Notes under the pieces: generated by a model
The model's input: the letters and a program-made list of their open reading frames with translations, nothing else
Told to the model about the DNA's origin: nothing
The model's database searches: none
Translations under genes and position numbers: made by a program
NCBI RefSeq assembly: GCF_020386975.1
Contig: NZ_JABFNK010000005.1
Coordinates: 682,001-746,000, forward strand
Source: Thermococcus bergensis
GTDB lineage: Archaea > Methanobacteriota_B > Thermococci > Thermococcales > Thermococcaceae
Length of the DNA stretch: 64,000 bases
Reading direction: 5' to 3'
Shown here: positions 1 through 64,000 of the stretch, piece after piece
Numbering within the stretch: the stretch's first letter is position 1
How the letters are laid out: the number at the start of each line of letters is the position of its first letter

Positions 1-712
1 TAAGCGGGGAGAAACCGTGCTTATTGAGCATAACAGCTTAGCCTTCACTCCGCTTGCACTTTGTAACTTACTTAACTGGAGTAAGAAAAATGGGTGGGAA
101 GTGATTGTTGTAGACGTCCTTGATACGTTGAAACCTTATAGGGAGCACGCTGAGCTCAGCGGAATTAGTGCAAGTGTTTTGGATGAAGTCGAAGTCATCA
201 AGCTTGGGAGCAGGGTTGAAGTTGGAAATGTCATTGAGAGAGTTTCTGTAGTTGAAGAAAGTGAGATGGAAAAAGAGCTTGCAAGACTGTTTGAGGATAT
301 ATATTCAAAAAGAAACGTTATTAATGCCACTGTTGGCATAGAAAAACTCTTTGTACTGTATTCCGGGTCTTTAAAGGATGTTTTAAGCCTGGTTGATTTT
401 ATGGTGAGCTTTGTGGGTGATAAGAGAAGAAAGTCGGTCTTCTTCCTAAACGTTGATATGGTTGAAAAGGCTCAACCTACAGTACTCCCAATGCTGGAAG
501 AGTTTGCTACAACCGTGATAAGAACAGAGAAAAATAAGTCTTTCACCAAGTTTGAGGTTCTCAAATCCATAAATCCTGAGTTAGAGGGATTTGAAGAAGA
601 AATTAGTGTAGATGATTGTATTGAATTTTTGAAAAAACTGAATGAAAAAGCTAAAGCAAGGACTAATCCTTGCAGCACTTTTCTTTCTTCTCTACCGGCA
701 CTATTTCTTTAA
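1..712 (+). CDS. DUF257 family protein (5' end outside window)
   Basis: The frame is open from base 2 and the first codons read KRGETVLIEHNS, the usual opening region of Thermococcales DUF257 proteins. The GTG at 17 is therefore an internal valine and the true start lies upstream of the window. At least 236 residues are present. The visible pattern is alternating hydrophobic strands and helices with no signal peptide or clear catalytic motif; the family function is unknown. The last 50 nt run through the 3' coding end of the convergent serS gene, so the C-terminal tail (about 17 residues ending in PALFL) is encoded antisense to SerRS. Family assignment rests on recognition of the N-terminal pattern and length. 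Confidence 0.75.
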   Translation, partial: KRGETVLIEHNSLAFTPLALCNLLNWSKKNGWEVIVVDVLDTLKPYREHAELSGISASVLDEVEVIKLGSRVEVGNVIERVSVVEESEMEKELARLFEDIYSKRNVINATVGIEKLFVLYSGSLKDVLSLVDFMVSFVGDKRRKSVFFLNVDMVEKAQPTVLPMLEEFATTVIRTEKNKSFTKFEVLKSINPELEGFEEEISVDDCIEFLKKLNEKAKARTNPCSTFLSSLPALFL

Positions 713-2030
713 ACCCTGTGTAGGGCCAGAGAGCTTTTGGTATCTTTACTGTTCCATCTTCTTCCTGGAAGTTTTCTATTATTGCTACTATAGCTCTCGA
801 TGTGGCTATTGCCGTTGAGTTGAGCGTGTGAACAAAACGTGGCTTCTCATTTGGCTTGTCCCTGAACCTTATGTTTAGCCTCCTTGCCTGCCATTCCGTA
901 CAGTTTGAACAGCTTACGACTTCCCTGAACTTTCCTTGTGCGCTCATCCACGCTTCAATGTCATACTTCTTTGCCGCAACGTAGCCTAAGTCACCGGTAC
1001 ATATGTTAACAACTCTATATGGAATTTCGAGGGCCTGGAAAATCTCTTCAGCATTTTGCAGGAGCTTTTCGTGCCATTCCCAGCTCTCTTCTGGTCTTGA
1101 ATACACAAACTGTTCAACTTTATGGAACTGGTGCACTCTAAAGATTCCCTTTGTGTCTTTTCCAGCCGTCCCTGCTTCTTTTCTGAAGCACGGGCTCACT
1201 CCAGCGTAGAGGAGGGGCAGGTCGTTCCCATCAAGGATTTCGTTTGCGTGAAGGCCAGCAAGTGGGTGCTCTGCTGTGGGGATTAGGTAGAGGTCTTCTC
1301 CTTCCACCTTGTAGATTACGTCCTCAAAGTCTTCAAAGGCCGTAACTCCCTCCTCAATGTACCTCCTGACCATATATGGTGGTATTACAGGAGTGAAGCC
1401 CTTTTCAATGAGTCTATCGAGGGCAAACCTTATGAGTGCAAGATCGAGAATGACGATTTCGTTTAAGAGGTAGAAGAACCTTGAACCGCTTACCTTTGCA
1501 GCCCTCTCAAAGTCTGCTCCTCCCAGTTTTGGTAAAAGGTCAGCGTGAAGCTGGGGCTTCCATTCAATAACTTCATGCTCCATCTTTCCTTGGGTCTGCT
1601 CTAGAAAGCTCTCCAGGTGGCCTTTCCAGACTCTTGCTTTGCCCCAGAATTTTATTGGGACGTTTTCTGTGTCGTCCTTTCCTACTGGAACGCTTTCATG
1701 GGTTATGTTTGGAAGGCGCCAGAGGTAGTAGTCAATTTTTTCCCTGATTTTGTTGTTTTCCCGTTCGAGCTCTTCAATCTGTCTAACTATCTCTTCACTC
1801 TTTGCTAGAAGCTCATCTACAGGCTCTCCAGCCTTTTTCCTCTTACCAATTTCCACCGCAAGCTTGTTTCTTTCCCTTCTGAGGAGGTTAATTCTCTTCA
1901 GGTTTCCTCTCCACTTCTTGTCAAGCTCAAGGATCTCATCTATCCATTTGAGCTTCTCTAGCTCTCCACGCTTTATCAGGTCTCCCTTTACCAAATCCGG
2001 GTTTTCACGGATGAGATTTATGTCGAGCAT
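663..2030 (-). CDS. serS: Seryl-tRNA synthetase
   Basis: Cytoplasmic class II aminoacyl-tRNA synthetase charging tRNA-Ser (and tRNA-Sec where present). The 455-aa protein shows the order expected: an N-terminal helical arm of about 110 residues rich in Lys/Glu/Arg, then the class II core with motif 2 (FRKEAGTAGKDT, followed by GIFRVHQFHK) and motif 3 near the C-terminus (ATSRAIVAIIENFQ). I chose the ATG at 2030 giving MLDINLIREN because a GGTG site sits 6 nt upstream; an in-frame GTG at 2039 would add three residues but lies inside that site. The 3' end overlaps the convergent DUF257 gene by 50 nt. This is the canonical, not the methanogen-type, SerRS. Confidence 0.96.
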   Translation of the reverse strand: MLDINLIRENPDLVKGDLIKRGELEKLKWIDEILELDKKWRGNLKRINLLRRERNKLAVEIGKRKKAGEPVDELLAKSEEIVRQIEELERENNKIREKIDYYLWRLPNITHESVPVGKDDTENVPIKFWGKARVWKGHLESFLEQTQGKMEHEVIEWKPQLHADLLPKLGGADFERAAKVSGSRFFYLLNEIVILDLALIRFALDRLIEKGFTPVIPPYMVRRYIEEGVTAFEDFEDVIYKVEGEDLYLIPTAEHPLAGLHANEILDGNDLPLLYAGVSPCFRKEAGTAGKDTKGIFRVHQFHKVEQFVYSRPEESWEWHEKLLQNAEEIFQALEIPYRVVNICTGDLGYVAAKKYDIEAWMSAQGKFREVVSCSNCTEWQARRLNIRFRDKPNEKPRFVHTLNSTAIATSRAIVAIIENFQEEDGTVKIPKALWPYTGFKEIVPVEKKEKCCKD

Positions 2031-2082
2031 TACTTTCACCTACCCCCAATAACGATTGGGTTATTTAAAAGCTCTTTGGAAA

Positions 2083-3285
2083 TTAAAAGCGGAACAAAAT
2101 AACATCCACCTCTTCCCCTTCATCCAGTATCTCAACGTTCTCTGGAATCTCGGCAAACCCATCAGCCTCTATAAAGCTTGTTACTGCTCCGCTACCTTTA
2201 AGAATTGGCCTTGCAATTTCTCCCTCAATTTTAACCGGTAAAAACTGTCTTCTGCCTTTGACGGAAAACACCTTATGGGCAAGTCTCTTTTTAATTCTTT
2301 GACTTTCAAACTCTCCGCCTAGGAGCTTCCTGATCAGTGGTGCCACAAGAAGGGTGAAGTTCGTTAGACAAGAAGTTGGGTACCCGGGAAGCCCGAAAAT
2401 TGGTTTACCGTCTATAACTCCGATTATTGTAGGCTTGCCGGGCTGTATGGCTATTCCGCGTACTTTTATCTCTCCAAGCTCCTCTATTATTGAGGCAGTT
2501 AAGTCTCTTGTTCCTCCACTAGCCCCTCCGGACAGAATTATGATGTCATAATTGAGCCCTTCGAGTATCTTTTCTTTTAGTCTTTTCTCGTCATCCCCTG
2601 CTATTCCGAGGAAATACGCTTCGCCTCCGAGCTCTCTAACGGCATCACTTATAGCTCTTCCGTTGATATCGTAAATCTTCCCGCGTCTGAGCTCTTCTCC
2701 GGGTAAAATAACCTCATTTCCAGTGCTGATTACTGCAACTTTTGGTTTTGCAAATACCTTTACTCTGTTAACTCCTACAGCCGAAAGAAGAGCGGTTTCC
2801 TTGAAGCCAAGTTTTGCGCCCTTCTTTAGAAGAAGCTTTCCTTTGGGGATATCCACGCCAGCCTTCATTACACCGGCTTGGGGATACGTGGGCTTGGTGA
2901 TTATTACCTCATCTCCCTTCCTCTCTACTATCTCGAACTCTATTACAGCGTCAGCTCCTTTTGGCAGTACTGCTCCCGTTGAGATATACACTGCTTCTCC
3001 TTCTCCAACTTCAATTTGGGGCTCTTCGCCAGCATGAACTTCTCCAATTACTTTAAGAACTACTGGGTCGCTTTCACTTGCGTTCCATGTGTCCTGACTC
3101 CTCACAGCGTATCCATCAACCGTTGCCCTATCAAAGGGCGGCACATCTATAGGGGAGTTTATATCCTCCGCAAGAACTCTTCCAAGAGCGTCTTCCAGGG
3201 CAACTTCTTCAATTTTCGGCTCAAGTGGCAGGGAATCAATGATTTTCAGTGCTTCCTCAAGGGGAACAACCTTCAAAAATGCCAT
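2083..3285 (-). CDS. moeA: Molybdopterin molybdenumtransferase MoeA
   Basis: Inserts molybdate or tungstate into adenylylated molybdopterin, the last step in making the metal-pterin cofactor. Thermococcales use mainly tungsten enzymes such as ferredoxin oxidoreductases of the AOR type, so W insertion is the likely role (inference). Recognisable MoeA signatures appear in order: PPFDRATVDGYAV near residue 50, STGAVLPKGADAV near 105, STGNEVILPG near 190, DINGRA near 210, SGGASGGTRD near 255 and GLPGYPTSC near 300. The length of 400 aa is normal for the family. Start ATG at 3285 has GGTGAT just upstream. It lies 3' to serS on the same strand order, separated by about 50 nt. Confidence 0.95.
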   Translation of the reverse strand: MAFLKVVPLEEALKIIDSLPLEPKIEEVALEDALGRVLAEDINSPIDVPPFDRATVDGYAVRSQDTWNASESDPVVLKVIGEVHAGEEPQIEVGEGEAVYISTGAVLPKGADAVIEFEIVERKGDEVIITKPTYPQAGVMKAGVDIPKGKLLLKKGAKLGFKETALLSAVGVNRVKVFAKPKVAVISTGNEVILPGEELRRGKIYDINGRAISDAVRELGGEAYFLGIAGDDEKRLKEKILEGLNYDIIILSGGASGGTRDLTASIIEELGEIKVRGIAIQPGKPTIIGVIDGKPIFGLPGYPTSCLTNFTLLVAPLIRKLLGGEFESQRIKKRLAHKVFSVKGRRQFLPVKIEGEIARPILKGSGAVTSFIEADGFAEIPENVEILDEGEEVDVILFRF

Positions 3286-3342
3286 TCCATCACCCAGATA
3301 AAGAAGGAGAAAAGGATTAATAAAATTGTTGGGTTATATCAT

Positions 3343-3525
3343 TCACCAATCCTCTTCGTCATCCCACTCGTCTTCATCCCAATCTTCGTCCCAGTCTTCC
3401 TCTTCCCAGTCCTCTTCCTCATCCCAGCTCTCATCCCACTCTTCCTCTTCTTCCCACTCCTCTTCCTCTTCAAAGAGCTCTTCTTCCTCTTCGTAGTCTT
3501 CGACTTTCTTCTTAGGAGGTACCAT
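3343..3525 (-). CDS. Small hyperacidic Glu/Asp/Trp-repeat protein
   Basis: The 60-residue product opens MVPPKKKVEDY and is then almost wholly Glu and Asp broken at short intervals by single Trp: about 40 acidic residues and 8 Trp. The start is set by a strong GGAGGTGAG site 4 nt before the ATG at 3525; a longer in-frame ORF reaching 3591 lies upstream of that site and over the promoter. It has its own TATA element, ends with a normal stop, and is flanked by moeA and a divergent gene. No known domain is visible. Shape and charge suggest an intrinsically disordered protein, perhaps a nucleic-acid mimic or a chaperone of basic proteins, but this is speculation. Confidence 0.7.
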   Translation of the reverse strand: MVPPKKKVEDYEEEEELFEEEEEWEEEEEWDESWDEEEDWEEEDWDEDWDEDEWDDEEDW

Positions 3526-3573
3526 ATTTCTCACCTCCGCCCACATAGGGGCATTTTTATCTCTGCGGCTAAG

Positions 3574-3583
3574 GTTTATAAAC
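3574..3583 (-). promoter_or_regulatory. TATA box for the hyperacidic protein gene
   Basis: On the minus strand GTTTATAAAC lies about 50 nt upstream of the ATG at 3525. With the usual archaeal spacing of 25-30 nt this puts transcription start near 3550 and leaves a short leader carrying GGAGGTGAG. The element is itself palindromic. Confidence 0.55.
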
Positions 3584-3691
3584 TTTATCAAAAAAATTTT
3601 CGGTTTTCATAGCCCTATTATAAAATTCGGGAATCTCTTTCTTTTTTGTGTTTCCTTAAGGTTTTTAACGTTTTCACATGATTTATCAATC

Positions 3692-4465
3692 ATGAGAGTT
3701 GCAGTTGTTACTGAGAATGCGAGGGTCTACTATCTTGCAACAAAGGTCTTGCGTGAGTATAAAATCCCTTTTTACAGCCTTAAGCTTACTGATGAAATCC
3801 CCTTTGATGTGGAAGTTGTCTTAACGAGCACGGAGGAGTACGACAAAATCAATTTCCCAGTCAAGATAGCGGTTGTAAACGAGAACTTCATAGATGAGCT
3901 GCTGGCGAGACTTGAAGGGAGAAAAAGGTTTAAGAACATATACATTGCCATAGACCCCGGGGAAAGGCCGGGAGTGGCTGTTGTTGCAGATAATAGGGTT
4001 ATTGAGGTTTATCACCTCAGGAATCCCAGGGACATTAACACAATCCTGGAGCTTTTGGAGAAGTATCCAAAGGCAAAAATTAAGATAGGGCACGGGGCAA
4101 AGAGACACCGAGTATTGATGCTTAAAAGCCTGGCTGCAGTGCTTGGTGAGGAATTCCCTATCATCCTTGTAAATGAGAGGGGCACGACTCCAAAGGTTGG
4201 AGGGATAGAGGTTTCCCAGGTGCAGGATATAGTTGCCTCGATAAACATAGCTTTAAGAGACGGAAGAGAGGTTAAACTGGGAGAACTTATTCATGCCGGT
4301 GAACCTACAAAGGGGGAAATTGAATACATAAAAACCCGGAGCCGCGAATTGAGTGAGGGTAAGATAACAATCTCTTCACAGCTCGCGAGAGAGGTTGCTA
4401 GGGGCAATTTGACCCTGGAAGAAGCAATTGAAATTCACAAAAAGAGAAAAGGTGGTAAAAAATGA
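3692..4465 (+). CDS. Predicted RuvC/RNase H-fold protein upstream of cdc48
   Basis: Protein of 257 aa without a name I can give. The central [14 protein letters not shown] (about residues 88-101) followed later by [10 protein letters not shown] and [18 protein letters not shown] (about 177-194) matches the layout of RuvC-like RNase H folds: a first-strand Asp with a Gly-rich turn, and a C-terminal helix with Asp. The N-terminal 80 residues form a separate alpha/beta region and the C-terminus is basic (KKRKGGKK). Its stop overlaps the start of cdc48 by 4 nt (ATGA), so the two are translationally coupled. Nuclease activity is inferred from fold resemblance only; it might be a structural or RNA-binding relative. 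Confidence 0.6.
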
Positions 4466-6972
4466 TTTTTGGGAAAGAGGAAACTGCGAAGGAAATAAAA
4501 TTGAGGGTTGCTGAGGCGTTAAAGCGAGATGTTGGCAGAGGGATAGTTAGGTTCGATCGAAAGTACCAAAAGCAGCTGGGCGTTGAGCCTGGAGACATAG
4601 TAGAGCTGGAAGGAGAACGGAAAACAGCAGCGATAGTTGAAAATGCTCATCCCGATGACAAGGGGCTTGACATAATAAGGATGGATGGATACATTAGAAG
4701 AAACGCAGGTGTCAGCATAGGGGATTATGTTACGATACGGAAAGCGGAAGTTCAAGAGGCAAAAAAAGTCGTTTTGGCACCTGCACAGAGGGGAGTCTAC
4801 CTCCAGATACCGGGAGAATTGGTTAAAAGAAACCTCCTTGGAAGGCCAGTCGTTAAAGGAGATCTAATTGTGGCAAGTGGTAGAGAGACGGAATTTTACA
4901 CAGGTTCACCTTTTGATGAGCTGTTCAGGGGCTTCTTTGAGAGCCTTCCTTTGGGATTTGGCGAGCTTAAGTTTATTGTCGTGAACACCATTCCAAAAGG
5001 AATTGTTCAGATAACCTACAATACTGAGATAGAAGTTCTTCCACAGGCGGTGGAGGTTAAGGAAGAGAAAGTTCCTGAAGTCACCTATGAAGACATTGGT
5101 GGTCTCAAAGAGGCTATCCAAAAGATTAGAGAAATGGTGGAGCTCCCTCTGAAGCACCCGGAGCTATTTGAGAGGCTTGGTATTGAGCCGCCTAAGGGTG
5201 TTTTGTTGTATGGTCCTCCGGGTACTGGTAAGACTCTCTTGGCTAAGGCTGTGGCCAACGAGGCTAATGCTCACTTCATTGCAATTAACGGTCCAGAAAT
5301 CATGAGCAAATACTACGGAGAGAGCGAGGAAAGGTTGAGAGAAATCTTTAAGGAGGCAGAGGAAAATGCCCCGAGCATAATCTTTATTGATGAGATTGAC
5401 GCAATAGCTCCCAAGAGAGAGGAGGTTACAGGTGAAGTTGAGAAGAGAGTAGTTTCACAGTTGCTTACTCTAATGGACGGTCTCAAGAGCAGGGGTAAGG
5501 TCATAGTAATAGCCGCTACGAACAGGCCTGATGCCATTGACCCAGCTCTCAGAAGGCCGGGTAGGTTTGATAGGGAGATTGAGGTTGGTGTTCCTGACAA
5601 GCAGGGAAGAAAAGAAATTCTCCAAATCCACACAAGAGGAATGCCTCTTGAGCCAGATTATGATAAAAAGAGCGTTTTGAAAGTGTTAAATGAGCTGAAA
5701 AGAAAATCCTCCTTTGAGGAGGCGAAGCTTGAGGAGATTATCAAAAAGGTTGAGAGTGCGAAGGACGAAAACGAGATCAAGGAGATTCTAAAAGATGATG
5801 GGGAAATATACAAGGAAGTGAGACATCGTTTAATTGATATACTCCTTGAGGAGCTTGCTGAGAAGACTCATGGATTCGTTGGTGCTGACCTCGCAGCACT
5901 GGCAAGAGAAGCCGCTATGGTCGTTCTAAGAAGGCTAATAGCTGAAGGAAAGATAAACCCTGAGGAAGAAAGAATTCCGCCAGAAGTGCTCCAGGAGCTT
6001 AAGGTAACGAGGGCTGACTTCTACGAAGCATTGAAGATGATTGAACCCTCGGCTTTAAGAGAAGTGCTCTTAGAGGTTCCGAACATTAAGTGGGAGGACA
6101 TCGGTGGCCTTGAAGAGGTTAAGCAGGAGCTCAGAGAAGCTGTGGAGTGGCCTCTCAAATATCCCAAGGCCTTTCAGAGGCTTGGCATTACACCACCAAA
6201 GGGCATTCTCCTCTATGGTCCTCCAGGAACCGGTAAGACCTTGCTGGCCAAGGCCGTTGCTAACGAAAGTGAGGCCAACTTCATCGGCATCAGGGGGCCA
6301 GAGGTTCTCAGCAAGTGGGTTGGAGAAAGCGAAAAGAGAGTAAGGGAAATCTTTAGAAAGGCCAGACAGGCTGCTCCAACAGTGATATTCATTGACGAAA
6401 TTGATGCAATAGCCCAGGCAAGGGGAAGCGACGTTAACAGAGTTATGGACACGTTGCTCAACCAGCTGCTCACGGAGATGGATGGTATTGAGGAGAACAG
6501 TGGTGTTGTGGTTATTGCTGCCACGAATAGGCCTGACATTCTTGACCCAGCCTTGCTTAGACCGGGAAGGTTCGACAGGCTTATCCTCGTTCCAGCCCCA
6601 GATGAAAAGGCAAGGCTTGAGATTCTTAAGGTTCACACGAGGAGGGTGCCTCTTGCAAGTGATGTTAGCTTAGAAGAGCTCGCAAAGAAAACCGAAGGCT
6701 ACAGCGGTGCAGATTTGGCTGCACTTGTTAGAGAAGCAGCCCTAATTGCCCTTAGAAGGGCCGTTTCTATAACCCCGAAGGAGCTCATAGAAGAGCAGGC
6801 AGAGGAGTTCCTCGAAAAACTCCGCGTTTCAAAGAGGGATTTTGAAGAGGCAATGAAGAAGGTCAGGCCAAGTATAACAAGGTATATGCTTGATTATTAC
6901 AAGCAATTTGAGGAGAGCAGGAAAGCTACTGGAGGAGGAGAACGTAAAGAGGTTGACTACTTCACCCTTTGA
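4462..6972 (+). CDS. CDC48/VAT AAA+ ATPase
   Basis: Archaeal p97/VAT homologue, a hexameric unfoldase that pulls proteins apart and can feed the proteasome. The 836-aa chain has an N-terminal substrate/cofactor domain of about 200 residues, then two AAA+ modules: D1 with [10 protein letters not shown] near residue 251 and [10 protein letters not shown], and D2 with the same Walker A near 586 and [11 protein letters not shown]1 carries a Lys/Glu-rich helical insertion of about 45 residues (roughly 405-450). The C-terminus ends YFTL, not an obvious HbYX proteasome-docking motif. It is coupled to the upstream RuvC-like gene by a 4-nt overlap. Confidence 0.96.
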
Positions 6973-7046
6973 CCTTTCATTTTTAGAAAAGATTTTATAG
7001 AAAAAACGCCATTTTTTATCTAGGCAAAAAGTGGAGGGAGACTAAG

Positions 7047-7352
7047 ATGGTGAAAATTAAGGCATCAAAGCTTAGGGATATGGAGATTATAACTGACACT
7101 GGAATAAGACTTGGATGGCTTTATGATTTGAGCTTCGACGAGGAAACTGGAGAAATTTTGGTAATTGTTGCCGAGCCAGATGAAGATTTAGACACTAGTG
7201 AGTTTGTTACCGATCACGAGGGTCTCCTCCTTATACCTATGAACGCCGTTAAGAGCATCGGAGAATTCATAGTTGTAGACCACAACAAACTTGCAGTCAA
7301 ATCAAAGATTAGGAGGCTTTCGACAATAAAGGAGAAACTTCAAGGGCCTTGA
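7047..7352 (+). CDS. PRC-barrel domain protein
   Basis: A 101-aa single-domain protein. MVKIKASKLRDMEII followed by DTGIRLGWLYDLSFDEETGEI is the typical PRC-barrel beginning (a small beta-barrel found in photosynthetic reaction centre H subunits, RimM and many archaeal stand-alone proteins), and VDHNKLAVKS fits the closing strands. Stand-alone archaeal PRC-barrel proteins have been linked to RNA processing and, in haloarchaea, cell division; the role here is unknown. Its GGAGGGAG site sits 7 nt before the ATG and a TATA-like TTTTATAG lies near 7000, so it is probably transcribed alone, after cdc48. Confidence 0.85.
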   Translation: MVKIKASKLRDMEIITDTGIRLGWLYDLSFDEETGEILVIVAEPDEDLDTSEFVTDHEGLLLIPMNAVKSIGEFIVVDHNKLAVKSKIRRLSTIKEKLQGP

Positions 7353-7394
7353 TCTTCTCTACCTCCTCTAATTTTAAGAATCCCCGGTGATTGC

Positions 7395-7690
7395 ATGGAG
7401 ATTAAGCGCTGGGGCGTTTGGATATCTGCTTTTGTCTTCATAATTTTATTTCTGACCTCCTCCCGTCGTTGGCGAGGGGTTAACTCGTTGGAACCCTCGC
7501 CGTTCACGGCGGGAAGGAGGTCAGCTTTGAGATTTCTGCTCCGATAATAGCTGCATTTTCCGTGTGAAAGTTAGCGAGCAGTTATGGAACAAAAGAGTTC
7601 GAAATCCTCAGTAGATACTTCTTTGTTGTAGTGCAACTCTTCGTATATTCTTCTCTGGCTGCAATGCTTTACTATTGGCTCAAAAAGTAA
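7395..7690 (+). pseudogene. Broken small membrane protein gene interrupted by a palindromic element
   Basis: A normal GGTGATTGC-ATG start is followed by MEIKRWGVWISAF and a hydrophobic run, but the coding signal is cut at 7452 by a 73-nt palindrome. After it, hydrophobic coding pattern returns (EISAPIIAAFSV, then a stop, then SSYGTKEFEIL, FFVVVQLFVY and SLAAMLYYWLKK with a stop at 7690). Together the pieces would make a protein of roughly 75-80 residues with two membrane helices. The insertion plus one in-frame stop and frame loss indicate a pseudogene. It lies just upstream of another operon of small membrane proteins, so it may be a relict of the same family. Confidence 0.55.
7452..7524. 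repeat. 73-nt palindromic element, IS200/IS605 right-end type
   Basis: CTGACCTCC at the left end and GGAGGTCAG at the right end are perfect complements and the inner parts pair almost throughout (GGCGAGGG with CCCTCGCC). The core GAGGGGTTAACTCGTTGG recurs at the end of the larger remnant near 20.3 kb, which shares the same GGAGGTCAG terminus. Subterminal hairpins of this sort are the ends recognised by IS200/IS605 transposases. It stands alone here, like a minimal non-autonomous copy, and splits a small membrane gene. Confidence 0.65.
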
Positions 7691-7735
7691 GAGAGACTTT
7701 GAAATATTGAAGTTGGAAACAGGTGTGTGGGAAAA

Positions 7736-7780
7736 GGCTTATAAGGATGTAAAGTAAACTTTACGTAAAGGAAACTTTAC
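7736..7780 (+). promoter_or_regulatory. Promoter and tandem palindromic operator of the DUF2178/XRE/ABC operon
   Basis: CTTATAAG near 7738-7745 is a good TATA element. Twenty nt later come two adjoining dyads: GTAAACTTTAC (7754-7764, perfect) and GTAAAG-GAAA-CTTTAC (7765-7780), ending where the first ATG begins. They cover the expected transcription start, so a repressor bound here would block initiation. The XRE regulator encoded third in the operon is the obvious candidate, giving autoregulation (inference). Confidence 0.65.
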
Positions 7781-7792
7781 ATGGTGAGGAAG

Positions 7793-8173
7793 ATGAGCAA
7801 GCTTGTACACCTTCTACCGCTGGTTGGTATTATGGCAATGGGATGGATAATGGGTTGGGCACTCCCAGAGGGAAAAGTTGAAGTATCCGTGGTGGTTTTT
7901 GTGCTAGGAGCGTTTTTCATTTATGGCTATTATTCAGTCCTTGAAAAGAGAGGTCATGTCTTTGAGGACGAGCGTACAAAAAGGATAAGCGAAATTGCCG
8001 CAGTAAGAACCATTCAAATTGTAGAGGTAGCTTTGGCTATCGCTATGATAGTTCTTACAGAAAAGCTGAGTGATCCGAAGTTTGCGGGGGCTTTTGCTGC
8101 CATAGGACTCACACTTGCTGGGGTGCTTTTCCTACACCTCATTCTAAGGCATTATTACGCAAGGGTGATGTGA
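7793..8173 (+). CDS. DUF2178 membrane protein
   Basis: A 126-aa integral membrane protein, first gene of a five-gene operon. Two hydrophobic helices come first (LVHLLPLVGIMAMGW and VVVFVLGAFFIYGY), then the DUF2178 hallmark DERTKRISEIAA near residue 63, then two more helices and a terminal HYYARVM. I place the start at the ATG at 7793, preceded by GGTGAGG; the upstream ATG at 7781 touches the operator. Family members typically sit beside a small XRE regulator, as here. Function is unknown; association with the ABC exporter suggests a role in sensing or export. Confidence 0.8.
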   Translation: MSKLVHLLPLVGIMAMGWIMGWALPEGKVEVSVVVFVLGAFFIYGYYSVLEKRGHVFEDERTKRISEIAAVRTIQIVEVALAIAMIVLTEKLSDPKFAGAFAAIGLTLAGVLFLHLILRHYYARVM

Positions 8174-8473
8174 ATGAACGAATTGCTCATCGTTGCAGTT
8201 ATCTCCCTTATTGGTGGAGCTCTTCTTGGAACTTTGATGACGAGAATTATGCTTCGAGAAATAGGGCTTCCCGCCGATGAAAGAGCGAAGGAAATAGATA
8301 AAAGGACTGCACTTAAAGCTTTGGAGCTCGTTATGATTGTGGACATCATTTTATTATTTTATCATTGGTTTGTTACAAAAAACAGCGATGCTAGGGACAC
8401 AGCTTTGATAATCTTCATGGCGATATTCTTTAGCATCTGGATCTTTAGAGCATACTACGCTAGGAGGATGTGA
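8174..8473 (+). CDS. Second DUF2178-like membrane protein
   Basis: A 99-aa protein starting three bases after the preceding stop, with GGTGATG as ribosome site. It has a first hydrophobic helix with a small-residue motif (LIGGALLGTLM), then DERAKEIDKRTALKA, the same DER(T/A)K-type segment as the gene before it, two further helices and a nearly identical end (YYARRM versus YYARVM). It is therefore a shortened paralogue of its neighbour and probably forms a complex with it. Function is unknown. Confidence 0.78.
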   Translation: MNELLIVAVISLIGGALLGTLMTRIMLREIGLPADERAKEIDKRTALKALELVMIVDIILLFYHWFVTKNSDARDTALIIFMAIFFSIWIFRAYYARRM

Positions 8474-8475
8474 GC

Positions 8476-8673
8476 ATGAAGAACCGTCTCCGCGAGCTCA
8501 GGGAAGAGAGAGGACTAACGCAAGAGGAGCTTGCCAAAGCCCTTGGCGTCACGAGGCAGACTATAATAGCGATAGAGAAAGGCAAATACGACCCATCTCT
8601 AAGGTTAGCCTTTAAGATAGCAAGGTTTTTTAACACGAAGATTGAGGATATATTCATATACGAAGAAGAGTAA
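8476..8673 (+). CDS. XRE-family transcriptional regulator, small cytosolic type
   Basis: A 65-aa helix-turn-helix protein with LRELREERGLTQEELAKAL and VTRQTIIAIEKGKY, the standard lambda-repressor-like domain of the compact class often paired with DUF2178 membrane proteins. It has no sensor domain. The ATG at 8476 is preferred because GGAGGATG lies in front; an in-frame GTG sits 6 nt earlier. It lies between the membrane proteins and the ABC exporter genes and most likely represses the operon through the palindromes at 7754-7780. Confidence 0.9.
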   Translation: MKNRLRELREERGLTQEELAKALGVTRQTIIAIEKGKYDPSLRLAFKIARFFNTKIEDIFIYEEE

Positions 8674-8693
8674 TCTTGTAGGAGGGTGAGAAG

Positions 8694-9443
8694 TTGCCCG
8701 CTGTAAAAGTTGAAAACCTTGAGAAAGACTACGGAAAAGTCAAGGCTCTCAAAGGAATAAGCTTTGAGATCAAAGAGGGCGAAATTTTCGGCCTAATAGG
8801 GCCAAACGGTGCTGGGAAGAGCACGACGCTCAAGATTCTAGCAACTTTGTTAACTCCAACGGGGGGAAGGGCTGAAGTCTTTGGCCACGATGTAGTTAAA
8901 GAGGGGGATGAAATAAGGAAGCTCATAAGTTACCTTCCGGAGGAAGCCGGAGCTTATAAGAACCTCAAGGGAATGGAGTACCTCCAGTTTATGGCCAAGC
9001 TTTATGCTAAAACGGGAAAGAGTTATGAAAAGATGCTCGAGCTTGGTGTAAAGCTTAGCGGTCTTGGAGATAGGCTGAACGACAAAATATCCACCTACTC
9101 AAAGGGTATGACGAGAAAGCTTTTGCTTGCGAGAGCTTTGATGGTTGAGCCCAAGCTTGCTATTCTGGATGAGCCGGCAAGCGGACTGGACATAATAAAC
9201 GCGTATTCCATAAGGCAGACGATAAAACAGTTCGCAAGAGAAAAGGGAATAACATTTCTAGTTTCAAGCCACAATATGCTCGAAGTGGAGTTTCTCTGTG
9301 ATAGGGTTGCTCTGATAAACCGCGGCATGATAGTTGAAATAGGCACTCCAAAGGAGCTGAAAGAAAAATACGAGGCGGAAAACCTCGAAGAAGTCTTTAT
9401 GTCCATAATCGGGGGCAAACAAGCAGTGGAGGTGTTTGAATGA
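8694..9443 (+). CDS. ABC transporter ATP-binding protein (ABC-2 exporter class)
   Basis: A 249-aa ATPase with Walker A GPNGAGKST near residue 40, signature YSKGMTRKL near 137, Walker B LAILDEPASGLD near 155, and a switch His in SSHNMLEVE. It resembles the NatA/CcmA group that energises ABC-2 permeases. The start codon is TTG at 8694, set by AGGAGGGTGAG 3 nt upstream. The stop overlaps the next gene's ATG by 4 nt, so the permease is its partner. The substrate is unknown; Na+, drug or peptide export are all possible. Confidence 0.93.
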   Translation: MPAVKVENLEKDYGKVKALKGISFEIKEGEIFGLIGPNGAGKSTTLKILATLLTPTGGRAEVFGHDVVKEGDEIRKLISYLPEEAGAYKNLKGMEYLQFMAKLYAKTGKSYEKMLELGVKLSGLGDRLNDKISTYSKGMTRKLLLARALMVEPKLAILDEPASGLDIINAYSIRQTIKQFAREKGITFLVSSHNMLEVEFLCDRVALINRGMIVEIGTPKELKEKYEAENLEEVFMSIIGGKQAVEVFE

Positions 9444-10714
9444 GTGACTTCTGGATACTTGTAATGAAAGAGCTCAAAGACCTTCTGAGGGATAAGGGGC
9501 TTATATTTGGCATAATAATAGTTCCCCTGATCATATATCCCGCCTTGGGGCAGATGATGCAGGTAGGCTTTGAACAGGCTCAAGAGGAAACCAAGGTTGT
9601 GCTGGTGAACCTTGATGAGGGGCAGTACGGCGATTTGTTAATCAAAGCTTTAGAAGCCGCTCCCAATGTAACCTTAACCAAAATAGAGGCTTTGAGCGTT
9701 GATGAAGCCCTCCAGAAAGCTCAAGAAGAGAACTACAACATGATCGTAATAATCCCGCAGAACTTTTCAAGGGCCATAGAGAACAACCAAAAGGCTCAAG
9801 TCGAGGTGTACGGCATAATCAGAGGAATAAGCGGAGGCATGAGAGAGGCAGTAAGTGAGGGAAGGATAAACGCTGTACTGACGGTTCTCAACGAGTATCT
9901 CGCGAAGCTAAAGATACAGCAGAACATGGAAGGCGACCCTGAGGCTATTTTGAAACCAATAGACGCAAAGAGCTTCACCGTAATTAAAGGGCGTGTTGTA
10001 GCCATTCCGCCTTCCTTGGTAGCGAACCTCATAACGTCCCAGTCTTTTTCTATGCCTATCGTGATATTCATAATGATAATATTAGTTGCTCAGATGTCCG
10101 CCGGGAGTATGGCTATGGAAAAGGAGAACAAAACCCTCGAAACCCTCCTAACTCTGCCCGTGAAAAGAATAACTATTGTAGCTGGAAAGATGGTAGGGAC
10201 GGCTGTAATAGGTATAATAGCAGCAATAGCTTATATGATCGGTATGAGGAACTACCTCGGAAGCTTGACTTCCTCTGCTCAGGTCGGAATCACCCTTGAA
10301 GAGCTTGGACTAACGGTTACCCCACAAGGCGCGGCACTTTTTGTGCTTATAATGTTCCTGGCGATGATATTCGCCCTGAGCTTTGCAATGCTGCTTGCGG
10401 TTTTTGCCGAGGATACAAAGAGCGCAAACACCGTGGTAAGTGCAGGAATAATGCCGCTGACGTTTCCTACGTTCATCCTCATGTTCGCAGACCTGGAAAC
10501 TCTGCCTCTGGCAATCAAATACCTCCTGCTTGCAATTCCTTTCAGCCACCCGATATTGGCTTCCAGGGCAATGCTTATGGGGGAATATTCCACTATGTAT
10601 GCCAGTGCAGTTTACCTAGGAGTCCTATCGGTGCTGATGTTGCTTATAACTGCAAGGTTCTTTACAACAGAAAAGCTCCTCACAGCAAAGCTGAGACTTA
10701 GAAGAAGGGGGTGA
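9440..10714 (+). CDS. ABC-2 type permease (NatB-like)
   Basis: A 424-aa membrane subunit coupled to the ATPase by a 4-nt overlap. It has an N-terminal anchor (GIIIVPLIIYPAL), a long extracytoplasmic domain of about 170 residues with a VVLVNLDEG start, then five or six helices in the C-terminal half. The conserved cytoplasmic turn EKENKTLETLLTLPV near residue 230 is the usual contact with the ATPase in ABC-2 permeases. The large N-terminal extracytoplasmic domain is typical of NatB/YhaP-like exporters. It ends the operon that starts at 7793. Confidence 0.92.
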   Translation: MSDFWILVMKELKDLLRDKGLIFGIIIVPLIIYPALGQMMQVGFEQAQEETKVVLVNLDEGQYGDLLIKALEAAPNVTLTKIEALSVDEALQKAQEENYNMIVIIPQNFSRAIENNQKAQVEVYGIIRGISGGMREAVSEGRINAVLTVLNEYLAKLKIQQNMEGDPEAILKPIDAKSFTVIKGRVVAIPPSLVANLITSQSFSMPIVIFIMIILVAQMSAGSMAMEKENKTLETLLTLPVKRITIVAGKMVGTAVIGIIAAIAYMIGMRNYLGSLTSSAQVGITLEELGLTVTPQGAALFVLIMFLAMIFALSFAMLLAVFAEDTKSANTVVSAGIMPLTFPTFILMFADLETLPLAIKYLLLAIPFSHPILASRAMLMGEYSTMYASAVYLGVLSVLMLLITARFFTTEKLLTAKLRLRRRG

Positions 10715-10722
10715 TTTCCCCT

Positions 10723-11685
10723 TTAAATCAACCCCGAGAGCTGGAAGAGCTTAAAGATTCCGAGTGCTAAGACTATACTGATTGTTGGCGTGGCAACCCA
10801 CCCAAACACTATTTCCCCTACAACTTTTTTCCCCACTTTTCTTCCTGTTGCAAGCCCTACCCCGATGACTCCCCCAACTATGGCTTGACTTGAGCTAACA
10901 GGGAGTCCAAACATGTTTGCTAGGCTAACAGCTATGGCAGACCCGAATTGAGCCGAGAAAGCGGACAATGGGCCAAGAGATGTGATCTTTTTTCCCACGG
11001 TGTACATCACAGCGTAGCTGAAAGTTAAGGAGCCAATGGCCAGGCTTATAGCCCCAAACATCCCGGCGGCTTTTGGACTGAAGAAGCCAGCCCCAACAAG
11101 GAGTCCCGTTGCATTTGCCACCTCATTCACTCCAAAGTTAAATGCCATGTACGAACCTCCAAGGACAGCAAGCCACTTGTAAAGAAGCTCAATTCTCCCA
11201 AAGCTCTTGATGTTATTCACCACTTGCCCATAAAACTTAAAGAGTATCAGAGCAAAAATGGCTGCTAATATGGGAGAACACACCCAAGCTCCAGCTATTT
11301 TTATCAAAGTCCCCCAGTTTATCGGAGCTCTGATGGCTATTCCCACCCCGACTACTCCCCCAACTATCGCTTGAGTTGTTGATACGGGGAGCCCTTTTAT
11401 TGTCGCTATTGTTACCCATATGCCAGCTGCAAGGAGGGCGATTATGGCAATATTGAGGGTAAGATACTCTGGAGGAATAATGCCCTTTCCTATCGTTTTC
11501 ATTACCTTGTATCCCTTTAAGTAAGCTCCAAGCATGACAAAGATTGCTATAGTTAGTGTTGCCTGGCGGAAGCTTAACAACCCCGCCCCCACAGCTGTTC
11601 CCATTGCATTTGCACTGTCATTAGCCCCTATATTCCACGCTATGTAGAATGCAATTGCAACCGCTGCTATTATTGTCGCGTCCAT
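10723..11685 (-). CDS. pit: Inorganic phosphate transporter, PiT family
   Basis: A 320-aa membrane protein with the two inverted PiT signatures: GANDSANAMGTAVGAG near the N-terminus and FGVNEVANATGLLVGAG in the second half, each followed by a glycine-rich STTQAIVGGV / SSSQAIVGGV motif. It probably imports phosphate with Na+ or H+. The ATG at 11685 has GGTGA 6 nt upstream; a GTG 9 nt earlier is less likely. It faces the preceding ABC operon tail to tail, only 8 nt apart. The start region carries two CTATATAG boxes, suggesting phosphate-linked repression. Confidence 0.93.
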   Translation of the reverse strand: MDATIIAAVAIAFYIAWNIGANDSANAMGTAVGAGLLSFRQATLTIAIFVMLGAYLKGYKVMKTIGKGIIPPEYLTLNIAIIALLAAGIWVTIATIKGLPVSTTQAIVGGVVGVGIAIRAPINWGTLIKIAGAWVCSPILAAIFALILFKFYGQVVNNIKSFGRIELLYKWLAVLGGSYMAFNFGVNEVANATGLLVGAGFFSPKAAGMFGAISLAIGSLTFSYAVMYTVGKKITSLGPLSAFSAQFGSAIAVSLANMFGLPVSSSQAIVGGVIGVGLATGRKVGKKVVGEIVFGWVATPTISIVLALGIFKLFQLSGLI

Positions 11686-11697
11686 TGCCTTCACCGT

Positions 11698-11714
11698 CTA
11701 TATAGTCTATATAG
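11698..11714 (-). promoter_or_regulatory. Paired CTATATAG boxes upstream of pit
   Basis: Two copies of the perfect palindrome CTATATAG, one base apart, lie 12-30 nt before the pit ATG. A T-rich TATA candidate (TTTTTTAA on the minus strand, about 11726-11736) would place transcription start about here, so the boxes look like an operator over the start site. A phosphate regulator is a reasonable guess; none is encoded nearby. Confidence 0.45.
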
Positions 11715-11936
11715 CTGGAGAACTCTTAAAAAACTTAACTCCATGCTTCTCGCCTTCTATACTTTACAAACGTAAAGACGTTTTTTGTGTCTTCTAATGT
11801 ATTACCATATTCATTGAACGTATTGTTTGTTCATTTTTACTCAAAGACAGATGCCGAAAGGTGTTTCTTGCCATACCGAAAATTAAATAAAGGGACTGGG
11901 CAAAATAATACCGACAAAACTTGGGAGGAAGAGATG

Positions 11937-12494
11937 ATGATAGAGATTCGTTTTCACGGTAGAGGTGGACAAGGTGCAGTTACAGCCGCAAACATTCTAG
12001 CCGAGGCAGCTTTCTTAGAAGGCAAGTACGTCCAGGCATTCCCATTCTTTGGTGTTGAAAGAAGAGGTGCTCCAGTTACAGCCTTTACAAGAATTGACGA
12101 GAAGCCAATTAGAATTAAGACCCAGATTTATGAGCCAGATGTTGTAGTTGTCCTTGATCCTTCTCTCTTGGATACGGTTGACGTTACAGCCGGTCTTAAA
12201 GAGGGAGGAATGGTAATTATAAACACCGAGAAAACCAAGGAGGAAGTCCTCGAGAAGCTCAAGAAGAAGCCAGCCAAGCTTGCACTCGTTGACGCTACAA
12301 CAATAGCCCTTGAAACTCTTGGCCTGCCAATTACAAACACTTCAATTCTCGGTGCTGTTGCAAAAGCAACAGGAATAGTTAAAATAGAGAGTGTCGAAGA
12401 GGCCATCAAGGATGCATTCTCCGGAGAACTTGGTGAAAAGAACGCCAGGGCTGCAAAGGAAGCCTTCGAGAAGACTGTTGTTTATGAGCTTTGA
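11937..12494 (+). CDS. porG: Pyruvate / 2-ketoisovalerate ferredoxin oxidoreductase, shared gamma subunit
   Basis: The 185-aa gamma subunit used by both POR and VOR in Thermococcales, where it is the first gene of the joint operon. [19 protein letters not shown] at the N-terminus is the family hallmark and [10 protein letters not shown] follows. Two ATG codons stand together (11934, 11937); the second gives [10 protein letters not shown] and the length expected from Pyrococcus. GGGAGGAAG precedes. A longer in-frame ORF from 11787 crosses the promoter and is not used. ATTAAATAAAG near 11881-11891 is a likely TATA box. Confidence 0.95.
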
Positions 12495-12532
12495 TTTTTC
12501 CTTCCTTTAAAATTCATTTAGGGGTGAACGTC

Positions 12533-12850
12533 TTGAACACTTTATTCGGGGAGAAGAAGGCGAAAGCTGAAAAGATGGTATTTAATTCCGTTGAGGAATA
12601 TCCAGAAGCACCAGTAACACTAGGGACAACACTATCAAACTTCACAGGCGACTGGAGAACTTTCATGCCGGTTATCGACGAGAGCAAGTGTATAAAGTGC
12701 TACATCTGCTGGAAGTTCTGTCCGGAGCCAGCAATATACATCAAAGAGGACGGCTATACTGCGGTGGACTATGACTACTGCAAGGGTTGTGGAGTCTGTG
12801 CAAACGAGTGCCCAACAAAGGCAATAAGCATGGTAAGAGAAGAGAAGTGA
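12533..12850 (+). CDS. vorD: 2-ketoisovalerate ferredoxin oxidoreductase, delta (ferredoxin-like) subunit
   Basis: A 105-aa protein that carries electrons from the TPP site to ferredoxin. It has two [4Fe-4S] motifs: CIKCYICWKFCPEP and CKGCGVCANECP. The TTG at 12533, with GGGGTGA 5 nt upstream, gives MNTLFGEKKAK and matches the Pyrococcus length; the ORF upstream of it is not coding. Second gene of the operon, followed after 9 nt by vorA. The assignment as VOR and not POR follows the known Thermococcales order (gamma, vorD-A-B, porD-A-B). Confidence 0.92.
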   Translation: MNTLFGEKKAKAEKMVFNSVEEYPEAPVTLGTTLSNFTGDWRTFMPVIDESKCIKCYICWKFCPEPAIYIKEDGYTAVDYDYCKGCGVCANECPTKAISMVREEK

Positions 12851-12859
12851 GGTGATAAA

Positions 12860-14041
12860 ATGCCAAAGAAAGTTGTGAGTGGTAATTATGCAGCTGCTTA
12901 TGCTGCCAAACATGCTAGAGTTGAGGTTGTAGCTGCTTATCCTATCACACCTCAGACCTCAATTATTGAGAAAATTGCTGAGTTCATAGCTAATGGAGAA
13001 GTTGAAAACCTCCAATATGTGCCCGTTGAGAGTGAGCACTCTGCTATGGCTGCCTGTATAGGTGCTTCAGCAACAGGGGCCAGGGCTTTTACCGCTACCT
13101 CTGCCCAGGGTCTGGCTTTAATGCATGAAATGCTCCACTGGGCGGCTGGGGCAAGGCTCCCAGTTGTCATGGTTGATGTTAACAGAGCCATGGCTCCTCC
13201 ATGGAGCGTTTGGGATGATCAAACTGATTCCTTAGCCCAGAGAGACACCGGATGGCTTCAATTCTATGCCGAAAACAACCAAGAGGTTTATGATGGAGTA
13301 TTGATGGCGTTTAAGATTGGTGAACATGAGAAGGTCAACCTTCCCGTAATGGTAGTTGAGAGTGCCTTCATCCTCAGTCACACTTACGATGTAGTTGACA
13401 TGCCAGAGCAGGAGGAGATAGATGAGTTCCTGCCACCAAGGAAGCCACTGTACACATTGACAGACTTCGAGAACCCATTCTCCGTTGGCGCCTTAGGCAC
13501 CCCAGCTGACTACTATGAGTTCAGGTACAAGATTGCAAAAGCCATGGAGGAAGCGAAGAAAGTCATCAAAGAAGTTGGAAAAGAGTTCGGCGAGCGCTTT
13601 GGCAGGGACTACAGCCAGATGATAGAGCTCTACAAGACCGATGATGCAGAGATAGTTTTCATGGGAATGGGCTCACTCATGGGAACCGTAAAAGAGGCAG
13701 TTGACATTCTCAGAAGTGAAGGTTACAAGGTCGGAGCAGCCAAGGTTAGGTGGTTCAGGCCGTTCCCAAGGGAAGAGCTCTACGAGTTGGCAAAGAACGT
13801 TGAAGGAATAGCGGTTCTCGACAGGAACTTCTCATTTGGACAGGAGGGAATTCTCTTCAACGAGGCTAAGGGTGTCCTTTACAACACTGATGCAAAGCCA
13901 ATAATGAAGAACTACATCGTTGGACTTGGTGGAAGGGACATAACAGTGAACGATGTAAAGGCAATAGCCAAGAACATGAAGGAGATAATCCAAAAAGGCA
14001 AGCTCGATAGAGAAATCGAATGGTACCACTTGAAGAGGTGA
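12860..14041 (+). CDS. vorA: 2-ketoisovalerate ferredoxin oxidoreductase, alpha subunit
   Basis: A 393-aa alpha subunit of the enzyme that oxidises branched-chain 2-oxoacids to acyl-CoA with ferredoxin, a key step in peptide fermentation. AAYPITPQTSIIEKIAEF and VESEHSAMAACIGAS near the N-terminus, and [15 protein letters not shown], are the family blocks for CoA/2-oxoacid binding. It starts at an ATG with GAGGTGA upstream. The stop TGA is part of the GAGGTGA that serves as ribosome site for vorB, so the two are tightly linked. Confidence 0.94.
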   Translation: MPKKVVSGNYAAAYAAKHARVEVVAAYPITPQTSIIEKIAEFIANGEVENLQYVPVESEHSAMAACIGASATGARAFTATSAQGLALMHEMLHWAAGARLPVVMVDVNRAMAPPWSVWDDQTDSLAQRDTGWLQFYAENNQEVYDGVLMAFKIGEHEKVNLPVMVVESAFILSHTYDVVDMPEQEEIDEFLPPRKPLYTLTDFENPFSVGALGTPADYYEFRYKIAKAMEEAKKVIKEVGKEFGERFGRDYSQMIELYKTDDAEIVFMGMGSLMGTVKEAVDILRSEGYKVGAAKVRWFRPFPREELYELAKNVEGIAVLDRNFSFGQEGILFNEAKGVLYNTDAKPIMKNYIVGLGGRDITVNDVKAIAKNMKEIIQKGKLDREIEWYHLKR

Positions 14042-14046
14042 AAAAG

Positions 14047-14982
14047 ATGGAGCTTCCTGCTGATGTTAAGAAAAAATTAACCCTTCCCTTTGAGGAGCAC
14101 TTTTATGCCGGACACACTGCTTGCCAGGGTTGTGGTGCAGCCTTAGGTTTGAGATACGTCCTTAAGGCATATGGAGGAAAAGCAATATTTACAATCCCTG
14201 CTTGCTGTTCAACAATCATAGCTGGTCCTTGGCCATACTCAGCTTTAAACGCTCCTCTCTTTCACACTGCATTTGAGACAACAGGTGCAGTAATAAGCGG
14301 TATTGAGGCTGCTCTAAAGGCAAAGGGATACAAGGTAAAAGGCGAAGATGGAATAATGGTCGTTGGATGGGCAGGAGATGGCGGTACAGCTGACATTGGT
14401 CTCCAAGCCTTGAGCGGTTTCCTTGAGAGGGGACACGATGCCCTTTACATCATGTACGATAACGAGGCGTACATGAATACCGGTATCCAGAGGAGCTCAT
14501 CCACCCCATACGGTGCCTGGACAACCAACACTCCCGGTGGAAAGAAGCACTTCCTTGAACAGAGGCCAAAGAAAAAGGTTATTGACATTGTAATAGCACA
14601 CAAGCCAGCTTACGCTGCTACAGCAAGCGTTGCTTATCCAGAAGACTTCATGAAAAAGCTCAAGAAGGCTCAAACAATTAAGGGGCCCGCTTTCATTCAG
14701 CTCTTCGCACCATGTCCAACCGGATGGAGAGCTCCAACCGACAAGACAATAGAACTTGCCCGCTTAGCTGTTCAGACTGCATACTTCCCGCTCTTTGAAT
14801 ACGAGAACGGAAAGTACAAGATAAACATGCCTTCACCAAACAAAGAGCCAAAGCCAATTGAAGAGTTCATAAAGCTGCAGGGAAGATTCAAGTACATGAC
14901 AAAGGAGGACATAGAGATACTTCAAGAGTGGGTGCTTAGAGAATGGGACGAGCTTAAGAAGAAGGCCGAGATCTTCGGCTGA
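14047..14982 (+). CDS. vorB: 2-ketoisovalerate ferredoxin oxidoreductase, beta (TPP) subunit
   Basis: A 311-aa subunit that binds thiamine pyrophosphate. The TPP/Mg motif is [16 protein letters not shown], followed by [12 protein letters not shown]; the N-terminal CQGCGA and CC of PACCST are the likely ligands of the subunit's [4Fe-4S] cluster. The ATG at 14047 is 5 nt after GGTGA; the ORF can be extended to 14020 but that would overlap vorA. A DNA stretch around the TPP motif is nearly identical to that of porB, showing strong conservation or gene conversion. Confidence 0.95.
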   Translation: MELPADVKKKLTLPFEEHFYAGHTACQGCGAALGLRYVLKAYGGKAIFTIPACCSTIIAGPWPYSALNAPLFHTAFETTGAVISGIEAALKAKGYKVKGEDGIMVVGWAGDGGTADIGLQALSGFLERGHDALYIMYDNEAYMNTGIQRSSSTPYGAWTTNTPGGKKHFLEQRPKKKVIDIVIAHKPAYAATASVAYPEDFMKKLKKAQTIKGPAFIQLFAPCPTGWRAPTDKTIELARLAVQTAYFPLFEYENGKYKINMPSPNKEPKPIEEFIKLQGRFKYMTKEDIEILQEWVLREWDELKKKAEIFG

Positions 14983-15045
14983 TTTTTATTATTTATTTGC
15001 GAAAAGTTTAAAGAAAAAGGGGATAACTCACTCGGGGTGATATAT

Positions 15046-15363
15046 ATGGCGGAAAGTCCTTTCAAGGCCGATATTGAAAGAGTCCAAAAGGAATATAGCG
15101 AAAAAATGACACCCGGTGCAATAGTTTACATTCCCGGAAGTAGCGTCGTTAACAAGACCGGCGGTTGGAGAGTTTTCATGCCGCAGTTTAACAGGGAGAA
15201 GTGTATTAGATGTTTCATGTGCTACACACTCTGCCCAGAGCCTGCAATTTATCTCGACGAAGAAAGCTACCCGGTGTTTGATTACGACTATTGTAAGGGC
15301 TGTGGAATCTGTGCAAATGAATGCCCAACCAAAGCAATTGAAATGGTTAGAGAAAGCAAATGA
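15046..15363 (+). CDS. porD: Pyruvate ferredoxin oxidoreductase, delta (ferredoxin-like) subunit
   Basis: A 105-aa protein with two [4Fe-4S] motifs, CIRCFMCYTLCPEP and CKGCGICANECP, paralogous to VorD. It starts MAESPFKADIER at the ATG at 15046, with GGGGTGA upstream; an in-frame GTG at 15037 lies inside that site. The 63-nt gap to vorB holds GTTTAAAGAAA, a possible internal promoter, so the POR half may also be transcribed on its own. Confidence 0.93.
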   Translation: MAESPFKADIERVQKEYSEKMTPGAIVYIPGSSVVNKTGGWRVFMPQFNREKCIRCFMCYTLCPEPAIYLDEESYPVFDYDYCKGCGICANECPTKAIEMVRESK

Positions 15364-15373
15364 GGTGGTATAA

Positions 15374-16558
15374 ATGCCAATGAGAAAGGTTATGAAGGGT
15401 AATGAAGCCGCTGCTTGGGCAGCTAAGCTTGCAAAACCAAAGGTTGTAGCTGCATTCCCAATTACACCATCAACTCTCGTTCCCGAGAAGATTAGTGAAT
15501 TTGTTGCCGATGGAGAAATGGACGCAGAGTTCATAAAAGTTGAGAGCGAGCACTCAGCAATTTCTGCATGTGTTGGTGCCTCTGCTGCAGGGGTTAGAAC
15601 CTTTACAGCAACTGCTTCTCAAGGTTTGGCTTTAATGCACGAGATTCTCTTCATAGCGGCTGGTATGAGGCTCCCAATTGTCATGGCAATTGGTAACAGA
15701 GCACTCTCAGCCCCGATAAACATCTGGAACGATTGGCAAGACACAATAAGTGAGAGAGACACTGGATGGATTCAATTCTATGCCGAAAACAACCAAGAGG
15801 CACTCGACTTGATATTAATCGCCTTCAAGGTTGCAGAAGATGAGCGCGTTCTTCTTCCAGCAATGGTTGGATTTGACGCGTTCATATTGACCCACACAGT
15901 CGAACCAGTTGAAATTCCAGATCAAGAGGTAGTTGACGAGTTCCTCGGAGAATACGTTCCAAAGCACGCTTACCTTGATCCGGCCAGACCAATTACTCAG
16001 GGCGCCCTTGGATTCCCGGCTCACTACATGGAGGCAAGATACACAGTTTGGGAGGCTATGGAAAACGCAAAACAAGTAATTAAGGAAGCCTTTGACGAGT
16101 TCGAGAAGAAGTTTGGAAGAAGATACCACATGATTGAGGAATACAAGACAGATGATGCTGAGATAATTCTCCTCACTATGGGTTCACTTGCCGGAACACT
16201 CAAAGAATTCGTTGACAAGAAGAGGGAAGAGGGCGTTAAGATCGGTGCTGCAAAGATGACAGTCTACAGACCATTCCCAATTGAGGAACTCAGAGCTTTG
16301 GCAAAGAAGGCAAAGGTTCTCGCAATTCTTGAGAAAGACATCAGCTTTGGAATTGGTGGTGCTGTCTTCGCAGATGCTAGCAGAGCACTTGTAAACGAGA
16401 AGGAGAAGCCGATAATGCTTGACTTCATAATCGGCCTCGGTGGAAGAGACGTCACATTTGACCAGCTTGAAGAGGTTGTCGCGATTTCAAAGAAGGCACT
16501 TGAAGGAGAGAAGGTTGAAGAGGTCAACTGGATAGGATTGAGGAAGGAGATTTTGTGA
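15374..16558 (+). CDS. porA: Pyruvate ferredoxin oxidoreductase, alpha subunit
   Basis: A 394-aa alpha subunit of POR, which converts pyruvate and CoA to acetyl-CoA, CO2 and reduced ferredoxin, the main energy-yielding step of sugar breakdown in these archaea. Family blocks [36 protein letters not shown] and [15 protein letters not shown] are clear. It begins 10 nt after porD with GAGGTGG as ribosome site and ends with the TGA that leads into porB. Confidence 0.95.
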
Positions 16559-16568
16559 GGTGATTATG

Positions 16569-17516
16569 ATGGCAGTTAGAAAGCCCCCTATCACAACTCG
16601 CGAATACTGGGCACCTGGTCACGCTGCATGTGCCGGTTGTGGGCCGGCTATAGTCATGAAGCTCGCCACAAAGGCATTTAGTGAGGCAATGGAGGAGAAG
16701 TATGGAGACCCCAACGCATTTGCAATAGCTCACGCTACTGGATGTATGGAAGTTGTCTCTGGTGTATTCCCCTACACCGCTTGGAAAGCCCCATGGATTC
16801 ACGTAGCTTTTGAAAACGCTGGTGCTGTAGCTAGTGGTGTCGAGGCCGCATGGAAGAAGCTTGGTAGAAAAGGAAAAATCCTTGCCATCGGTGGAGACGG
16901 TGGTACAGCTGACATTGGTCTCCAAGCACTCTCTGGAATGCTTGAGAGAAGGCACAACGTGGTCTACCTCATGTACGATAACGAGGCTTACATGAATACT
17001 GGTATCCAGAGGAGCTCATCCACCCCATACGGAGCATGGACAACAACCTCACCACCCGGAAAGTACTCAATTGGTGAGGACAAGCCGAAGAAGTGGGTGG
17101 CATTAATAGCCGCAGCTCACCAAGTTCCCTATGTTGCTACTGCCAGCATTGGAGACCCATACGACTTCTACAGGAAGATGAAGAAGGCTGCAAGCGTAGA
17201 TGGGCCAGCATTTGTTCAGGTCTTGGCACCATGTGTTCCCGGATGGAGGATTCCACCAGAAAAGACAGTTGAAGTAGCTAAGTTGGCAATTGAAACCGGT
17301 ATCTGGCCACTGTTTGAAATAGAGAACGGAGACTTCCACAACATAAAGTTCCAGAGATTCCCCAAGGACGGAAAGTTCAAGAAGCCAATTGAAGACTACC
17401 TCAAGCTGCAGGGAAGATTCAAGCACCTCTTCAAGAAGCCTGAGGCAATACAAGAGCTTAAGAACCAAGTAAAAGAAATGTGGAGAATCCTTGGCAAAGA
17501 AGTCGAGCTTCCATGA
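16569..17516 (+). CDS. porB: Pyruvate ferredoxin oxidoreductase, beta (TPP) subunit
   Basis: A 315-aa TPP-binding subunit: [15 protein letters not shown] then [12 protein letters not shown], with N-terminal CAGCGP and TGCMEV cysteines for the Fe-S cluster. Two ATGs are adjacent (16566, 16569); the second gives [14 protein letters not shown] with the better spacing from GAGGTGA. It appears shorter than the Pyrococcus furiosus protein as I remember it, which has an extra glycine-rich loop in the C-terminal third. Last gene of the operon. Confidence 0.95.
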
Positions 17517-17573
17517 ATTCTCCTCTCTTTTTGTTATTATCCATTTTTGTATAATGTTGTTTATTTTCTGAGC

Positions 17574-17605
17574 AAAACTTATAAGCATTTTTAGGCTAGC
17601 CTAAA
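17574..17605 (+). promoter_or_regulatory. Promoter with iron-box-like palindrome upstream of the Mrp gene
   Basis: ACTTATAAG (about 17578-17585) is the TATA element. TTTAGGCTAGCCTAAA at 17590-17605 is a perfect 16-nt palindrome between it and the expected start of transcription. It resembles the TTAGG...CCTAA boxes bound by DtxR/IdeR-type metal regulators. Since the gene downstream handles Fe-S clusters, iron-dependent repression is a sensible reading (inference). Confidence 0.6.
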
Positions 17606-17618
17606 GCAGAGGTGATAA

Positions 17619-18503
17619 ATGATGACGATAAAAACTCCACCCAATTTTAACGTGCCCGGGTTAGGTGTTGACCCTCTTACCCAGAGAATAAAGGAAAAAG
17701 AAAAGCAGTGGAAATACAAGGTAGCGGTCTTAAGTGGAAAAGGAGGCGTTGGAAAATCCACAGTTGCAGTAAATCTAGCTGTGGCTCTTGCAAAGCAGGG
17801 CTATTTCGTGGGAGTCTTGGATGCTGATGTGCACGGCCCAAACGTGGCAAAAATGCTCGGTGTTGAAAAGGCGGAGGTTCTGGCAGAGAAGTTTGAGGAC
17901 GGACATTTTGAAATGATACCCCCAATGAATGACTTCTCAGGCCAGACAACCCCAATTAAGGTCATGAGCATGGGGCTTATGGTTCCCGAAGACCAGCCAA
18001 TAATATGGAGGGGCTCTCTAGTTACAAAGGCCATTAAACAACTCCTTGGCGATGTGAAGTGGGGAAGCCTGGACTTTATGATCGTGGACTTTCCTCCGGG
18101 AACTGGAGACCAAATCTTAACAGTTGCTCAGACAATTCAACTCGATGCTGCTATAATAGTCACAACTCCCCAGGAAGTGGCGTTGCTTGATACCGGCAAA
18201 GCAGTGAACATGATGAAGCAGATGGGTATTCCCTATGTAGCGGTCGTTGAGAACATGAGCTATCTTATATGTCCCCACTGTGGAAACAAAATAGACCTCT
18301 TTGGAGAAGGTGGTGGAGAAAAGCTGGCAGAGAAGATGGGAGTTGACTTTCTTGGAAAAGTTCCAATAGATTTGAAGGCAAGAGAGGCAAGTGACAGTGG
18401 TATGCCGATAGTTCTCTATGAAGACACTCCAGCTGCAAAGGCCTTTATGGGAATAGCTCAGAAGCTTGTAGCAAAACTGGAAGAGCTAAAGAAAGAAGAG
18501 TAA
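17619..18503 (+). CDS. Mrp/NBP35-family Fe-S cluster carrier ATPase
   Basis: A 294-aa ParA-like P-loop ATPase that assembles or carries [4Fe-4S] clusters to apo-proteins. The deviant Walker A GKGGVGKSTVAVNLA is near residue 42, Walker B-type VDFPPGTGDQ near 158, and the C-terminal CPHCG pair (near residue 223) is the cluster-bridging CxxC of the family. Two ATGs adjoin; the first is 5 nt after GAGGTGA. It lies just after the Fe-S-rich VOR/POR operon but has its own promoter with a metal-regulator-like palindrome. Confidence 0.93.
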   Translation: MMTIKTPPNFNVPGLGVDPLTQRIKEKEKQWKYKVAVLSGKGGVGKSTVAVNLAVALAKQGYFVGVLDADVHGPNVAKMLGVEKAEVLAEKFEDGHFEMIPPMNDFSGQTTPIKVMSMGLMVPEDQPIIWRGSLVTKAIKQLLGDVKWGSLDFMIVDFPPGTGDQILTVAQTIQLDAAIIVTTPQEVALLDTGKAVNMMKQMGIPYVAVVENMSYLICPHCGNKIDLFGEGGGEKLAEKMGVDFLGKVPIDLKAREASDSGMPIVLYEDTPAAKAFMGIAQKLVAKLEELKKEE

Positions 18504-18536
18504 AGCTTAAATTTCCCTCACTCATTATCTACTGAT

Positions 18537-18593
18537 GCGCGGCTGAGATCGGCATGGGCCGAAACCATGATGCCGCGCTGGACCTGGCTACAT
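18537..18593 (+). ncRNA. Structured small RNA, H/ACA guide-like
   Basis: A G+C-rich block in an A+T-rich gap. GGCATGG (18551-18557) pairs with CCATGATGCC (18565-18574) with a three-base TGA bulge, as in the kink-turn stem of archaeal H/ACA RNAs, and the trinucleotide ACA (18590-18592) lies 15 nt after that stem, the spacing expected for H/ACA guides. A rival fold pairs GCGCGGC (18537) with GCCGCGC (18572). TTAAATTT near 18507-18515 would serve as its promoter. No lower stem fitting the H/ACA model was found, so the class is uncertain. Confidence 0.45.
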
Positions 18594-18613
18594 AATTTTA
18601 TCCGGTGGGGAAA

Positions 18614-19951
18614 ATGAAGAAGTTTTTAATCATGATGCTCCTCTTTATGGTTCCTCTAGCTTCTGCATCCCAGTTAGAGTTTTATCCAAATGAAAACGCC
18701 TTTAAGGAGTTTCTGTCTGATGGGAGAACCTACCACGTGATTTCTGGGGAGAGTGAGTATTCTCAGGCGTGGGGATGGTATGTTGATGAGAAGCTCTCGC
18801 GCTTTAAGGAGAGAGGTAATGAAGTTCTAGTTCTTGTTGGGAACGTGTACGACAACCCGGAGATGAAAAAGCTCTGGGGCTTAACGGGATTGCCTCCAGA
18901 GGCGTCTTTGCAGTCATCAGTTATAGTTCTCAACAACTTTGTGTTCTTCACGGGAAATGATGACAATATATATCTCATAGAAAAGGCATTTTCACAACAG
19001 TACCGATTTACAGACAGGGAAGAGTATATCTCCCTAGTTTTGGGCGTTATCCTCTCTCTTTTATTTATGTTTTTGTTCTCCAAGCATGGAACCTATACTC
19101 ACCTGTTCTATATGATGGTGATTTCTATCTTTGCGCTCTGGATTTCAAACTCAATGCCATTTACCATTGACGAGGGCTTCCTCAGGGGTACTTTTCAGAG
19201 TGCATTGCTTGGAAATAGGGACTCGTTTCTATCCCTCGCCCTCAACCTCTATTTCCAGCTCTACTCCCCCACAGAAGAAGCCCTTCTTGTTCTCCACCTC
19301 TTTGTTCTCTTCCTCACATCCACTCTGATATTTTTTACCGCCCCAAAGCCTTATAGAGAACTCGGCTTTCTAGTTTTTGGATTTATGTTCTCATCCCCCT
19401 CTTTCAGAAGTTCTATTACAGATCTTCCAACGAATATATGCGTGTTCCTTCTAGTTCTTGTTGCAGCACTTACGTTAAATGCAAAATTTGCAGAAGAGAG
19501 TTCCAAAAGGACTGGGCAGATCGTTCTCCTTTCACTTATCGTTGCAGTGAGTAGCTTGGTGTGGCCTTATCTAATTGTTTTCCCGGTTTTCACGTTTTTT
19601 GTTTTCCCAACAAAGTCCATAAGAAACTTAATGTACGTCGGCTTAAGTTTTGCTTTCTTCGTTTTGGGTATAACTGTTTTTTCCATTCCAACTGTATCTT
19701 TCTCATTCAATCCGAGCGCTCTTTTTGCATTCTTGAAGGAAGGAATCCTCCAGCTGATTTTAATACTTTATCTACTGTTTAACTTCAGAAGATCTCTGTT
19801 AAATATGAGAGGGGGGAAGGCCTTGTTCTTCTGGCTTCTGATTGTCTTCGTTCCATTGTTGGCCTACTCTCCTCAGCTCTTCCCAATGGTTCAATACGTA
19901 TCATCGGCTCTTGTAGTTAGACTGATATGTGAGCTTACGTTTTTTTCTTGA
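18614..19951 (+). CDS. Polytopic membrane protein of unknown function
   Basis: A 445-aa protein. The N-terminus MKKFLIMMLLFMVPLASAS is a clear signal peptide. It is followed by about 120 soluble, extracytoplasmic residues (SQLEFYPNENAFKEF onward, with VLVLVGNVYDNPEMK), then about nine to ten hydrophobic helices to the end. The helical part has the look of a glycosyltransferase-C or mannosyltransferase-like membrane body, including a TIDEGF acidic loop after an early helix, but no diagnostic motif settles it. GGTGGGG 3 nt before the ATG fixes the start; an in-frame GTG at 18605 is part of that site. Confidence 0.75.
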   Translation: MKKFLIMMLLFMVPLASASQLEFYPNENAFKEFLSDGRTYHVISGESEYSQAWGWYVDEKLSRFKERGNEVLVLVGNVYDNPEMKKLWGLTGLPPEASLQSSVIVLNNFVFFTGNDDNIYLIEKAFSQQYRFTDREEYISLVLGVILSLLFMFLFSKHGTYTHLFYMMVISIFALWISNSMPFTIDEGFLRGTFQSALLGNRDSFLSLALNLYFQLYSPTEEALLVLHLFVLFLTSTLIFFTAPKPYRELGFLVFGFMFSSPSFRSSITDLPTNICVFLLVLVAALTLNAKFAEESSKRTGQIVLLSLIVAVSSLVWPYLIVFPVFTFFVFPTKSIRNLMYVGLSFAFFVLGITVFSIPTVSFSFNPSALFAFLKEGILQLILILYLLFNFRRSLLNMRGGKALFFWLLIVFVPLLAYSPQLFPMVQYVSSALVVRLICELTFFS

Positions 19952-20045
19952 AAGCTTCGCCCTTTAGGTAGGTAGGGGGTGCAAAACCTGAAAACCTTAC
20001 CATTAAATGACCGAAATCTTTTTAAACTCAAAAGCGTAATAAAGC

Positions 20046-20359
20046 CTTGAGAAGGCTACTCAAAAACAACCCGATGAGAAGAGGGTTTCAAACGTGTCCT
20101 TCCGCCATCGGGAGGATGACGCTGTTAAGCGTCCTCTAAAAACCCTCCTGAATAATTGGAAACCCCGGGATGGGGTTTGAGCGATAACCCTGAGCCTTCC
20201 CGCTCTTGCGGGAGGTAGGGGTAACTGGCCGAAGACCCGGCCAGAGGGGTTGAGAAACCCATTATTAGTGGGTTTTGATGAGACCCCTCAAACCTTCCCG
20301 CCCTTGGCGAGGGGTTAACTCGTTGGAACCCTCACTCTTCACGGCAGGGAGGAGGTCAG
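20046..20359 (+). mobile_element. IS200/IS605-type right-end remnant, possible TnpB-associated RNA
   Basis: About 314 nt, far richer in G+C than its surroundings, with a chain of hairpins: CCCGATG/CATCGGG, GACGC/GCGTC, AAACCCC/GGGGTTT, TCCCGC/GCGGGA, CTGGCC/GGCCAG, AAACCCA/TGGGTTT and a terminal palindrome ending GGAGGTCAG that recurs at 7452-7524. TCTTTTTAAAC near 20013 could drive it. One frame stays open for about 45 codons and stops inside the last palindrome (TAA near 20310), as a TnpB tail would. No intact transposase is present. TnpB guide RNAs come from exactly this part of such elements, so expression as an RNA is plausible. Confidence 0.5.
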
Positions 20360-21087
20360 TCCTCAAACTTAATTGCCCCAAATACTGCGGCCCTAAGGTG
20401 GGGCCCTATCTCTTTGATAATTCCGGGGGCTTGCGTGCCCTTCTTAAGAACCAAAAGTGTTTCCATGAGTCCAAGCTCCTCGAGTCTCTTTACATCTCTT
20501 GAATGCCCGGTTTTTATTAATGCTTCTTCAACCTTTTCACTTATTGTGCCGGCAACGAATATCTTATCATATCCGTCGGTTGTCCACTGTTTTATTTGCC
20601 TCAGCTGTTTTTCACTGAATTTTCCTTCTATCTCCCTTGCCCCAAATTCCACTTTTGTGATTTCCAGCTCAACAGGCAGGTGATCTATCCAGCCGAACTC
20701 CCTTATGAGCTGTCTAGCCGGCTTATCTCCAAAGAGGGACTTGAGGTAATAAAGGGGAACCAACACATCCTTTGGAGCCGGCGAGAATATTCCGATGTCA
20801 ACGTAGACTCCATAACCTACTTTTCCGAGGTCAATGAACCTTCCCCTGTATAGTTCTCCTTCTTTTACGCTGCTTAGCTTATAGGGAACCTCTCCGAACT
20901 CCTCTCGTATGAGGTTTGCAGAAACCTCTTCATCTTCTCCTTCTAAGGTTATTTTGACCCACTGTTTTTGAGTAATTCCTATCTTCCATGAAACTTCTAA
21001 GTCTCCTATAAGAGACTTGAGCTTTTTATCGAGCTTTTCAAAACCGCTTCTATCTCCATATATCTTCTCGAGAATAACAATCTCCAT
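20356..21087 (-). CDS. DUF2110 family protein
   Basis: A 243-aa archaeal protein of the DUF2110 family, commonly found next to the gene for TFE, as here. MEIVILEKIYGDRSG opens it, and YRGRFIDLGKVGYGVYVDIGIF (split by one loop) looks like an S1/OB-type beta-barrel strand pair, suggesting nucleic-acid binding. The start at 21087 has GGGGATGAT upstream. The stop codon TGA lies inside the GGTCAG end of the adjoining mobile-element remnant, so the native C-terminus after KFED has probably been cut. Function is unknown; a link to transcription is inferred from the neighbour. Confidence 0.8.
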   Translation of the reverse strand: MEIVILEKIYGDRSGFEKLDKKLKSLIGDLEVSWKIGITQKQWVKITLEGEDEEVSANLIREEFGEVPYKLSSVKEGELYRGRFIDLGKVGYGVYVDIGIFSPAPKDVLVPLYYLKSLFGDKPARQLIREFGWIDHLPVELEITKVEFGAREIEGKFSEKQLRQIKQWTTDGYDKIFVAGTISEKVEEALIKTGHSRDVKRLEELGLMETLLVLKKGTQAPGIIKEIGPHLRAAVFGAIKFED

Positions 21088-21120
21088 CTTATCATCCCCG
21101 CAGTTCACTAAATTTTAAAC

Positions 21121-21636
21121 TTAAGCCTTTATTCCAAGTTCTTTTTCAAGCTTCTTAATTTTTTCTTGAAGTTCTTTTACTATCTCGTTGTTGTCATACT
21201 GCATAAGCATTTCACCGCACAGGGGGCATCTGAACTCATATTCCATCGCTTCATCAAAAGTCAGTCTTGGATGGCCGGGAGTTCCGCAGTGATAGTAGAT
21301 TTCTTTAGTTTCTTCCTCAAGCATTTCTTTTAGCTTTTTGAGTTCCTGCATTTTTCTGGCTCTAATGAGTTCTGGTAGTCTCTTTGTTTCGAGGCGCCAG
21401 TAATAGTAGTACCATCCTGTATCTTTGTCCCTAACCCTCCTGAACTCTGCGAGCTGATTGTCATAGAGAGCGTATAAGATTTTCCGGACAGTATTTACCC
21501 TAATTCCAGTCATCTCCGCTATCTCTTCATCGGTTGCCTCCTTTTTCTTTTCGAGAGCCTTGATTACTTCAATCGCTTCTTCCCCACCTATTTCCTCTGC
21601 GAATTTCAGGAGCTCTTGGTTTTTTCTTTTGGCCAT
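21121..21636 (-). CDS. tfe: Transcription initiation factor E (TFE alpha)
   Basis: A 171-aa homologue of the TFIIE alpha N-terminal half; it helps RNA polymerase open the promoter. An extended winged helix (residues about 1-90, with [23 protein letters not shown] split across the recognition helix) is followed by a basic linker and a zinc ribbon with CG...H, CPLCGE near residue 125-145, then a coiled tail. The ATG at 21636 has CGGAGGT upstream; the longer in-frame ORF (to 21696) covers the leader. It precedes DUF2110 by 33 nt on the same strand, so the two form an operon. Confidence 0.95.
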
Positions 21637-21800
21637 AAGTAAGACCTCCGGGTTTTTGGATTTTATTTTAAGAAATTGATTCGTGAAATGTTGCACAGTT
21701 TTTTATCAATACGGTCTTTCACCAATAATATATTTGGGCTCCATAGTATATATAGGTTTTTGTTGAAAAAAGAAGCCTAATGTACAAAAAAGCACTTTAG

Positions 21801-22082
21801 TTATTCGCTAAAATATTCATCTACAAGCTCCTTTGCAGAGGGCTTATAGAGTTCAAGAATTTGGATGTCTTCTATGACATTCCCTTCTCTAAGCTTCAGC
21901 TTAACTTTGCCACCATAAACCTGAAGATCAAGAAGCCCGTATATTGCATCTTCAGCCTCTAGAGGGGTTTTGAACTTCATTATATACTCGCCACTCTCAT
22001 CTATGAGCTTTACCCAGTATTCGTTTTTCCTCTTAAAAGGCCGGGTAACTTTCGGCTTGAATTTCTCAATTGTTATTTCCAA
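21801..22082 (-). CDS. Conserved hypothetical protein, about 94 residues
   Basis: I do not recognise a family. The protein begins LEITIEKFKPKVTR and has alternating strands (EYWVKLIDESGEYIMKF, GGKVKLKL) with a helix EAEDAIYGLL, ending in a helical KELVDEYFSE; a small alpha/beta or barrel fold is likely. The best start is the TTG at 22082, which has GGAGGTG 6 nt upstream. The in-frame ATG at 22097 overlaps this site, and an upstream ATG at 22154 lacks one. It is monocistronic between TFE and a divergent ABC operon. Confidence 0.65.
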   Translation of the reverse strand: MEITIEKFKPKVTRPFKRKNEYWVKLIDESGEYIMKFKTPLEAEDAIYGLLDLQVYGGKVKLKLREGNVIEDIQILELYKPSAKELVDEYFSE

Positions 22083-22229
22083 TGAAGCCACCTCCATGAT
22101 ACAGTTGCCCTGTAAGCCTTCTGTGGTCTTTTTATGGTTTATCGGTGTTACCATTTTTAAGCCTTTGCATATTAAAAACCACTATATTTATGTATTCCTT
22201 TCCGTATTAGGTATCTTAGGGGAACAGTT

Positions 22230-23198
22230 ATGTATGCCGTTGAAGTCTTTGATTTGAAAAAGAAGTACCCTAAAAAGATTCCCCTCCCGTTTAGAAAGGT
22301 AGAATGGGTGGATGCAGTTAAGGGTATCAGCTTTAAGGTCAAAAAGGGCGAACTTTTTGGCCTTCTTGGGCCCAATGGGGCTGGAAAGACCACTACAATA
22401 AAAATGCTAACCACTTTGCTTGAGCCTACTGAAGGAGAAGCGAAAATCTTGGGGTATGATATAAGGAAAGATGCAAGGGAAATTAGAAAGAGAATAAACC
22501 TTGTGGCAGAGGGAGAGAGAACTCTTTACTGGCGTTTGAGTGCGTATGAAAACCTGAAATATTTTGCGAGGATTTATTATGTCCCCAAGAGAGAGGAAAA
22601 AGAAAGAATTGAAGAACTCCTCAGATTGGTTGGACTGTGGGAGAGGAAAGATGATTTGGTTATGAACTACTCGAGGGGGATGAAGCAGAGGCTGGCTATA
22701 GCAAAGGCTTTGATAAACGACCCGGAAGTCCTGTTTTTGGACGAACCTACCCTAGGCTTAGATGTCCAGAGCTCCATATTTGTTAGGGAATTTATAAGGA
22801 AGCTTGTTGACGAGAAAGGAAAAACCGTCCTCCTAACGACCCACTACATGGTTGAGGCGGAGCAGCTCTGTGATAGGATAGCCATAATAGACCACGGTAA
22901 GATTATAGCCCTCGATACTCCGGATGGGCTTAAAAAGCTTGTTAAAGACGAAGATGTCGTGGAAATACGCCTCAAATGGGAGGGTACTTTTGATAGCTTA
23001 CCTTGGAGAATGGCAGTTGTAGATGAGGATTCCGAAAGGGGAATTATAACCTTAAGAGGCCAGGTGGATGAGGAAGAGCTTCCCAAGCTAGTCGAGTGGC
23101 TTGTAAAAAAGGGAGCGAAAATAATAAGCGTAGAGCAGAAGGAGCCAACTCTTGAGGACGTTTTTATAAAGCTCACAGGAAGGGGGTTGAGAGATTGA
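22230..23198 (+). CDS. ABC transporter ATP-binding protein (DrrA-like)
   Basis: A 322-aa ATPase with Walker A GPNGAGKTTTIKM near residue 47, signature YSRGMKQRLAIAKAL near 150, Walker B LFLDEPTLGLD near 170, and a C-terminal regulatory extension of about 90 residues (DEEELPKLVEWLV, EPTLEDVFIKLTGR) as in daunorubicin-type exporters. The stop overlaps the TTG start of the first permease by 4 nt. It energises the two membrane subunits that follow; the substrate is unknown. Confidence 0.93.
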   Translation: MYAVEVFDLKKKYPKKIPLPFRKVEWVDAVKGISFKVKKGELFGLLGPNGAGKTTTIKMLTTLLEPTEGEAKILGYDIRKDAREIRKRINLVAEGERTLYWRLSAYENLKYFARIYYVPKREEKERIEELLRLVGLWERKDDLVMNYSRGMKQRLAIAKALINDPEVLFLDEPTLGLDVQSSIFVREFIRKLVDEKGKTVLLTTHYMVEAEQLCDRIAIIDHGKIIALDTPDGLKKLVKDEDVVEIRLKWEGTFDSLPWRMAVVDEDSERGIITLRGQVDEEELPKLVEWLVKKGAKIISVEQKEPTLEDVFIKLTGRGLRD

Positions 23199-23998
23199 TA
23201 TTGCCTGCTGTAATAGAGAAGGAATTTAGGATGTTTTTCAGGTATCCTTTGAGGGTAATAAGCTCTATTCTCGTTGGGTTAGTTTTCCTTCTTCAGTTTG
23301 TCTTCTTTGGACAGGCTGTCCTTGGAGGGAGGTATTCACAGCTTTTGGCGAGCTCTACGGGCATGGGGGATTATCCAACGTACGCTTTGATTGGCTACGT
23401 TTTGTGGTGGGTTTCAGTTTCGCCGATGGAAGCTTATGTATGGGGAGTAAGGAGAGAACTCCAGAGGGGAACCTTTGAGATGAATGTTCTTTCTCCAGTG
23501 AGGATTTTAGAGCTCCTCTCCGGATTGGCCCTTAGCTGGCTTTTAATGGATTCTGCCCTCATGGGAATTGTCTTTGTAATTGGTGCCCTGATATTTGATA
23601 TTCCTCTCACGTTTGCAATAATTCTGAAGTCTATTCCAATTATTCTGGCGTCACTATTGGCTTTTTTGGGATTTGGGTTCATCTTTGCTGGGCTTGTGAT
23701 GCTTCTAAAGAACATAGGGCCTTTTGCTCAGATATTTGAGTTTGGAATGCTCTTTTTCTCCGGCGTCTTCTTCCCCCTTAGCTTAATGTCCAAATGGCTG
23801 GTTGCTTTTTCAAAGGTGTTTCCACTTACCCATGCCGCCTCCGCTGTTAGGGCAATCTTTGTTGGAAAAACCTACGCAGAAATACAGGGGGAAATAGTGT
23901 GGCTTCTCTTTTTAATTCCCCTTTACTGGGCAGCTGGATATCTAATTTTCAAATGGGCGGAAAAGATAACCCGGGTGGTTGGCTATGGAGGTTACTAA
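23195..23998 (+). CDS. ABC-2 type permease, first subunit
   Basis: A 267-aa membrane protein with six predicted helices. The N-terminal amphipathic IEKEFRMFFRYPLR, and the loop RRELQRGTFEMNVLSPV that contacts the ATPase, mark it as ABC-2. Start codon is TTG at 23195, or the TTG two codons later. Its end overlaps the second permease by 14 nt. The pair appears to form a heterodimeric channel driven by the ATPase encoded at 22230. Confidence 0.88.
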   Translation: MILPAVIEKEFRMFFRYPLRVISSILVGLVFLLQFVFFGQAVLGGRYSQLLASSTGMGDYPTYALIGYVLWWVSVSPMEAYVWGVRRELQRGTFEMNVLSPVRILELLSGLALSWLLMDSALMGIVFVIGALIFDIPLTFAIILKSIPIILASLLAFLGFGFIFAGLVMLLKNIGPFAQIFEFGMLFFSGVFFPLSLMSKWLVAFSKVFPLTHAASAVRAIFVGKTYAEIQGEIVWLLFLIPLYWAAGYLIFKWAEKITRVVGYGGY

Positions 23999-24806
23999 CG
24001 AGCTCAGAGCGCTTTATGGTGTTGCAGTTAAGAGCTGGAGAATCTTTTTGAGTTACAGGGTGTGGTTTATCAGCGATGTCATGTTTGGATTTTTCTTCGT
24101 TGGTCAGGCTCTGCTGATAGGAATGGGCCTCACAGGCGAGAGAAATTCCCCCGCACTTCAGCAGCTTACTGGATACTCAGACTACGTAACTTTTGCAGTC
24201 TTGGGATTTATGGTACTGGGCTTTGGCTTGACTTTTCTAAGCGGCTTTGTGTGGAGCGTTGTTGATGAGCTCTACGCCGGCACTCTCGAGTACTCCTTTG
24301 CGGCCCCAATAAGGAGGCTGACGTTTTTCCTGGGCAACGTTCTTACCAGAATTTTCTTGTCACTAATCTACATGGCTATATACGTTCCCCTTTTTGTAGT
24401 GCTATTTGACATTCAATTCAACCCCTTTAATTTCATTAAAGCCCTTCCAGTGTTGTTTGTGGGTACGGTAGGAATGATAGGGATGGGAATGGCCGCCGCG
24501 GGCATTGTTCTTTATTTAAAAGACCCGGGCCCGTTCATAACGATTCTTGAAATGCTGGTCTTTGCTTTAAGCGGTGCGATGTATCCAATTTCAATCTTGC
24601 CTAAGGGATTGCAGATAATGGCGAAAATCCTTCCCTATGCCCCAACTAGTGAAGCCGTAAGAAAAGTTGTTGCCTACGGCTACGAAAAAGCCGTGGGAGA
24701 GATTTCCTATCTTGTGGGTCTCTCTTTAATCTATGCCATTTTGGGATATTTGGGATACAAATGGAGTGAAAAGCAGGCAAGAACAGTTGGCTTGAAGAGC
24801 TACTAA
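23985..24806 (+). CDS. ABC-2 type permease, second subunit
   Basis: A 273-aa paralogue of the preceding permease with the same six-helix plan and the loop [17 protein letters not shown] in the position of RRELQRGTFEMNVLSPV. The ATG at 23985, with GGTGG upstream, is favoured over a TTG six nt earlier. It closes the three-gene exporter operon and meets the convergent kinase gene with a 4-nt overlap. Confidence 0.88.
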
Positions 24807-25681
24807 AAGGGCAGTCCTAGGTTCAGCTCTTTTGATATTTTTTTAATTTCCTCCAATGGGATAATTGCGCTTCTAGCGCCAACTTTCTGCACCGTTAGAT
24901 ATGCAAGTAAAGTTCCGAGCTTTGCTGCATCTTCAAGTTTCCACCCTTTGAGAACTCCATAGACGAATCCAGCATCAAAGGCATCCCCGGCTCCGGTAGA
25001 ATCTACTACCTCGGCACTTAAGCCTCTAACTTCAAAGACATCTCCATTCTCGTCTCTAACCATTGCTCCACCGCCGTTTAATGTTATGATAACGTTTTTG
25101 GCTTTGACATCATGAACCCTATCCAGGCTTCCATATTTTCGTTTGAACTCGTCCTCGTTCATCAGCAGGTAGGTTATTTTGTCCTCGACAGATTCTGGAA
25201 CTTCTGCCTCACCTATGTCCAGCGAAATGGAAATTCCTTTCTCGAAGGCAAAGTTAGCAGTCTTTTCAATGAGCTCTTTTGGATTTGATGACATGTGGAT
25301 GTGTCGGGCTTTTGAAAGGTACTCAAAATCGACATCTCTGTATGCGTTAGCGCCGAGGTGCTTTACTATCCTCTTGTCTTCTCCTTTTATCAGAGATATG
25401 GCTATTCCAGAGTGCTCATTGACAACTTTAATACCTCCTACATCCACACCGATTTTCTTAAAGTAGTTTATGTGTGCCTCTCCAATCTCATCGTTACCGA
25501 CTGCGCCGATGAAGCCCACCTTAACTCCCATATGGGCTAACCAAGAAGCGGTATTGCCTGCAGCACCACCCAATCCAAAGTGGGCACTCTTGGCGATTAT
25601 CTTCTCATGAAACTCGGGAAACCTATCTAAAAGGAGAGTTATATCGTAGTTGAGGTTGCCTATTGCAACTACGTCAAACAT
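24803..25681 (-). CDS. PfkB/ribokinase-family sugar or nucleoside kinase
   Basis: A 292-aa cytosolic kinase. [15 protein letters not shown] opens the fold, [18 protein letters not shown] carries the first PfkB signature, and [18 protein letters not shown] near residue 245 carries the anion hole and catalytic Asp. Thermococcales use relatives of this family for nucleosides and ribose-1-phosphate, often with ADP as donor; the substrate cannot be read from sequence alone. The ATG at 25681 has GGAGGTGGG upstream; longer forms of the ORF run across that site. Confidence 0.88.
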
Positions 25682-25773
25682 TTTCCCACCTCCAATTCTC
25701 TTCATTGTACTTTCACTTTATTTCGCAAAATTTATACCTTTTTCTTTTTCTTCATAGAATTCGTGATAACAAT

Positions 25774-25869
25774 ATGAAATGCCAGTCTGAGTTCACAATA
25801 CTTCCCCACGCCACCCAGAAGGGAAAATGGAGAATAAGCGGCGCGAAAAGATTTTTTGAACTTATTTGA
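25774..25869 (+). CDS. Possible 31-residue small ORF
   Basis: ATG at 25774 opens 31 codons (MKCQSEFTILPHATQKGKWR and onward, ending FFELI). The amino-acid mix looks protein-like, but no good ribosome site is visible and the length gives little support. It lies in the gap between the divergent kinase gene and the convergent AhpD-like gene. It could be a gene remnant. Confidence 0.2.
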   Translation: MKCQSEFTILPHATQKGKWRISGAKRFFELI

Positions 25870-25874
25870 GGAGT

Positions 25875-26222
25875 TCATTCCTTGAGGAATTCTTTTGCTA
25901 TTTCATATGCCTTTACAGCGTACATTAAGGCAGGTCCCCCACCCATTACTACAGCAACTTTCAGTGTGTCGAGAATTTCTTCTTTAGTTGCCCCAGCATT
26001 GATAGCGGCTTCACAGTGCCAGAGAATACAGGGCTCGCAGCGTATGACCACCGCTATAGCTAAAGAAATGAGTTCTTTTGTTTTTGTGTCGAGAGCATTT
26101 GGGCTCTCGGCAGTGTGGACGTATTCAATAAACTTGGAGAGTTCTGGAGCAGATTCGACGAGTTCACCAGTCTTTCTTTTTACGTTTTCCAAAGTCGATT
26201 TCCAATTTTTCTCAGCAGCCAC
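25875..26222 (-). CDS. Carboxymuconolactone decarboxylase / AhpD-like protein
   Basis: A 115-aa all-helical protein of the CMD family. The central RCEPCILWHCEAAINAGAT carries the CxxC pair plus the His used by AhpD-type peroxidase reductants, and KELISLAIAVVIR is the preceding helix. In archaea such single-domain proteins are thought to act in thiol or peroxide metabolism. It is monocistronic and its promoter region lies only some 40 bp from IS982 copy 1, inserted upstream. Confidence 0.87.
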   Translation of the reverse strand: MAAEKNWKSTLENVKRKTGELVESAPELSKFIEYVHTAESPNALDTKTKELISLAIAVVIRCEPCILWHCEAAINAGATKEEILDTLKVAVVMGGGPALMYAVKAYEIAKEFLKE

Positions 26223-26268
26223 GAGTTACCACCATCAGTATTTACAATTTTTGTAATATTTAAATTTT

Positions 26269-27200
26269 ACCCTAGTTCCCACCACCTGTGAAGTTGTATA
26301 ATCTGTCCAGATTCACGGCCAGAATCGCCCCTAAAATCCTGACAGCTAACCCCCTCAAACTAACACTCCTGCTCGGCCTCAGAAGAAACTCAGAAAACTT
26401 CGAAAACAAAGTCTCAATCCTCCTGCGAAAGTCAGACAAGTACTTGTAAAACTTCTTCTCCTCCAGATTACTAACCTGATTCTCCCGCTTCACCGGCGTG
26501 TAAACAACGCCAAACTTCAGGAATTCCTCCTGAAGTTCTCTACTAACGTAACCCTTATCCAAAAACAGAAAACAGCCAGAAAACTCCTCAACAATCACCC
26601 AGAACTTTTCCCTGACAACACTCACATCATGCTTATTCGCCGGATCAACGGACAGCAAAGCCAACAGGTTCCCATCAGAGTAACAGGTCAGCTTGTACCC
26701 ATAGTAAAACTTTTTTTAGAGGGAACAAACCCAACTGCGGGCTTTTCAGAGATGATTTCTGAAGAACCCTTCTTCTCCTTCCTGTTTTTTCTGGCCAACT
26801 CCTTGGTCTGAATGGGCTTTGAGTCCAGTATTCTAACGTATTCTCTGGCGTGTTTTTTGAATAATTCTTCCTGCGCTAGGAGCAGGAGTTTTTCGTGCCT
26901 GTTCAAGCGTTCTGTTAGTTTGTTGTACCTGATTTTGGGGAACAGCTTCATTTCTTCGATTAGGACTCTGTAAGCGTGCTTGTAAACTCCTCCGAAGTGC
27001 AGGTGGGCTAGTATTGCGAAGGTTATTAGGTCGTAGAGGCTGATTATTTCCCTGTGAGTGTTTTTCGGGTAGTGTTTGCTGATTATCGGATAGATTTCGG
27101 ATTTTATGATCAGGATTTCCTGCTGAAAGTTCATAACAACCACCAATCAACCAAAAGACTTAAGTGCTTATAACTCTAACGATCTAATGGGAACTAGGGT
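26269..27200 (-). mobile_element. IS982-family insertion sequence, copy 1
   Basis: A 932-bp element. ACCCTAGTTCCCA at the left end and its complement TGGGAACTAGGGT at the right end are perfect 13-bp terminal inverted repeats. TTAAATTTT occurs directly on both sides (26260-26268 and 27201-27209), a 9-bp target duplication, so the insertion is recent enough to keep it. The element carries one transposase in two frames, on the minus strand. A second copy with several substitutions lies at 39784-40715. Confidence 0.93.
26272..27134 (-). CDS. IS982-family transposase, two frames joined at an A7 tract
   Basis: The first frame (to 26688) holds the N-terminal part and first catalytic Asp (RILDSKPIQTKE); it stops soon after SKKSFTMGTS. 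The second frame, one base back, continues with KFYYGYKLTCYSDGN and LLALLSVDPANKHD, then the second Asp (FLDKGYVS) and the Glu (RRRIETLF). Active enzyme of about 287 residues therefore needs a frameshift at AAAAAAAG (26711-26717 on the plus strand). The second copy shows the same arrangement despite substitutions. The stop codon lies within the terminal inverted repeat. The ATG at 27134 has GGTGG upstream. Confidence 0.85.
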
Positions 27201-27318
27201 TTAAATTTTGCTTCATCCGTGCCCACATATGTACACTCTGACTCAAGATAATGCTTTTATACGATGGTAACATTAATTTAGATGACTGTCTAAGCCTTTA
27301 GATTGTGGGTGATATGCA

Positions 27319-28689
27319 ATGGAAGATAGATTAGAAAAAGCCCTTAACTGGGCCCTTGAAAACTTCAAAGCGGACTACATAGAGATTCGCTATGAAAACA
27401 TCAGCAAGAACACTCTGGAGCTCAAGGATGGAACTTTTACGACTTTTGCGGACAAGGGGCAGATGGGAGTTGCCATCAGGGTTCTTGCAGATGGAGCTTG
27501 GGGATTTTCCTCAACAAACAGACTTGAAAACCTTGAAAAAGCCATAGAAAGTGCATACAGACTTGCAAAGGCAACGGCAAAGGCTAAAAAGGAGAAAATC
27601 CAGCTTGCGGAGATAAAGACATATCAGGACTTCGTGAAAAGCAAGATGAAAATAAAGCCCAAAGAAGTTCCAATAGAGGAAAAGGTAGAGAGATTAATGG
27701 ATCTGGAGTCTCTTCTCAAAGAGGACGGGGCTATAAAGTCAACGTGGCTTCGCTACGAAGATGCAAGCGGGGAAAAGATTCTCATAACAAACGAGGGCAC
27801 AAAAATAAAGTGGGATTTGAACTACGTATGGCAGTACGTCTGGGCAACTGGCAAAGAAGGGGAAAAGCTTGCCGCTGCAAGAGATGAGGTTGGGGCAGTT
27901 GACTATGGCTGGGAGCTGTTTAAGGAGAAGGAGCCAAACGAGGAAGTAGCAAAGAGAGTTATCAGAAAAGTTCATGCCCAGCTGGAGGGTGTTGCACCAA
28001 AGCGTGGAGAGTTCCCAATAGTTGCTGGCCCGATAGTGGTGGGACTTATAGCTCACGAAGCCCTCGGACACCTTGCGGAGGCGGATTTGACGATAAACTC
28101 GCCCTTCAAAGATTTGATTGGAAAACAGATTGCTCCCGAATACGTTACAATGAGCGAGCGCATAGTGGAGGGCGGTTTTGGAAACGACCGCTATGACGAC
28201 GAAGGCGTTCCAGTCAAAGACATTCACATAATTGAAAACGGAGTCTTGAAGGAGATAATGCTCAACAGGGAATATGCCCACAAGTGGAACATGGAGCCAA
28301 ACGGCCACGCGAGGGCTGAAAACTACACCTATCCACCGATAATAAGAATGCGCAACACAATCTTTGAGCCGGGAGATTGGAATTTCGAGGAGATGATAGA
28401 GGACATCAAGTTTGGCTATTATGTAGTTGATTTCAGAGGAGGTCAGGCACAGCTCAACTCAGCTTTCCAGGTGGGAGTTCAAGAAGGGTACATGATAGAG
28501 AACGGTGAAATAACGAAGCCCATAAGAGACACTTCCATAAGTGGAATTGCCATCGAAGCCTTGAAGAAGATAAGTGCCGTAGGAAATGACTTTGGTCTCG
28601 AAATGGGGAGATGTGGAAAAGGGCAAACTGCTTTTGTTAGCTCTGGTGGTCCGCACATGCGCTTTGACGGAGGAATAATAATCGGGTGA
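27319..28689 (+). CDS. tldD: TldD family metalloprotease
   Basis: A 456-aa protein. The HEALGH motif near residue 247 (IAHEALGHLAEAD) is the metal-binding HExxxH of TldD, the catalytic partner of the TldD/TldE heterodimer, which degrades unfolded or linear peptides inside a closed chamber. The N-terminal alpha/beta domain and C-terminal GRCGKGQTAFVSSGGPH block are also typical. ATTTAGATGA and a TATA-like CTTTTATACG (27252-27261) lie upstream, with GGTGATATG as ribosome site. The tldE gene follows with a few overlapping bases in its leader. Confidence 0.93.
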   Translation: MEDRLEKALNWALENFKADYIEIRYENISKNTLELKDGTFTTFADKGQMGVAIRVLADGAWGFSSTNRLENLEKAIESAYRLAKATAKAKKEKIQLAEIKTYQDFVKSKMKIKPKEVPIEEKVERLMDLESLLKEDGAIKSTWLRYEDASGEKILITNEGTKIKWDLNYVWQYVWATGKEGEKLAAARDEVGAVDYGWELFKEKEPNEEVAKRVIRKVHAQLEGVAPKRGEFPIVAGPIVVGLIAHEALGHLAEADLTINSPFKDLIGKQIAPEYVTMSERIVEGGFGNDRYDDEGVPVKDIHIIENGVLKEIMLNREYAHKWNMEPNGHARAENYTYPPIIRMRNTIFEPGDWNFEEMIEDIKFGYYVVDFRGGQAQLNSAFQVGVQEGYMIENGEITKPIRDTSISGIAIEALKKISAVGNDFGLEMGRCGKGQTAFVSSGGPHMRFDGGIIIG

Positions 28690-28694
28690 TAAAG

Positions 28695-30014
28695 ATGGAA
28701 GAGCTTATCCGTTTTGGGGAAAAATTCTTTGACGAGCTCGAAATTGCCACTTACAAGAGCAGAGATGCGAGCGTTAACATTGAGCTCAACGAAGTTTCTA
28801 CCTCCGCTCTAAGGGAGAGAGTTGTTACCGTTGTTAGGGGTGTTAAGGACAAGAGACTTGGAGTTGCAATAGTCGATAGCGGAGATAAAGAGAAAATCAA
28901 AGAAGCCATAGAGAGGGCATACAAGCTTGCAAAGCTCAACAAGCCCGATGAGAAGTGGGTCTCATTTCCCGAGCCCGGAAAATACAGAGAGCCGAGAAAA
29001 GTTGATAAAGAACTTAAAGAAGTTTCTCCAGACTACTTCGTAGAGCTCGCGAGAGAAGGCATTGGAATGGCATCGGAAGAGGGAATTATCGTTGCAGGTG
29101 GCGGTGGAGGAGCAGAGTGGGGAGAAAGCCTGATAGTGAATTCTCACGGCGTTAACGTATCTCAGGAAGGAGGAGGAGCGTTCTTCTACATCGAGCTCGT
29201 TGGGATGAAGGAAGGAAAAGTAACCCCCGGCATTTTTGACTTCGATGCAAAGCTTTCCCTCAAGCTTGATGTAGAAAGCGTTGTTAAAAACGCCCTGCAA
29301 AAAGTTAAGTGGGCATTTAAAACCGAAAAAAGCAAGACAGAGGAGGCGAAAGTAGTAATTGAACCATGGGCAGTTTCGAGCCTCTTATCCTATGCGCTCT
29401 TCCCGGCATTCAGCGGAGAGAGACTTGTTAAGGGCACAACACCTCTGGCCAACAAAATAGGGGAAAGCATCTCAAACGAGCTACTCACGATATACGACGA
29501 TCCCCTCCATGAGCTCAGCATAAACCCGGTTATAGCGGACGATGAAGGTGTTCCAACAAGGAGAAATGTAATAGTAGAGAAAGGAGTTTTCAAAGGCTTT
29601 GTATGGGACAACTACTGGGCAAAAATCCACGGGGTTGAAAGCACAGGAAATGGAAAGCGGAACCTTTCTACCGGGGGCATAAGCATAGGGTTCCACAACG
29701 TTGTAATCGAAGGGGGTAAGAAGAGCCTTGAGGAGATTATAGGCGAAATAGAGCACGGCTACCTTGTGAGCGGTTTCCAGGGGGCTCACTCAAGCAACCC
29801 AGACAATGGAAACTTTGCCGTTGTGGCTAACCCTGCTTTCCTGATTGAAAACGGGGAGGTAAAAGGCTCTGCAGTGTTCATGATGAGCGGCAACGTTTAC
29901 GAGCTGTTGCCGAACCTCTACGCGGTAAGCAGGGAGCAAAAGGTATTGCCCTTCGGAGGCAGCATGGTTGTGCCTGCTATGGCCTTCGATAACGTTAGAA
30001 TAGCGGGAAAGTAG
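28695..30014 (+). CDS. tldE: TldE/PmbA family protease subunit
   Basis: A 439-aa partner of TldD with the same fold but no HExxxH motif, so it is the non-catalytic subunit. GGGGGGAEWGESLIVNSHG and GHNVVIEGG-like patterns in the central part, and AHSSNPDNGNFAVVANPAF near residue 360, are typical. The ATG at 28695 follows GGTGATAAAG; an in-frame GTG at 28686 would overlap the tldD stop and is part of the ribosome site. It must be co-transcribed with tldD. Confidence 0.92.
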   Translation: MEELIRFGEKFFDELEIATYKSRDASVNIELNEVSTSALRERVVTVVRGVKDKRLGVAIVDSGDKEKIKEAIERAYKLAKLNKPDEKWVSFPEPGKYREPRKVDKELKEVSPDYFVELAREGIGMASEEGIIVAGGGGGAEWGESLIVNSHGVNVSQEGGGAFFYIELVGMKEGKVTPGIFDFDAKLSLKLDVESVVKNALQKVKWAFKTEKSKTEEAKVVIEPWAVSSLLSYALFPAFSGERLVKGTTPLANKIGESISNELLTIYDDPLHELSINPVIADDEGVPTRRNVIVEKGVFKGFVWDNYWAKIHGVESTGNGKRNLSTGGISIGFHNVVIEGGKKSLEEIIGEIEHGYLVSGFQGAHSSNPDNGNFAVVANPAFLIENGEVKGSAVFMMSGNVYELLPNLYAVSREQKVLPFGGSMVVPAMAFDNVRIAGK

Positions 30015-30065
30015 GATAATTTATCCACCTAATCCTTTTTAAACTCTCTTTTTGATTTTCCCCAC

Positions 30066-31130
30066 ATGTATGAGCTGACGGAGGATTACAAGCTTAGAAA
30101 GATTACCAAATACGAACTCGACATGGTAGATGAGAGAGACGACCTACTCATAATTCCCCCATCTTCTAAGGCCGGTCCATGCGGCAATGATTGCGTTTTC
30201 TGCTACCTTATGCAGAATCCTCCGCAAATGATATACAGAGTTTCCAAACACGACACCCTCAACGACCCGGAGCTTGAAGATAGAATAGCCTATGCAAGAA
30301 AGCACTACGACCTGTGGATACGGGTCACAGATACGAGTGCAAACGTCCGATTTGACGAAAAGAGAATTGAAAGCCTTCACTCAGCCGGGTTGGATGAGAT
30401 TCAAATCTCCCTTCACACAACGAAGAAGGACGTGAGGATTAAGCTTATGAAGAACAAAAACGCGGGGAGGGTCATTGACCTTTTGCCAAAGGTCGTGGAG
30501 AAGTTTAGGGTAATAGCAGATATAATACTGACTCCGGGCTATAATGTTTCTGATATAGGGGAAATTTTGGAGGATCTGGACAGCTTTGGTGTTCATGAGG
30601 TTAGACTCTTCCCAATTGGGGTTACAAAATACTCAAGAACGCGGGCTTTAACGAGAGAGGAGCTTCTATTTGTTAAAAACGTCGCCCTTGAGAAGCAGAA
30701 AGAGCTGAGCCTGAAGGTGGTCATTCCACCGATATTCCAGGCTCTGCTTGGCGAGTTCAAAATCCCACTGGAGCCCTTTGACATTGAGCCATCTTTACCA
30801 ACTTACATTCTCACCGGGGAGCTCGCTTATCCAGAGATAAAACGCCTCTTTCCAAAAATTAATGTAATCATGGTCAAGAACGAGTTCTTTGGGGGGAACA
30901 TAGGCACTGCTGGGTTGTTGACTGCTCACGATGTCCTTAGAGAAGTTGAGAAGCTCCCAGAAGTTGATTTAGGGCTGCTTCTCCTCCCGGAGGTCATGTT
31001 CTATGGGGACTCAACTTTAGACGGCTGGAAAAGGGAAGAGCTCTTCAACAAAATTTTGGTGGAAAAGGGCTACATGGTCGAAACAGCCCTAGAACCCCAG
31101 GAGATTCCCAAAATAATTGAAAGGCTATGA
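30066..31130 (+). CDS. Radical SAM protein with C-terminal DUF512-like region
   Basis: A 354-aa enzyme. [10 protein letters not shown] near residue 38 is the CxxxCxxC cluster motif that binds [4Fe-4S] and S-adenosylmethionine, followed by a TIM-barrel with [13 protein letters not shown] and EIQISLHTT. The C-terminal [16 protein letters not shown] near residue 275 matches the closing region of DUF512-type radical SAM proteins. The substrate is unknown. No strong ribosome site precedes the ATG at 30066; TTTTTAAAC near 30035 fits a promoter that gives a leaderless or very short-leader mRNA. It meets the next gene tail to tail with 6 nt of overlap. Confidence 0.87.
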
Positions 31131-32072
31131 AATGTAGTTGAACTCGGATTCCAGTATTTTCCATTCTTTATCTTCAAATGCTCCTCTGCTCCCAGATAGA
31201 ACGAGGTAGCATCTGTTTAACACTGCTTCATCTTTGAGCTTCGATAAGTTTGTGTAGAACTCTTCAAAGTCATCTGCCGCTATTCTGAGTATTTCTAGAT
31301 TTTCAATTAAAATCGCGAGATTTTTCTCTTTTGGAATTTCATCTAGAGAGTCCAGCAATGCCCGCGGGGAGATGCATCCATGACACGTTTTGGACGTTAC
31401 CCAGAAAGCGGATACTTCCATTTTCATCCACTTTTTGACTTCCTCCGGGGGATCCCTTGAAAAAATAATCCCCTTTCTGCCGTCTAAAACTTCCATAAAG
31501 AAGTATCTAGCTTTTGTTTTGTCATCGAAGAGATATCCTCCCGGAGAGAAATCCTTAAACTCAAAATTTTGCTGATGAATGGTAACAAAAAGCTCGTAGG
31601 CTTTCTTGATTCTTTCATAGTGCTCTTCTTCAAAAGTCGCCAGCTGCAGGGCAAGGGCTTTAACGTCCTCATCTTCCGCCTTTTGAGCGAGCAGCTCATA
31701 GGCTTTCTTCGCAAAGAGCTCACTTTCCATGCAGTACTCAAGAGCTTTCAGGTAATCATCTACAGTTTCAAATTTAGGGTAGAATGGAAGTACTTCAACA
31801 GGAGGGGCTTCCACTTTAACTGGCTCTTCACCGGGATAAAGCTTTTTAAAAAGATTGTAAAGCTTGTTTCTGTGTTCTTCACTCTCTTCGCTCATCTGAA
31901 TGAATAAAATCCTAATACTCTCTCTTTTGGCCTTTTTAGAAAGCTCAGCATAATATTTAGCTTCTTCCTCTTCGTTGAAAATAGCGTAGCTTAGAATCTC
32001 TTTTGGGGACTTTTTCTCAAGTGAACTAACGACCTTTTCAAGGTAACTATCAAGAACAGTTTCTTCGCGCAT
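31125..32072 (-). CDS. Ferritin-like diiron domain fused to DUF835
   Basis: A 315-aa protein in two parts. Residues 1-170 are helical with ExxH pairs ([47 protein letters not shown]), the four-helix diiron site of rubrerythrin/ferritin-like proteins. Residues 185-315 ([38 protein letters not shown]) match DUF835, a domain common in Thermococcales, often next to sensor domains. Fusion suggests an oxidative or iron signal linked to DUF835 output. No rubredoxin-like Cys4 domain is present. Confidence 0.8.
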
Positions 32073-32162
32073 TTCTATCCCTCTTAAAAAATTTAATCAA
32101 CATCTTTAAAAACCTATTGAGAAAGTCACTAAAGGCGAGAAAAATAGGAAAGGTGAGAGAGT

Positions 32163-33218
32163 ATGAAAAACCCGTTTGAAAAGATGCCAACTATACTTCT
32201 TGCGGATGAGCTTATTGATAAAGCGTTTAGGCGAGCTGAGAAAGCTGCCTCTGCCTTTAATCCGAGAGGAAGTGCGGTTAGTAAGGCGAGACAGAGAGAG
32301 GAGCTTAGAGTTAGGACGGTTTCAAACGTTATCAGGGATAACCTTAGAAAAATCCTCGACAGGACTCCGGGAGTTTCAACCTTGCCTCCTTTCTACCAGG
32401 AACTCCTAGATACGCTCGTTGATAGGAGGACGTTCCATAAGGCTCTGGCTTCAATAAACTGGGGGATAAAGACCGTAAGAACACTTGAAGAGAGGTACGT
32501 GGAAAAAATCAGGTATTCGAGGGATCCAGAGGAGATTGCACGACTTAGGAGAGAATTTTATGGAAGAGTTGCGAGCGTTATAAAGGACATAGCCGACAAT
32601 CTCGAGTACCTGAACAAAGCGAGGGATGTTCTCAAAGATATGCCCGTAATAGACCTCAGCCTTCCCACGATAGTGATAGCCGGGCACCCAAACGTTGGAA
32701 AATCGACACTGTTGAGAAAGCTCACCAATGCCAAGCCAGAAGTGGCGAGTTATCCTTTCACGACGAAGGGTATAAACGTTGGCCAGTTTGAGGAGCACTG
32801 GATGAAGTACCAGGTTATAGACACACCTGGTCTCCTAGATAGACCATTAAGCGAGAGAAATGAAATCGAAAAACAGGCAATCTTAGCATTGAAGCACCTT
32901 GGCAAGCTGATAATTTACATCTTTGATCCGAGCGAATACTGTGGCTTCCCAGTAGAGGAGCAGATGCACCTTTTTGAGGAAATCTATAAGGAATTTGGAG
33001 AGTTCCCGTTCATAGTCGTGCTTAACAAGATAGACATTGCTGATGAAGAAAAGATAAAGAAGATCGAAGAATTCCTCAGGGCTAAGGGGATTGAACCATT
33101 GAAAATCTCTGCCGAGAAGGGAATTGGAATAGAAAAGCTAAAAGAAAGAGTTATAGAAATATTAAAGCCGGATATGGAAGCTATTGCCCGCAGTACGGGC
33201 AAAATTGAAGGTGAATAG
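32163..33218 (+). CDS. NOG1-family GTPase
   Basis: A 351-aa GTP-binding protein of the OBG/NOG1 class involved in large-subunit ribosome assembly. A helical N-terminal NOG1 domain of about 165 residues is followed by the G domain: GHPNVGKST (G1), DTPGLLDRPL (G3), NKIDIAD (G4) and SAEKGIG (G5). Eukaryotic NOG1 has a long C-terminal extension, absent here as in other archaea. Start ATG at 32163 follows GGTGAGAGT. Its 3' end overlaps the convergent zinc-ribbon gene by 38 nt. Confidence 0.94.
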   Translation: MKNPFEKMPTILLADELIDKAFRRAEKAASAFNPRGSAVSKARQREELRVRTVSNVIRDNLRKILDRTPGVSTLPPFYQELLDTLVDRRTFHKALASINWGIKTVRTLEERYVEKIRYSRDPEEIARLRREFYGRVASVIKDIADNLEYLNKARDVLKDMPVIDLSLPTIVIAGHPNVGKSTLLRKLTNAKPEVASYPFTTKGINVGQFEEHWMKYQVIDTPGLLDRPLSERNEIEKQAILALKHLGKLIIYIFDPSEYCGFPVEEQMHLFEEIYKEFGEFPFIVVLNKIDIADEEKIKKIEEFLRAKGIEPLKISAEKGIGIEKLKERVIEILKPDMEAIARSTGKIEGE

Positions 33219-34074
33219 GCTTTAGAGCTCCGCAGTGCTCACACTTTTCTTTTAGCTTTGCTCCACAGTTGGGGCAGTGCAGGTAATCATCCTTTACTGG
33301 AAAGCCGCAGCTGTAGCATTTGTTTTGGGCAATTCTTCTTTTATAAACCCTTTCAGGTTTGAAGTATTCCTTTCTCACATAATAGAGGGCTAAAAGAGTC
33401 GCAAGTGCTCCAAAAAGACTCAGGCCTATGAGGTGGATGGTGTCCCATATTGCAGAGAGCAGAAGGTAGATCAGCAACAGCGAAGAGTACGCTATTAGAG
33501 AGGAAGTGTAAATGTTTTTGTACCTCCGGAGGAGCAAAAGTGATACGACAAAAACTGGTAGGACAAATAAGAGCTTTAGAGCCAGAACCTTAAGCTTGTA
33601 GGCGTTGTAGGCCTTTGTGTATTCTTCATTTGCCTTCTGCATGAGCTCCTGGATTTTTGAGTTGAGCTCTTCAAGTTTTTCATGCGTCTGTTCATAGGCG
33701 CTTTTTGCTCCGAGATACTGGAAGTGGGATTTCTCATACTCTTCTTTGGCTTTCAGGTATTCCCTCTTCAGTTCTTCTGTTGCGTTTCCGCTCTCAAGTG
33801 CAACTCTGTATTCCTCTCTTTTGAAGAGGTAAACTCTCTCAGCCTCGGTTAGATTGCTTTCTGCCTTTTGATATACCTCGAATAATTGCCTTTCAAGTTC
33901 CATCAGGCGGCTTTGGTTCTCAAGAAGGGGTCTTATCCCATATTTTTCTTGGTAATATTCATAATTCGGTCTTTGGGGAACATTCTCAAGTTCCCTGAGA
34001 ACGTTTATGCTCGCCAGAAGGAGAAAAGCAACAAATAAACTTGCAAGTATCTTTTCAATACGTGAATATTCCAT
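33181..34074 (-). CDS. Coiled-coil membrane protein with C-terminal double zinc ribbon
   Basis: A 297-aa protein: one N-terminal membrane anchor (ASLFVAFLLLASINVL), about 120 residues of extended coiled coil (rich in Glu, Lys, Leu), two or three membrane helices (LFVLPVFVVSLLLL, SLLLIYLLLSAIW, LFGALATLLALYY), then a cytoplasmic double zinc ribbon with four CxxC-type pairs (CYSCG, CPNCG, CEHCG, CPYCG). Such ribbon-tailed membrane proteins may tether nucleic acid or proteins. The C-terminal coding end overlaps NOG1 antisense by 38 nt. Function is unknown. Confidence 0.78.
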   Translation of the reverse strand: MEYSRIEKILASLFVAFLLLASINVLRELENVPQRPNYEYYQEKYGIRPLLENQSRLMELERQLFEVYQKAESNLTEAERVYLFKREEYRVALESGNATEELKREYLKAKEEYEKSHFQYLGAKSAYEQTHEKLEELNSKIQELMQKANEEYTKAYNAYKLKVLALKLLFVLPVFVVSLLLLRRYKNIYTSSLIAYSSLLLIYLLLSAIWDTIHLIGLSLFGALATLLALYYVRKEYFKPERVYKRRIAQNKCYSCGFPVKDDYLHCPNCGAKLKEKCEHCGALKPIHLQFCPYCGQ

Positions 34075-34136
34075 TACTTACACCAGAATGAAATAGGAGA
34101 CTAAAGTATATAAAAGTTCGCAGAAAAGGGAAGAAT

Positions 34137-34529
34137 TCAGGCATTTTCTTCCTTAATAAGAACTGCGTTTACAACGCCATCTTGTCCTGGTCTTGAAGTA
34201 ACGATTGCCTTTCCAATCTCTGTCTGGATTATTGCACCCTTTGTGATGATGTTCCTTCTTATGTATTGCCTGTTAGCTGGGTTCTCAACTACGCTGATTA
34301 TCTTTACCTTTTTACCCTTTCCGTTTTCGAAAACGTTTGCGTAGAGTGCCTTTACGAGCCTGACCTTCCTGTTGCCACCGTATGTTCTGATTATCTTCCT
34401 TTCCTCGTTGTCCTCAACTACTCTTGTAAATGCTGGCTCTCTTCCGAGCTCCCTTTTTCTCTTCTTTCTTGCGAATATGATTCTTCCACCTGAAGGCTTT
34501 TTGAGTGATCTTCCCTGCCAGATAGCCAT
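34137..34529 (-). CDS. rps8e: 30S ribosomal protein S8e
   Basis: A 130-aa archaeal/eukaryotic-type small-subunit protein without bacterial counterpart. [16 protein letters not shown] at the N-terminus, GREPAFTRV and [20 protein letters not shown] near the C-terminus are diagnostic, and the chain is basic as expected for rRNA binding. The ATG at 34529 is preceded by GAGGTGAG with good spacing; the in-frame upstream codons (MRV) fall within the ribosome site. It is a single-gene unit. Confidence 0.97.
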
Positions 34530-34643
34530 AACTCTCACCTCATGATGATCTTAACCCTATGGGCATTTTAGAGATTTACTTATAAATCTTTTCCCGCCCA
34601 AACCCTTAAAACTATGCCCTCCTTATTTCCATTGGTGATGATA

Positions 34644-37418
<2,775 letters not shown>

Positions 37419-38531
37419 TCACCTATTTTCACCCCTGTTATATTCTATATCTACGATCTCCACTTTATACCATGTGAAGTCTTCATCAAGCTTCCATGTT
37501 ACTGACAGATTTACTGGAATTCTGATACCTCCGAATTCTCCGTACTCATTTGCGCTAATGACCCATCTCTTAAGAGTTGAGCCCTCTTCGCTGTAAAGAT
37601 AGCGATCAGCTTCGAAGCTCACGAAATCTCCGTTCTCATCAAATTTGAATGTGCCTGAGGCTGTTATTCCCCCATAACTCATTGTTGCCTTCGCAGTTGT
37701 GGAATCTATCTCTTCCCACGAGATATAGTCACTTAAAGATGCAGAAGGAACCAGGACTATCTCACCCAGGTAACGTAGCAAAACCCCCTGATCTATCTCT
37801 TTTCCCTTCGCATCAACAACTGGAATAAGGGAAAACAGTTTGATGAGCATGTGACCTCTGCCATCTTCATACTTATCTCTTCCAGAAAAATGCATAAAGG
37901 TTGATTTCACATCAGCCACCCACATAAAGCCGGGAGGGTTTGTTGTGATGTACTGCTCAGCTTCAAATTTCATCCAGTCGCTATCTGGCTTTAGCCTCAT
38001 CTCACCTCTCTGTTTCAGATAGGCACTCTGCATGATGTCTTTTCCAATGATATTGGAGCGTTTAAGCCACTTCTGCACCACAGCTGGCTGTTCATCAATC
38101 ATCTCTGCAGTTACCACTCTTCTTTCTATTTTCTCTGGCAGGAATGAGTCGAGTTCATCACTTGTCATTCTGTCAAAGCTCCAGGTTCCGTATGAGAGAA
38201 TGCAGGCAATAAGTACGATGACAGTTGCAATAGTTCCGAATTTTGCATCCTTCCAGTAAATGATAATCAGGATTTGAGATAGGGGTATTGCAATACCTGC
38301 GAGCATCCACCACCATTCTTTTCTTAACAGATATGTGGCCGCAGAAGCTATGAAAAGCAAGCCCGCTGCCAACCAGAGTATTCCTGCTATTTTAGACAGA
38401 CCGCCAGACAAAGGAATAAGTGTATTTCCCGTCAGTTGCTTCACTTCAGCCAGATTCCATTCCTTCACGAATCCAAGCAGATGAATTAATCCGTGCAAGA
38501 ATACTACAAGCGAAAATAATATCCTAATCAT
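37419..38531 (-). CDS. DUF6544-like membrane protein
   Basis: A 370-aa protein. The first 120 residues hold four hydrophobic helices (RILFSLVVFLHGLIHLLGF, IAGILWLAAGLLFIASAA, WWMLAGIAIPLSQILIIIYW, IATVIVLIACILSYG). The rest is a soluble beta-rich domain with W/Y-rich repeats such as ISWEEIDSTTAKATMSYGG and GTFKFDENGDFVSFEADRYL, resembling DUF6544 proteins seen more often in bacteria and methanogens. GAGGAGGC precedes the ATG. Its style differs from nearby core genes and transfer into this locus seems likely. Confidence 0.65.
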   Translation of the reverse strand: MIRILFSLVVFLHGLIHLLGFVKEWNLAEVKQLTGNTLIPLSGGLSKIAGILWLAAGLLFIASAATYLLRKEWWWMLAGIAIPLSQILIIIYWKDAKFGTIATVIVLIACILSYGTWSFDRMTSDELDSFLPEKIERRVVTAEMIDEQPAVVQKWLKRSNIIGKDIMQSAYLKQRGEMRLKPDSDWMKFEAEQYITTNPPGFMWVADVKSTFMHFSGRDKYEDGRGHMLIKLFSLIPVVDAKGKEIDQGVLLRYLGEIVLVPSASLSDYISWEEIDSTTAKATMSYGGITASGTFKFDENGDFVSFEADRYLYSEEGSTLKRWVISANEYGEFGGIRIPVNLSVTWKLDEDFTWYKVEIVDIEYNRGENR

Positions 38532-38622
38532 ATGATTGCCTCCTCTATTGTGTCATAATTTAGGGTTTTAAAGTCAGCTAACATCATAAATTATAATCCC
38601 CCATCTTGTTTCATTTTTGCAT

Positions 38623-39510
38623 TCATTTTAAACTCCTTCCACATAGTTTGCGTAGAGAATCGTGGTGGCGATTCAATAGCCAGACAACAATCCAGCCGAA
38701 TACGAAGTTTGAGGAAAACACTTCCACAAAGTGGGCTATTCGTATCTTGTCAGGCATGAACTCGTTCGGCAATAGGAGCTGGGAACCCATCAGAACTGAG
38801 AACGCCAGAGCTACTCCAAAACCAGCTTCCCACCAGTGGCCCTTCATCATTCGGATTACTGGCAGTGCCAGAGCCGTCCATATCATCGCTCTTACCATTT
38901 GAAACGGAAGTATCCACCCTGGCATCTGGAGGTCAGCATAGTACTCTTGGAATGCCTCACCTGCGAGCGGTCTGAAGACGAACATACCAAACGAAATGTA
39001 AATGATCACATAGACAACCGCAATCACTATCAGTTTCCAGACCCATTCTGTCCAAGGCATGTTTAGGCGTTGATTAGCTTCCTGTGATTCCTCGACTCTT
39101 TTCATTTTTCCGTGGATCAGAACGGCTAATGGTGAAAAGAGTGCTGCAATGATAGCTCCTTGTAGGAACAGCTTGGGTATAATCTCAGCCGGTACAATGT
39201 CTACTAAATATTTGAGGAACACAACAGTCTCGATCTGAGATAAGACTGTCATCACTCCATAGAATACGAAGAAAATCGTTAATACCAATCGCCAGCCGGT
39301 CCAGCGGGATCGGACGATTAGATAACCTAGGACGATGCTCTGAAGAGCGCAGACAATTAGCAGAGGCACCATCGCACCTATTGGATCCGCGGTCTGTTGT
39401 GTAGTGTCTGAGAATCCAACCGCTAGTGAAGCTACTGAATAACAAACGAATAGAAGGAAAGTCAAAACAATTGTCTTCAATCCAAACATAATTGCTGTTT
39501 TAGTGTTCAT
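38623..39510 (-). CDS. Polytopic membrane protein of unknown function
   Basis: A 295-aa protein with seven or eight hydrophobic helices (GLKTIVLTFLLFVCYSVASL, MVPLLIVCALQSIVLGYL, LVLTIFFVFYGVMTVL, IIAALFSPLAVLIHG, LIVIAVVYVIIYISFGMF and others). Short conserved-looking loops FMPDKIRIAHFVE and NRHHDSLRK end it. I know no family. The ATG at 39510 has GGAGAGAAC upstream. A leader of about 100 nt and a promoter module shared with another gene of the island lie in front of it. Confidence 0.6.
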   Translation of the reverse strand: MNTKTAIMFGLKTIVLTFLLFVCYSVASLAVGFSDTTQQTADPIGAMVPLLIVCALQSIVLGYLIVRSRWTGWRLVLTIFFVFYGVMTVLSQIETVVFLKYLVDIVPAEIIPKLFLQGAIIAALFSPLAVLIHGKMKRVEESQEANQRLNMPWTEWVWKLIVIAVVYVIIYISFGMFVFRPLAGEAFQEYYADLQMPGWILPFQMVRAMIWTALALPVIRMMKGHWWEAGFGVALAFSVLMGSQLLLPNEFMPDKIRIAHFVEVFSSNFVFGWIVVWLLNRHHDSLRKLCGRSLK

Positions 39511-39612
39511 CAAGTTCTCTCCTTGTCTCGGGGTTTTATTCTAACCATCCATTGATCTAAAGCTGCCCGCCCTCTACCAATGATGGTTTTTGCTGTAACT
39601 TTTTCATATCTC

Positions 39613-39700
39613 ATAAGTTATAAAATGTCAAGCATCTATTTAAAGCTTTGGGAAAAATGTATATAACAATTCCGACATGCATGACATTGCGACTGCGAGA
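39613..39700 (-). promoter_or_regulatory. Promoter module, copy A, with AATGTCA/TGACATT arms
   Basis: Reading on the minus strand it contains CAATGTCATG, TTATATACATT, a BRE/TATA-like AAAGCTTTAAATAG and TTGACATTTT. The 7-nt arms AATGTCA and TGACATT are inverted and flank the core promoter about 45 nt apart. The block matches copy B at 41355-41446 closely (about 80% by eye). It should drive the gene at 38623-39510. Confidence 0.5.
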
Positions 39701-39783
39701 TTCTATTCCCATTACAAGAACTAATATGGTCGTCGTAGGCTAATCTTTTGTTTTGAACTTATTCTTTCCTAGTAAAGATAGAC

Positions 39784-40715
39784 ACCCTAGTTCCCACCAC
39801 CTGTGAAGTTGTATAATCTGTCCAGATTCACGGCCAGAATCGCCCCTAAAATCCTGACAGCTAACCCCCTCAAACTAACACTCCTGCTCGGCCTCAGAAG
39901 AAACTCAGAAAACTTCGAAAACAAAGTCTCAATCCTCCTGCGAAAGTCAGACAAGTACTTGTAAAACTTCTTCTCCTCCAGATTACTAATCTGATTCCCC
40001 CGCTTTACTGGCGTGTAAACAACGCCAAACCTCAGAAATTCCTCCTCGAGCCCCCTGCTAACATACCCCTTATCCAAAAACAGAAAACAGCCGGAAAACT
40101 CCTCAACAATCACCCAGAACTTTTCCCGGACAACACTCACATCATGCTTATTCGCCGGATCAACAGACAGTAAAGCCAGCAAATTTCCATCAGAGTAACA
40201 GGTCAGCTTGTACCCATAGTAAAACTTTTTTTAGAGGGAACAAACCCAACTGCGGGCTTTTCAGAGATGACTTCTGAAGAACCCTCCTTATCCTTCCTGT
40301 TTTTTCTGGCCAACTCCTTGGTCTGAATGGGCTTTGAGTCCAGTATTCTAACGTATTCTCTGGCGTGTTTTTTGAATAATTCTTCCTGCGCTAGGAGCAG
40401 GAGTTTTTCGTGCCTGTTCAAGCGTTCTGTTAGTTTGTTGTACCTGATTTTGGGGAACAGCTTCATTTCTTCGATTAGGACTCTGTAAGCGTGCTTGTAA
40501 ACTCCGTTAAAGTGCAAGTGTGCTAGTATTGCGAAGGTTATTAGGTCGTAGAGGCTGATTATTTCCCTGTGAGTGTTTTTCGGGTAGTGTTTGCTGATTA
40601 TCGGGTAGATTTCGGATTTTATGATCAGGATTTTCCTCTGAAAGCTCAATACAACCACCAATCAATCAAAAGACTTAAGTGCTTATAACTCTAACGATCT
40701 AATGGGAACTAGGGT
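39784..40715 (-). mobile_element. IS982-family insertion sequence, copy 2
   Basis: Same 932-bp length and 13-bp terminal inverted repeats (ACCCTAGTTCCCA) as the copy at 26269-27200. Flanking AGATAGAC at 39776-39783 and 40716-40723 is an 8-bp target duplication. The two copies differ at many scattered bases, mostly silent or conservative, so they did not come from one very recent jump. It sits in the 3' end of a small membrane protein gene. Confidence 0.93.
39787..40649 (-). CDS. IS982-family transposase, two frames joined at an A7 tract
   Basis: Frame one runs to 40203 and ends SKKSFTMGTS as in copy 1; frame two (to 39787) carries LLALLSVDPANKHD, FLDKGYVSRGLEEEF and RRRIETLF. The T7 run at 40226-40232 (A7 on the coding strand) is the shift site. 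The start corresponding to copy 1's ATG is a TTG here (40649), with the same GGTGG site. Amino-acid differences from copy 1 include NFQQEI/SFQRKI, HFGG/HFNG and RELQEEFLK/RGLEEEFLR, with both frames still intact. Confidence 0.82.
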
Positions 40716-41155
40716 AGATAGACAAATAAACAATGTCGTAAGGATAGTAAATAATGTGAACATCCCCACCATAATCCATTCACTTTTTTGGGCATAGTAT
40801 CCGCCAGCATTTAATACAGCATATAACAACATCCCCATTGATACCAAATATATCTCTAGCCCCCATTTGCGATTTGCAAACAAACCAAAGCCACCAATTA
40901 ACAAAGTAATTGCAGTTAAAAATTCAGCAGTCAAGTGATATAAAAGGTAGATAGGCTCGGTATTGATCTCAGGTACCTGCTCTGTTCCTAATAATGCAGT
41001 CCACATTCCAATCATAGATATTCCAATAAATATGGAATAAATTGCGGCTATTTTTCTAATATTCGTTTAGTTCACTACCTATTATATCCTTCATTCCAAA
41101 TTATTTTAAAATCGGTGGGTTATATCCCCTAACTGTCAAAAAATTCCGAAGAGTT

Positions 41156-41338
41156 TTATTTTTGCCCTTTTATCCAATTTACTCCAATAAACAATCCACA
41201 GAATATCCCAATTAGAAATAAGAGCATTTCTGGAGTTTTGTTTTTTGACAATAACACTGCAATAACTGCAATAGCTCCTCCAAGTCCCGGCATAACTTTT
41301 TTTGGAATACTTATGGAGTCTTGTTTTTTCTCACTCAT
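41156..41338 (-). CDS. Small membrane protein, two helices
   Basis: A 60-aa protein: a polar N-terminus MSEKKQDSISIPKKV, helix GLGGAIAVIAVLLS, a short loop KNKTPE, helix MLLFLIGIFCGLFIGVNWI and a basic end. GGGGGTGAAAAG precedes the ATG. It is probably the first gene after promoter module B. The interrupted small membrane protein gene follows downstream. The family is unknown. Confidence 0.55.
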   Translation of the reverse strand: MSEKKQDSISIPKKVMPGLGGAIAVIAVLLSKNKTPEMLLFLIGIFCGLFIGVNWIKGQK

Positions 41339-41354
41339 AACTTTTCACCCCCTT

Positions 41355-41446
41355 ATAAATTATAATAATGTCAAGCGTCTATTTAATACTTTTGGAAAAA
41401 TGTATATAATAACTCTGACTTATATGACATTGCGACCACGATATCC
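41355..41446 (-). promoter_or_regulatory. Promoter module, copy B, with AATGTCA/TGACATT arms
   Basis: Aligned with copy A it keeps TAATGTCAAGC, TCTATTTAA, TTGGAAAAATGTATATAA and TATGACATTGCGAC on the plus strand. On the minus strand this reads as CAATGTCATA, a TTATATACA element, an AAGTATTAAATAG TATA-type box and TTGACATTA. It lies 17 nt before the ribosome site of the 60-aa membrane protein gene, where a promoter should be. Confidence 0.5.
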
Positions 41447-41580
41447 TGAAGAGAATTATGCACGTGAAATCTGCTGTTGGAAGTATCGACTAGTGCCCAT
41501 TTACCGGGAAAAGCTTGTGGAGTGATAAAGGTGGGCCATTCACTTTCCTTAACGAAAAAATGAGAAAAAAGATATGGAAA

Positions 41581-41973
41581 TTAAATGCCGTTGTTATCGT
41601 TAATCTCTATTCCCTCTTCCTCTTTTCCGTTGTGGAGCTCTTTAATTTCAAAAACTTTCAAAGGCACTTTTTTCAGGGCTTTTCCAACAACCGCTTTGGC
41701 TATCCTCTCCGCGTGCTCGAGGCTTTGAGCATTGAACACCTTAAGCGTTAGGTAAATTCCAACCAGGCCAACATTCCCGATAACAAACGCACTCTCAAAT
41801 GGGGACCCACAAACAGGGCATTGGGAATAACCGATTTCAACCCTCACAAAGTCGAGTTTCTCCTTGTTTAGTGCCTTTGCCACCTTTGATACGGCAACGT
41901 TTATCGCATCTTCGGCACTTTCAACATCTCTCACTATTATTGGAGCTTCAAGGACGACTATATAATCTCCCAT
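41581..41973 (-). CDS. DUF555 / UPF0212 family protein
   Basis: A 130-aa archaeal protein. MGDYIVVLEAPIIVRDVESA opens it and CPVCGSPFESAFV near residue 52 is a single CxxC knuckle, a known trait of the UPF0212 group. The C-terminal tail is acidic and Asn-rich. The ATG at 41973 has GGGTGAGG upstream. It overlaps or abuts the DUF357 gene before it, an arrangement I have seen in other Thermococcales, so they form an operon. Function is unknown. Confidence 0.85.
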   Translation of the reverse strand: MGDYIVVLEAPIIVRDVESAEDAINVAVSKVAKALNKEKLDFVRVEIGYSQCPVCGSPFESAFVIGNVGLVGIYLTLKVFNAQSLEHAERIAKAVVGKALKKVPLKVFEIKELHNGKEEEGIEINDNNGI

Positions 41974-41978
41974 CTTCC

Positions 41979-42266
41979 TCACCCGAATGCAAATAGTCTG
42001 TCATCTTCACCTTTAAACACTCCAAGTCTTACCCCTGCGTCAATAAAGCCATGGGCGTAGTTCAAAGCGGCAAATGCTGTGACGTAGTCCCCTTTCTTGT
42101 AGTAGTATTCAGCGTCGCTATAGTAGCTTTTTGCCATGGTTAAAAAGTCTTGCGCTACAGAGAAGAGGAGGCTTTTTTCATGGACTGCTATCTCAAGCTT
42201 CTCAAGGGCTCTCCTTGTAATTTCAAAATACTTTTTAAGTTTCTCTTCGGTGATCTCTCGCTCCAC
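41979..42266 (-). CDS. DUF357 family helical protein
   Basis: A 95-aa all-helical protein with the DUF357 pattern: TEEKLKKYFEITRRALEKL, then FLTMAKSYYSDAEYYYKKGD and FAALNYAHGFIDAGVRLGVF, a TPR/HEPN-like helical bundle. The start is GTG at 42266; no better codon is present. It precedes DUF555 on the same strand and is divergent from the methyltransferase gene, with a shared 70-nt promoter region. Confidence 0.85.
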   Translation of the reverse strand: MEREITEEKLKKYFEITRRALEKLEIAVHEKSLLFSVAQDFLTMAKSYYSDAEYYYKKGDYVTAFAALNYAHGFIDAGVRLGVFKGEDDRLFAFG

Positions 42267-42336
42267 CTGTCTCGCCCCTTTTGAGTATTTTGAAAACCTT
42301 ATAAAGCTTAGCTTTTATACCCCTTTCGGTGGATGG

Positions 42337-43281
42337 ATGAAGGTAATAGACCTCTTCGCAGGTGCGGGGGGATTCAGCAGGGGGTTTAGAGAAGAGGGAT
42401 TTGAAATAGTCGCCGCTGTAGAGAACTTTCCTCCAAAAGCAAAGGCCTATCAGGTCAATTTTCCCGAAACGATTGTCTTTGTGGAGGACATCAAGAGGCT
42501 TGATGCGGAGAAGCTCAAAAAGGAGATTGGAGAGGTTGAAGTAATTATAGGCGGTCCTCCGTGTGAGCCCTTTACCGCAATAAACCTGAAGAGGAAGGAG
42601 GACCCCCTTGACAGGCTTTACAATGATCCAATTGGCAGACTGGTTCTCCATTTTATCAGATTTTTGAAGGCTTTTAGGCCAGCAATTTTCGTTATGGAAG
42701 AGGTTCCTCAGGTCATGGAAGGCCCTCTGAAAGAAGCCCTCCAGAAAGAGTTCAAAAAAGCCGGCTATGAGGTTTACTTTAATATCCTAGACGCTTATGA
42801 TTATGGAACGCCACAGATAAGGAAGAGGGTATTTGTGTCAAACATTCCCCTAAATCCGCCGAAAGTTAAGGAGAAGCTCACCGTGTGGGATGCAATAGGC
42901 GATCTTCCTGATCCACTATTCTCTGAAGAAGAAATCCCAAACCACGAGTACGTTCCCCTCTCTGCTAAGAAGAGGAGGGCAATTGCAGGGCTTGAATGGG
43001 GGGAAGCACTGCACTCCTTTGGAGGCAGGTTTAAGAACTGGATAAGACTACACCCTTACAAGCCCGCCCCAACTGTTAGGGGGACGAGCAGGTTTATCCA
43101 TCCGTTTGAGGACAGGCTCTTGACGGTTAGGGAGCAGGCAAGGCTTATGGGCTATCCAGACTATCATATCTTCCTTGAGGGGAGAAACGTGCAGTATGAC
43201 AGCGTTGGGGAGTCGGTTCCACCGACGGTTGCAAGGGCTATAGCGGAAGTTGTTAAAGAGATGCTCAAGAAAACTCCATGA
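42337..43281 (+). CDS. Solitary C5-cytosine DNA methyltransferase
   Basis: A 314-aa enzyme that transfers methyl from S-adenosylmethionine to cytosine C5. Motif I DLFAGAGGFSRGF is at the start, motif IV GGPPCEPFTAIN near residue 73 has the catalytic Cys, motif VI is MEEVPQV in place of the usual ENV, motif VIII is QIRKRVF, and motifs IX-X include TVREQARLMGYP and GESVPPTVARAIAE. The ATG at 42337 follows CGGTGGATGG; the longer ORF (to 42136) is antisense to DUF357. No restriction endonuclease gene is adjacent, so it may be an orphan used for regulation, mismatch marking or protection. Confidence 0.9.
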   Translation: MKVIDLFAGAGGFSRGFREEGFEIVAAVENFPPKAKAYQVNFPETIVFVEDIKRLDAEKLKKEIGEVEVIIGGPPCEPFTAINLKRKEDPLDRLYNDPIGRLVLHFIRFLKAFRPAIFVMEEVPQVMEGPLKEALQKEFKKAGYEVYFNILDAYDYGTPQIRKRVFVSNIPLNPPKVKEKLTVWDAIGDLPDPLFSEEEIPNHEYVPLSAKKRRAIAGLEWGEALHSFGGRFKNWIRLHPYKPAPTVRGTSRFIHPFEDRLLTVREQARLMGYPDYHIFLEGRNVQYDSVGESVPPTVARAIAEVVKEMLKKTP

Positions 43282-43282
43282 G

Positions 43283-43302
43283 CGAAAGATTTATATTTAA
43301 AC
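43283..43302 (+). promoter_or_regulatory. Promoter of the tRNA-Val gene
   Basis: CGAAAGATTTATATTTAAAC combines a BRE-like CGAAAG with a TATA core, and lies about 25 nt before the first base of the tRNA, the usual archaeal spacing. Confidence 0.6.
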
Positions 43303-43323
43303 TTCAACTTTAATGGTTTGGGC

Positions 43324-43400
43324 GGGCCCGTGGTCTAGCTGGTTATGACGCCACCCTTACGAGGTGGAGGTCCGGGGTTCGAATCCCCGCGGGCCCACCA
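43324..43400 (+). tRNA. tRNA-Val (anticodon UAC)
   Basis: A full cloverleaf with encoded CCA: acceptor GGGCCCG/CGGGCCC, anticodon stem CCACC/GGTGG around CTTACGA, giving anticodon TAC (reads GUA/GUG-type valine codons), and T-loop GGGGTTCGAATCCCC. There is no intron. The CCA ends at 43400 and a non-coding repeat zone begins immediately afterwards. tRNA genes are common insertion points for archaeal mobile elements, which fits the accessory DNA downstream. Confidence 0.95.
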
Positions 43401-43420
43401 TAACAGCCCTTACCTGCGTA

Positions 43421-43675
43421 AGCGCTGGCGGAATGTTGAGTGCTTTTCTAAGGATTTACAACTAAATGAACAGGGTTTCTTGTTTACATGCTCTTTTATG
43501 AGGGTTTCACTCGGGAAAGCGTCCTGTAGACGCTAAAATTGGATTGAAACCTGATTGAAAGTGCGTATTTAGGAAGTGAACCCCTCTAAAAGTGCTTTTG
43601 AGCAGTGCACAACTGGTTTTTGCCTGTTAGTAAGAAGGGGCATCTTTTGGTCAAACTTTTTCCAAAAGTTTGCTT
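43421..43675. repeat. 255-bp direct repeat, copy 1
   Basis: From AGCGCTGGCGG to CAAAAGTTTGCTT this block is matched by copy 2 at 43976-44229 with roughly 90% identity by eye. Inside are a perfect hairpin GCGTC-CTGTA-GACGC (43520-43534), a stretch CTAAAATTGGATTGAAAC, and at the end CAAACTTTT-TCC-AAAAGTTTG. A hairpin (CTTAC-CTGC-GTAAG) stands just before it. Stops occur in all frames, so it is not protein-coding. Confidence 0.8.
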
Positions 43676-43816
43676 ACCTGCTTGCCTGCGCGAAGTTTGA
43701 TCAAGGTTCGTGGTTCCTTTTACCTTGCCCTTCTACTAGGGATTTTCATTCTAAAAAGCTCTCTTGGGATGGAATTCCACAAATACTAGCTGTCTTAGGG
43801 AAGTTTCTCTTACTTT

Positions 43817-43838
43817 GACGCCCTTCGGGCGTCTTTTT
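43817..43838 (+). terminator. Hairpin followed by T-run
   Basis: GACGCCC-TTC-GGGCGTC is a perfect 7-bp stem with a tight loop, followed by TTTTT. It looks like a bacterial-type intrinsic terminator; in archaea the T-run alone may suffice. It stands between the two copies of the 255-bp repeat and implies that something is transcribed across copy 1. Confidence 0.5.
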
Positions 43839-43975
43839 ACAATGTAAACTCTTATAAGCCAGGTTCTCTAAAGTTGGAATTCACAATTAAACGAAACGTT
43901 TTCAAAAATCCCATCCAAACCACCCCTACGAAAAGGAACCACCAACTTTGATGAAACTTTGCCTCGCAAAGTTTC

Positions 43976-44229
43976 AGCGCTGGCGGAATGTTAAGTGCTT
44001 TTCTAAGGATTTACACTAAATGAGCTGGGTTTCTTATTTACATGCTCTTTTATGAGGGTTTCATTCAGGAAAGTATCCTGTGGACGCTAAAATTGGATTG
44101 AAACCTAATTGAAAGTGTGTATTTGGGAAGTAAACCCCTTTAAAAGTGCTTTTGGGTAGTGCACAACTGGTTTTTGCCTGTTAGTAAGAAGGGGACTCTT
44201 TTGGTCAAACTTTTTCCAAAAGTTTGCTT
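43976..44229. repeat. 255-bp direct repeat, copy 2
   Basis: Starts AGCGCTGGCGG and ends CAAAAGTTTGCTT like copy 1, 555 bp further on. The hairpin in the middle is weakened by two changes (GTATCCTGTGGACGC), while the flanks CTAAAATTGGATTGAAAC and GTGCACAACTGGTTTTTGCC are kept. A different hairpin (AAACTTTG-CCTCG-CAAAGTTT) precedes it. The 245 nt after it, to the ATPase gene, hold no gene I can see. Confidence 0.8.
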
Positions 44230-44474
44230 GCATGCTTTATGGAAAGCTTTTTCCGGAATAACCTTGACGCTCGGAAACATGTTTGTACGAGGTTTGGGTT
44301 TGTTTGTCTGTTTCTGCAATTGTGTTAGTTTGTAAGGGATTTTTAGTCTAAAATTTGGTATTTCCAGAGGTAGCGTTTGGAGAAGGGTTATAGTAAAAAA
44401 CACGTGTAGAAAAGAGTATCAAATGGAGAAAGATTAATAAGATGAAATGGCTAACAAACAAGTAGGGATAAAGG

Positions 44475-45836
44475 ATGGAAATACTAAAAGAAATAGAAAT
44501 TAAAAACTATAGAGGGCTTAAGCATGTCAAATTTACCCCAAAGTCAATTAATATAATTGTTGGTCCAAATAACACAGGTAAATCTTCTATTTTAGAGGCT
44601 ATTGGCCTAGCAATGACTGCTGGAAGCAAATTTAACGATTCAATTGAATTTAATCTTCTTAAGTATTTGTTCGAATTAAAAAAATATGATCCTAGGTATA
44701 TCACGCATATAAATGAAAATATGGCTAGAATACAGGTTGTCTTAGAGGACAAGAAAAAAAGATATTCTATTATAATAGAATATTATCCAAAAGAGCTTCC
44801 AGATGACGAGCGATATGGATTAGTTATGGAGTACTTGGAAAAATATGCAAAGCGTATAGTGGATAGAGAGCTTGGTAGAGAATATCGGTTATTGAGAGAA
44901 GTATCAGAATATTTCATTGAATCGATTAAAAAATATATAGATGAGGCAAAAGTAGAAGAATTGAAACGTGATTTTCTAAGAAAATATCTACCACGAGAGA
45001 TCAGGGGGTACACAGAGGTAGGTACTCCCGATGAGTATCAAAAACTAATTGAACAACTCACAGATGAATTATCAGCTTATATGCTGTCTTCCCCAAAAAT
45101 TGTGATCACAATATATAATCCAAATAACGAAATAGCGGGGTTGTATTTGTATATACCAGAGCGAATAAGATCAAGGGTATCTATCAGAACCTTGAGATAT
45201 TATTCCCCTCCAATTTACATTTACATTGGAGGAATATACACTATTGTTCGTCCTAAACCTAAATTAGATATACCTCCCTTTAATGTTGTACTTAATTTCC
45301 AGAAATCTGCTGTGGCATCCAATGTTGGTAATTTATACGACCTAGTCGTATCAAAAGGAAAAATTAAGAATGCACTTGAAATACTTAAAGAAAGAATCCC
45401 ATATATCGAAGATATTCGAAAAATTGAACAAGGAATGTACGTGCTTGTTTCACATCATAATGCCCCAATACCTCTTTCATCTATGGGTGATGGATTCGTT
45501 ACATTGCTTAAGTTAAGTTTTTTAATAGCTCTAGCGGAGAGTGGAATAATTATTTTGGAGGAACCTGAAGTCTCTTTGCACCCCTATTTTATGGAGATAG
45601 TAGCTGAAGAGATTGTAGCTAACTCAAAAAATGTCCAGTTTTTCATCTCAACTCACAGTTTAGACTTGCTAAACTCCCTCTTGGAGAAGGCTGAAGAGGA
45701 AGATAAGCTCCATGATATTAATGTTATACGCCTCCATTATAGGGAGGATACAAAAAAGGTATATGCAGAAGTTTTTGATGGAATAGATGCGAAAAATGAA
45801 ATCGACGAAATTGGGACTGATTTAAGGTATACTTGA
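44475..45836 (+). CDS. OLD/PARIS-type AAA ATPase (putative defence sensor)
   Basis: A 453-aa protein of the SMC/ABC-like AAA_15/AAA_21 class. EIKNYRGLKHVKF is the usual N-terminal strand pattern, GPNNTGKSSILEAIG near residue 30 is Walker A, LSSMGDGFVTLLKL near 335 is the ABC-like signature, IIILEEPEVSLHPYFME near 358 is Walker B with D-loop, and STHSLDLLNSL near 392 is the H-loop. A helical insertion fills the middle. There is no nuclease domain in cis; the next gene, 16 nt on, appears to supply it. Base composition is more A+T-rich than the flanking core genes. AriA of PARIS has the same size and layout (family knowledge). Confidence 0.8.
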   Translation: MEILKEIEIKNYRGLKHVKFTPKSINIIVGPNNTGKSSILEAIGLAMTAGSKFNDSIEFNLLKYLFELKKYDPRYITHINENMARIQVVLEDKKKRYSIIIEYYPKELPDDERYGLVMEYLEKYAKRIVDRELGREYRLLREVSEYFIESIKKYIDEAKVEELKRDFLRKYLPREIRGYTEVGTPDEYQKLIEQLTDELSAYMLSSPKIVITIYNPNNEIAGLYLYIPERIRSRVSIRTLRYYSPPIYIYIGGIYTIVRPKPKLDIPPFNVVLNFQKSAVASNVGNLYDLVVSKGKIKNALEILKERIPYIEDIRKIEQGMYVLVSHHNAPIPLSSMGDGFVTLLKLSFLIALAESGIIILEEPEVSLHPYFMEIVAEEIVANSKNVQFFISTHSLDLLNSLLEKAEEEDKLHDINVIRLHYREDTKKVYAEVFDGIDAKNEIDEIGTDLRYT

Positions 45837-45852
45837 GACTGGGGGTAAGCGC

Positions 45853-46599
45853 ATGAATATTTTTGTCCTAAAGGGCTTCAATGATTTGGTTTTTGTTAAA
45901 GCCCTATTGGAGTTCCATTTTGATAAAGAGCGTGTCCCTACTGCCCATGATACACATTTTCAAAGAGGAATAGCCAGCTTAATGAAAATGTTACGCAATC
46001 CTGGATTATATAGGTATATCAAAACATCTTTTGGCGTTATTGTATACGGAGATAATGGTAAACAAAATGTAATCTCCAAGGTATTACCAAGACTAGCTCG
46101 GGATTTATTAGGTAAAATCCCTGAGGAAATAAGACTTCTAACAATCCTTGATGAAGACGGTGTTCCTTTGTCTCAAACTCTCAGAAAAATATGCAAAGAA
46201 ATAACCAATAGACGTATACCTGATGCCAGAATACAAAACTCCACATCAAATGAAATCCTAATTGTCTCGACTGCCAACGACAATTACAAAATTCGAATTC
46301 GTGTCTACTTAATTCCTCAAAGTCTGGAAAAGCAAATAGTATCCCAAAGTGTTCACTTTACTGAGGTTCACCAAAAATATGGGACATTACTAGAGGATGA
46401 TCCTCATGATGCACTAGAAAATATTGCTGGTATAATTGGTATTACTAAAGATGAACTAATCGGAAAAAGTGTGAAAGAAGAGTGGTTTAGGGAGGAATTA
46501 TGGTATACTAATCTCTTGAAAGAGATTGAAGATTTCTTTTGTTTTGAAAGAAGAGAAAAAATGAATAATCTTTCCAACAACCTTCTTCCAATTGAATGA
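45853..46599 (+). CDS. TOPRIM-like (DUF3226/DUF4435-like) partner of the AAA ATPase
   Basis: A 248-aa protein in operon with the ATPase. The N-terminal FVLKGFNDLVFVKALLEFHF has the strand-GxxD-helix form of a TOPRIM domain, and LLTILDEDGVPLSQTL near residue 99 matches the DxD strand. The usual glutamate of VEGKxD is replaced by Lys (LKGFND), so catalysis may be altered or the domain may be a distant relative. The C-terminal half is helical with a polar tail. GGGGGTAAGCG precedes the ATG. An effector nuclease role is inferred from the pairing. Confidence 0.6.
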   Translation: MNIFVLKGFNDLVFVKALLEFHFDKERVPTAHDTHFQRGIASLMKMLRNPGLYRYIKTSFGVIVYGDNGKQNVISKVLPRLARDLLGKIPEEIRLLTILDEDGVPLSQTLRKICKEITNRRIPDARIQNSTSNEILIVSTANDNYKIRIRVYLIPQSLEKQIVSQSVHFTEVHQKYGTLLEDDPHDALENIAGIIGITKDELIGKSVKEEWFREELWYTNLLKEIEDFFCFERREKMNNLSNNLLPIE

Positions 46600-46669
46600 G
46601 TTTAAAACATGCAATAAAAATCCTTGATTTTTACTTATACAACTAACTTTTCTTGATAAAGCATATTGC

Positions 46670-47827
46670 TCAAGTCGCCCTTTTCTCTTCCTCGGGAAAC
46701 CTCCACTTCTTGCTTATCTTCGTCACCTGTTTAACGAGCTCCCTTTCCTCTTTGCCCTTTTCAAGAAGCTTCTCAAGAAATGATATCAAGTCGTCATAAG
46801 TCCCTCTTTCAACGGGGAAGGGTACTTTGTCCTTCCCACCAACGGCATAGGCGAACTTGAATGGATCAGGCGGGTGAGTTATCGGGTCTTTCCATGAGGG
46901 ATGGACGTCATAGATAAGCTCGAGAACCAAGGAGAGGGCTCTCAGAGTGCTCGGCCCTAAGCCTTTAATCAGCAAAAGTTCATCATAATTCTTCACACTC
47001 AGCTCCCTTGCCAGCTCCAATGCCCTCTTGTTGAGCTCAAGCTTTCCAAGGCTCTGGTACCTCTCCATTATTGGCAAAACTTTCCTTTTTTCGTAGGGTT
47101 TATAGAACAGCGGAGTGTAACCCTTTGAGAGGGCCTCTATACTCTTGACCTCTCTTTCAATTTTTGTTGGACTTTCGGAGATTATATCCAAAAGGGTTTT
47201 CTGGTACTCTTTGCTTTCTCTGGCGATTGTATTCAATGCATAATCGTTTTTTATTCCACTTATACCTTTGTGGGGCTCCAAAGTGAAGGATTGAATTTTT
47301 TCAGAGAACCAGTGGTATCGCCTTGCAAGCTTGACCGAAGGGTTCATCCCCTGCTGCACAACTGCCCATCTACCTTCTTCATCAACAAAGAAAACGTGAT
47401 GGTAGAGCTGGTAGCCGTTTTGCAGGGCAACGGTGTCGACCTTTGCAACGAGCTTGGAGGTCTTTATGTAATCGCTGGGATTTAGCTCGTAAATCTCGCT
47501 TATTTTCTTCAGCTCTTCTGGAGTTTGTCTGCTTTTCGCTCCTTTTCCGCCAGCGGCTTTTATCCCGAGCTCTTCCCTTGAGAGGACTTCTTTTATAATT
47601 CCAGCTGTTACGGTTGTTGAGCCTGATGAATCCCAGTCCATGCCGATTAGGTTGTTAAGCGCTTGAAACCACACCGGGTCTGCCAGCCTTTCGAGAACCC
47701 CTTGAGTGCCGTATTCATCGACAAGGAGCCTTAGAACAAGCTCGGCTAACCTCTTCATTCTCAAAGCCAGCCATCTCGGCACATGTCCGCCGTGAAGTGG
47801 GAGCTCCGCAATTCCTCTTCTCATCAT
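46670..47827 (-). CDS. DUF763 family protein
   Basis: A 385-aa archaeal protein, recognised by RRGIAELPLHGGHVPRWLA at the start, and by NLIGMDWDSSGSTTV, KVDTVALQNGYQLYHH and LLIKGLGPSTLRALSLV, the last of which is a helix-hairpin-helix-like motif that suggests DNA or RNA binding. Function is unknown. The ORF can be taken to 47848, but the family normally begins M(M)RRG, and no ribosome site stands before either. A T-rich promoter about 25 nt upstream of 47827 would fit a leaderless mRNA. It is divergent from the Pop5 gene. Confidence 0.82.
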   Translation of the reverse strand: MMRRGIAELPLHGGHVPRWLALRMKRLAELVLRLLVDEYGTQGVLERLADPVWFQALNNLIGMDWDSSGSTTVTAGIIKEVLSREELGIKAAGGKGAKSRQTPEELKKISEIYELNPSDYIKTSKLVAKVDTVALQNGYQLYHHVFFVDEEGRWAVVQQGMNPSVKLARRYHWFSEKIQSFTLEPHKGISGIKNDYALNTIARESKEYQKTLLDIISESPTKIEREVKSIEALSKGYTPLFYKPYEKRKVLPIMERYQSLGKLELNKRALELARELSVKNYDELLLIKGLGPSTLRALSLVLELIYDVHPSWKDPITHPPDPFKFAYAVGGKDKVPFPVERGTYDDLISFLEKLLEKGKEERELVKQVTKISKKWRFPEEEKRAT

Positions 47828-47897
47828 AAATAATTGGGCTTCTTTCATTAAAAGTTTTTGAGATAATTTAATAAATCAAAATGCGGAAGGCTCTCTC

Positions 47898-48260
47898 ATG
47901 AGGGAGAAACCAAGAACTTTGCCCCCAACGCTGAGGGATAAGCACCGTTACATAGCTTTTCAGATTATTGGAGAGAGGGAGTTCAAAAAGGATGAGATAA
48001 AAAAGGCCATATGGGATGCATCTCTTAGAACTCTGGGCGAGCTCGGTACCGCGAGGGTAAAACCCTGGTTTATAAAATTTGATGAAAAAACCCAGACTGG
48101 GATTGTGAGATGCGATAGGAAATATGTTGAAGAGCTCCGATTTGCTCTCACCTTGGTTACCGAGATAAACGGCTCAAAAGCAATAATAAGAACACTTGGA
48201 GTGTCGGGAACTATAAGGAGGCTCAAGCTAAAATTCTTAAAGGAGTTTGGGTGGAAATAG
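47898..48260 (+). CDS. rnp2: Ribonuclease P protein component 2 (Pop5)
   Basis: A 120-aa RNase P subunit that, with Rpp30, activates the catalytic RNA for 5' maturation of pre-t[21 protein letters not shown] at the N-terminus and [16 protein letters not shown] in the middle, followed by [16 protein letters not shown], match the Pop5 RRM-like fold. It sits upstream of the proteasome-exosome superoperon, its usual place in Thermococcales and other archaea. The ATG follows GAAGGCTC weakly. Confidence 0.93.
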
Positions 48261-48307
48261 GGATAGAAAAATTTAATTATCAACCCGATAACTTACATAT
48301 CGGAGAG

Positions 48308-48315
48308 TATATAAA
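48308..48315 (+). promoter_or_regulatory. TATA box of the proteasome-exosome operon
   Basis: TATATAAA lies 58 nt upstream of the psmA ATG, preceded by purine-rich GGAGAG as possible BRE. Expected transcription start is about 48338. The psmA ribosome site is GAGGTGATGAG. Confidence 0.5.
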
Positions 48316-48372
48316 GGGAATTGAGGAATTCCTAATATAACTGGATTACGATAACTTTAGAGGTGATGAGAA

Positions 48373-49155
48373 ATGGCGTTTGTGCCACCGCAAGCTGGGT
48401 ATGATAGGGCAATAACAGTTTTCAGCCCCGATGGAAGACTTTTCCAGGTGCAGTATGCCAGAGAGGCAGTTAAGAGAGGAGCAACTGCCGTCGGAGTAAA
48501 GTGCAAAGACGGCGTTGTTCTGGCTGTAGAAAAGAGGGTAACAAGCAAGCTCATAGAACCGGAAAGCTATGAGAAGATTTTCCAGATTGATGACCACATA
48601 GCCGCAGCTTCAAGCGGAATAATAGCCGATGCAAGGGTTCTTGTTGATAGGGCACGTTTAGAGGCCCAGATTTACCGCCTTACTTATGGAGAGCCCGTTC
48701 CGCTCACCGTTCTGGTGAAGAAGATTTGTGACTTAAAGCAGATGCACACGCAGTATGGGGGAGTTAGACCTTTTGGTGCTGCCCTTTTAATGGCGGGCGT
48801 AAACGAAAAGCCCGAACTGTTTGAAACCGACCCAAGCGGTGCATACTTTGAGTGGAAAGCCGTTGCAATAGGAAGCGGAAGGAACACGGCAATGGCAATA
48901 TTTGAGGAGAAGTACAGGGATGATATGACACTTGAAGATGCCATAAAACTCGCAGTGCTGGCTCTTGCAAAGACGATGGAAGAGCCGTCTCCGGAGAGCA
49001 TTGAAGTGGCAGTAATCACGGTGAAGGAGAAGAAGTTCAAGAAGATCAGCAAGGAAGAAGTCGCTAAATGCCTTGAGGAGGCATTGAAAGAGGCTGAAGC
49101 GGAAGAAGTTCCGGAGAAGGAAGAGGACTACAGCGAGTTGGACAGCCACTACTGA
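48373..49155 (+). CDS. psmA: Proteasome subunit alpha
   Basis: A 260-aa 20S proteasome alpha subunit forming the gated outer rings. [27 protein letters not shown] (alpha-type N-terminal gate and H0 helix, seen in two parts) and [15 protein letters not shown] are diagnostic; a Lys near residue 66 region supports ATPase docking. The C-terminus is acidic and variable. It is first in a run of genes (SBDS, Rrp4, Rrp41, Rrp42) linking protein and RNA turnover, an old archaeal arrangement. The beta subunits are elsewhere. Confidence 0.97.
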
Positions 49156-49166
49156 GGTGATTAGCG

Positions 49167-49877
49167 ATGCCAATAAGTGTCGACAAGGCAGTGATTGCTC
49201 GATTGAAGGTTCAGGGAGAGGTTTTTGAGATACTAGTGGACCCATATCTGGCCAGAGACTTCAAAGAGGGCAAAGAGGTTCCGATTGAAGAAATCCTTGC
49301 TACCCCTTATGTTTTTAAAGATGCCGACAAGGGAGATAAAGCTAGTGAACATGAGATGGAAAAGATTTTCGGGACAAGCGACCCCTATGAAGTTGCAAAG
49401 ATAATCCTCAAGAAAGGAGAAGTCCAGCTTACGGCGCAGCAGAGAAGGGAAATGCTGGAAGAGAGGAAAAAACAGATAGCGATGATAATCCACAGGCATG
49501 CGGTTGACCCAAGGACTGGCTATCCTCACCCACCAGATAGAATCCTTAAGGCAATGGAGGAAGCTGGAGTTAGGGTGGATATATTCAAAGATGCCGAAGC
49601 TCAGGTTCCAGATGTTATAAAGGCTTTAAGGGGAACTTTACCGCTTAAGATAGAGACAAAGGTCATAGCAGTGAAGATACCCTCTGAATACTCCGGAAAA
49701 GCCTATGGAGAAGTTAGAAAGTTTGGAACTATAAAGAAGGAAGAATGGGGAAGTGATGGCTCCTGGATGTTCTTAATAGAGATTCCGGGAGGAGTTGAGG
49801 AAGAATTTTATGAGAAACTAAATGCCCTTACAAAGGGCACTGCAGTAACTAAACTTATAGAGAGGAAGGGACTATGA
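49167..49877 (+). CDS. Ribosome maturation protein SBDS homologue
   Basis: A 236-aa three-domain protein. The FYSH domain ([18 protein letters not shown], with [12 protein letters not shown]) is followed by a helical domain ([24 protein letters not shown], split) and a ferredoxin-like C-terminal domain. It helps release aIF6/eIF6 from the 50S subunit. The ATG at 49167 is preceded by GAGGTGATTAG. It overlaps rrp4 by 4 nt. Confidence 0.95.
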
Positions 49878-50629
49878 AGAAGGTTTTTGTAAAAAATAGG
49901 GAATTAGTGGTTCCAGGGACGCTTTTGGCTCAGGGACCGTTCAAAAATGGAAGAGGAACTTTTAAAGAGGGAAACAGGATTTACTCAACAGTTGTCGGAC
50001 TAGTCAACATTTCAAACGATACGGTATCAGTGGTTCCCTTGGAAGGCCCGTACATTCCGGAAGTGGGAGATAACGTAATAGGAAAGATAATTGACGTAAA
50101 GTTTTCAAACTGGGTGGTTGACATAGGGGCCCCCTATCAGGCCACACTGAGGGTTCAGGACGCTGTAGAAGAAAAAATAGACCTTTTAAAAACAGATTTG
50201 AGAAAAATATTTGATATCGGGGACATAATCTATGCAAAAGTAAAGGCGTTTAATGAAATCAATCAGATAGACCTAATAACAAAAGGGATGCCCTTCAACG
50301 GTGGACCATTGAGAGGAGGGCAGATAGTAAAGATAACGCCTTCCAAAGTGCCCCGCCTTATAGGTAAGGGAGGCTCAATGATAAACATGATCAAGAACCT
50401 TACGAACACGAGGATAATAGTAGGGCAGAATGGATGGGTATGGGTTAGTGGAAAACACGAAGAGCTGGAAAAGCTGGCCATAGAAGCTATTCTAAAAGTG
50501 GACAGAGAAAGCCACACCCAGGGATTGACGGACAGAGTTAGGGAGATGCTGATTAAGAGATTGCATGAGCTTAAAGAACAGGGGATTATTGAAGAAGTTC
50601 CCCAAATTGAAGAGGGTGAAAAGAAATGA
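49874..50629 (+). CDS. rrp4: Exosome complex RNA-binding protein Rrp4
   Basis: A 251-aa cap subunit of the archaeal exosome with an N-terminal domain, an S1 domain ([21 protein letters not shown]) and a KH domain ([13 protein letters not shown]). It recruits and threads RNA into the Rrp41/Rrp42 ring. Starts 4 nt inside the SBDS gene and ends 4 nt inside rrp41, so translation is coupled through the run. Confidence 0.96.
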
Positions 50630-51369
50630 TGGGAAGGCCTGAGGGACTCAAGCTTATTGATGAGAACGGCAGGAGAATTGATGGAAGGAAAAAGTATGAG
50701 CTGAGACCACTTAAAATGGAAGTCGGAGTTTTAAAGAGTGCAGATGGTTCTGCATATGTGGAATGGGGTAAGAACAAAGTTTTGGCAGCAGTTTATGGGC
50801 CTAGAGAGATTCATCCAAAGCACCTTCAGAAGCCAGACAGAGCGATTTTGAGAGTTAGGTACAACATGGCACCCTTTAGCGTCGAGGAGAGAAGAAAACC
50901 CGGGCCGGATAGGAGGAGCATTGAAATAAGCAAGGTTATAAGAGGTGCCCTTGAACCGGCCGTTATTCTCGAACTGTTCCCGAGAACATCTATAGATGTT
51001 TTCATAGAGGTGCTTCAGGCAGATGCGGGTACAAGAGTAGCTGGGATTACAGCAGCTTCCCTCGCTTTAGCAGACGCAGGGATTCCCATGAGAGACCTTG
51101 TTGCAGCATGTGCTGCGGGAAAAGTGGACGGAGAGATCGTCCTTGACCTAAACAAAGAAGAGGACAACTACGGAGAAGCCGATGTCCCCGTGGCGATAAT
51201 GCCCATCAAGAACGATATAACCCTGCTCCAGATGGACGGATACCTCACCAAAGAAGAATTCCTTGAGGCGGTAAGGCTAGCAATAAAAGGGGCTAAGGCA
51301 GTGTATCAAAAACAGAGAGAGGCACTGAAGGAGAAGTATCTCAAAATAGCGGAAGAGGTAGGTGAGTGA
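50626..51369 (+). CDS. rrp41: Exosome complex exonuclease Rrp41
   Basis: A 247-aa RNase PH-fold subunit holding the phosphorolytic site. [20 protein letters not shown] opens it, [17 protein letters not shown] carries the Arg pair for RNA, and [23 protein letters not shown]-like sequence (seen as [13 protein letters not shown]) and [11 protein letters not shown] with the catalytic Asp follow. Two ATGs adjoin at the start. It overlaps the previous gene by 4 nt and its stop lies within the leader of rrp42. Confidence 0.96.
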
Positions 51370-51370
51370 A

Positions 51371-52183
51371 ATGGAAGTAATGGCATCAATAATGAGGGAT
51401 CACATTCTCAACCTTTTGAAGGAAGGTAAAAGAATCGATGGAAGAGGACTGGAAGATGTAAGGCCTCTGGTCATAGAAACAAATGTCATAGAAAAGGCTG
51501 AAGGCTCAGCTCTTGTAAAACTCGGTAATACTCAGGTTCTCGTTGGAGTAAAAGTTGATTTTGGAGAGCCGTTTCCAGATTTGCCAGAGATGGGTGTCAT
51601 GACGACCAACGTTGAATTCGTTCCTCTGGCATCCCCGACCTTCGAACCGGGACCACCCGACGAAAGGGCAATAGAGCTGGCTAGAGTTGTAGACAGAGGA
51701 ATAAGGGAAAGCCAAGCTATAGACTTGAGCAAACTTGTGATAGTGCCAGGAAAGCTTGTGAGAGTTGTTTTCATAGATGTTCACATCCTTGACCACGACG
51801 GAAACCTCTTGGATGCCTCTGGAATTGGTGCAATTGCGGCGTTGTTGAGCACAAAAATACCGAAAGTTGAATACGACGAGGAAAGCGGAGAGGTAAAGCT
51901 TCTGGATGAATATGAGCCACTGCCAGTAACAAAAGTCCCGATTCCAGTGAGCCTTGCCAAAATAGGCAACACTTTGGTAGTAGATCCTAACTTCGAAGAA
52001 GAGCAGGTAATGGACGGTAAACTGACAGTAACAACCGACGAGAATGGATACATCTCAGCAGTGCAGAAAAGCGAAGGGGGAAGCTTCAAGCTTGAAGAAG
52101 TTATCTATGCAGTTGACCTTGCATTACAGAAGGCCCAAGAGATCAGAGAAAAGATTCTCGAGGCTGTGGGGAAGAAGGAGTGA
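51371..52183 (+). CDS. rrp42: Exosome complex subunit Rrp42
   Basis: A 270-aa RNase PH-fold subunit, structurally needed but not itself catalytic; it alternates with Rrp41 in the hexameric ring. KRIDGRGLEDVRPLVIETNV, FEPGPPDERAIELARVVDRG and DHDGNLLDASGIGAIAALL mark it. The ATG at 51371 has GGTGA 5 nt upstream, but a GTG at 51362 with GAGGT before it (adding MSE) is also possible. Last gene of the exosome run. Confidence 0.95.
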   Translation: MEVMASIMRDHILNLLKEGKRIDGRGLEDVRPLVIETNVIEKAEGSALVKLGNTQVLVGVKVDFGEPFPDLPEMGVMTTNVEFVPLASPTFEPGPPDERAIELARVVDRGIRESQAIDLSKLVIVPGKLVRVVFIDVHILDHDGNLLDASGIGAIAALLSTKIPKVEYDEESGEVKLLDEYEPLPVTKVPIPVSLAKIGNTLVVDPNFEEEQVMDGKLTVTTDENGYISAVQKSEGGSFKLEEVIYAVDLALQKAQEIREKILEAVGKKE

Positions 52184-52444
52184 TTTTTCTTCTTTTCCTT
52201 TGAACTCTCCTTTTTGACATGGTTTTGGAAATATGGTACAATTGCTCAGCGTATTTCACGGCAAGGTTGGGGTTTAGAAAAGCACGTGATAATGAGGAAG
52301 TATCATGGTCACAGGAAAGGTAGAAGCGGTTAGCAAGAAAGGTTTATAAACTAAATTTTGTTCTTTAAGCTAGGTTTTAGGAAAAGCCTTTTAAATGAAA
52401 CTCTGCTATACCCATCGGCTTGAAGATCATTAGAGGTGATGATC
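52184..52444. other. Intergenic region before rpl37ae
   Basis: About 260 nt. It holds a possible promoter, CCTTTTAAATG near 52387-52397, about 50 nt before the rpl37ae ATG. GTTTATAAAC at about 52340 is a second TATA-like, palindromic element. A run of purine-rich, G+C-poor sequence between 52250 and 52340 shows no convincing box C/D or tRNA structure. No ORF of note. Confidence 0.4.
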
Positions 52445-52699
52445 ATGGCAAGAACAAAAAAAGTTGGATCCGCAGGAAGGTTTGGTCCAAGATACGGTCT
52501 CAAGATTAGAAGAAGAGTTGCTGCCGTAGAAGAAAAAATGAGACAGAAGCACACCTGCCCGGTATGTGGAAGAAACGCCGTTAAGAGAATAAGCACCGGA
52601 ATATGGCAGTGCCAGAAGTGTGGTGCAACCTTCGCAGGAGGCGCTTACCTGCCCGCAACCCCAGCTGGAAGAGTTGCTAAGAGAGGGGTAGCTAAGTAA
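52445..52699 (+). CDS. rpl37ae: 50S ribosomal protein L37Ae (eL43)
   Basis: An 84-aa zinc-ribbon ribosomal protein. [20 protein letters not shown] at the N-terminus and [19 protein letters not shown]-type spacing (two CxxC pairs: CPVC and CQKC) are characteristic. The ATG at 52445 is placed behind AGGTGATGATC. It is followed by rpoP after 29 nt, the common archaeal pairing. Confidence 0.96.
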
Positions 52700-52728
52700 A
52701 CCCTCTAAAACATTTTTTGGTGGTTGAT

Positions 52729-52878
52729 ATGGTAAACGCAGTATATAAATGTGCAAAATGTGGAAAAGAATTTGAAATGGATCTGGCCATCGCGAGAGAA
52801 ATACGTTGCCCGTACTGTGGATCAAAGATAATCTACAAGCCCAGACCCAAAGTCGGCAGAAGGGTTAAGGCAATTTGA
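52729..52878 (+). CDS. rpoP: DNA-directed RNA polymerase subunit P
   Basis: A 49-aa zinc-binding subunit (Rpb12 homologue) of archaeal RNA polymerase. MVNAVYKCAKCGKEFEM begins it; the four Cys are in KCAKCG and RCPYCG, and the tail KPRPKVGRRVKAI is basic as expected. It uses an ATG behind TGGTGGTTG. It stabilises the polymerase at the wall and helps promoter opening. It is too short for many gene finders. Confidence 0.96.
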   Translation: MVNAVYKCAKCGKEFEMDLAIAREIRCPYCGSKIIYKPRPKVGRRVKAI

Positions 52879-52943
52879 GCCCTATCTCTTCTCTATTGAA
52901 AAGATTTATAACCCCTTTTCCTCAAATCTCGAAGTGATCAGAG

Positions 52944-53573
52944 ATGATGCTGATAACAACATCCCACAGACCCACAAGGAGGACTAGAAGTTTCGGACAC
53001 GACCTAGAGAGGGTTTTCCCTAACTCGACTTATCTGACTAGAGGAAAGAAGACTATTCAAGACCTTCTTATGGAGGCTTATGATAGAGGCTACGAAAGGC
53101 TTTTGATAATCAATGTTTGGAAAGGAAATCCGCTAAAAATGACTTTCATAAAAGTCTCTCCAGAAGATTGGGGATATCTGGGTTACCTCTACCTCCATGG
53201 AATCAAACTTCAGAGAGAAATGGGGTTTAGAAACCTCCGCCCGATTAGGGAGGAGATGCCCTTTATAGTTACAACCGCCAAAAGGGTTGGACTTGATCAC
53301 ATCGTCTTTGGTCAGGTTTTTGCTGAGCTTACTAACGGGAAATTCGTCCCAAGAGGAGAAAAGAGCCTGCAGTACATAGCAGATAAATACAACACGGATG
53401 TTCTGGGTGTAATTGAGCGCCACCCAAGGGGAATGGCTGTAAACTTCTACCGCTTTGATGTCTCAAAAGATAGGCCTGTGGGGCCGTTGATAAGCGTTAA
53501 AATATGGATAATGGAAGACGGGAGAAGATGGGACTATAAAGAAAAGCTCGGCATCAAAAGTGATGAAGAATGA
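52944..53573 (+). CDS. Brix domain ribosome-biogenesis protein (Imp4-like)
   Basis: A 209-aa archaeal Brix protein, related to eukaryotic Imp4/Rpf1/Ssf1 rRNA-processing factors. LITTSHRPTRRTRSFGHDL and FPNSTYLTRGKKTIQDLL at the start, and the central GYERLLIINVWKGNPLKM, are typical. It is likely to bind pre-rRNA. Two ATGs are adjacent at the start, behind GTGATCAG. It overlaps pcc1 by 4 nt. Confidence 0.92.
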   Translation: MMLITTSHRPTRRTRSFGHDLERVFPNSTYLTRGKKTIQDLLMEAYDRGYERLLIINVWKGNPLKMTFIKVSPEDWGYLGYLYLHGIKLQREMGFRNLRPIREEMPFIVTTAKRVGLDHIVFGQVFAELTNGKFVPRGEKSLQYIADKYNTDVLGVIERHPRGMAVNFYRFDVSKDRPVGPLISVKIWIMEDGRRWDYKEKLGIKSDEE

Positions 53574-53806
53574 TAAAAGGGAGAATCGAGCTTGAATTCC
53601 CCGACAGCGAGACAGCAAGAGTTGTTTATGAGAGCGTTCTTTTTGAGCACAAAACGGTTCCCTATAGAAGAAGCAGGATGGACTTTTATTTAAAGGAAAA
53701 TAAGGTTATAATGGAGTTCATTGCAAAGGACAATTCTGCCTTAAGGGGGACTTTGAATTCTTATCTTCGATGGATTAAAGTTGCCCTCGATGTAGCAGAG
53801 CTTTAG
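53570..53806 (+). CDS. pcc1: KEOPS complex subunit Pcc1
   Basis: A 78-aa alpha/beta protein that dimerises and bridges Kae1 units in the KEOPS complex, which makes the t6A base of tRNAs. IELEFPDSETARVVYESVL and LKENKVIMEFIAKDNSALRG (with the final helix TLNSYLRWIKVALDVAE) are the family pattern. It starts within the Brix gene stop by 4 nt. Another KEOPS subunit, Cgi121, is at 62285, but the kinase Bud32/Kae1 is not in the window. Confidence 0.92.
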   Translation: MIKGRIELEFPDSETARVVYESVLFEHKTVPYRRSRMDFYLKENKVIMEFIAKDNSALRGTLNSYLRWIKVALDVAEL

Positions 53807-53862
53807 TTAACTATTTAAATCTTCTTCGAGAGTATAGCTTCGGACTAAAAGGAGGTGTTATC

Positions 53863-54213
53863 ATGCAAAACATTCCACCTCAGGTGCAGGCTCTATTGGG
53901 ACAGCTTGAGAACTATCAACAGCAGCTCCAGCTTGTAATCCAGCAGAAACAAAGAGTTCAGGTAGAGCTCAACGATGCTAAAAAGGCCCTCGAAGAGATT
54001 GAAAAAGTTGAAGAAGACACCCCAATATACAAGACAGTTGGCACTCTAATAATCAGGGCAACGAAAGCAAAGGCACTGGAAGAGCTTAAAGAGAAAGTCG
54101 AGACCCTGGAGGTTCGCCTAAAGGCTTTGGAGAGACAGGAGCAGAAGCTTAACGAGAAGATTAAAGAGCTTACACAACAAATACAGAGCTCTCTAAGAGG
54201 AGTGGCTGGGTGA
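53863..54213 (+). CDS. pfdB: Prefoldin subunit beta
   Basis: A 116-aa beta subunit of the hexameric jellyfish-like chaperone that hands unfolded proteins to the thermosome. The helical arms (QVQALLGQLENYQQQLQLVI and LKALERQEQKLNEKIKEL) flank the two beta hairpins with TPIYKTVGTLIIRATK. Coiled-coil heptads are obvious. The ATG follows GGAGGTGTTATC. CTATTTAAATC (about 53811-53821) would be its own promoter. Confidence 0.95.
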   Translation: MQNIPPQVQALLGQLENYQQQLQLVIQQKQRVQVELNDAKKALEEIEKVEEDTPIYKTVGTLIIRATKAKALEELKEKVETLEVRLKALERQEQKLNEKIKELTQQIQSSLRGVAG

Positions 54214-54247
54214 ATTTCTTTTTTCAACATTTTATGAGGGGGCGTAG

Positions 54248-54571
54248 ATGAAAAAGGTATTTCATATCGGGCTTCCAGAGCTGAGTGAAGATGAGCTGAT
54301 AGCAATTGGTGAACTAGCTCAGGAAGTCATCATAGACTACATCTTTGAGCACTTAACGAGGAGTGAAGTGAAGGACATAGAGGTGACGACGAGGATAAAC
54401 CGCGAAGATACCCTGGATTTGGAAATAGAGGTCTACCTTGAGGTGCCAATATTCGTAAAGGTGGACGTTGAAAAGCTGGTTGACGAGGCACTTGAAGCTG
54501 CTTATGAAAAAGTTGAAAAAAGGTTGAGGGAAATTGCGGGGCAAGATAAAGCTCAAGAACTTTCTGAATAA
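54248..54571 (+). CDS. DUF3194 family protein
   Basis: A 107-aa archaeal protein of the DUF3194 family: KVFHIGLPELSEDELIAIGE begins it, and TTRINREDTLDLEIEVYLEV is a beta hairpin typical of it. Function is unknown; it regularly sits after prefoldin beta in Thermococcales. The ATG follows GGGGGCGTAG. Its 3' end overlaps the DHH gene by 38 nt. Confidence 0.85.
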   Translation: MKKVFHIGLPELSEDELIAIGELAQEVIIDYIFEHLTRSEVKDIEVTTRINREDTLDLEIEVYLEVPIFVKVDVEKLVDEALEAAYEKVEKRLREIAGQDKAQELSE

Positions 54572-55514
54572 AGCAAGGGAAAAGAATTATTCTTTTTTAC
54601 TGCTGTGCCATCACAATGCCGACCCGGACTCTTTGGGTAGTGCTATAGCTTTTTCCAGGTATCTTACAAGCTTAGGGTTGAAAAACCGGATAGGTGTTTC
54701 TCAAAGCGTCTCGTCTTATGCAAAACGCCTTCTCAACTTCGCCCAGGTAGAAAGGAATCCATCCGTTTTAGAAGACGTGGTTATAATCTTTGACACTTCT
54801 TCCATCGAGCAGCTGGAGCCTGTTGAAGTTCCAAATGATCGGTATGTAATCGTTATCGACCACCACGTTGAAAAGGAGAACCCCATAAAAGCCCACATAA
54901 AAATCATCGACTCCTCAAGGACTTCCACCGCAGAGATTGTGTGGGAGCTCTTGGAGTACTTTGGCTTTTATGATGAAGTTTCCGCGAAAGCTCTTCTGGC
55001 GGGAATAGTTACGGATACTGCCAACTTTAGGTATGCAAACTCAAAAACTTTCAAAACAGTGTCCAGAATCCTGGAGAGATTTGATATTCAAATGGGGGAG
55101 ATATACAATTTAGTTGCTCCGGTTACGGATGAGAACATAGACCAGGCAAAGAGAATGGCCATATTAAAGGCCTGCCAGAGAATGGAAATAAAAAAGGTGG
55201 GCACTTACATAATAGCAGTTTCGAAAGTCTCTGCCTATGAGTCCTTGGCCTGTAAGGTTTTCCTTCAGCTTGGGGCCGATGTTGCGATTGTTGGAAGTGA
55301 TAAGAACGGAGTCAGGATTTCTGCAAGGGCGAAGGAGAACCTTGTCAAGAAAGGCCTTCACCTGGGCAGGCTTATGGAGAAAGTCGGCCCGATTATAGAT
55401 GGCTCAGGTGGCGGGCACTCCGGAGCGGCTGGTGCTAATGGAAAGAGAAACCTTGAGGAAGCCGTTAAGTTTTTAGTGAAAGAAATCGAAATGTTTCTAA
55501 AGACGTTGGGGTGA
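54534..55514 (+). CDS. DHH-family phosphoesterase
   Basis: A 326-aa protein. CHHNADPDSLGSAIAFSRYL near residue 25 carries the first DHH-type metal motif, VIVIDHHVEKENP near residue 102 is the DHH motif proper, and GSGGGHSGAAGA near 296 is the C-terminal DHHA1 site. Such archaeal enzymes hydrolyse oligonucleotides or cyclic dinucleotides, or act as NanoRNases. No RecJ-type extra domain is present. Start is TTG at 54534 inside the upstream gene, behind GAGGG, since no better start remains; translation is probably coupled. Confidence 0.9.
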   Translation: MRGKIKLKNFLNKAREKNYSFLLLCHHNADPDSLGSAIAFSRYLTSLGLKNRIGVSQSVSSYAKRLLNFAQVERNPSVLEDVVIIFDTSSIEQLEPVEVPNDRYVIVIDHHVEKENPIKAHIKIIDSSRTSTAEIVWELLEYFGFYDEVSAKALLAGIVTDTANFRYANSKTFKTVSRILERFDIQMGEIYNLVAPVTDENIDQAKRMAILKACQRMEIKKVGTYIIAVSKVSAYESLACKVFLQLGADVAIVGSDKNGVRISARAKENLVKKGLHLGRLMEKVGPIIDGSGGGHSGAAGANGKRNLEEAVKFLVKEIEMFLKTLG

Positions 55515-55518
55515 TTTA

Positions 55519-55851
55519 ATGTCCAGATGCCCCTTATGCGGGAAAATTATTAGGTGGGAAGACCTTATAGAACAGATGCTTATCCTTGAAAACTTTCGGG
55601 AGCTGCTTAAAGATAAAGATGCATTCTTATCGGCCTTAAATGACTTCGCGTTCAAATGCCCCGAATGTGGTGAGGAATTTTATGGGAGGAATCTGAATCT
55701 TAGGGAGGCTGAAAAAGTTTTTGAGCTCTTAAATGATTTTGACGGCTCGATAGACTATAGCAGCAACAAAGTCCGGCTTAAGCTTACTAATCTTCTGGCG
55801 TTGGACTTAATGCTTGAGGAATGGGATAAGAAAGTTAAAGGTTCTCGGTGA
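55519..55851 (+). CDS. Zinc-ribbon protein of unknown function
   Basis: A 110-aa protein with CPLCG near the start and CPECG near residue 47, likely one zinc site spanning a helical insertion (WEDLIEQMLILENFRELLK). The rest is helical (REAEKVFELLNDF, LTNLLALDLMLEEW). I do not know a family. It begins 4 nt after the DHH gene behind GGTGA and abuts the next gene, so it belongs to the same operon. Confidence 0.75.
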   Translation: MSRCPLCGKIIRWEDLIEQMLILENFRELLKDKDAFLSALNDFAFKCPECGEEFYGRNLNLREAEKVFELLNDFDGSIDYSSNKVRLKLTNLLALDLMLEEWDKKVKGSR

Positions 55852-55856
55852 TAGTT

Positions 55857-56927
55857 ATGATGGAAAATATCTCCGACTTTCTCCAGAAAGGGGATTTTTC
55901 AAGTGCTCTGGAACTTGCCCTTCGAATTGAGGATCCCTTTTCAAGGCTTGAGGCGCTCTCTTACATTTACCAATATGTAGAAGGGGACGAGTATAAAGAG
56001 ATCGTGCTGGAAAGGATGCTTGAAACTATTGACTCCCTTGAGGGACTTCTGGAAAAAGCTAGGGCGCTGGCACTAGTTGGATATGCCCTTACTGTAAGCG
56101 GGGACAAAAAGGGCGAGCACTTCTTCAAAAAGGCTCACCAGATTATTAAGGCCATTGATTACCTCCTCTGGAAGGCGGAAGGTTATGGGTACCTTGCATA
56201 CTATATGGCACTTGCGGGAGATTATAGCAGTGCATTTTACTATTACAACGTAGCATATGAAACGGCCCAGAACTCTTCTGAGCCTTATTCAAAAGTCCTA
56301 TCGTTCTTATACCGTCTAGCTCAGCAGATATTGGAAAATGCCGAGGAAATACGCTCTCCAGAAGCTAAGGAGTTCTACGAACTTGCTGCGGAGATTTACG
56401 AAGAGATAAAAAGGCACCTGAGTGCGCAAGAGCTAAAGAAAAAGGCATCTCTAATAGAGCTGGCACTTGAGAAAGGCAGCAAGGTCGTTTCTGAATTTCT
56501 CGAAAGGAGAGATGTGGACAACGCTGTGTTTGTTATCAAATACCTGCCAGATGAAGAAAAAGTTCTGGCGCTCTTGGAAGTAGCGTACTGGCTCTTCCTC
56601 CATGACAAGAAGGGGCTTGCAAAGAGTATTGTTGAGGACGCATTTAGAATGGTTGCAGAAAGAAAAATAAAGCCAAATGACGAAAAGCTCGAGGAAATTG
56701 CAGCAAAGTTCTTAAAAATAGGTCAGATTGAGGAGGCTTTGACAGTAGGGGCAATAATTTCTGAGAAAAAGAGAGCATCGAGGGTCTTTGAGAAGATTGC
56801 TTTAGTCTATGCAAAGAGGGGTGACAAGCTCAAAGCAATTGCAGTTGCACAGGCAATTTCTGACGAAAATATTAAGAGAGGTGTTCTAAAAGCGATTGAA
56901 GGTGAGGAAAATGTGGGACACAAGTAA
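55857..56927 (+). CDS. Helical-repeat (TPR-like) protein
   Basis: A 356-aa protein of repeated helix pairs: [55 protein letters not shown] (split by one loop), [13 protein letters not shown]-type units and [19 protein letters not shown] near the end, which recall Thermococcales DUF-type solenoids similar to TPR. It is a probable scaffold for protein contacts. The ATG at 55857 is 4 nt after GGTGATAG; a GTG at 55848 is alternative. The C-terminus overlaps the next gene by 17 nt. Confidence 0.75.
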
Positions 56928-57636
56928 AGATTATCGGTTGCTGGTGGCTGAGAAAGCCGTTGAGTTGTTTTTAAAAACCGTTGAAGGGGCAAAATTCAAG
57001 GGAAAGTGGGACAAAAAGACAGCAGTAAAACTGGCAAAAGAGATGATTCCCGAGATTCAGGCATTGCGCTACTCGTATCTGGAGCCGCAGGAGTTAATTG
57101 ACACTCCTCAAATGAAAGCACTAAAAGAAAAAGCTCTGGGAATAATCGAGGCACTGGGCGGCGAAGACTGGTACATCAAGTTCCTTGAGCTGGCAGATAA
57201 AAGCGAGAGGGAGAAGGTCGAAGAGAGCATCGCAAAGGTTCGCTTTTTCCTGAACACGATTCTCAACCTTGATAAGAGGCTGGAATTGGGTAAGATAAAC
57301 GACCCGGTTATTGCAGTGGACATAAAGGTTGGCGAAGTCATGAGCGCTGGCAAGCATCCAAATGCGGATAGGCTCTTGGTGTGCAACGTCAACATAGGGG
57401 ATAGAGCAATTACAGTGGTTACAAACGATTTAACCGTTAAAGAAGGCCACAGAGTTGCTGTAGCTCTTTTACCGCCAGCAAACTTCAGAGGAATCACTAG
57501 TGAGGGAATGTTCTTGGGAGCGGGAGAAGGTGTTTTAAAGGATGTAAAGGGCGAAATCGGCGGTCTGCCCAAGGGTATTCCTCTTGAGGCGTTGAAAGAA
57601 ACAAGAAACTTGGTTGAGGCATTTTTGAAAGAGTGA
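56911..57636 (+). CDS. tRNA-binding (EMAP/CsaA-like) domain protein
   Basis: A 241-aa protein. The N-terminal 120 residues are helical ([20 protein letters not shown] and [19 protein letters not shown]), and the C-terminal part is an OB-fold tRNA-binding domain: [60 protein letters not shown], as in the C-terminal domain of MetRS, Arc1p and CsaA. It may bring tRNA to a synthetase. The ATG at 56911 is behind AAGGTGAGG. Confidence 0.88.
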
Positions 57637-57799
57637 GCCTTTATATTGCTTTATTTTTTAGCTCTTTTGATTTCTGTTGAGCTACTTTAAAATTTGGAGT
57701 AGCGTTAAAAGAACATTTTGAATCCTTCCTATTGCAGACTATGTTGAATGTCCAAAAACCTATAAACTCCAAACCAGAAAAATAGTAATGGTGCTGGAG

Positions 57800-58942
57800 A
57801 TGGTGAGTTCCTATTTCAAAGATATCCTTCTTGAGCTTGGTATAAGCAGGGAGCGTATTGAAATACTGGAAAATAAAGGTGGCATAACAGAGGATGAATT
57901 CGATGGAATACGGTATCTCAGGTTTAAAGATTCTGCTGGAAGCTTAAGAAGAGGGACTGTCGTTTTTGATTTTCATAACATCATACTTGGCTTTCCTCAT
58001 ATAAAGCGGGTTGTTCATCTGGAAAATGGAATAAAGAGGGTGTTCAAGAGGAAACCCTTCTATGTAGAGGAAAAAGTCGATGGGTACAACGTAAGGGTTG
58101 CCCAGGTAGAGGGAAGGGTTTTTGCATTTACCCGGGGTGGTTTTATATGTCCCTTCACCACAGAGCGAATTGAGGACTTTGTTAATATGGAGTTTTTCAA
58201 GGATTATCCAAATTTGGTCCTTTGTGGGGAGATGGCGGGGCCGGAAAGCCCATATCTCGTTGAGGGGCCTCCCTATGTGAAGGAGGACATAAAGTTCTTC
58301 CTTTTTGATATTCAGGAAAAGAAAACGGGGAATTCCCTTCCCGTGGAGGAGAGGCTTAGGCTGGCTGAGGAGTACGGAATTCCAAGCGTTGAAGTGTTTG
58401 GGGTGTATGATATCTCAAAAATCGACGAGCTTAAGGAGCTTGTGGAGAGGTTGAGCAGGGAAAGGAGAGAAGGGGTAGTCATGAAAAGCCCCGATATGAA
58501 GAAAATTGTAAAGTACGTCACACCTTACGCTAATGTCAATGACATTAAAATTGGAGCAAGGATTTTCTTTGACCTTCCACAGGGATACTTTATGCAGAGA
58601 ATAAAGCGACTTGCTTTTTATTTGGCCGAAAAGAGAGTGCAAGATGAAGAATTCGAAAAATATGCAAAGGCTTTGGGAAGAGCCTTTCTGGAACCCTTTG
58701 TGGAAAGCATATGGGACGTTAGCGCTGGAGAAGAAATAGCGGAAGTTTTTACTGTAAGAGTAAAGCACATAGAAACAGCCTATAAGATGGTATCCCACTT
58801 TGAACGTTTAGGCTTGAAGATTCACATAGAGGACATAGAAGAAATGCCCCAAGGCTACTGGAGGATTATGTTTAAACGGGTTTACCCTGATGCTACAAGA
58901 GAAATTAAAGAGCTTTGGAGCGGACATCCTTTTGTTGACTAG
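57800..58942 (+). CDS. ATP-dependent RNA ligase, archaeal Rnl3 type
   Basis: A 380-aa enzyme that joins RNA ends and can circularise RNA. VEEKVDGYNVRVAQ near residue 93 is nucleotidyltransferase motif I with the AMP-binding Lys. RGGFICPFTTERIEDF, LCGEMAGPESPYL and EGVVMKSPDMKKIVKYV (motifs III to V) follow. The C-terminal dimerisation domain is the trait of the Pyrococcus abyssi Pab1020 group. CTATAAAC about 40 nt upstream is the TATA box; ATG at 57800 behind GGTGCTGG is preferred to the ATG at 57788. Confidence 0.93.
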   Translation: MVSSYFKDILLELGISRERIEILENKGGITEDEFDGIRYLRFKDSAGSLRRGTVVFDFHNIILGFPHIKRVVHLENGIKRVFKRKPFYVEEKVDGYNVRVAQVEGRVFAFTRGGFICPFTTERIEDFVNMEFFKDYPNLVLCGEMAGPESPYLVEGPPYVKEDIKFFLFDIQEKKTGNSLPVEERLRLAEEYGIPSVEVFGVYDISKIDELKELVERLSRERREGVVMKSPDMKKIVKYVTPYANVNDIKIGARIFFDLPQGYFMQRIKRLAFYLAEKRVQDEEFEKYAKALGRAFLEPFVESIWDVSAGEEIAEVFTVRVKHIETAYKMVSHFERLGLKIHIEDIEEMPQGYWRIMFKRVYPDATREIKELWSGHPFVD

Positions 58943-58992
58943 CCCAAAATTTTTAATATTTTGCTGTTAAACCGAAAAACAGAGGTGAAAAG

Positions 58993-59592
58993 ATGGATTG
59001 GAAGCGAGGTGCATATCCCGAGTTTAAAATTGAGGATGCTATTGCCGTGCTTTTCTTGTTAAAAACACCCAAAGGACGAAAACAGATTTCTGAAGAGTTA
59101 AATCTTGGAGAGGGGACTGTCAGAACGCTTTTAAAGAAGCTTTCTTCAATTGAACTGGTTGAATCCCAGCAAAAAGGGCATTTACTGAGTGAGAAGGGTA
59201 TTAAAGTCCTCCAGGAGATTTCAAAGCTGTTCTCAGAGCCTTTAGAGGTAACTCCAGTTGAGGGATTTGTGACGTATGCACTTGCTGTGAAAAATCCCCC
59301 AGAGTTTAGGAGTATAGAGCTCAGAGATGAAGCAATTCGCTTTTTCGCTAAGGGCGCCATGATTTTGACGGTACAAAACGGTGAAATAGTATTTCCAGAG
59401 GATGGAAGACCTTTGAAGGAAACCCTTCCCGAGCTTTCCGATGACCTCAAAAAGCTCCCTGTTGAAAATGGCGACCTTGTAATTGTTACGTGGGCCGAGA
59501 ACAAAGCAGATGCTTTGAAAAGTTTAATCCATGTTGCATTGAACTTAAAAGGGGAACTATTGCCAGAGGAAATTAAAAAACTTATTGAGTGA
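58993..59592 (+). CDS. DUF4443 winged-helix protein
   Basis: A 199-aa protein. The N-terminal winged helix (IEDAIAVLFLLKTPKGRKQI and LNLGEGTVRTLLKKLSSIEL) looks like a MarR/LysR-style DNA-binding module. The C-terminal half is an alpha/beta DUF4443 domain (EVTPVEGFVTYALAVKNP) of unknown ligand. It is probably a regulator of its own operon, which continues with the PUA protein. The ATG follows GAGGTGAAAAG; the stop overlaps the next ribosome site. Confidence 0.85.
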   Translation: MDWKRGAYPEFKIEDAIAVLFLLKTPKGRKQISEELNLGEGTVRTLLKKLSSIELVESQQKGHLLSEKGIKVLQEISKLFSEPLEVTPVEGFVTYALAVKNPPEFRSIELRDEAIRFFAKGAMILTVQNGEIVFPEDGRPLKETLPELSDDLKKLPVENGDLVIVTWAENKADALKSLIHVALNLKGELLPEEIKKLIE

Positions 59593-59603
59593 GGTGTTTG
59601 GGA

Positions 59604-60116
59604 ATGAAAATAAAGCATCCACTGAGCAAAAAAGATGTCAAGAAGATAATAGAAGAGATGACCAAAATGTTCGGGGAAGAAGTTGCTACGAAGCTAATAT
59701 CAAAAAATGACCAAGTTTTGGTCGGTGAATTCGATAAAACTACCCAGATTTTGTTTGTCAATGGAAAGCCCCGGTTTATAAGGCGAGAAAAGCTTATCTT
59801 CCCGCTGGTAATAACCCTATATGAGCTTTCCGACAAGGAGGACTTAAGAAAATGGAAGCGCAGAGTTGTTGTCGATCAGGGCGCAGTTCCACATATATTG
59901 AACGGTGCCGATGTCATGGCCCCGGGTATAGTGGATGCAGATGAAGAAATAAAAGAGGGCGATTTTGTGTTTGTGGTGGAAGAGCAGTATGGGAGGCCAC
60001 TGGCAATTGGGATTGCACTGATGGACGGAAAAACCATGAAAGAGAAACCAAAAGGGAAGGCCGTTAAAATAATACACCACGCAAAAGATAAAATCTGGGA
60101 GTTGACTGCAGTATGA
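59604..60116 (+). CDS. PUA-domain RNA-binding protein (MCT-1/Tma20-like)
   Basis: A 170-aa protein. An N-terminal pre-PUA domain ([20 protein letters not shown], then [19 protein letters not shown]) is followed by a PUA domain with [21 protein letters not shown] and [12 protein letters not shown]. This matches the MCT-1/Tma20 and archaeal homologues, which act on the ribosome in initiation or recycling. The ATG at 59604 lies behind TGAGGTGTTTGGG; the ORF may be extended to 59589 inside that site. Overlaps ribL by 4 nt. Confidence 0.9.
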
Positions 60117-60559
60117 ATGAAAAGAAAAAGATAAGGGTTGTTGTCGGGGGTGTCTTTGATATCCTCCATGTGGGGCATATCCACTTTTTAAAAAAAGCGA
60201 GAGAGCTTGGGGATGAGCTTATAGTAATAGTTGCCCACGATGAAACGGTAAAAGAGAGGAAGGGCAGGCCGCCAATAAACTCCATGTACGAAAGGGCTGA
60301 ACTTTTAAAAGCGCTCAAGATGGTGGATGACGTTGTAATTGGGGACCCTGGACACATAAGCCTCGAACTCATTAAAAAGCTTAAGCCAGATGTCATTGCA
60401 TTGGGCCCTGATCAAAACTTTGATGTCTATGCCCTGAAAGAAGAACTCAGAAAACATGGCATTGAGGCAGAGGTCATCAGAATACCCTACGCATACAAAG
60501 CGGATGTGGCTAAAACAAGCAAAATAATTCAAAAAATAGTGGAGATATTTTGCGAGTGA
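60113..60559 (+). CDS. ribL: FAD synthase (archaeal RibL cytidylyltransferase)
   Basis: A 148-aa nucleotidyltransferase that adenylates [23 protein letters not shown] near residue 8 carries the HxGH site and the end [20 protein letters not shown] (ISSTR-like loop replaced) is typical of RibL proteins. [13 protein letters not shown] and [13 protein letters not shown] follow. The best-known member is Methanocaldococcus RibL. It is translationally coupled to the PUA gene and ends close to the convergent ftsZ. Confidence 0.9.
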
Positions 60560-60614
60560 TTTTAGCAGGTTCTGATTTTACCCTTTTTGATGATTATAAA
60601 AAGGGTAAATAGAT

Positions 60615-61862
60615 TTAACTTAAGTCGTAATCTACAGCTCCCTTTACAATCCTCTCAGCTTCGGGGTTAACGACCGTGTTGGTCTTTTTCTTCCCTGAAA
60701 CATTCTCGAATATGTTTTCAATCTCTGAATCCTTGTTTATTCTTCTGGTTATCGGATTTGAAATTATCAGGTTATCCTCCGTTGTTAGTGCGTTAACATC
60801 GCTGCTGAGGATGTGAGGGGATTTTACTCCTGTCATTATCACCATAGCTCTAACGACTTTTCCGAGATCCTTCTCTATTCTTGCTCCCCATTTTATCTCT
60901 GACTTTGCTCCGAGTTTTTCATATACAACCTGCATGGCCTCGTTTATCTCTCCAAGGCTGACATCCGGGCCGACTGTAAAGTGCACTAGGGCAGCTTCTC
61001 CACTTCCAAACTCAACCTCAAGCATTTTGTTGTTCAAGGCGTTGTTTATGGCATCGACAGCTCTCCTATTTGAATCGCTCTCTCCTATTCCAATTAACGC
61101 AGCGCCACCGTTTTTCATGACGCTGTACACATCCGCAAAGTCTATATTTACCATGGAGGGGAGCATTATTGTTTCTGTTATGCCCTTAACCATCCTCGCT
61201 ATTATTTCATCGGCAAATCTAAATGCGGCTGAAATTGGAAGCTTCGGCACCAATTCAAGAAGTTTGTCGTTTTCTATTATCACGACAGTGTCTGAATACT
61301 TTAGGAGGGCCTGTATGCCTGCTTTTGCTTTTTCAATCCTCTTTGTTCCTTCAGTTTTGAATGGATATGTCACAACACTCACTACTAATGGTTCTTGGAT
61401 TCTCCCAGAGTTTCTTGCTTCCTCTTTTATCACCTTGGCAACAACAGGTGCGGCCCCAGTCCCTGTTCCGTTACCCATACCGGCGGTTATGAACACAAGG
61501 TCGACATCTCTAACTGCATCTGCTATTTCATCTCTACTGGCCTCCGCAGCTAAATAACCTATTCTTGGATTTCCACCAGAACCCTTTCCGTGAGTAATAT
61601 TCTTTCCGAGAAGAATTTTCTTGTGAGCCTTGGTTCTTGAAAGATGTTGCGCATCGGTGTTCATGGCTATTAACTCTGCTCCCTCTACCCCTAACTCGTA
61701 GAGTCTTGTTATTGTGTTATTTCCAGATCCACCGACACCGATAATTGCTATTTTAATGAAAGATTTAGAAACTTCTAGATCATTGAGAGCTTCCTGTGCT
61801 CTGTTATCGTCGTTATCCATATTCAAATCAATACCGGCTTGTTCTAGTAGTTTAAACACCAT
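60615..61862 (-). CDS. ftsZ: Cell division protein FtsZ
   Basis: A 415-aa tubulin-like GTPase forming the division ring. It has [12 protein letters not shown] near residue 36, the tubulin signature [14 protein letters not shown] near 127, and [11 protein letters not shown], the T7 loop with the catalytic Asp residues, near 240. An acidic N-terminal extension of about 35 residues ([13 protein letters not shown]) precedes the fold and a short C-terminal tail contains no obvious FtsA-binding peptide. The start at 61862 follows GGAGGGAATTGAT. The gene follows a ribbon-helix-helix regulator with 20 nt between them, as in the haloarchaeal cdrS-ftsZ2 pair. Confidence 0.95.
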
Positions 61863-61882
61863 ATCAATTCCCTCCGACACTC

Positions 61883-62074
61883 TTATTCAATCACATATTC
61901 TGGAAGTTCCTTTTCTTCTGCCTCTGTTGTATATAGTTCTTTCTTTATGAGCTCCCTGATAGCTTCTCGAATTGCTTCGCTTCTGTTGGGGTATACTCCT
62001 CTTTTGACTAAGACATCAAGAGCGTTTATGAGTCCCTGTGGCAACTGAACACTAATGATCCTCATCTTTGCCAT
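61883..62074 (-). CDS. Ribbon-helix-helix regulator, CdrS-like
   Basis: A 63-aa protein: [20 protein letters not shown] and [20 protein letters not shown] form the beta ribbon and two helices of a MetJ/Arc fold, dimeric in solution. The tail is acidic. In Haloferax and Halobacterium the short RHH protein CdrS is encoded just upstream of ftsZ2 and controls cell division genes; the same order here suggests the same job (inference). The start at 62074 lies behind GGTGGACAG, with an alternative ATG at 62065. The promoter includes a TATA-like GTATTTAACT near 62130. Confidence 0.85.
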
Positions 62075-62284
62075 TCTGTCCACCATTACATGAGGTGCAT
62101 CTAGTGTATGTTTTGGCTTTAATTAGTTAAATACTTTTTGCTTGTGTGTTAATATTAGAATATTATGAATTTCAAAAATTTTTAAGAAAGTATGTAGGAG
62201 GATTAAAATATTTTTATCGAGTACTCATTTCTGTGTAGACAAAAAATTTAATAAACAACAAAACAATACGCTTGGGGAGATAAA

Positions 62285-62707
62285 ATGAAGGTATTAAACT
62301 ATGGCACAATTAAGGTTGCAATTGCAAAGATTTTGCTTGAAGATACTGCAGATATTTTTGAAATTCTCCCCGATAATGTTCAGATATTGAACGTGAACTG
62401 TTGGGAACATGTGGCTTTTTCTGCTATATCAGCCCTAAAGTCCTTTGAACGAAAAACGAACAAAGCGAAAACAGTCAAGGGGGAGATTCTTCTTAGGGCA
62501 AGTGGGACGCTGCAGATCAAAGATGCCATTAAGACCGTGGGGGCAAAGGAGGGTGAGAACTTCATAGTGGCATTCGGAGAGAATGCAGAGAAAGATCTTC
62601 AAGAAGTGCTCTCGAAGATACCTGCAGAAGAAGTACCGTTCAATGACTGTGACAAAGAGGAAGCAAAAAAAGTCTTCGAGAAGGCTGCTTTAGTCGATGT
62701 CCTCTAA
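62285..62707 (+). CDS. cgi121: KEOPS complex subunit Cgi121
   Basis: A 140-aa protein that binds Bud32 and presents the tRNA 3' CCA end to KEOPS in t6A synthesis. The pattern VQILNVNCWEHVAFSAISAL, RKTNKAKTVKGEILLRASG, IKDAIKTVGAKEGENFIVAF and FNDCDKEEAKKVFEKAALV fits the family, with the substrate-related IKDAI-G signature. It starts at an ATG behind GGGGAGATAAA. It is divergent from the CdrS gene, with a 200-nt gap. Confidence 0.87.
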   Translation: MKVLNYGTIKVAIAKILLEDTADIFEILPDNVQILNVNCWEHVAFSAISALKSFERKTNKAKTVKGEILLRASGTLQIKDAIKTVGAKEGENFIVAFGENAEKDLQEVLSKIPAEEVPFNDCDKEEAKKVFEKAALVDVL

Positions 62708-62840
62708 TATCGACGTATTGCCCATTTTTTGCCAAAATTTCGAAAGAATTTTCGTAATCTTTGCCCAATTTTAGAACTTTTCTCTCGATAGATTTATAAG
62801 AATTTGGCCTCACTCATAACTGCTCTCGGAGGGATGCGCC

Positions 62841-64000
62841 ATGCGTTATAAAAAGCACAAATATTTCGTTGCAGACCGTATAAATCTTATTCAGAGGTCA
62901 AAGATTAGAGAACTTTTTGAAAGAGCCGCTAAGATGGAAAACGTTATTTCCCTTGGAATAGGCGAACCAGATTTTGACACTCCGCAAAATATAAAGGAAG
63001 CCGCAAAGAGGGCTCTTGACGAGGGGTGGACCCACTATACTCCTAATGCTGGTATTTCGGAGCTTAGGGAAGCAGTTTCGGAGTACTATAATACCCATTA
63101 TGGCCTGAATATTCCAGCTGGGAGGGTACTTATAACGGCTGGAGCTTACGAAGCTACATATCTCGCCTTTGAAACCCTGCTGGAAGATGGTGACGAGGTT
63201 ATAATCCCAGATCCCGCTTTTGTATGCTATGTTGAAGATGCAAAGGTTGCCGGGGCAAAGCCCATTAGGTTACCCTTGAAAGAGGAAAACAGCTTCCAGC
63301 CCGATCCGGACGAGCTTCTTGAGCTTATAACCAAGAAAACGAGAATGATTGTGATTAACTACCCAAACAACCCAACTGGTGCTGTTCTGGATGAAGATGT
63401 TGCAAAAGCTATTGCGGACATTGCTCAGGATTACAACATTTACATCCTTAGCGACGAGCCGTATGAGCACTTCCTGTACGATGGGGCAAAGCACATACCT
63501 ATGATAAAGTATGCCCCAGATAACACAATCCTCGCAAACAGCTTTTCAAAGACCTTCGCAATGACAGGATGGCGCTTAGGGTTTACAATAGCGCCAGAGG
63601 ACATAATCAAGGACATGATAAAACTTCATGCTTACATAGTTGGAAACGTAGCGTCTTTTGTCCAGGTTGCGGGAGTTGCAGCCCTTAGAGAGGAAGCAAG
63701 CTGGAAGGCAGTGGAGCAAATGCGCAATGAATACGCAGAGAGGAGAAAGCTCGTCTTAGAGCAATTAAAAGAAATACCCTACATAAAGGCGTTTGAACCG
63801 AGAGGAGCGTTTTACATCTTTGCCAATATAAAGGATACAGGAATGAAAAGCGAGGAGTTTGCAGAATGGTTGCTGGAGAAGGCAAGAGTGGTTGTTATCC
63901 CGGGAACGGCATTTGGGCCTAATGGCGAAGGCTACATAAGAATAAGCTACGCGACAAAGAAAGAAAAACTCTTAGAGGCTATGGACAGAATGAAAAAAGC
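62841..64000 (+). CDS. Class I/II pyridoxal-phosphate aminotransferase (runs off the window)
   Basis: At least 386 residues read without a stop to the window end. VISLGIGEPDFDTPQNIKEA, TPNAGISELREAVSEYY, VINYPNNPTGAVLDED, ILSDEPYEHFLYDG and the PLP-lysine motif NSFSKTFAMTGWRLGF (Lys near residue 235) are the class I/II pattern; the end RISYATKKEKLLEAMDRM is near the true C-terminus. Substrate could be alanine, aspartate or aromatic amino acids, which the sequence alone does not settle. ATG at 62841 is behind GGAGGGATGCGCC; TATA-like ATTTATAAG stands at 62789-62797. Confidence 0.9.
   Translation, partial: MRYKKHKYFVADRINLIQRSKIRELFERAAKMENVISLGIGEPDFDTPQNIKEAAKRALDEGWTHYTPNAGISELREAVSEYYNTHYGLNIPAGRVLITAGAYEATYLAFETLLEDGDEVIIPDPAFVCYVEDAKVAGAKPIRLPLKEENSFQPDPDELLELITKKTRMIVINYPNNPTGAVLDEDVAKAIADIAQDYNIYILSDEPYEHFLYDGAKHIPMIKYAPDNTILANSFSKTFAMTGWRLGFTIAPEDIIKDMIKLHAYIVGNVASFVQVAGVAALREEASWKAVEQMRNEYAERRKLVLEQLKEIPYIKAFEPRGAFYIFANIKDTGMKSEEFAEWLLEKARVVVIPGTAFGPNGEGYIRISYATKKEKLLEAMDRMKK

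Follow-up and report, generated by a model that had tools for sequence, protein, structure and literature searches.

What occupies the kilobase that follows a tRNA-Val gene in the chromosome of Thermococcus bergensis? The window analysed here is a stretch of 64,000 nucleotides (contig NZ_JABFNK010000005.1, positions 682,001 to 746,000), and at its positions 43,401 to 44,474 the initial annotation had noticed a duplicated structured module, which it found to fit a decayed integrated element or a pair of RNA genes. To the explanation developed below we assign about an even chance: the zone is a non-coding, hairpin-bounded array of palindromic repeats, belonging to a family that is dispersed in Thermococcaceae and would behave as non-autonomous mobile DNA.

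The tRNA-Val gene (anticodon TAC, CCA encoded; 43324..43400, plus strand) was found by ARAGORN and by Rfam RF00005 (68.8 bits). The array starts at 43404, 3 nt past the CCA, with a left-end hairpin on the plus strand, START (43404..43428; CAGC-C-CTTAC..GTAAG-C-GCTG with a central C-C mismatch), which was recognised from its pattern in the genomes of the family and from covariation. A start 21 nt after the tRNA had been reported because similarity to the second copy begins there; the element itself does not. From 43404 to ~44237 the zone consists of three imperfect palindromes in the order A-B-A, with small hairpins between them. Copy 1 of unit A (43421..43683, plus strand, tip at 43518-43534) is delimited by the repeats, by its relatives and by its fold z-score; copy 2 (43976..44237, plus strand), the tip of which (44072-44088) is degraded, is delimited by the repeats and the fold z-score. 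The duplication is real: 43421-43460 and 43976-44015 form a direct repeat of 98% identity, which 43461-43683 and 44015-44237 continue at 91%, and the start-to-start spacing of 554-555 agrees with the ~555 bp first given. As originally described, the copies share a closing hairpin, CAAACTTTTTCCAAAAGTTTG (43652..43672 and 44206..44226, from the sequence and the repeats), and are preceded by different hairpins, CAGCCCTTAC..GTAAGCGCTG (43404-43427) ahead of copy 1 and the junction hairpin GAAACTTTGC..GCAAAGTTTC (43953..43975, from the sequence) ahead of copy 2. The inner stem AGCGTC/GACGCT is likewise perfect in copy 1 and broken in copy 2, by one G-T and one A-C. Single-base indels between copies of the module argue against a decayed protein gene.

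Between the copies lies unit B (~43684..43975), delimited by its fold z-score and by outer arms (43690-43721 and 43931-43962) that are 88% complementary. Its tip (43817-43833) is followed by T5, and what had been taken for a terminator-like hairpin, GACGCCCTTCGGGCGTC plus T5 (43817-43838), is the tip of this third unit. The fold z-scores are -2.70 for A1 (43404-43683), -6.16 for B and -1.30 for A2 (43957-44240), the last not significant taken alone. The first 97 bases of B recur in the same genome (C5:1138330), and the type of hairpin that precedes A copy 2 is, when inverted, the left end of units of a further type, C. In all three types the unit comprises a junction hairpin and an imperfect palindrome, together ~240-290 nt, and arrays range from one to about four units, judged by length. 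As to the surroundings, the array is followed by a two-gene operon (44475-46599). Its products are an OLD/AriA-like ATPase of 453 aa, which matches Pfam AAA_15 and has PDC-M38A as its best PADLOC profile (2.6e-35), and a protein of 248 aa to which no Pfam family matched; this operon and most of A copy 2 have no aligned counterpart in genome G006. On the minus strand at 39787-40661, two adjacent ORFs, one of them with a DDE_Tnp_1 transposase match (39787-40182), have the appearance of a disrupted IS transposase gene.

The window's own genome, G000, carries four copies of unit A, three of which directly follow tRNAs (Val-TAC, Val-CAC and Arg-CCG) out of the 47 present. Searching 61 genomes with copy 1 (E<=0.001) gave matches in 13, all from one family, the Thermococcaceae, so the module does occur elsewhere; the match covers most of the unit in six (G000, G002, G005, G006, G019 and G023) and is partial, often the closing hairpin alone, in the remaining seven. 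The START pattern occurs in 70 of 94 Thermococcaceae genomes (one match overall for the reversed-pattern control), and the type-B and type-C start patterns, which can match array interiors too, occur in 45/94 and 57/94 (control 0 for each). START is missing from 24 genomes, some of them incomplete, among which are all nine of genus g2, where the A, B and C start patterns gave no match. The array had no match in the plasmid and phage collections, records near the query possibly lying outside that comparison. A scan of collections with the pattern AGCGCTGGCGGAAN{3,10}GTGC, which is too loose, drew at least 118 genome stretches and 73 viral ones; by profile search only L086, L093, L112 and L133 are real, all of them Thermococcus or Thermococcales, and the best viral match (L209, E 0.02) is a chance one. 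We found no description of these repeats in the openly accessible literature (titles and the starts of abstracts), including the accessible portions of PMC6972569, PMC3124441, PMC4247193 and PMC5316973; an earlier one may exist.

The genomic address of the family is the 3' end of genes. Of 62 distinct START sites in seven repeat-rich genomes, 47 follow the 3' end of a same-strand tRNA at a distance of 1-6 nt (exactly 3 nt in 34 cases), and the tRNAs concerned cover 15 amino-acid specificities. (The seven were picked for their many sites; G088, with 14 sites, and three of the 11 sites in G023 were left out, and the two rows of L272 were dropped as a duplicate of L271.) By simple arithmetic, with ~46 tRNAs in 2 Mb, a random site would fall at such a place about 7 times in 100,000. 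When G036 was considered by itself, a unit was found no more than 4 nt after the CCA at 18 of 43 tRNA genes (A 8, B 2, C 8), the 43 being those detected with RF00005, which misses intron-containing tRNAs. Other kinds of gene end are also used: START is 0-4 nt past a stop codon in L257, L261 and L275, and 2-4 nt after Rfam sRNAs in L285 and L306 (sR36) and L307 (Pab160). Three sites are farther downstream of tRNAs (two in L258, one in L260), one is between pyrB- and pyrI-like genes (L304), one is inside an array beginning where a Cbf5-like gene has its stop codon (L302), and L286, L301 and L303 fit none of these addresses. The remaining site, in L270, follows a conserved RNA-like stretch. This GC-rich stretch precedes a unit in three genomes (L270, L032 and L036), drew no Rfam match at gathering score in the scans of L270 and L032, and could represent a small RNA not described before.

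Some of these addresses are shared between genera. In L302 a type-C start completes the stop codon of the Cbf5-like gene, and identical gene-end letters precede the type-C start in L040, from another genus; we presume the Cbf5-like and PyrB/PyrI-like names from the translated gene ends. Sites are syntenic between genera at this gene end (L040, L302), at pyrB-pyrI (L247, L304) and in a 2Fe-2S-type operon (L241, L246), and part of the distribution is therefore old and vertical.

Because the position is so exact and some sites are common to genera, a role for the host is the main rival and a serious one, though we think it unlikely. The units, terminators or insulators behind strongly expressed RNA genes, would then be 3'-end elements that selection maintains and gene conversion copies among loci, and the mosaic arrays described below would fit this as well. 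The distribution of T-runs speaks partly in its favour: TTTT occurs within 70 nt at 37 of 47 START sites, and in G036 it follows 16 of 18 element-bearing tRNAs vs 10 of 25 tRNAs without a unit. Going by the letters, such early T-runs are compatible with ending the tRNA transcript. However, AAAA, the antisense control, is found at 25 of the 47 sites, and TTTTT at only 16. The family is also patchy for a host element, with START absent from 24 of the 94 genomes and most tRNAs of the same genome lacking a unit (three of 47 carry one in the window's own genome), and palindromic arrays of 250-1100 nt would be larger than a terminator needs.

Comparison of orthologous tRNAs in the window's genus shows that units are present in some relatives and absent from others. 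Among the nine genomes displayed, Val-GAC has a unit in G002 only. Arg-CCG is followed by A in G000, G005 and G006, by B in G002 and by a remnant in G007, and by no unit in G004, G008, G009 and G010. Val-TAC has units in six genomes and none in three, and in G001 a unit follows a partial tRNA. Loci L324, L340, L345, L347 and L349, the tRNA tails of which are unlike the search string, fell outside this comparison. At Val-TAC, G000 has A1 between the CCA and B, and G002 has B directly after the CCA, which fits, in this one case, the addition of a unit at the tRNA-proximal end; the two genomes differ in the first arm of B's hairpin, so that the junction is close, not perfectly clean. The comparisons yielded no empty site whose flanks are clean and unchanged, and no target-site duplication was found. 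The dinucleotide before the type-C hairpin varies (AA 10, TA 7, CT 6, others 14, in 37 distinct contexts with internal junctions included). This hairpin occurs at left ends and, inverted, inside arrays, and no right end matches the left end of type A.

Recombination has also left its traces. Arrays within one genome are mosaics, and in G036 units of different arrays are 98% identical over 59-81 nt. At tRNA-Arg the identity between G000 and G006 is 99-100% over the stretch -818 to ~+280, then 95% and then 79-93%, with a second identical tract near -2118 to -1518. These tracts (L022 and L023), at 99-100% within surroundings of ~76-93%, are, as judged from the identities, the product of recent recombination between species. 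A recombination tract thus stops within the array; recombination anchored at tRNAs is one real route between species. By eye, L031 (G001), L239 and L253 show partial 3' halves of tRNA-Val, tRNA-Arg and tRNA-His, then a left-end hairpin, as expected if another element integrated into an array-bearing tRNA; from the partial tRNA-Val and unit in G001 it follows that tRNA-targeting elements share the sites of arrays.

A sequence that directly follows a tRNA, folds strongly and has cTTCGg tips might also be a structured non-coding RNA, freed from a tRNA co-transcript by tRNA 3'-end processing, in which case A and B would be related RNA genes. The START stem does covary, at pair 9-16 (G-C, T-A and A-T), most columns being fixed by the search pattern, and its C-C mismatch is present in 82 of 82 distinct relaxed matches, most of these loci having been fetched by a pattern that fixes both bases. 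Over 37 units the mean fold z-score is -3.42 for the sense strand, but the antisense strand folds about equally (-3.08, p 0.14). When the sense fold is made without G-U pairs, single mismatches are evenly divided (G-T 17, A-C 17); the antisense fold made in the same way has G-T 14 and A-C 31, which amounts to a mild preference for G-T once converted to the sense strand. The alignment folds of the sense strand lean to RNA, with G-U 135 vs A-C 9 in the genus and 98 vs 25 in other copies, and we set this aside because such folds favour G-U by construction. The loops of the type-B hairpin occur in both orientations: of 94 matches, 43 have CTGC and 28 CTTC, 15 have the reverse complements (GCAG 9, GAAG 6), and the other eight are each one mismatch from a major loop. 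Both orientations point to DNA hairpins or cruciforms that flip. Rfam 15 gave no match at gathering score, only a chance match of 22.7 bits vs a cut-off of 92, and the accessible portions of two Thermococcus transcriptome papers (PMC4247193, PMC5316973) do not mention the repeats. Given loops in both orientations and no significant strand bias, the units are better explained as DNA palindromes than as RNA genes; the proposed pair of RNA genes finds little support, and we regard a structured RNA as distinctly improbable.

What, then, could move such palindromes? The genes common to arrays (116 loci, 40 largest ORF clusters, judged by eye from the starts of the sequences) included nothing recognisable as a transposase, an integrase or another mover; those found repeatedly next to arrays resemble ordinary orthologues. 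A Y1 (IS200/IS605) transposase was considered as autonomous partner and rejected: it is absent from nine of the 13 genomes that have the motif AGCGCTGGCGGAA, and 15 Y1 loci compared with unit A have no similarity to it. As a separate observation, G000 has five Y1 transposase matches (L381, L387, L390, L391 and L392), three of which (L381, L390 and L391) share ~1.9 kb at 100%, as in a recently active insertion sequence.

Taken together, the presence and absence of units between relatives and their address suggest a non-autonomous mobile family, MITE- or REP-like, that targets gene 3' ends. Since the mover has not been found, the mechanism is one that we infer. An enzyme acting in trans on the hairpin ends would insert units at the 3' limits of genes, for the most part RNA genes; further units would be joined at the tRNA-proximal end, as A may have been before B in the one comparison with G002. 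Recombination would shuffle the units and carry tRNA-plus-array tracts between species, the palindromes would flip as DNA hairpins, and transcription of the tRNA may stop at T-runs within the unit, which would render the insertion harmless. Against this explanation stand the search for a mover and the Y1 transposases, which do not track the family, as well as the lack of a target-site duplication, of a clean empty site and of any insertion caught in progress. The syntenic sites point to a part of the distribution that is old and vertical, three START sites of the seven-genome sample have no explained address, and homologous recombination alone could account for much of the spread between similar tRNAs.

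In a variant of the mobile reading, a doubtful one to which we give little weight, the DNA would be mobile and protein-less: palindromic cassettes with hairpin ends that flip like hairpin-replicated termini, joined to the 3' ends of stable-RNA genes. The joining would perhaps proceed via transcription-opened DNA, or via DNA synthesis primed from an RNA 3' end, and would have given rise to cassette arrays behind some two-fifths (~40%) of all tRNA genes in the most array-rich of the genomes examined.

A plasmid or virus that integrated at the tRNA attachment site and decayed, as was first suggested, is very improbable: pT26-2-family plasmids do integrate at tRNA 3' ends in Thermococcales, according to the accessible portions of PMC6972569, and partial tRNAs with a unit were seen by eye in L239, L253 and G001, but neither the array nor its neighbours contain an integrase (ORFs, and Pfam for nine neighbouring proteins), identical short units stand at tRNAs of 15 amino acids, at sRNAs and at stop codons, the collections of plasmids and phages, with the reservation made above about near records, have no match, and no orphan partial tRNA-Val copy was seen in the own genome (assembly 96% complete), where each of the 13 listed matches to the end of tRNA-Val falls on a tRNA gene. 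Of that suggestion, the tie to the tRNA 3' end and the mobile character are supported, and a decayed integrated element at the tRNA-Val(TAC) locus is not.

If the array is indeed non-autonomous mobile DNA, common and apparently unnamed mobile palindromes follow some tRNA genes in most Thermococcaceae genomes. They would influence where tRNA transcripts end, how the chromosomes of model hyperthermophiles recombine and where integration hot spots lie in them, and they raise the question of which enzyme recognises such a hairpin with its mismatch and sets DNA precisely behind an RNA gene.

Four known systems invite comparison. With the SSV-type and pT26-2 elements of tRNA genes the array family has its genomic address in common; unlike them, the array has no integrase and no plasmid genes, and no partial tRNA copy was found in its own genome. 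The family resembles MITEs in being short, non-coding, palindromic, multi-copy and dispersed, and present or absent between relatives. It differs from them in that no autonomous relative or target duplication was found, in its targeting of the exact 3' boundary of genes, mainly of tRNAs, and in combining different palindromes into modular arrays. REP/BIME and IS200/IS605-derived palindromic elements have small mismatched hairpins at the ends of their units, and going by this general description the array family may be similar; it differs in the large palindromes between its hairpins and in that Y1 transposases do not follow it. Because a partner transposase was sought and not found, we do not class the family as a proven MITE or REP. 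The double-hairpin elements and GC clusters of fungal mitochondria are mobile palindromes that encode no protein, and we know of no targeting of tRNA 3' ends by them. They belong to a different domain of life, and what they have in common with the arrays behind these archaeal tRNA genes is that both are palindromes without a protein.
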